A DNA stretch of 18,638 bases. Origin: Bacilli bacterium. GTDB lineage: Bacteria; Bacillota_I; Bacilli_A; RF39; UBA660. The stretch's first letter is position 1; the number at the start of each line of letters is the position of its first letter. The notes under the pieces are model-generated. The model had not been told where the DNA came from. It did not search any database and was given only the letters and a program-made list of their open reading frames with translations. The position numbers and the translations under genes are program-made. Positions 1 to 18,638 of the stretch are shown here, in pieces. The stretch is taken from positions 1-18,638 of the forward strand of contig JAQUEG010000001.1 of NCBI GenBank assembly GCA_028685275.1. The letters run 5' to 3'.

Positions 1-254
1 TTAGTATGGTTTTCATACGATACTTCATCTAAAGTATTTTAAGAAATACTTCTCTCAGTAGCCCACACAGCACCATTAAATGATAGTAATAAACTATCAG
101 TTGAGGCAATTTCTACATCAAATTTAGTTACATGAACAGTTCGCATCCCTACAAACCATGCATACGTTGATACAATTAACACTATTGCACTTAAAGTACA
201 AATAATCATTAGATTTTTCGCACTTCTGTTTTGCCATATTCGTTTATTTGGCAT
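1..254 (-). pseudogene. TasA/SipW-type surface protein paralogue, interrupted by in-frame stop, partial
   Basis: The reading frame starts with ATG at 254, preceded by a GAGGGAGAG ribosome site, and gives 71 residues. They comprise a basic N-terminus, one hydrophobic segment, then STYAWFVGMRTVHVT and FDVEIAST. These match residues 28-50 of the intact neighbour at 2328-3737. A TAA at 39-41 replaces the Lys70 codon (AAA) of the intact copy. After it the same frame continues as NTLDEVSYENHT against the neighbour's STLDDVSYEGHT and runs off the left edge. The simplest reading is a nonsense-mutated copy. A deliberately short 71-aa product, or a sequencing error, cannot be excluded. It has its own promoter, close to that of the intact paralogue. 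Confidence 0.72.
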
Positions 255-382
255 TATACATCGCTCTCCCTCTATTTTTCACCATTTTAATTAAAACCTA
301 AATTTTAATTCCCCCCGTTATGATACATAAAATAATAAAATAACTTCTAATATTTTTATACCCTTTACTATTAATCAAATTT

Positions 383-411
383 ATTGTAACATATATCGAC
401 AAAATATTCAA
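383..411 (-). promoter_or_regulatory. promoter of the interrupted surface-protein paralogue
   Basis: On the minus strand TTGAAT (406-411) is followed after 17 bases by TACAAT (383-388). A TG one base upstream of the -10 makes it an extended -10 promoter. The spacer and flanks, TTTGTCGATATATGTTAC, closely match the promoter region at 3815-3842 in front of the intact paralogue. The leader to the ATG at 254 would be about 120 nt. Region 255-440 holds no other gene. Confidence 0.6.
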
Positions 412-439
412 TATAATTTTAATAAATGATTTTCAAGTC

Positions 440-2080
440 TTATTTCTCTTTATTTTTCAAAGCATTAAATTTTTCAACTTGGGCCATAAACCAAATTTTT
501 TCTACTGTAGTTGCACTATTTTCAATTTCGCTTATTCTTAATAAAAATTTAATTTTTTCAATTAAAACATTTAATTCTTCTGAACTTAAAGTTTCTTCTG
601 TTACATTGATATTATCTAAACGATATCTATTCATAATTACTCTTGCTAAATTATTTTCTTCAAATACTGTTACACCCTTTATTATTACATTAGTAGGATT
701 CATAGCAAATAAATCAAATTCTTCACTATATTTAATCACTTCATCATAAGTAGTCACATCGAATACTTTTTTAATCGCTTTCTTCTTGAAATAATCATAA
801 CTGTAATATAAATGTAGTAATTCAGGAATCGTTAAAGAATTAGTTAAAATAGATAAAACTTTATCATTAAAACATTCTTGTTCATATTCTTTATATAATT
901 CATATAATTCTTTTGCTAATTTAATCGAGGTGCTTTTTAATTCTTTTATGGTATTGTTATTTTTAAACATAAAAAAACCTAAGCCATCACTAAATATTTT
1001 CTTATTTAATTTTTCTAATTTAGCTTCTTTATTATTTATTTTAGTTATAAGTTCTTTTAATCTTTTTAATACCGCTTCCCGTTTTAAATCTTTATCACTA
1101 TTTGGTATTTGTTTTTCATATTCGTTTTTAAAATCATTGAATAATGGCATAAACTTTAAAAAATTATTATATTCTTCTAAATTAATTAATAATTTTTCTA
1201 ATTTTTTATAAAAATTAGTCATCCTTTCTTTATCATCGAAATTTAATGAATCAATCATTAAACTACTATATGCCGTAGTCCTAAATTTACTTTCATCAAA
1301 GTAATTATTAATCTCAATTTCACCATTTTTGGCTAAATCAACAATATCACATATATCTTCTCGCTCAGAACGTCTTAATTTAATATATGCTTTTTTTAAT
1401 TTTTCTAAGCAGTCAGCATAATTATTTAATCTATTTTCTAACATTACTTTTTTTTGTAATTCATTAATATAATTATTAAATTCCTTTTCATATTTTTTAA
1501 TTAATTTTCGAAAATTTAATTCAATATGTTCAATAATTTCTGGATTAACCCAATAAATTTTTTCGAATATTTTAGCAACTTCCTCATAATTACTTTTTTT
1601 CTTGTATCTAACTTCCAAAAAAGAAGTCATATATTCTTTGACATAGCAAGTATATTCAAAATCATTACCAGTAAGTTTAATTCCAACTAATTCAAACTTG
1701 TCTAAAAAATTATTAATAATTTCGTTTAAACAATTAAAATTAAAATAATAATAATTACTTATTTGATATAATAAACTATCAAATCCCATTTTTTCATAAT
1801 AAGTATTGTCAGGGTTTAAAACAAAACGTACATGCTCTAAAGAATTAATTTGATTACTCAATTTTTCTGAATCATTATTCTTTTTTTTAATATTAAATGA
1901 CCTACTCTTCGTATCAAGATATTTTTTTACGCTTCCTTCATATTCATTATATTTATTAATCATATCTGTAATTTTTTCGTTGTATTTTTTTATATCTCTT
2001 TTTGTTTTAGTAGGCATAGTAGAAAGTAAAGTTTTTTTGGCCGTAATATCTTCTTCAATGAACTTTAAAAAGTTACTCAT
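440..2080 (-). CDS. 546-aa coiled-coil protein of unknown function
   Basis: I do not recognise this family. The product is lysine-, glutamate- and asparagine-rich, with no signal peptide or membrane segment, so it is probably cytoplasmic. Charged, heptad-like helical stretches lie at about residues 190-240, 285-325 and 330-400; the rest is mixed, including a more globular C-terminus from about 405. No catalytic motif is visible. Its ATG lies inside the stop region of the 47-aa ORF upstream (the ATGAGTAA junction), which implies translational coupling. It sits between two surface-protein paralogues, all on the minus strand, and ends about 30 bases before the promoter of the interrupted copy, with no terminator between. 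Its position in the putative mobile element suggests accessory cargo. A structural or regulatory partner of the surface proteins is possible but is inferred from position only. Confidence 0.8.
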   Translation of the reverse strand: MSNFLKFIEEDITAKKTLLSTMPTKTKRDIKKYNEKITDMINKYNEYEGSVKKYLDTKSRSFNIKKKNNDSEKLSNQINSLEHVRFVLNPDNTYYEKMGFDSLLYQISNYYYFNFNCLNEIINNFLDKFELVGIKLTGNDFEYTCYVKEYMTSFLEVRYKKKSNYEEVAKIFEKIYWVNPEIIEHIELNFRKLIKKYEKEFNNYINELQKKVMLENRLNNYADCLEKLKKAYIKLRRSEREDICDIVDLAKNGEIEINNYFDESKFRTTAYSSLMIDSLNFDDKERMTNFYKKLEKLLINLEEYNNFLKFMPLFNDFKNEYEKQIPNSDKDLKREAVLKRLKELITKINNKEAKLEKLNKKIFSDGLGFFMFKNNNTIKELKSTSIKLAKELYELYKEYEQECFNDKVLSILTNSLTIPELLHLYYSYDYFKKKAIKKVFDVTTYDEVIKYSEEFDLFAMNPTNVIIKGVTVFEENNLARVIMNRYRLDNINVTEETLSSEELNVLIEKIKFLLRISEIENSATTVEKIWFMAQVEKFNALKNKEK

Positions 2081-2216
2081 TTTGTGCCACCTTCTCCTCT
2101 ACTATTTTCTTTTCTTCTAAAAAGTTTAAGAAATTAATTATTTCCTCATAAACTTTAATTAACTCGCTTAAACTAAGTGTTGACATATCAAAATTTACTT
2201 TTTGTTCTTTAGTCAT
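2073..2216 (-). CDS. 47-aa small protein, coupled to the 546-aa gene
   Basis: This short frame starts with ATG at 2216, after AAAAGGGTGG (a Shine-Dalgarno-like stretch), and ends with TAA at 2073-2075. The stop overlaps the ATG of the next gene by 8 bases. The product begins MTKEQKVNFDMS and then forms one amphipathic, leucine- and glutamate-rich helix ending in a charged tail. The tight overlap and good ribosome site are the main reasons to call it a gene. Its function is unknown; it may be a small partner of the 546-aa protein. Confidence 0.6.
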   Translation of the reverse strand: MTKEQKVNFDMSTLSLSELIKVYEEIINFLNFLEEKKIVEEKVAQNE

Positions 2217-2237
2217 AATACCACCCTTTTTTCTTTT

Positions 2238-2273
2238 TATAAAAGAGTAACCAACCTTGATTACTCTTTTATA
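2238..2273. terminator. perfect 13-bp hairpin between surface gene and small ORF
   Basis: TATAAAAGAGTAA (2238-2250) and TTACTCTTTTATA (2261-2273) are perfect inverted arms around a 10-base loop. It lies downstream of the surface-protein gene and just upstream of the 47-aa ORF. The T-rich tail (TTTTTAT) follows on the plus strand; on the minus strand the stem is followed by AAAAAG. It therefore looks like a terminator for plus-strand transcription, or a hairpin that ends or attenuates minus-strand transcripts without a classical U-tract. Confidence 0.5.
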
Positions 2274-2327
2274 TTTTTATAATCATTACTAACATAACCA
2301 CTGGCTAGTATGTTTAATTTAAATTAA

Positions 2328-3737
2328 TTATTCACGAACAATTACTGTTCTAGTTCTAATAGTTTCATTTTCTGCTGCATCTTTAATAGTATAAGTTACA
2401 TAATATACACCAGGAGTTGCAGTATTTACTTCACTAGTATCAATAATAATATTTTCTGTTATGTCACCATCGCGATCATCTTCAGCAGTAACACCAGGAT
2501 CTTCATATTCTTCACCTTGCGTAATTTCTAATGGATTATCACCTAATATCGAAATCACTGGTGGTGTGAAATCTGGACCTTCATAATCAATATCATCGCC
2601 AGTAAATCTTTCTTTAGTGAATCCAAAACTAACTGAAATTTTTTTACCAATTGACGCTAAATCATAGTTATCAATATCTTGACCTTCAATAAATATATAT
2701 ATTCTTACTTTAGTAATACTATTTGGTGCTAAAGTCATAAATTGTGGACGACTTGTACCTTCTTGTATTTTCATTGTATCAGTAAAATATGGATATGCAT
2801 ATAAGTAATCACTACTGCCTGTATATGTATTATAATCAGTACCATCATAAATATCCACATTATTTGATGAATTTATTTTGGTTTTCACCGCATATGTATT
2901 ATAAGCAGTACCATCAACAACTGGATTACAAGAACCCGCATAAGATGATGGATTAGTAACAACCGAACCAGTTCTTTTCTTACAAGAAACATTATACCAA
3001 CTAATGGCATTCGCCACATGAGCTGTATCGTTTGGTTCCCATATTTGAGCAGTTCGACAAATACCAGTTACATCATCATCTGTTGTACATGTAATACCAG
3101 TAATTTTAGCTGTTTCTTTTGAAGTTCCAATAATACGACCAACTTGGCCAAACGCAACTCGGACTGAATTTTCAATACCAGTATCAGCAACACCATCTGC
3201 TGCCACTATTACTTCCGAATCAACTGTTAAATAAATAGCTTCTTCATCAGCCTCATTTAATTCTTTAATATATTGACTACCAGTAATATTTCTAATAAAC
3301 AAATCAAAAACAACATACCCATCTTGTTCAAGTTGACCAGGAGTATAGTTATCAACACGACTAGTCATCAAACGATAACCACCAGGAGTAGGTGTGAAAC
3401 TAGCCTTTTCATATAATACCATTCGTGAAGAAGTAGCATCCATAATTCCAATTGATGACATTGGTATTAAACCATCGCCACCCCAACTATTAGTGTGCCC
3501 TTCATATGATACATCATCTAAAGTTGATTTTGAAATACTCACTTCATAACTCCATCTTTCCCCATCAAGTGATAATAACAAACTTTCAGTTGATGCTATT
3601 TCTACATCAAAACTAGTTACATGAACAGTTCGCATTCCCACAAACCATGCATATGTTGAAACTACTAATATTACAGCACTTAAAGAACTAACAAAAACAA
3701 GATTTCTAATTCTTCTTACATGCCTTTTTTTTGCCAT
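2328..3737 (-). CDS. cell-surface protein with TasA/SipW-type N-terminus and C-terminal Ig-like domain
   Basis: This is a predicted exported protein of 469 aa. A basic start (MAKKRHVRRIRN) and hydrophobic segment (about 13-33) lead into STYAWFVGMRTV, the style of SipW-dependent TasA/camelysin-like precursors. A beta-rich body follows; YVVFDLFIRN (141-150) and VRIYIFIEGQDID (344-356) resemble conserved strands of that group. Cysteines 217, 227, 252 and 270 lie in a variable loop and could form disulfides. From about 393, TPPVISILGD..DPGVTAEDDRDGDIT..TPGVYYVTYTIKDAAEN is a typical bacterial Ig-like (DUF5011-type) domain. There is no LPxTG motif or C-terminal membrane anchor, so it may stay anchored by the N-terminal segment or be assembled extracellularly. 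The start is supported by AAAGGGAG upstream. A truncated paralogue lies at 1-254. Fibre or adhesion function is inferred. Confidence 0.82.
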   Translation of the reverse strand: MAKKRHVRRIRNLVFVSSLSAVILVVSTYAWFVGMRTVHVTSFDVEIASTESLLLSLDGERWSYEVSISKSTLDDVSYEGHTNSWGGDGLIPMSSIGIMDATSSRMVLYEKASFTPTPGGYRLMTSRVDNYTPGQLEQDGYVVFDLFIRNITGSQYIKELNEADEEAIYLTVDSEVIVAADGVADTGIENSVRVAFGQVGRIIGTSKETAKITGITCTTDDDVTGICRTAQIWEPNDTAHVANAISWYNVSCKKRTGSVVTNPSSYAGSCNPVVDGTAYNTYAVKTKINSSNNVDIYDGTDYNTYTGSSDYLYAYPYFTDTMKIQEGTSRPQFMTLAPNSITKVRIYIFIEGQDIDNYDLASIGKKISVSFGFTKERFTGDDIDYEGPDFTPPVISILGDNPLEITQGEEYEDPGVTAEDDRDGDITENIIIDTSEVNTATPGVYYVTYTIKDAAENETIRTRTVIVRE

Positions 3738-3814
3738 AAATACATCGCTCCCTTTACTTTTTAAAAATAATTTTTATTAAGATATCCTCGTTACCTTATA
3801 TTATATATAATTTT

Positions 3815-3842
3815 ATTTTAACATAAATCGACAAATTGTCAA
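3815..3842 (-). promoter_or_regulatory. promoter of the surface-protein gene, with overlapping palindrome
   Basis: On the minus strand TTGACA (3837-3842) is followed after 16 bases by TAAAAT (3815-3820), with TG one base upstream of the -10. TTGACAATTTGTCGA (3828-3842) is a 15-bp near-palindrome with one mismatch and covers the -35 box, so it could be an operator. The block TTTGTCGAT.TATGTTA.AAT is shared with the promoter at 383-411. It begins 17 bases after the recombinase stop codon, so the surface gene need not depend on recombinase transcription. Confidence 0.65.
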
Positions 3843-3859
3843 TAATATTGCCATTTTTT

Positions 3860-5281
3860 TTAATTATTAAATTTTATCTTCATAATTATAACTTCCTGCG
3901 CTTCTTTTTTTGCCTCGATAACCTTTATAAATCTTTCTAAAAATATTTTCTTTTCCATATTATTTAAGTAATCCCAATTTAATTTAATATCAATAATTTT
4001 TTCTTTTATTTTAGCCATTGGTAATAATAATAAATTATTACTTTGTAATTCATTATTAAAAGTTAATAATTTATTTTCTAAACTATCAATTAAAACTTTA
4101 TAATCAGTAAGAGATATCCTTCCTTCTAAAAATAAATTTCGTATTTCACTTTTTTTATTTTTTATTTTATTAATTTTACGTTTTATTTTTAAATTATTTT
4201 TTTTAGGGTCATCAGTAATAAAAATAGAATCATCTAATAATAATTTTGGTAATTGACTTAAATAATTAACAAAAGTTTTTTCAAGCTTTGCATGTGAAAA
4301 ACCAGGAGCTGTACAAATATTATTGTTTCGTCCATTACAAATATAAGTTATATATGTTTTTCCATTTTTAATTTGTTGTTTAGCATGCATTTTACTACCG
4401 CAATTACCACATTTCAAAACATGAAAATAATAAGTATTTTCACTAGAATACCGTTTCGTATTAAAATTGGATCTGTTATTCAATAGTTTTTGTACATTAT
4501 CATATTTTCTTTTTTCGATTATTGGTAAATGTTTAGTTCCATCTGCTAAAAAGGTTTTATGTTTTCGCCTAACACCATATCTAACTTTACCAACATATAA
4601 AGGATTAGTTAAAATGGATTTGATCGTAGAGGGTGCCCATTTGCCCCCTCTTTTCGTTGGTACTTTTTCCATATTAAATAATTTACTAATTTTTAACATT
4701 GAATAATTAGCTAAAAATAAATTATAAATGCGATTAACTAATTTAGCTTCTTCCTGGTTTATTTCTAGTTTACCTTCACCAATTATATAATTATAACCGT
4801 ATACCCCATTAGTATTAGTATAATTTCCTTCTTTAGTTTTTTGTTCATAACCAAAACTAATTCTTTCCGCTAAGTTTTCTCTTTCAAACTCCGCAAAAGT
4901 ACCAAGAATTTTAACAAACATTCTTCCTACCGCATTACTTGTATCTAATTTTTCGGTATGAGAGTTTAATGAACAATCATAAATTTCTAATAAATTAATT
5001 AATTCCATTAAATTATATAATGACCTAGTTAAACGATCTAATTTATATACTAAAACATTTTTTATTTTACCAATTTTAATATCATTCAACATCCTATTTA
5101 TTTCTGGTCGATCTTTAATGTTCTTACCGCTAATGCCGTCATCAATATAATAATCAAAAATATCCCAATCATTTAACTCTGCATACTTAGTTAGTTTTTC
5201 CTTTTGCGCATTAAGAGAAAAACCTTCATTAACTTGCTCTTCGGTCGAAACACGAATATATATACCAGTTAATAATAACAT
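3860..5281 (-). CDS. large serine recombinase (site-specific integrase)
   Basis: The 473-aa product catalyses DNA cutting and strand exchange through a covalent phosphoserine link. The resolvase domain occupies about 1-145: GIYIRVSTEEQ supplies catalytic Ser12 with Arg10, and YKLDRLTRS (79-87) carries the conserved Asp and Arg residues. The Recombinase domain (about 155-265) contains NGVYGYNY and WAPSTIKSILTNPLYVGK. A zinc ribbon uses Cys291, Cys294, Cys315 and Cys323, and a lysine-rich coiled coil spans about 360-415. Length and domain order are normal for phage, ICE and IME integrases, so it looks intact. The start has GGAG five bases before the ATG, overlapping the stop of a 29-codon ORF. 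The gene lies directly beside a dacF gene cut in mid-frame, as expected for an integrase at the end of its element. A DNA-inversion role near the surface genes is a less likely alternative. Confidence 0.93.
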   Translation of the reverse strand: MLLLTGIYIRVSTEEQVNEGFSLNAQKEKLTKYAELNDWDIFDYYIDDGISGKNIKDRPEINRMLNDIKIGKIKNVLVYKLDRLTRSLYNLMELINLLEIYDCSLNSHTEKLDTSNAVGRMFVKILGTFAEFERENLAERISFGYEQKTKEGNYTNTNGVYGYNYIIGEGKLEINQEEAKLVNRIYNLFLANYSMLKISKLFNMEKVPTKRGGKWAPSTIKSILTNPLYVGKVRYGVRRKHKTFLADGTKHLPIIEKRKYDNVQKLLNNRSNFNTKRYSSENTYYFHVLKCGNCGSKMHAKQQIKNGKTYITYICNGRNNNICTAPGFSHAKLEKTFVNYLSQLPKLLLDDSIFITDDPKKNNLKIKRKINKIKNKKSEIRNLFLEGRISLTDYKVLIDSLENKLLTFNNELQSNNLLLLPMAKIKEKIIDIKLNWDYLNNMEKKIFLERFIKVIEAKKEAQEVIIMKIKFNN

Positions 5282-5289
5282 TTTTACTC

Positions 5290-5379
5290 CTACTTCGTTT
5301 TATCTTCTAGCATTTTTGGAATACTAGTAGTTAAAAAAAAACGCATGATTTCCATTTGCAATTCTTTATTTATTAACAT
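5290..5379 (-). CDS. 29-aa leader ORF before the recombinase, possible SHOCT-like remnant
   Basis: The ATG at 5379 opens a 29-residue frame ending in TAG at 5290-5292; its stop is part of the ribosome site of the recombinase gene. It overlaps the end of the truncated dacF frame by 14 bases. The sequence NKELQMEIMRFFLTTSIPKMLEDK resembles, from memory, the start of the small SHOCT-type proteins often encoded beside Bacillota serine recombinases, which are longer (about 55-90 aa). Its own ribosome site is poor (GGGGAT about 11 bases upstream). It may be a real small protein, a coupling leader or a decayed gene. Confidence 0.4.
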   Translation of the reverse strand: MLINKELQMEIMRFFLTTSIPKMLEDKTK

Positions 5380-6064
5380 ATATATTCTTATCCCCACTTT
5401 CTAAAAATTTATAGTAATATAAACATACAATTTTATTAGTATTAACTAGCCAAAATTTATCATCAGTATTTTCTCTTAAATAAGTTTCATATATTGACGT
5501 ATATTTTAATACATCCTCATGTTTGACTAATTCACGAGCCATAACTGCCATATCATAAGCAGAAGAATAATGATTAGCAGCATCTAAACCGCTTGCATTC
5601 TTAAAATTAGTATTTTTTAAACCTAGTTCCTTTGCTCTTTTATTCATTAACTCCACAAAATGATCTTCACTTCCCCCAATTCTTTCCGCTAAAGCAACAG
5701 TAGCATCATTACCAGAAGCAATTGCTACTCCTTTAAACAAATCTTCGACACTCATTACTTCTCCTGCCTCTAAATAAATTTGACTACCTCCCATACTAGA
5801 AGCATGCGTTGAAATTTTAATTAATTCATTCCATTTTAAATTACCGTTTTCAATTGCTTCAATATATAAAAGCATACTCATGATTTTAGTCATTGACGCA
5901 GGAGCATGTTTACTATGAATATCTTTAGAATAAAGAATAGTCCCCGTACTAGCTTCCATTAATAAAGCACTTTTCGCCTTTGGTGCTAGTTCTAATGTCT
6001 CAGCTTTAACATAAAATATAAACACCATAAAACAAAATAATAATATTAATATTTTTTTCATCAT
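5366..6064 (-). pseudogene. dacF: D-alanyl-D-alanine carboxypeptidase (DacF/PBP5 type), 3'-truncated at element junction
   Basis: This penicillin-binding peptidase family (S11) trims the terminal D-Ala from peptidoglycan stem peptides outside the membrane. A signal peptide (about 1-21) leads into the catalytic domain. The SxxK motif is SMTK (57-60), and the SxN motif is SGN (117-119). Up to DDKFWLVNTNKIV (residue 213) the sequence follows the family; normally VRFY..VDGLKTG comes next. Here it changes to CLYYYKFLESGDKNIYVNK and stops at 232, so the KTG active-site motif and C-terminal domain are absent. No KTG coding sequence was found in the next 160 bases. The 3' part was probably displaced by the element carrying the adjacent serine recombinase. 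Of two tandem ATGs, the second (6061) is better spaced from GAGGTG. The protein should lack peptidase activity. Confidence 0.85.
5415..5445. other. candidate attachment-site junction inside dacF
   Basis: The dacF reading frame keeps family homology down to the codons for NTNKIV (about 5426-5443 on the minus strand) and then loses it. The recombinase gene begins about 145 bases further on. This is where a serine-integrase crossover is expected. The other half-site, with the remaining dacF coding sequence, should lie beyond the left edge. The exact core cannot be set from one junction. Confidence 0.5.
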
Positions 6065-6114
6065 AACACCTCTATTTAAAACTATGTTTAAATAAGTATA
6101 TTAATTACACATTA

Positions 6115-6143
6115 TTGACACTAATAAAATAATGCAATATAAT
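6115..6143 (+). promoter_or_regulatory. consensus sigma-A promoter of vanY
   Basis: TTGACA (6115-6120) and TATAAT (6138-6143) are both perfect consensus boxes with the optimal 17-base spacer. They lie about 24 bases before the ATG at 6167. The region 6065-6157 is shared with the divergent dacF gene, whose own promoter I could not place with confidence. Confidence 0.85.
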
Positions 6144-6166
6144 TAATTATAATAGGAGTGAATATA

Positions 6167-7300
6167 ATGAACAAAAATTATAAATATTACATCTTAATAT
6201 TTGCTTTATCAGCATTATGTTTTTTCTTTATTTTTAAAGGAGTTTCCTTAATTACAAATAATAGTATTGAAAAACAATTAAAAGCTTTAAATTATAATAA
6301 ACAAACTATTGAGTTAATTATTGACTATGATTTAACTAATTATTTAATTGAAAATGATATTTATTCAAAAACTTTAGAAGTAGCATTATTAGAAGGGAAT
6401 TATATTGCTGATAATCTTACTGATTATATTTATTTTGAATATAAAAACTATGATAAATATATTGAACATTTAAATGGTTTAAAAGCAATTGGTTATCGCA
6501 ATGATGAAATTAATCATATTTTTGAACATTTAAATCAAAATGAAATAGATCAAATTATTGATCAAACAGGAATTATTCCTAATTTAACTAATTACATTAC
6601 TGATCAATATTTTGATATTAATAATCTAGAGCGATATATTCTTTATAAAAATGATAATACAAATTATAGTTATGAAAAGGTAATTAATTATGTTAATATG
6701 AATTTGGATTATAATTTCTATGAAAAGATAGAAAAAACAAAAAATCCAGATAGTAATATTGTTATTGTTAATAAATATTACTATCTAGATAAAGATTTTA
6801 TCCCGAAAAACTTACAATCATTTGGAACTAAATATGCAATTAATAATGATATTAAAGCTACTAAACCAGTAATTGATGCTTTTATTGCAATAGCTAATGA
6901 TGCTAAAAGTATTAATTTAACTATAAAAGTAGTATCAGGTTATCGTAGTTACGATTCACAAGAGGCTGTTTATAAACGATATGTCGATCGTGATGGCGAA
7001 GAAAAAGCTAATACTTATTCAGCCAAACCAGGTCATTCTGAACATCAAACTGGTTTAGCACTCGATATTTATAATACAGTATTATCATTTTCTAATTTTG
7101 AAAAAACCGTTGAATATGCTTGGGTAAAGAATAATGCTCATCGTTATGGTTTTATTGTTCGTTATCCGTTAAATAAAGAAGATATAACGGGGTATAAATA
7201 TGAACCTTGGCATATACGTTATGTTGGTGAAGAAATAGCTACTTATATTTATGAAAATAATATTACTTTTGATGAATATTATGCTAAATTTTTAAAGTAA
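6167..7300 (+). CDS. membrane-anchored D-Ala-D-Ala carboxypeptidase, VanY/M15B family
   Basis: This is a zinc peptidase that removes terminal D-Ala from peptidoglycan precursors or stems on the outer face of the membrane. One N-terminal membrane segment (about 8-25) is followed by an asparagine- and tyrosine-rich helical linker and then the VanY domain (about 215-375). Visible motifs are SGYRSYDSQ (257-265), SEHQTGLALD with zinc ligands His293 and Asp300, and EPWH with Glu346 and ligand His349. The start at 6167 is preferred over an upstream GTG at 6158, because AGGAG (6154-6158) is 8 bases before this ATG and the GTG begins within that site. The product is 377 aa. Because the neighbouring DacF is truncated, this enzyme could supply D,D-carboxypeptidase activity; that is inference. 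A terminator follows, and only two bases separate it from the convergent pdp gene. Confidence 0.92.
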   Translation: MNKNYKYYILIFALSALCFFFIFKGVSLITNNSIEKQLKALNYNKQTIELIIDYDLTNYLIENDIYSKTLEVALLEGNYIADNLTDYIYFEYKNYDKYIEHLNGLKAIGYRNDEINHIFEHLNQNEIDQIIDQTGIIPNLTNYITDQYFDINNLERYILYKNDNTNYSYEKVINYVNMNLDYNFYEKIEKTKNPDSNIVIVNKYYYLDKDFIPKNLQSFGTKYAINNDIKATKPVIDAFIAIANDAKSINLTIKVVSGYRSYDSQEAVYKRYVDRDGEEKANTYSAKPGHSEHQTGLALDIYNTVLSFSNFEKTVEYAWVKNNAHRYGFIVRYPLNKEDITGYKYEPWHIRYVGEEIATYIYENNITFDEYYAKFLK

Positions 7301-7302
7301 AA

Positions 7303-8589
7303 TTAAAACATATTTTTTCTTAGAACCGCTAATATTAGTGGTTCTTTTTTGATAGGTTGAAGTTCAATCGTAAAAGCCGATAATATTTTTTTAAGGTCAA
7401 TACCTAGTTTATTTACATATACTTTAGCAATAACATCATCTATTTGAACATAATCATTAATTTTTTTCGTTAATACTATTCCTACTCCATAATCAATATC
7501 ATCTTCTTTTTGTTTACGGCCAGCCCCTAAATCGACACATACTTTACCAAGCGTTAAAGCATCAATATTAGTTATATAACCTTTATTATTTGATCTTATT
7601 TCAATAACTTGAGAAGCAATATTAATATCATCTATATCACCATTCTGATAAGTAACCATTTCTTTAAATTTATCGAAAGCACATCCTGAATGTAAATTAT
7701 TAATTACTAATTGTTTGGCTTCTTCTAAAGTTATACTTTTACCCAAACTAACCATTTCCGTTGCTAAAGCAATACATAATTCACCTAAATCTGTATCAAT
7801 ATTACCTTTTAAAATATTAATAGTTTCCTCTATTTCTAAACCATTACCAATATTATTACCTAATGGATAATCCATATTAGAAATAACAACTACTACTTCT
7901 TTCTTAAAATAATTGCCAATCTTAATCATTAAATTAGCTAATACTTGGGCTTCTTCTTTATTATTAATTAAAGCACCCTTTCCGACTTTAACATCTAGTA
8001 CTATTTTGTCTGCTCCCGTAGCAATTTTTTTACTCATAATACTAGCGGCAATTAAAGGAATTGAACTAACCGTACCAGTTACATCCCTTAAAGCATAAAT
8101 TTTTTTATCAGCTGGTACTAAATTATGACTAGTAGTAGTAATAACTGCCCCAATCCTTTGAACTTGTTTAATAAATTCCTCATTGCTTAAATTAACATTA
8201 AACCCTTTAATTGCTTCTAATTTATCAATGGTACCACCAGTATGCCCTAATCCCCTACCACTCATTTTTGCTACCTTAACACCACAACTAGCAACTAATG
8301 GTACAACTACTAACGTTGTTTTATCACCAACCCCACCAGTTGAATGCTTATCAACTTTTATACCATCAATTTGATTTAAATCTAAGATATCACTATTATC
8401 TAACATCGTTAAAGTTAAATTAATCGTTTCTGCTTCAGTCATCCCATTTATACAAATAGCCATTAATAACGAACTCATTTGGTAATCCTTAATTTCATTA
8501 GTTAAAAAACCATTAATAACATATACAAGTTCTTCTTTACTTAATTCTTGTTTTAATCTTTTTTTATTTATTATTTCAATAATATTCAT
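7303..8589 (-). CDS. pdp: pyrimidine-nucleoside phosphorylase
   Basis: This cytoplasmic enzyme splits uridine, thymidine or deoxyuridine with phosphate into the free base and (deoxy)ribose 1-phosphate, for pyrimidine salvage. The 428-aa length is normal for the family. KHSTGGVGDK (81-90) is the phosphate-binding stretch, and SGRGLGHTGGTIDKLE (110-125) is the thymidine/pyrimidine phosphorylase signature. Arg168, Ser183 and Lys187 match the base-binding residues. As I recall, Lys at position 108 rather than Met marks the broad-specificity Pdp type rather than DeoA. The ATG at 8589 fits family N-termini (MNIIEIINKKR) and has AAAGGG upstream; an in-frame ATG at 8628 would add 13 basic residues. 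The gene follows the 908-aa gene by 82 bases and may be co-transcribed with it. No deoxynucleoside operon partners are nearby. Confidence 0.95.
   Translation of the reverse strand: MNIIEIINKKRLKQELSKEELVYVINGFLTNEIKDYQMSSLLMAICINGMTEAETINLTLTMLDNSDILDLNQIDGIKVDKHSTGGVGDKTTLVVVPLVASCGVKVAKMSGRGLGHTGGTIDKLEAIKGFNVNLSNEEFIKQVQRIGAVITTTSHNLVPADKKIYALRDVTGTVSSIPLIAASIMSKKIATGADKIVLDVKVGKGALINNKEEAQVLANLMIKIGNYFKKEVVVVISNMDYPLGNNIGNGLEIEETINILKGNIDTDLGELCIALATEMVSLGKSITLEEAKQLVINNLHSGCAFDKFKEMVTYQNGDIDDINIASQVIEIRSNNKGYITNIDALTLGKVCVDLGAGRKQKEDDIDYGVGIVLTKKINDYVQIDDVIAKVYVNKLGIDLKKILSAFTIELQPIKKEPLILAVLRKNMF
7322..7350 (+). terminator. vanY terminator inside the 3' coding end of pdp
   Basis: AGAACCGCTAA and TTAGTGGTTCT form an 11-bp stem (one G-T pair) with a two-base TA centre, followed by a run of T to 7350. 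This is a classical intrinsic terminator for vanY. It lies wholly within the last codons of the convergent pdp gene. On the minus strand there is no T-run after the stem. Confidence 0.85.
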
Positions 8590-8671
8590 ACTCGTTCCCT
8601 TTCTTTTTATTTTTAATAATTTTTTCATACTTTTTCACCAAAATAATGATTTATCACTGTTAATTAAAGAT

Positions 8672-11398
8672 TCAAACTTTTTCGTTGTTATTCCTCCCTT
8701 TCCTGTTATCAATCATTTCTAATTTATTATCATATAAATAATCTTCTAGTAATTTAATACTATTATCTAATTTACAATTTATTATATTTGAAGTTTTATC
8801 CATAGCAACCGACGTATTACTTAAACGCTCATATAAATTATTATAAATTGAAGTAAAAATTTCTAGTAAAATAGGTTTGTTTATTTCATAATCATTAATT
8901 TTTATAAAATTTTTAAAATCAATCATTGCTTTTAATAAATATTGGTAACCTAATGTTTTCAAACTCGGTTCATCACAATCATAAGAAGATAATACTTCCC
9001 AGTCTGATAATTTAATAGTTAATTGTGAAGGTAATGATTTTAAATTATCATCATTAATTATAATCATTAATCGTTGTTTTATTAATTTAGTATAAAAGGT
9101 TATATTCTTCTTAATTAAAGAATACTCCATTAATAAATTATCATCACTTCTTAATAATTCTTTATCAACATGAAATTGTCTTAACTTTTCCGACCATATA
9201 TTACTTTCATATATTAATTCTACAATATCCTTTCGCGTTCCATCATCATTATACTCCTTTTTTAAAATTGGATACATATTTAAATATTTTTGCCGTTTTG
9301 TAAGACTTAAATCTTGCCAATAACAATTAAAAATACTATCTAAATCATCAATCTCCCCATCATTTGAAATAATTCGCGTTTTATTATCTTTAATTTTTAT
9401 GTCTTCTTTTAATTTTTCAGTATATTCATAAATCAAAAATTCAGCTATATCAGGTGCCACTTCCTTTAAATATTTAATAGTATCAATAACAGAAGCACAT
9501 CGAGCATCACTTTCATAACTAAAATATTGATAATTTCGGTATATTTGTGACATTGATAAACCAAGTTTTTGCTCCCTATCTTTAAACCGTCCGGTCAATA
9601 AATAATCTTTAAGCATCCACAAGATTTGAATATTATTATCATTAATTCTAAAGTCATTAATTTTTATAACATGCCTTTTTTCATGATTAATAGTAATTAA
9701 CACTTCAATATTATTAATCATCTGAGATTTTATATATTCTTGATTTAATTTAATATAATTCCCACTATATTCTCCCTGTTCATTTTCATTAAAACAAATA
9801 GTAGGAAGACAACGGCAAATACAATTTATACCCGCTTGATTAGTTAAATATTCCATATATTTTTCTAAAATATAATACATCGTTTTAATTTCCAACTGTT
9901 TAGAACGATATTCTTTTGATAATAAGCCCCTCATAATTATATCAATATTTTCATTAAAAAAAGATAATTTATCATCAAGAATTTCCGCTATACTAATACT
10001 ATTAATTAAATCAAGATTAATTTCTTTATTTTTAATCATTTGTTGCATTAATTCTATATATTTATTATTTAATATAGCTACCAAATCATTACTATCCAAA
10101 TTTAAATCAGTTAAATTATATTGATTATATTTAGAATTTAATTCAGGAGCAGTAAGAATATTAATAATTACTTCTTTACTTAAATTGGAAGTTCCTAAAA
10201 TAAAAGCATAATCAAAAATATTAAGTTTATTAATAATGTGTTCATTTAATAAAATTTTACTGATAAGTTGTTCATTTTTAATACTAATTATAAACAATAA
10301 AATTTGCGTTTTTGTTATAATATCTGGATGATTACACCACGTTTGTTTGAATAACACTTCTTTAATTTTTTCTTCTTTAACCCCAATCATCGCTCCTAGA
10401 ATTACTTTTTGAAAATAAGGATCCGTGATTAAATCAAAATCAATTTTATCAATTAATATTTTAATATCCTGTATTTCCATATTGCTAAAAATATTAATAT
10501 AATAATTTTCAGTTAAATATCGAAAAGCACTTGGGCATGAAATAATTAAATCTATTTTTAATAATGAATTACTAATCGAGTTAAAAATTTCTTTTACATA
10601 CCAAAAATCTAGTTTAATTAACTTAGGATTAGCTAATATTTTAGTTTTTTCTAAATCAGATAATGAAAAAATAACCTTATTTAATAGTTTATATAAATCG
10701 TTTTTATGAATATTAAATTGATTCATATTACAAATATGTTTAATATTTTTATCGTTATTTATTACTAATTTAAGTACTTCAATGTTACTCTCAACATATT
10801 TTAAATCGACTCTTTCAATATCTATACTATTAAATAAAACCGAATTATTAATTATAACATCTTCAAATTGTTTACTACCATTAACAAGTAATTGAAATAC
10901 AATTCCTTGATCAGTAGTAATATCAACATAATTAATTAATTTCTTTATATTAAGATCATTAAGTTCTTGATAAACATTATTATAAATTTCATTTCGTTGA
11001 AGATTATTATCTATATTAAACAATTCTTTAACAGTAGTAAATAATTCTTGATTATTTTTTACAAAGTCAGTTGTTCCTTTTTTTATAGCAACCATTAACG
11101 AACTAGCATAGATAATAGTAATATCATTTTGGAAATTAGGTATAATAACCTTTTCAATAAAACTTTTAATAATAACCTCTAATTCCTGTTCATAGCCATT
11201 TGGATTATATATTTTGTTGCTTAAAAATGAATCAATTATTTGAAAATATCGCGCTTTAATAGATTCTTGACTAATATGATTAATATTTTTAATATAATCT
11301 AATATTATATCGACCCATTTTTCATTATCATACATTATTTCTTTCTTTTCTTCATCAATAATTTCATAACTCGCTTTTGCTTTATTAACTTCTTTCAT
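8672..11398 (-). CDS. 908-aa protein of unknown function with HExxH metallopeptidase-like motif
   Basis: I do not recognise the family. The product is large, AT-rich in coding and mostly helical, with no signal peptide or membrane segment. The N-terminal 500 residues are isoleucine- and asparagine-rich helices that look repeat-like (for example LLVNGSKQFEDVIINNSVLF and LKLVINNDKNIKHICN), in the style of helical-repeat solenoids. A cysteine cluster, CICRCLPTIC (526-535), precedes GEYSGNYIKLNQEYI and then VLITINHEKRHVI, in which HEKRH (572-576) fits the HExxH zinc motif. YESDA (628-632) lies 53 residues later and could supply a third ligand, Glu629. This order, strand then HExxH then ExDA, is typical of zincin-like peptidases, but the assignment is inference. 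The start has GGAG eight bases before the ATG. It is divergent from the small XRE regulator at 11520, which may control it. Confidence 0.85.
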   Translation of the reverse strand: MKEVNKAKASYEIIDEEKKEIMYDNEKWVDIILDYIKNINHISQESIKARYFQIIDSFLSNKIYNPNGYEQELEVIIKSFIEKVIIPNFQNDITIIYASSLMVAIKKGTTDFVKNNQELFTTVKELFNIDNNLQRNEIYNNVYQELNDLNIKKLINYVDITTDQGIVFQLLVNGSKQFEDVIINNSVLFNSIDIERVDLKYVESNIEVLKLVINNDKNIKHICNMNQFNIHKNDLYKLLNKVIFSLSDLEKTKILANPKLIKLDFWYVKEIFNSISNSLLKIDLIISCPSAFRYLTENYYINIFSNMEIQDIKILIDKIDFDLITDPYFQKVILGAMIGVKEEKIKEVLFKQTWCNHPDIITKTQILLFIISIKNEQLISKILLNEHIINKLNIFDYAFILGTSNLSKEVIINILTAPELNSKYNQYNLTDLNLDSNDLVAILNNKYIELMQQMIKNKEINLDLINSISIAEILDDKLSFFNENIDIIMRGLLSKEYRSKQLEIKTMYYILEKYMEYLTNQAGINCICRCLPTICFNENEQGEYSGNYIKLNQEYIKSQMINNIEVLITINHEKRHVIKINDFRINDNNIQILWMLKDYLLTGRFKDREQKLGLSMSQIYRNYQYFSYESDARCASVIDTIKYLKEVAPDIAEFLIYEYTEKLKEDIKIKDNKTRIISNDGEIDDLDSIFNCYWQDLSLTKRQKYLNMYPILKKEYNDDGTRKDIVELIYESNIWSEKLRQFHVDKELLRSDDNLLMEYSLIKKNITFYTKLIKQRLMIIINDDNLKSLPSQLTIKLSDWEVLSSYDCDEPSLKTLGYQYLLKAMIDFKNFIKINDYEINKPILLEIFTSIYNNLYERLSNTSVAMDKTSNIINCKLDNSIKLLEDYLYDNKLEMIDNRKGRNNNEKV

Positions 11399-11421
11399 TT
11401 AATTCACTCCATCATATTACC

Positions 11422-11450
11422 ATTATACAATAATTAAACAAATGATAAAA
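11422..11450 (-). promoter_or_regulatory. probable promoter of the 908-aa gene
   Basis: A perfect TATAAT lies on the minus strand at 11422-11427. A weak -35 (TTTTAT, 11445-11450) is 17 bases upstream and touches the first operator-like repeat at 11447-11464. The distance to the ATG at 11398 is about 24 bases. Confidence 0.45.
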
Positions 11451-11479
11451 GGTAATTATTACTTAAAGGTATTGCCTTT
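11447..11479. promoter_or_regulatory. two adjacent operator-like inverted repeats
   Basis: AAAAGGTAATTATTACTT (11447-11464) and AAAGGTATTGCCTTT (11465-11479) abut each other. Each begins with AAAGGTA and each is an imperfect palindrome. They lie between the divergent promoters; the second contains the -35 box of the XRE gene. Repeated operators next to a small XRE regulator are the usual layout of an autoregulated switch. Confidence 0.55.
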
Positions 11480-11501
11480 TTATAGTAAAAAGTTATATAA
11501 T
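11472..11501 (+). promoter_or_regulatory. promoter of the XRE regulator
   Basis: TTGCCT (11472-11477) and TATAAT (11496-11501) are separated by 18 bases. The -35 is inside an operator-like palindrome. A strong ribosome site, AGGGGAG (11508-11514), follows five bases before the ATG. Confidence 0.6.
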
Positions 11502-11519
11502 TAATTTAGGGGAGATAAT

Positions 11520-11726
11520 ATGTCATCATTAAAACAATTACGACTAAGCGCTGGTTATACACATCAAGATATGGCTAATAAACTGAATATCAGCAAAACT
11601 TTCTATTGGCAAATAGAAAGTAAGAAAAGAAGGCTTTCATACCAAATGGCAATTAATATTGCTTATATATTTGGGAAGAAACCAGATGAAATCTTTTATC
11701 GAGATTACAAAAACAAGGAATTTTAA
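11520..11726 (+). CDS. small XRE/Cro-family helix-turn-helix regulator
   Basis: The 68-aa product is one HTH_3 domain with little else: LKQLRLSAGYTHQDMANKLNIS (4-25), the turn and recognition helix SKTFYWQIESKKRRLS (25-40), and MAINIAYIFGKKPDEIF (43-59), with the KPDEIF element typical of this family. It has no sensor domain and probably binds DNA as a dimer. It is the only plus-strand gene between 7301 and the right edge and is divergent from the 908-aa gene, with paired operator-like repeats between them, so autoregulation and control of that gene are likely but inferred. Phage Cro/CI relatives are similar, but no phage genes adjoin. Its stop codon is in the loop of its own terminator. Confidence 0.9.
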   Translation: MSSLKQLRLSAGYTHQDMANKLNISKTFYWQIESKKRRLSYQMAINIAYIFGKKPDEIFYRDYKNKEF

Positions 11727-11741
11727 TTTTCCTTGTTTTTT
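11709..11741 (+). terminator. terminator overlapping the end of the XRE gene
   Basis: AAAAACAAGGAA (11709-11720) pairs perfectly with TTCCTTGTTTTT (11729-11740), giving a 12-bp stem with an 8-base loop that contains the TAA stop. The right arm runs into a T-run. The left arm is coding sequence for the C-terminal residues KNKE. Confidence 0.85.
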
Positions 11742-11785
11742 GTTCCGATCTCCATTACATATTTTAAATTTTATAATATTAACAG

Positions 11786-12685
11786 TTATAAAATTTTTTT
11801 ATTCTTTTCCTCATAACACATACCGCCTTCTTTAAACATATCTTCATCTTTTGGTACTTTAACCAGAAAATCAAATAAAACTTCTTTTAATAAATTATTT
11901 TCTATTTCAAATGAACCCTTTGCATATTTACTATCATTTTTAACTTCAGTTATACCTCGTAATTCATTCGCCATTAAATAATTACATATTTTAGGAATAA
12001 AATAATTTACAATTGCTTGTTCATTTTTAAAAGTTACTTCAATCATTAATGCATGCCCTAAATCTCTAACCATAATTAAAATTCTATCATTTAAACTTAA
12101 AATATCTACTCTAGTATCTTTTATCGGAAAAGATTTAAATATTTCATAAGCAGCATCATTTCTTTTTCCATACAAATGAATTGAATTATACTCATTTTCA
12201 CCTATTGATTCAATTTCTGGCATTTTTTGATAAATCTCTTCATTATTAATAATCGAAGCATGCAAAAAATGTAAGTATTCATTTATTGAAACTGGTTCTA
12301 AAACATTATCCCCCCGATATAAATAATAGCCAATGAAACTTTTATTTACTGAATCAATAAAATTTTTACGCATATCAGAAATGTTTTTTTGATAAACTTT
12401 TTTTAAACCTATTACACTATTCTGAACATTTATAAATTCTTCTCTATAATTAGTAAATCTTTTCTTTAAAGCAATAATATATTTTTCATCATATTCAAAA
12501 ATTAATAAAATCTTTAATAAATAACTTTCTATTATATCTAATGTTTTAAATAATTTATTTCCATACTCAATTAACGATTCTTGATTATATGCATATTCAT
12601 CCTTAAAAGCCAAATCATACATTAAATTTTTTATTTTCATATTATAATTGAAAAAAAGTTCAATATTTTTTAAATTTTCTTCCAT
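11786..12685 (-). CDS. 299-aa protein of unknown function
   Basis: I do not recognise the family. No signal peptide or clear membrane segment is visible. The first 130 residues are largely helical and charged (a coiled-coil-like stretch around 65-115). The rest alternates helix and strand, with segments such as RVDILSLNDRILIMVRDLGHALMIEV (about residues 192-217) suggesting a small mixed fold, and a charged tail ending EEKNKKIL. No catalytic motif stands out. It starts with ATG at 12685 after GGTGAT and probably has its own promoter at 12705-12710, directly behind the ssb terminator. It is not obviously linked in function to ssb or suf. Confidence 0.78.
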   Translation of the reverse strand: MEENLKNIELFFNYNMKIKNLMYDLAFKDEYAYNQESLIEYGNKLFKTLDIIESYLLKILLIFEYDEKYIIALKKRFTNYREEFINVQNSVIGLKKVYQKNISDMRKNFIDSVNKSFIGYYLYRGDNVLEPVSINEYLHFLHASIINNEEIYQKMPEIESIGENEYNSIHLYGKRNDAAYEIFKSFPIKDTRVDILSLNDRILIMVRDLGHALMIEVTFKNEQAIVNYFIPKICNYLMANELRGITEVKNDSKYAKGSFEIENNLLKEVLFDFLVKVPKDEDMFKEGGMCYEEKNKKIL

Positions 12686-12704
12686 CTTATCACCAACTAA
12701 ACAT

Positions 12705-12733
12705 ATTATACCATATTGAATTGATATTAATAA
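12705..12733 (-). promoter_or_regulatory. probable promoter of the 299-aa gene
   Basis: On the minus strand TATAAT (12705-12710) is preceded by TGG, giving an extended -10. The -35 17 bases upstream (TTATTA, 12728-12733) is weak. Transcription would start about 13 bases before the ATG, so the leader is very short. Confidence 0.5.
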
Positions 12734-12752
12734 ACAAGGACTATTCCTTGTT
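12733..12752 (-). terminator. ssb terminator with stop codon in the loop
   Basis: On the minus strand AACAAGGA and TCCTTGTT form a perfect 8-bp stem with a four-base loop that contains most of the TAG stop. TTTATTAAT follows, a modest U-tract. On the plus strand the stem is followed by TTTTG, so it may work in both directions. The arms match those of the XRE terminator at 11709-11741. Confidence 0.65.
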
Positions 12753-13070
12753 TTTTGTTGATAAAAAAGTTACTTTTTCAGCTACAACCTCCGTTACATA
12801 TTTTCGTTTTTCTTCTCCTTGCTCATAACTTCTAGTTTGAACCCGTCCTTTAACTCCTAATAAATCTCCTTTTTTACAATATTCCACCGTATTTTCCGCA
12901 ATACCCATCCATAATGTACAATCAATAAAATCAGTATCATATTCCCCTTTGCCATTCTTATAAGATCGAGGAACAGCAATTGTAATATTAGTTACTTTTT
13001 TCCCACTTTCGGTTTCTCTTAATTCTGGATTACGTACTAACCGCCCAACAATAACAATTTGATTTAACAT
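12741..13070 (-). CDS. ssb: single-stranded DNA-binding protein, short form without acidic tail
   Basis: It binds single-stranded DNA through an OB fold. LNQIVIVGRLVRNPELRETESGKKV opens the protein, followed by FIDCTLWMGIAENTVEYCKKGDLLGVKGRVQTR (about 48-80) and a last strand KYVTEVVAEKVTFL. The 109-aa chain ends just after the fold at STKNKE. It lacks the flexible linker and the acidic DDDIPF-like tip that recruits replication and repair proteins in standard SSB. B. subtilis SsbB, the competence-associated paralogue, is similarly short, so this may be an SsbB-like second copy. The start has a strong GGAGGAGGA site. It stands alone, without rpsF or rpsR, in its own transcription unit. Confidence 0.92.
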   Translation of the reverse strand: MLNQIVIVGRLVRNPELRETESGKKVTNITIAVPRSYKNGKGEYDTDFIDCTLWMGIAENTVEYCKKGDLLGVKGRVQTRSYEQGEEKRKYVTEVVAEKVTFLSTKNKE

Positions 13071-13091
13071 ATTTATCCTCCTCCCAAAAAC

Positions 13092-13120
13092 ATAATAAAC
13101 ATAATTAATAAATTAAGCAA
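13092..13120 (-). promoter_or_regulatory. ssb promoter
   Basis: TTGCTT (13115-13120) and TATTAT (13092-13097) on the minus strand are separated by 17 bases and lie about 22 bases before the ssb ATG, directly after the suf terminator. Confidence 0.6.
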
Positions 13121-13123
13121 ATA

Positions 13124-13161
13124 ACAAAAAAAATATATTTATCAAAACTAATAAATATATT
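13124..13161 (-). terminator. suf operon terminator
   Basis: On the minus strand AATATATTTAT (13151-13161) pairs perfectly with ATAAATATATT (13132-13142) across an 8-base loop and runs into TTTTTTT. It lies 41 bases after the sufB stop and has a pure A/T stem. Confidence 0.8.
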
Positions 13162-13201
13162 CTCACTTTTATATAATCTAATTATTTTATTCATAATTTA
13201 T

Positions 13202-14539
13202 TTATAAACAATACTCTTTTTTTTGTAATAATTTATTTAATTCTACTGCATATTCCATTGGTAATTCTTTTCTAAATACATCAATAAAACCTAAAATAAT
13301 AAGTTCAGTGGCTTGCTCCATTGTAAGACCACGACTCATTAAATAAAATAATTGTTCTTGACTAATTTTAGAAACAGTAGCTTCGTGTTCTAAAACTGAT
13401 GATTGATTAGCTAAAATATTAGTTGGGATGGCATCGCTTTTTGATTGTTCATCTAAAATAACAGTATCACATTTAACACTACTATAACTATTAGTAGCTG
13501 CTTCTGTTATTTTAACTAAACCACGATAACTAGCATTACCACCATTACGCGCAATTGATTTAGCCATAATATTGCTTTTAGTATATGGTGCGAGATGAAT
13601 CATTTTGGCTCCTGTATCTTGAATTTGATTTTGATCAGCCACCGAAATTGTTACACAATTCCCTCTAGCGCCTTTACCCTTTAAAATTACGGCTGGATAT
13701 TTCATATTAACTTTAGACCCAATATTACCATCAATCCATTCCATTAACCCATTTTCTTCGACAATTGCACGTTTAGTTACTAAATTATAAATATTTGATG
13801 CCCAATTTTGAATCGTAGTATAGCGGCAACGAGCATTTTTACCAACATATATTTCAACTACTGCTGCATGTAAAGAATCAGTTGTATAAGTCGGTGCTGT
13901 ACATCCTTCAATATAATCCAATTCAGCATCATCATCAACCACAATAATTGTTCGTTCAAATTGACCCATATCTTTAGTGTTAATCCGAAAATAACTTTGT
14001 AATGGACGATCTAATTTTACACCTGGTGGTACATAAATAAAAGTCCCGCCACTCCATACACAGCCATTTAAACTAGTAAATTTATTTTCATCATATTTAA
14101 CTAATTGACTAAAATATTTACGAAATAATTTTGGATATTTTTTTAATGCCGTATCCGTATCAACAAAAATAACACCCTTTTTATCTAAATAAGATAACAT
14201 ATTGTGATATATTACTTCACTTTCATATTGTGTTGATACACCACCTAAATACTCTTTTTCTGCTTTTTGAATACCAATATCAGCAAATGTTTTACGAACT
14301 TTATTAGGTACTTCATCCCAATCAGCATGAACCTTATCATCTATTCTTTTATAATAAGTAAGTCGACCAAAATCAATATCTAAATAAGGACCAAAATCAG
14401 GCATCGGACTATTAATAAAAGCATAATATGATTTTACACGAAAATCAGTCATCCATTTTGGCTCCTGTTTAATTTGTGATATTTTCAAAATAATTTCTTC
14501 ATTTAACCCTTTGGGCGTTTCATATGTTAATTTTGTCAC
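13202..14539 (-). CDS. sufB: Fe-S cluster assembly scaffold SufB
   Basis: SufB, with SufC and SufD, forms the SufBC2D scaffold on which Fe-S clusters are built in the cytoplasm. The beta-helix core contains YLGGVSTQYESEVIYHNM, GCVWSGGTFIYVPPGVKL and GLVKITEAATNSYSSVKCD. The cysteine in KCDTVIL and the His-Glu pair in LEHEATVSKIS are spaced 29 residues apart, Cys to Glu. They correspond to E. coli Cys405, His433 and Glu434, the cluster-assembly residues. The C-terminus carries QLFYLMSRGLTMEQATELIILGFI and LPMEYAVELN. I prefer the GTG at 14539, which has AGGTGA about six bases upstream, over an in-frame GTG at 14548 that begins within that site. The resulting 445 aa is about 20 residues shorter at the N-terminus than B. 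subtilis SufB. It is the last gene of the operon, 34 bases after sufU, and a terminator follows. Confidence 0.96.
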   Translation of the reverse strand: MTKLTYETPKGLNEEIILKISQIKQEPKWMTDFRVKSYYAFINSPMPDFGPYLDIDFGRLTYYKRIDDKVHADWDEVPNKVRKTFADIGIQKAEKEYLGGVSTQYESEVIYHNMLSYLDKKGVIFVDTDTALKKYPKLFRKYFSQLVKYDENKFTSLNGCVWSGGTFIYVPPGVKLDRPLQSYFRINTKDMGQFERTIIVVDDDAELDYIEGCTAPTYTTDSLHAAVVEIYVGKNARCRYTTIQNWASNIYNLVTKRAIVEENGLMEWIDGNIGSKVNMKYPAVILKGKGARGNCVTISVADQNQIQDTGAKMIHLAPYTKSNIMAKSIARNGGNASYRGLVKITEAATNSYSSVKCDTVILDEQSKSDAIPTNILANQSSVLEHEATVSKISQEQLFYLMSRGLTMEQATELIILGFIDVFRKELPMEYAVELNKLLQKKEYCL

Positions 14540-14573
14540 TAATCTCACCTACATCAATTATAATAGTATAAAC

Positions 14574-14993
14574 TTATTTTTCTTTTAATACTTTTTTTAA
14601 ACCTCGCCATGGTAACAAAGCACACTTCTTACGATTTGGTTGCTTATATATATCATTATAAACAATAGCTTCATCAATTATATCGGCATTATATATTTCT
14701 TCATTAATCATTTTTTCATATTCTTTTAATATTTGTAAAGTTTCTTCAATGGTTTTCCCTAATAACATTTTAATCATAATGGAAGTGGCTGAAGTTGAAA
14801 TAGCACAAGCTTCCCCATCAAAACGAATATCACTAATAACATTATCTTCAATTTTAACCATTAAATCAATATTATCAATACATGATTCATTATTAACATT
14901 AACTTTTATATAACTATCATCATTAACTAATCCTTTATGCAAAGGATTATAATAATGATCTAGAATAATATTTCTTTTTAAATCATCATTCAT
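14574..14993 (-). CDS. sufU: zinc-dependent sulfurtransferase SufU
   Basis: SufU accepts persulfide sulfur from SufS and passes it to the SufBCD scaffold. The zinc ligands of the family are all visible: Cys38 and Asp40 (NESCID), Cys63 (GEACAISTSATS) and Cys124 (KKCALLPW). The usual motif is CGD; here it is CID. The 139-aa length and position beside sufS distinguish it from housekeeping IscU. Its ATG follows AGGTGAG by three bases; eight bases separate it from the sufS stop, and that stop overlaps the ribosome site, so translation is coupled. Confidence 0.95.
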   Translation of the reverse strand: MNDDLKRNIILDHYYNPLHKGLVNDDSYIKVNVNNESCIDNIDLMVKIEDNVISDIRFDGEACAISTSATSIMIKMLLGKTIEETLQILKEYEKMINEEIYNADIIDEAIVYNDIYKQPNRKKCALLPWRGLKKVLKEK

Positions 14994-15001
14994 ATTCTCA
15001 C

Positions 15002-16198
15002 CTACAATGATTCCCTTAATATATCTTTATTATCAAGTAATGATACTAAATAATCAATTTCTTCGGTTGTATTATATAAATAAAAACTAATGCGACAAGT
15101 ACTACTAACATTGATATCTTCACTTAGCATCTTAGCACAATGGTTACCAGCTCTAACACAAACATTATATTTATTTAAATAAACCGCTGTATCCTGACTA
15201 AATACTCCTTTTACATTAAAAGCAATAATTCCTGCTTTAGTATTAGGATTATAAACTTCAATATTAGGTAAAGAATTTAACTTCTGCACTGCGTACTGTT
15301 TTAACATTTGTTCATGTTTAGTAATATTATCAATTCCCACTTTATTAATATAATCAATAGCAGCACCTAAACCAATAACACCTGCTATATTAGGGGTACC
15401 TGCTTCTAAACGATGCGGTAATTCTCGATATGAAAACTCTTTTAAACTAGTAAAATCAACATTCATACCACCACCAACATTATGTGGTTTCAATTTTTTT
15501 AATAAAAATTCTTTCCCATAAAGAACCCCAATGCCAGTTGGTCCTAGCATTTTGTGTCCAGAAAAAGTTAAAAAGTCAACATCTAAATCTTGCACATCAA
15601 CCTTAATATGAGGAACACTTTGGGCCCCATCGACAACTACATAAATTCCTTGTTGATGTGCATATTGAGTTATTGCTTTAATTGGTCTAATATCACCAAC
15701 AACATTAGTAGTATGCGCGAGAGCAATAACTTTTGTTTTATTAGTAACTGATGCTTTTACATTATCCATTGTTACTTTTAAATCTTCATTAAGATTAATA
15801 TATTTAATAATACAACCAAGTTGTTCTGCTAATTCAAACCATGGCAATACTAAAGAAGCATGTTCACTTCTTGTTATTAAAATTTCATCACCACTTTTTA
15901 AATTATATTTAAAGAAACCATTAACAATCATATTTAAGGAATCAGTAGCACCACTAGTGAAAATAATTTCTTTTGTATTACTAGCATTAATAAATTGACA
16001 AACATTTTCTCTAGTACCTTCATATTTTTCATCAACTTTTAAACTATTATCATAATCACCACGATGAGCATTAGCAGTATAATTACTATAATAATCAACA
16101 ATCGCATTAATTACTGAATATGGTTTAAAAGTAGTTGCCCCATTATCAAAATAAATTATATTTTGCTTTAACATTGGAAAATCATTTCGAACATTCAT
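15002..16198 (-). CDS. sufS: cysteine desulfurase SufS
   Basis: This PLP enzyme converts L-cysteine to L-alanine and holds the sulfur as a persulfide for SufU. The 398-aa chain has the group II features: YFDNGATTFKP (16-26), His112 in SEHAS, VDGAQSVPH (189-197), the PLP lysine Lys216 in SGHKMLGPTG, and the catalytic Cys354 in VRAGNHCAKML. The ATG at 16198 is chosen because AGGAGGTG lies seven bases upstream; an in-frame GTG at 16207 is inside that ribosome site. The first 17 bases overlap the end of sufD, so the two are translationally coupled. Confidence 0.97.
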   Translation of the reverse strand: MNVRNDFPMLKQNIIYFDNGATTFKPYSVINAIVDYYSNYTANAHRGDYDNSLKVDEKYEGTRENVCQFINASNTKEIIFTSGATDSLNMIVNGFFKYNLKSGDEILITRSEHASLVLPWFELAEQLGCIIKYINLNEDLKVTMDNVKASVTNKTKVIALAHTTNVVGDIRPIKAITQYAHQQGIYVVVDGAQSVPHIKVDVQDLDVDFLTFSGHKMLGPTGIGVLYGKEFLLKKLKPHNVGGGMNVDFTSLKEFSYRELPHRLEAGTPNIAGVIGLGAAIDYINKVGIDNITKHEQMLKQYAVQKLNSLPNIEVYNPNTKAGIIAFNVKGVFSQDTAVYLNKYNVCVRAGNHCAKMLSEDINVSSTCRISFYLYNTTEEIDYLVSLLDNKDILRESL

Positions 16199-17009
16199 GA
16201 TTTTCACCTCCTATATTAACAATTTGTAAAAGCTCTTTCTTTTTTTCTTCCGTTATTTTTAATATTGATAAAATAAAAGCTTGCATTAATAACTGATAAC
16301 AATTTGCTTTGGAAAGACCTCTAGTTTGTAAATAAAATATTGATTCTTTCTGAAAACTACCAATGGATGCACCATGTCTTACTGAAACATCATTTTCATC
16401 AATAAATAAATTTGGTTTAATAACACTATAATTTTCACCTAAAGTAATAATTTTACTAGTTTGCTCCATTACACTTTTTTTCATTCCCTTTAGAATATAA
16501 CCATTTATTTCTAATTCTAGCGCTGTATTATTAATAGTAATGCCACGGTTATTAATAATACTAACTGTTTCTTGATTACTATGATTAATATTCATTATAT
16601 ACTTTTGTTTATCTTTAGTAACAGTACTTAAATTATAATATACTTTACTTTTATAACCAATTAAATCAATTATTAATTTTTCATGATGTCCATTTCCATA
16701 ATAAAATTTATTTACAACTAATTCACTATTATCTTTTATAATAAATTTAAATTCATAATTAGATGGTAATTGTTTATTAGCGATCATAAATAAATCTAAT
16801 TTACTATTATCATCTAATAATATATATATTTTCTCTTTAGTATTAGTATTACATAGTTTTAAATCTAAAGTCTCATCCATATTACTAGGTACATAAATAA
16901 ATAGCCATTCCTTATTAACTTCTGATGATTTAGTATAATCATTAACAATAATATTTTGATTAACATTAATTTGATACTCACCATTTGCTACTACTTTTAT
17001 TTTATTCAT
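16182..17009 (-). CDS. sufD: Fe-S scaffold subunit SufD, short form
   Basis: SufD pairs with SufB in the SufBC2D complex. The conserved C-terminal core is clear: PNLFIDENDVSVRHGASIGSFQ followed by SIFYLQTRGLS (199-233), with His212 retained. The position before this His that holds Cys in many SufD proteins is Val/Arg here. At 275 aa it is much shorter than the usual 400-440 aa: the N-terminal helical domain and part of the beta-helix are missing. The remaining sequence is highly diverged and asparagine-rich. Intact frames and normal operon overlaps (8 bases with sufC, 17 with sufS) suggest a reduced but functional protein rather than decay. It ends with TGA. Confidence 0.9.
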   Translation of the reverse strand: MNKIKVVANGEYQINVNQNIIVNDYTKSSEVNKEWLFIYVPSNMDETLDLKLCNTNTKEKIYILLDDNSKLDLFMIANKQLPSNYEFKFIIKDNSELVVNKFYYGNGHHEKLIIDLIGYKSKVYYNLSTVTKDKQKYIMNINHSNQETVSIINNRGITINNTALELEINGYILKGMKKSVMEQTSKIITLGENYSVIKPNLFIDENDVSVRHGASIGSFQKESIFYLQTRGLSKANCYQLLMQAFILSILKITEEKKKELLQIVNIGGENHECSK

Positions 17010-17793
17010 GTTCTTCTTTTTCCTTTATTGTAGATTCCTTATTATTTTGGTTTTTAATTGTTTTTACATTATTATAACCTTGATTTTCTATTTTTAAAGC
17101 TAGTTCATAATCGCCTGACTTCACAATCTTACCACAAGTCATAATATGAACATAATCTGGTTTAATATAATTTAAAAGACGAGGATAATGAGTAATAATT
17201 AAAATACTAACCTCTTTATTTTCCTGTTGATATTGAAGAATATTATGAGCAACTATTTTTAAACTATCAATATCTAAACCAGAATCAATTTCATCAAGGA
17301 TAATTAATTTTGGTTTTAATATTTTCATTTGCAATATTTCATTTTTCTTTCGTTCCCCACCAGAAAATCCACTATTAATTGAACGATGGAGCATATTAAG
17401 ATCCATTTTCAATTCATTAATAGCATCCTCTGTTTCTTTAATAAATTGATATATATCAACATTAGTTTTTGTTTTCGTATTAAGGGCCGTTCTTAAAAAA
17501 TCAGCATTATTAATACCTTCTATTTCTAAAGGAGATTGCATTGCTAAAAAAATTCCTTTTCTAGCTCTTTCATCAACCTCTAATTTAGTAATATCCTCAT
17601 CATTATAATATATATCACCATTAATTATTTTATAATCATCCGCCCCCATAATGACTTTCGCTAAAGTTGATTTACCACTACCGTTCGGACCCATTATGGC
17701 ATGTATTTCACCTTTATCTATATTTAAATTATAATTATGTAAAATCTGTTTATCACCGACTAACACATTTAAATTATCAATTTTTAACAACAA
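17002..17793 (-). CDS. sufC: Fe-S assembly ATPase SufC
   Basis: SufC is the cytosolic ABC-type ATPase that drives conformational change in SufB and SufD. All nucleotide-binding motifs are present: Walker A GPNGSGKST (about 36-44), Q-loop AMQSPLEIEG, signature FSGGERKKNE (about 143-152), Walker B LIILDEIDSGLD (about 163-174) and the H-loop ITHYPRL. The TTG at 17793 is the most likely start: GAGGTGA lies six bases upstream and the product then begins (M)LLKIDNLNV like other SufC. The in-frame GTG at 17802 falls inside that ribosome site, and a second TTG at 17790 is also possible. A lysine- and glutamate-rich tail of about 20 residues follows the normal C-terminus and overlaps sufD by 8 bases. 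It is the first gene of the operon. Confidence 0.96.
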   Translation of the reverse strand: MLLKIDNLNVLVGDKQILHNYNLNIDKGEIHAIMGPNGSGKSTLAKVIMGADDYKIINGDIYYNDEDITKLEVDERARKGIFLAMQSPLEIEGINNADFLRTALNTKTKTNVDIYQFIKETEDAINELKMDLNMLHRSINSGFSGGERKKNEILQMKILKPKLIILDEIDSGLDIDSLKIVAHNILQYQQENKEVSILIITHYPRLLNYIKPDYVHIMTCGKIVKSGDYELALKIENQGYNNVKTIKNQNNKESTIKEKEEHE

Positions 17794-17816
17794 GTTAATC
17801 ACCTCTTATGCTTTTA

Positions 17817-17845
17817 ATTTTACCAAACAATAATAAAAGTAGCAA
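17817..17845 (-). promoter_or_regulatory. suf operon promoter
   Basis: On the minus strand TTGCTA (17840-17845) and TAAAAT (17817-17822) are 17 bases apart, with TGG immediately before the -10 (extended -10). It lies about 24 bases before the sufC start. I saw no convincing IscR, SufR or Fur-type palindrome around it. Confidence 0.65.
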
Positions 17846-17874
17846 CTTAAATAAATAAGTAAGTATCATTAGCC

Positions 17875-17918
17875 AAATAAAAATTATACTAATCCTCAAA
17901 TTAGTATAATTTTTATTT
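17875..17918 (-). terminator. strong terminator of the repeat-protein gene
   Basis: AAATAAAAATTATACTAAT (17875-17893) and its exact complement at 17900-17918 give a perfect 19-bp stem with a six-base loop. It sits 9 bases after the stop of the 17928 gene. The A/T outer arms provide a U-rich 3' side on either strand, but only a minus-strand gene enters it. Confidence 0.85.
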
Positions 17919-17927
17919 AATAATTTC

Positions 17928-18638
17928 TTACTTCGGATTTCCTTTGGTATCTTTCTTTTTAACAATTATCCGACCAGTTAAGCGCGCTGGTGGAAAAAAA
18001 TAATCTTCATATATTTTTGGTATCTTTTCATATGCTAAAGCATTAAGTTCATTTAATATTTTTAATATATCGATAATTTCTTTAGTATATTCACTAGATG
18101 AATTATCTTGGTATTTATTGCATATTTTAATAATTTTTTTATAAGGAATATCTTTCATTATTGATAACATACTAAGAACTTCACTTTTTTCCTCTTTTGT
18201 TTTCGGTGAACTATCCTTATACTTGGCAAATAGTTCATACATTCTTGCGTATGGAATCGCACGTAATATTTCTAAGATTTCGATTAAATCTAAAAAAGGT
18301 TTTTCCAGTTTTGGTGCATTTTTAATTACGACTCCTTCACATATTACTTCTCTTTCACATAATTCATATATTCTTTCATATGAAACATTATTTATTATTT
18401 TTGCTATTTCGCTAATTTCTTGCTTGGTTAATTTTTTTCTTTCTTCTAATTCTTTGTTAGGTTCTAACATCCCTAATTTTCGCCTTAATATTTGTTCATC
18501 AGAATAAGCACGATAATACATTTCTAATTCTGGCAACCAATAAAAACATGTTCCTAATTCTAATAAAATCAATTTATTATCATTTTCATCTTTCTCTCTC
18601 TCAATTTTTGCTAAATAACCTGTTTCTACATCATAATA
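17928..18638 (-). CDS. helical-repeat protein of unknown function, 5' end beyond the window
   Basis: The frame stays open from the stop at 17928 to the right edge, so the real start is outside; a TTG at 18572 is not needed. The visible 236 residues begin YYDVETGYLAKIEREKD and continue with ILLELGTCFYWLPELEMYYRAYSDEQILRRKLG. Four degenerate repeats of about 30-40 residues follow, each a helix pair of the form E-I-x-x-[IL]-x-x-[IM]-x-x-[IV]-[PS/A]-Y-x-[KR]-[IM]-x-x-[IL]. Examples are IAKIINNVSYERIYELCERE, ILEILRAIPYARMYELFAKY, MLSIMKDIPYKKIIKICNKY and LNALAYEKIPKIYEDY. A basic tail (RLTGRIIVKKKDTKGNPK) ends the protein. The family is not recognised. The repeats suggest a small solenoid for protein binding; this is inference. 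Confidence 0.78.
   Translation of the reverse strand, partial: YYDVETGYLAKIEREKDENDNKLILLELGTCFYWLPELEMYYRAYSDEQILRRKLGMLEPNKELEERKKLTKQEISEIAKIINNVSYERIYELCEREVICEGVVIKNAPKLEKPFLDLIEILEILRAIPYARMYELFAKYKDSSPKTKEEKSEVLSMLSIMKDIPYKKIIKICNKYQDNSSSEYTKEIIDILKILNELNALAYEKIPKIYEDYFFPPARLTGRIIVKKKDTKGNPK

Follow-up and report, generated by a model that had tools for sequence, protein, structure and literature searches.

Sporulation genes can be interrupted by intervening elements. As outlined in PMC4191935 and PMC5025042, these include skin in sigK, SP-beta in spsM, vfbin in spoVFB and vrin in spoVR, and excision of SP-beta or skin in the mother cell restores the interrupted gene. A separate survey describes, in its main text, how distantly related large serine recombinases converge on one conserved site inside a gene (PMC10083194).

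We analyzed an 18,638-base stretch of DNA (the window) from a member of the Bacilli in the RF39 group. The window is the entire contig C142 of a draft genome (G000) that is 82% complete and comprises 873,839 bases on 166 contigs. The insertion that interrupts its conserved dacF gene is genuine, and the inserted element belongs to a family of mobile cassettes. Our reading, to which we assign a probability of about 0.85, is that a mobile element entered dacF in a single crossover, catalyzed by the large serine recombinase that it encodes, at the AA within the Lys codon of an NTNK motif. As a target of such elements dacF is new to the literature that we searched: we found no paper joining dacF or carboxypeptidases with the insertion of a serine recombinase or integrase (among the papers listed, judged in part by title), and nothing on RF39 with a serine recombinase.

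The split dacF gene and its attachment site

The 5' part of dacF, up to NTNK, lies on the reverse strand at 5366..6064, where an open reading frame (6064 to 5366) matches positions 10-199 of the 239-position Peptidase_S11 profile. Host sequence ends at 5433 and the rest is a tail encoded by the element, so that the protein ends in WLVNTNKIV and 19 unrelated residues (CLYYYKFLESGDKNIYVNK). The original prediction, made from the DNA letters, had the frame following its family to NTNKIV before the unrelated residues begin. Frame and profile agree with this except for the final IV, which is already encoded by the element because divergence begins just past the AA at 5434-5433. The KTG motif is lost, as the prediction stated, and a large serine recombinase gene does begin at the truncation point, with its start at 5281, 84 bases past the dacF stop codon.

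Searching G000 for PF00768 gave matches in three places: a second carboxypeptidase on contig C47, the dacF half in the window, and the missing 3' half on contig C121 (4811-4954, reverse strand). This contig (locus L014) is 5,237 bases long. The 3' half on it reads KLVRFYEGVDGIKTG..., in a frame that is open until a stop at position 4388; past the junction, foreign DNA occupies the rest of the contig from position 4937 and includes the start of an exported-looking protein. The remainder of dacF (VDGLKTG onward), which was expected beyond the left edge of the window, thus exists but sits on C121, and the case in which no dacF 3' fragment occurs anywhere in the genome, named in the prediction as evidence against it, is excluded.

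The known part of the element totals 5,733 bases, comprising positions 1..5432 of the window and 4937-5237 of C121, with an unsequenced gap between the two. Its recombinase gene (3860..5281, reverse strand) encodes 473 aa with the domain order Resolvase, Recombinase and Zn ribbon (PF00239, PF07508 and PF13408 [Zn_ribbon_recom], all above cut-off), and the protein matches the TP901-1 integrase in PDB. By this domain order and its attP arms, the predicted element classifies as a large serine recombinase (serine integrase) element. The cargo, all on the reverse strand, consists of a 469-aa surface protein with a C-terminal Ig-like domain (PF16403; 2328..3737), a 546-aa protein for which no family was found (440..2080), and, at the contig edge, a fragment of a second, similar surface protein (3..254; 68% identical over 75 aa, with 1 TAA).

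The crossover probably took place at the dinucleotide AA at 5433..5434 (reverse strand), the first two bases of the NTNK Lys codon. The attL site around it (5407..5446, reverse strand) has a host half ending in AATACTAAT, then AA, then an element arm, AATTGTATGTTTATATTACTATAA. In relatives with intact dacF the attB-type site is ACTAAT-AA-ATTAGT with small variations, its codons reading N-T-N-K-L-V. In six elements both ends are available, and for these we compared the element arm of attR to the reverse complement of the attL arm at offsets from -10 to +10. Centered on AA, the arms of all six elements matched, at 20 (window and C121), 20, 19, 21, 16 and 20 of 26 positions, as against means of 7.2 to 12.0 at the remaining offsets; the symmetry was weakest in L049, with 16 matches at the center versus 15 at offset +4. 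A short direct repeat had been predicted at the junction, and we found instead a 2-bp common core inside an imperfect 6-bp inverted repeat. One crossover between attP and attB in the NTNKLV block of dacF would produce attL and attR, and the element would move as a circle. A second att-like stretch, sharing TTTATATTTTGCAATA with the attL core, occurs about 45 bases past that core in L034-L037, L044 and L048.

The two dacF halves lie on separate contigs of an assembly in draft form, which is also what an assembly artefact or a chimaeric bin would give, with dacF pieces that do not flank one element. We consider this extremely improbable. The attP arms from the two separately assembled contigs mirror each other at the crossover (20/26), so C142 and C121 carry matching ends of one element. 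The flanking gene order of the two contigs is moreover the same as in locus L112 (genome G038), where dacF is unsplit and the order is a pyrimidine-phosphorylase-like gene, VanY, dacF, a gene that we take to be DUF378-like, and a GerS-like lipoprotein gene. For the family the artefact is refuted, as both halves and the element are on one contig in L036, L038, L046, L049 and L054, with element sizes of 9.6, 3.2, 4.7, 3.2 and 6.8 kb, respectively. The GerS-like gene of G038 is present only as a 99-aa piece beside a Mob_Pre relaxase gene (L112, 5329-7031), and is perhaps another insertion in a germination gene.

When the DacF half was searched in 31 genomes (G000 included), 26 matched. In the nine best relatives (L005-L013) the dacF frames are open and 283-396 aa long, the one of 283 aa (L006) being cut by a contig end. 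Relatives with an empty site and intact dacF, as called for by the original prediction, were therefore found at nine loci, and at L112 with the same gene order, but none is of the same species: no same-species intact DacF was found, and the closest intact ones among the matches listed (the best 120 of 5,844) are 74-76% identical. Among the same matches, a truncated form of 231 aa represents the 90% cluster to which the window's DacF belongs (3 sequences, 6 contigs). KTG is present in 94 and absent in 26 of these best 120 of 5,844 DacF homologs, which were retrieved with a query that is itself truncated and may favor truncated forms a little. All 26 KTG-less homologs, examined as protein sequences only, diverge directly past WLVNTN[K/N], and because they depart at one point the truncation at NTNK is not due to chance. 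Thus 26 of the 120 best-listed DacF homologs are broken genes that pipelines annotate as plain carboxypeptidases.

Related cassettes in dacF and other genes

A recombinase scan of genome contigs yielded 19 loci, 16 of them 52-66% identical. A dacF 5' half is present at 12 of these 16 close loci, only a 3' half at L039 and L047, and neither half at L042; the recombinase of L044 integrated outside dacF, at a junction reading ACGAAT-AA. Seven of 291 family genomes drawn (G000 included) have such a recombinase, defined by 52% or more identity over at least 356 residues, and in all seven it lies beside a dacF 5' half. An eighth genome, G090, has one that is cut by a contig end. In a FastTree recombinase tree, which left out L049 and L055, the 18 dacF loci form one clade of 20 with L042 and L044 (support 0.744).

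The recombinases of L034, L035, L036, L037, L044 and L048 are 99-100% identical to one another (L034 and L036 carry the same element), whereas the dacF halves at the five of these loci that have one are only 50-73% identical. Near-identical recombinases in hosts whose dacF genes are so divergent indicate that the elements move between species. The cargo is varied–for example, argininosuccinate synthase and lyase in L046 (where the recombinase is near the dacF 3' half), a PfkB-inositol phosphatase fusion in L049 (where the recombinase is inverted and truncated to 268 aa), tyrosyl-tRNA synthetase in L039, a Schlafen/AlbA-type protein in L038, and an MBOAT acyltransferase and a DHHW protein in L054. 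L048 carries a PLD-helicase and a type IIG restriction enzyme, and the second dacF half was not found within its 11.7 kb. The central claim of the original prediction, insertion of the element inside dacF, is upheld by the 3' half and other element end on C121, the mirrored attP arms, the unsplit relatives, and the recurrence of the arrangement in many species.

A second position in dacF is occupied by other recombinases. We surveyed 20 of the 64 family genomes in which the match to dacF was not strong. In 7 of the 20 (G002, G009, G034, G035, G039, G051 and G064) the gene is interrupted near residue 120, at an SGN motif. A different serine recombinase abuts the dacF 3' piece in five of these seven genomes (loci L069, L073, L075, L076 and L078). 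The three complete recombinases of this type are 555-563 aa long, and that of L069 is 25% identical. The complete element in L073 is about 10 kb long and includes a gene for an APH-family phosphotransferase (PF01636) and one that is presumably AlaRS-like. In G002 and G051 (L080-L083) the contigs on either side stop precisely at the SGN site, as might be expected of a sample with both empty and filled sites. G064 also has spoIVA cut near residue 122 (L117, L118): a third serine recombinase adjoins its C-terminal half, and past its N-terminal half lies a Mob_Pre relaxase gene. The spoIVA contigs of G002 (L119, L120) end at the same point.

Six sister recombinases (L063-L068) form a separate clade (FastTree support 0.939) and, as judged mostly by eye, lie beside pieces of one ABC-transporter ATPase gene that is broken past its VTHD motif. 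The N-terminal piece is at L065, L067 and L068, the C-terminal piece at L063, L064 and L067, and L066 has only the neighboring permease. PF00005 confirms the ATPase piece of L065, and the short piece of L067 has no match to it. Sortase-like, collagen-like or signal-peptidase-like genes were seen by eye near these loci.

Sporulation context and the microprotein upstream of the recombinase

Gene order in the family, together with the presence of Spo0A and SpoIVA, marks dacF as a sporulation-linked gene that the element splits. The order dacF, spoIIAA-sigF-spoVAC is found in L069, L076, L054 and L039, where SigF and SpoIIAA score under their curated cut-offs and SpoVAC is above its cut-off in L076. 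Spo0A is present in 12/12 other family relatives tested and SpoIVA in 11/12, and SpoIVA is also present in 14 of the 15 genomes with split dacF. Neither Spo0A nor SpoIVA was found in G000, and on C142 and C121, the contigs of the window's own dacF, the gene has no neighboring spo operon. G000 does have genes that we take to be spoIIAA- and sigF-like (on C87) and ftsZ-, spoIIGA-, sigE- and sigG-like (on C72). The original prediction supposed that NTNK was chosen for its conservation; since dacF is linked to sporulation, this link explains tolerance of the insertion better than conservation alone.

Two promoter-like motifs recur upstream of the microprotein described below: GAATA[AT]T-N13-[CT][CG]TAT[AG]AT in 8 of 16 dacF-type loci checked, and GCATA[AT][AT]-N14-[TC]CTATACTT in 5 of the 16. 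Neither occurs in the window, L054, L059 or six distant loci, and the strict element-type motif is upstream of 0/11 spoIVA genes. Regular-expression scans for sigma E, K, F and G promoters upstream of dacF or the recombinase operon gave nothing above shuffles. The sigma-E-like consensus is KMATATT, 13-15 bases, CATANANT, and scoring with it kept 32 of 45 dacF, 18 of 20 spoIVA and 19 of 22 recombinase loci. As a descriptive measure only, because the score was designed after seeing the sequences with a consensus from general knowledge and related loci are not independent, a score of at least 11 was found upstream of 14/18 spoIVA genes, 18/32 dacF genes (15/28 without L106, L108, L109 and L110, which are second copies of L005, L009, L013 and L008, respectively) and 12/19 recombinase operons, and in 14.7% of 279 control genes, among them dacF and recombinase genes from these very loci. 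In the window, dacF scores 9 (control mean 9.56) and the recombinase operon 11. We regard these putative sigma-E-like motifs, upstream of dacF and of the recombinase operon, as a lead, not proof.

The window has a conserved microprotein ORF of 29 aa (5290..5379, reverse strand), which overlaps the end of the dacF frame and ends 8 bases before the recombinase. Like the sporulation context, it went unnoticed in the original prediction. Members of this microprotein family are 28-44 aa long, have the pattern [IM][MV].FF[LM].TS[IV]P[RK], and lie directly upstream of the recombinase. They occur in 20 of the 21 dacF-type loci with upstream DNA (L047 has none, and in six of the 20 the element is nearly identical); none was found in L049. 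The versions in L038 and L041 lack an evident standard start codon. The microprotein is also present at six more distant loci (L026, L027, L030, L031 = L056, L032 and L033), but at 0/6 ABC-type loci and 0/3 of the SGN-type loci scanned (L069, L073, L078).

Pfam gave no match for any of five microprotein versions. All four versions compared with phrog_30936, a profile of unknown function without a curated cut-off, matched it (E-values 2e-5 to 5e-3), the matches being partial and covering 16-23 of 50 residues. A search of the 291 genomes with this profile gave 12 matches in 11 genomes, all beside a serine recombinase or a remnant of one: 10 just upstream of a serine recombinase and two before a decayed one. 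G000 was below threshold in this search, and 0/14 control genomes matched. L092 and L093, from two species of one genus, have an intact microprotein ORF before a decayed recombinase, at a site other than dacF. We took a phage tblastn match of one microprotein version to be chance (E = 5, not adjoining that phage's integrase), and the annotation tables for three further phage integrases show no annotated small gene directly upstream.

The microprotein would work with the recombinase, most likely as a directionality factor. Within its 12-codon motif (20 distinct DNAs), pairwise differences at codon positions 1, 2 and 3 are 0.23, 0.155 and 0.503. Such conservation of amino acids, with change mostly at third positions, points to a protein that acts and not only to translation, and so argues against a leader peptide or inhibitor that sets the level of recombinase. 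We nevertheless give that explanation a little under an even chance, because the microprotein ends just before the recombinase start, like a translated leader, and is shorter than the directionality factors that we know of (SprB is about 58 aa). At about 30 aa it would be, to our knowledge, the smallest directionality factor.

Possible excision in the mother cell and comparison with known systems

By analogy with skin and SP-beta, the window element could be a removable insert that is excised during development, an interpretation that we hold tentatively and would bet slightly against. The mother cell, which is doomed, may excise the element and rejoin dacF there, and the spore would keep it; removal in this cell is suggested by the link of dacF to sporulation and by the sigma-E-like motif on the recombinase operons of many elements. 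A broader version, in which cassettes land in mother-cell genes, are excised there with a microprotein of about 30 aa, ride in spores cheaply and hop between species, strikes us as unlikely.

The window element could also, at even odds in our estimate, be an ordinary integrative element in a dispensable site, with dacF unneeded for growth, a nearly neutral insertion, rare and unregulated excision, and no developmental role. Cargo without a link to sporulation agrees with this, as do the secondary integration outside dacF in L044 and the fact that the sister recombinases sit in a non-spore gene, encoding an ABC-transporter ATPase. So does genome G037 (L058), where the dacF 5' half lacks about 20 codons beside the junction and its frame is broken: excision cannot restore dacF in G037, and we rate developmental excision lower for this reason. 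G064 poses a difficulty for an ordinary element, since spoIVA and dacF are both cut there and sporulation should end without excision. A further difficulty is that the window and five relatives keep both dacF halves intact, under the same constraint as unsplit genes. In these six, the KTG half is conserved relative to the other half to the degree seen in 19 intact genes (residuals -4.9 to +1.3, sd 6.0), and 22-24 of 24 invariant residues are kept. A recent insertion gives the same picture, so the intact, constrained halves fit removable inserts and recent insertion alike.

Under our main reading, insertion into dacF by the element's own large serine recombinase, the dacF elements supply naturally occurring attB/attP pairs of a recombinase clade that is new, and they bring to light a conserved microprotein with a possible role in steering the enzyme. 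In the layout described in PMC6222049, SCC and ECC likewise combine a serine recombinase with variable cargo at one chromosomal site; unlike them, the dacF elements have a single recombinase instead of a ccrAB pair, and their target is inside dacF, which is disrupted. We rejected membership of the window element in SCC or another cassette chromosome, because its recombinase falls below the curated CcrA/B/C models: its best NCBIfam match is CcrB, at 187 bits versus a cut-off of 900.

The dacF loci resemble those of PMC10083194, which reports distantly related recombinases at one conserved site inside a gene; that survey is of isolate genomes, and its main text never uses the word 'carboxypeptidase'. 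In gene context the dacF elements resemble the sporulation intervening elements as outlined in PMC4191935 and PMC5025042, which are also serine recombinase elements inside sporulation genes. Unlike skin and SP-beta, the dacF elements are small cassettes with varied cargo, distributed across species and accompanied by a partner peptide of about 30 aa, and their excision is a step that we infer. If they are indeed excised, sporulation intervening elements would extend from a few prophage relics to horizontally spreading cassettes in uncultured bacteria.
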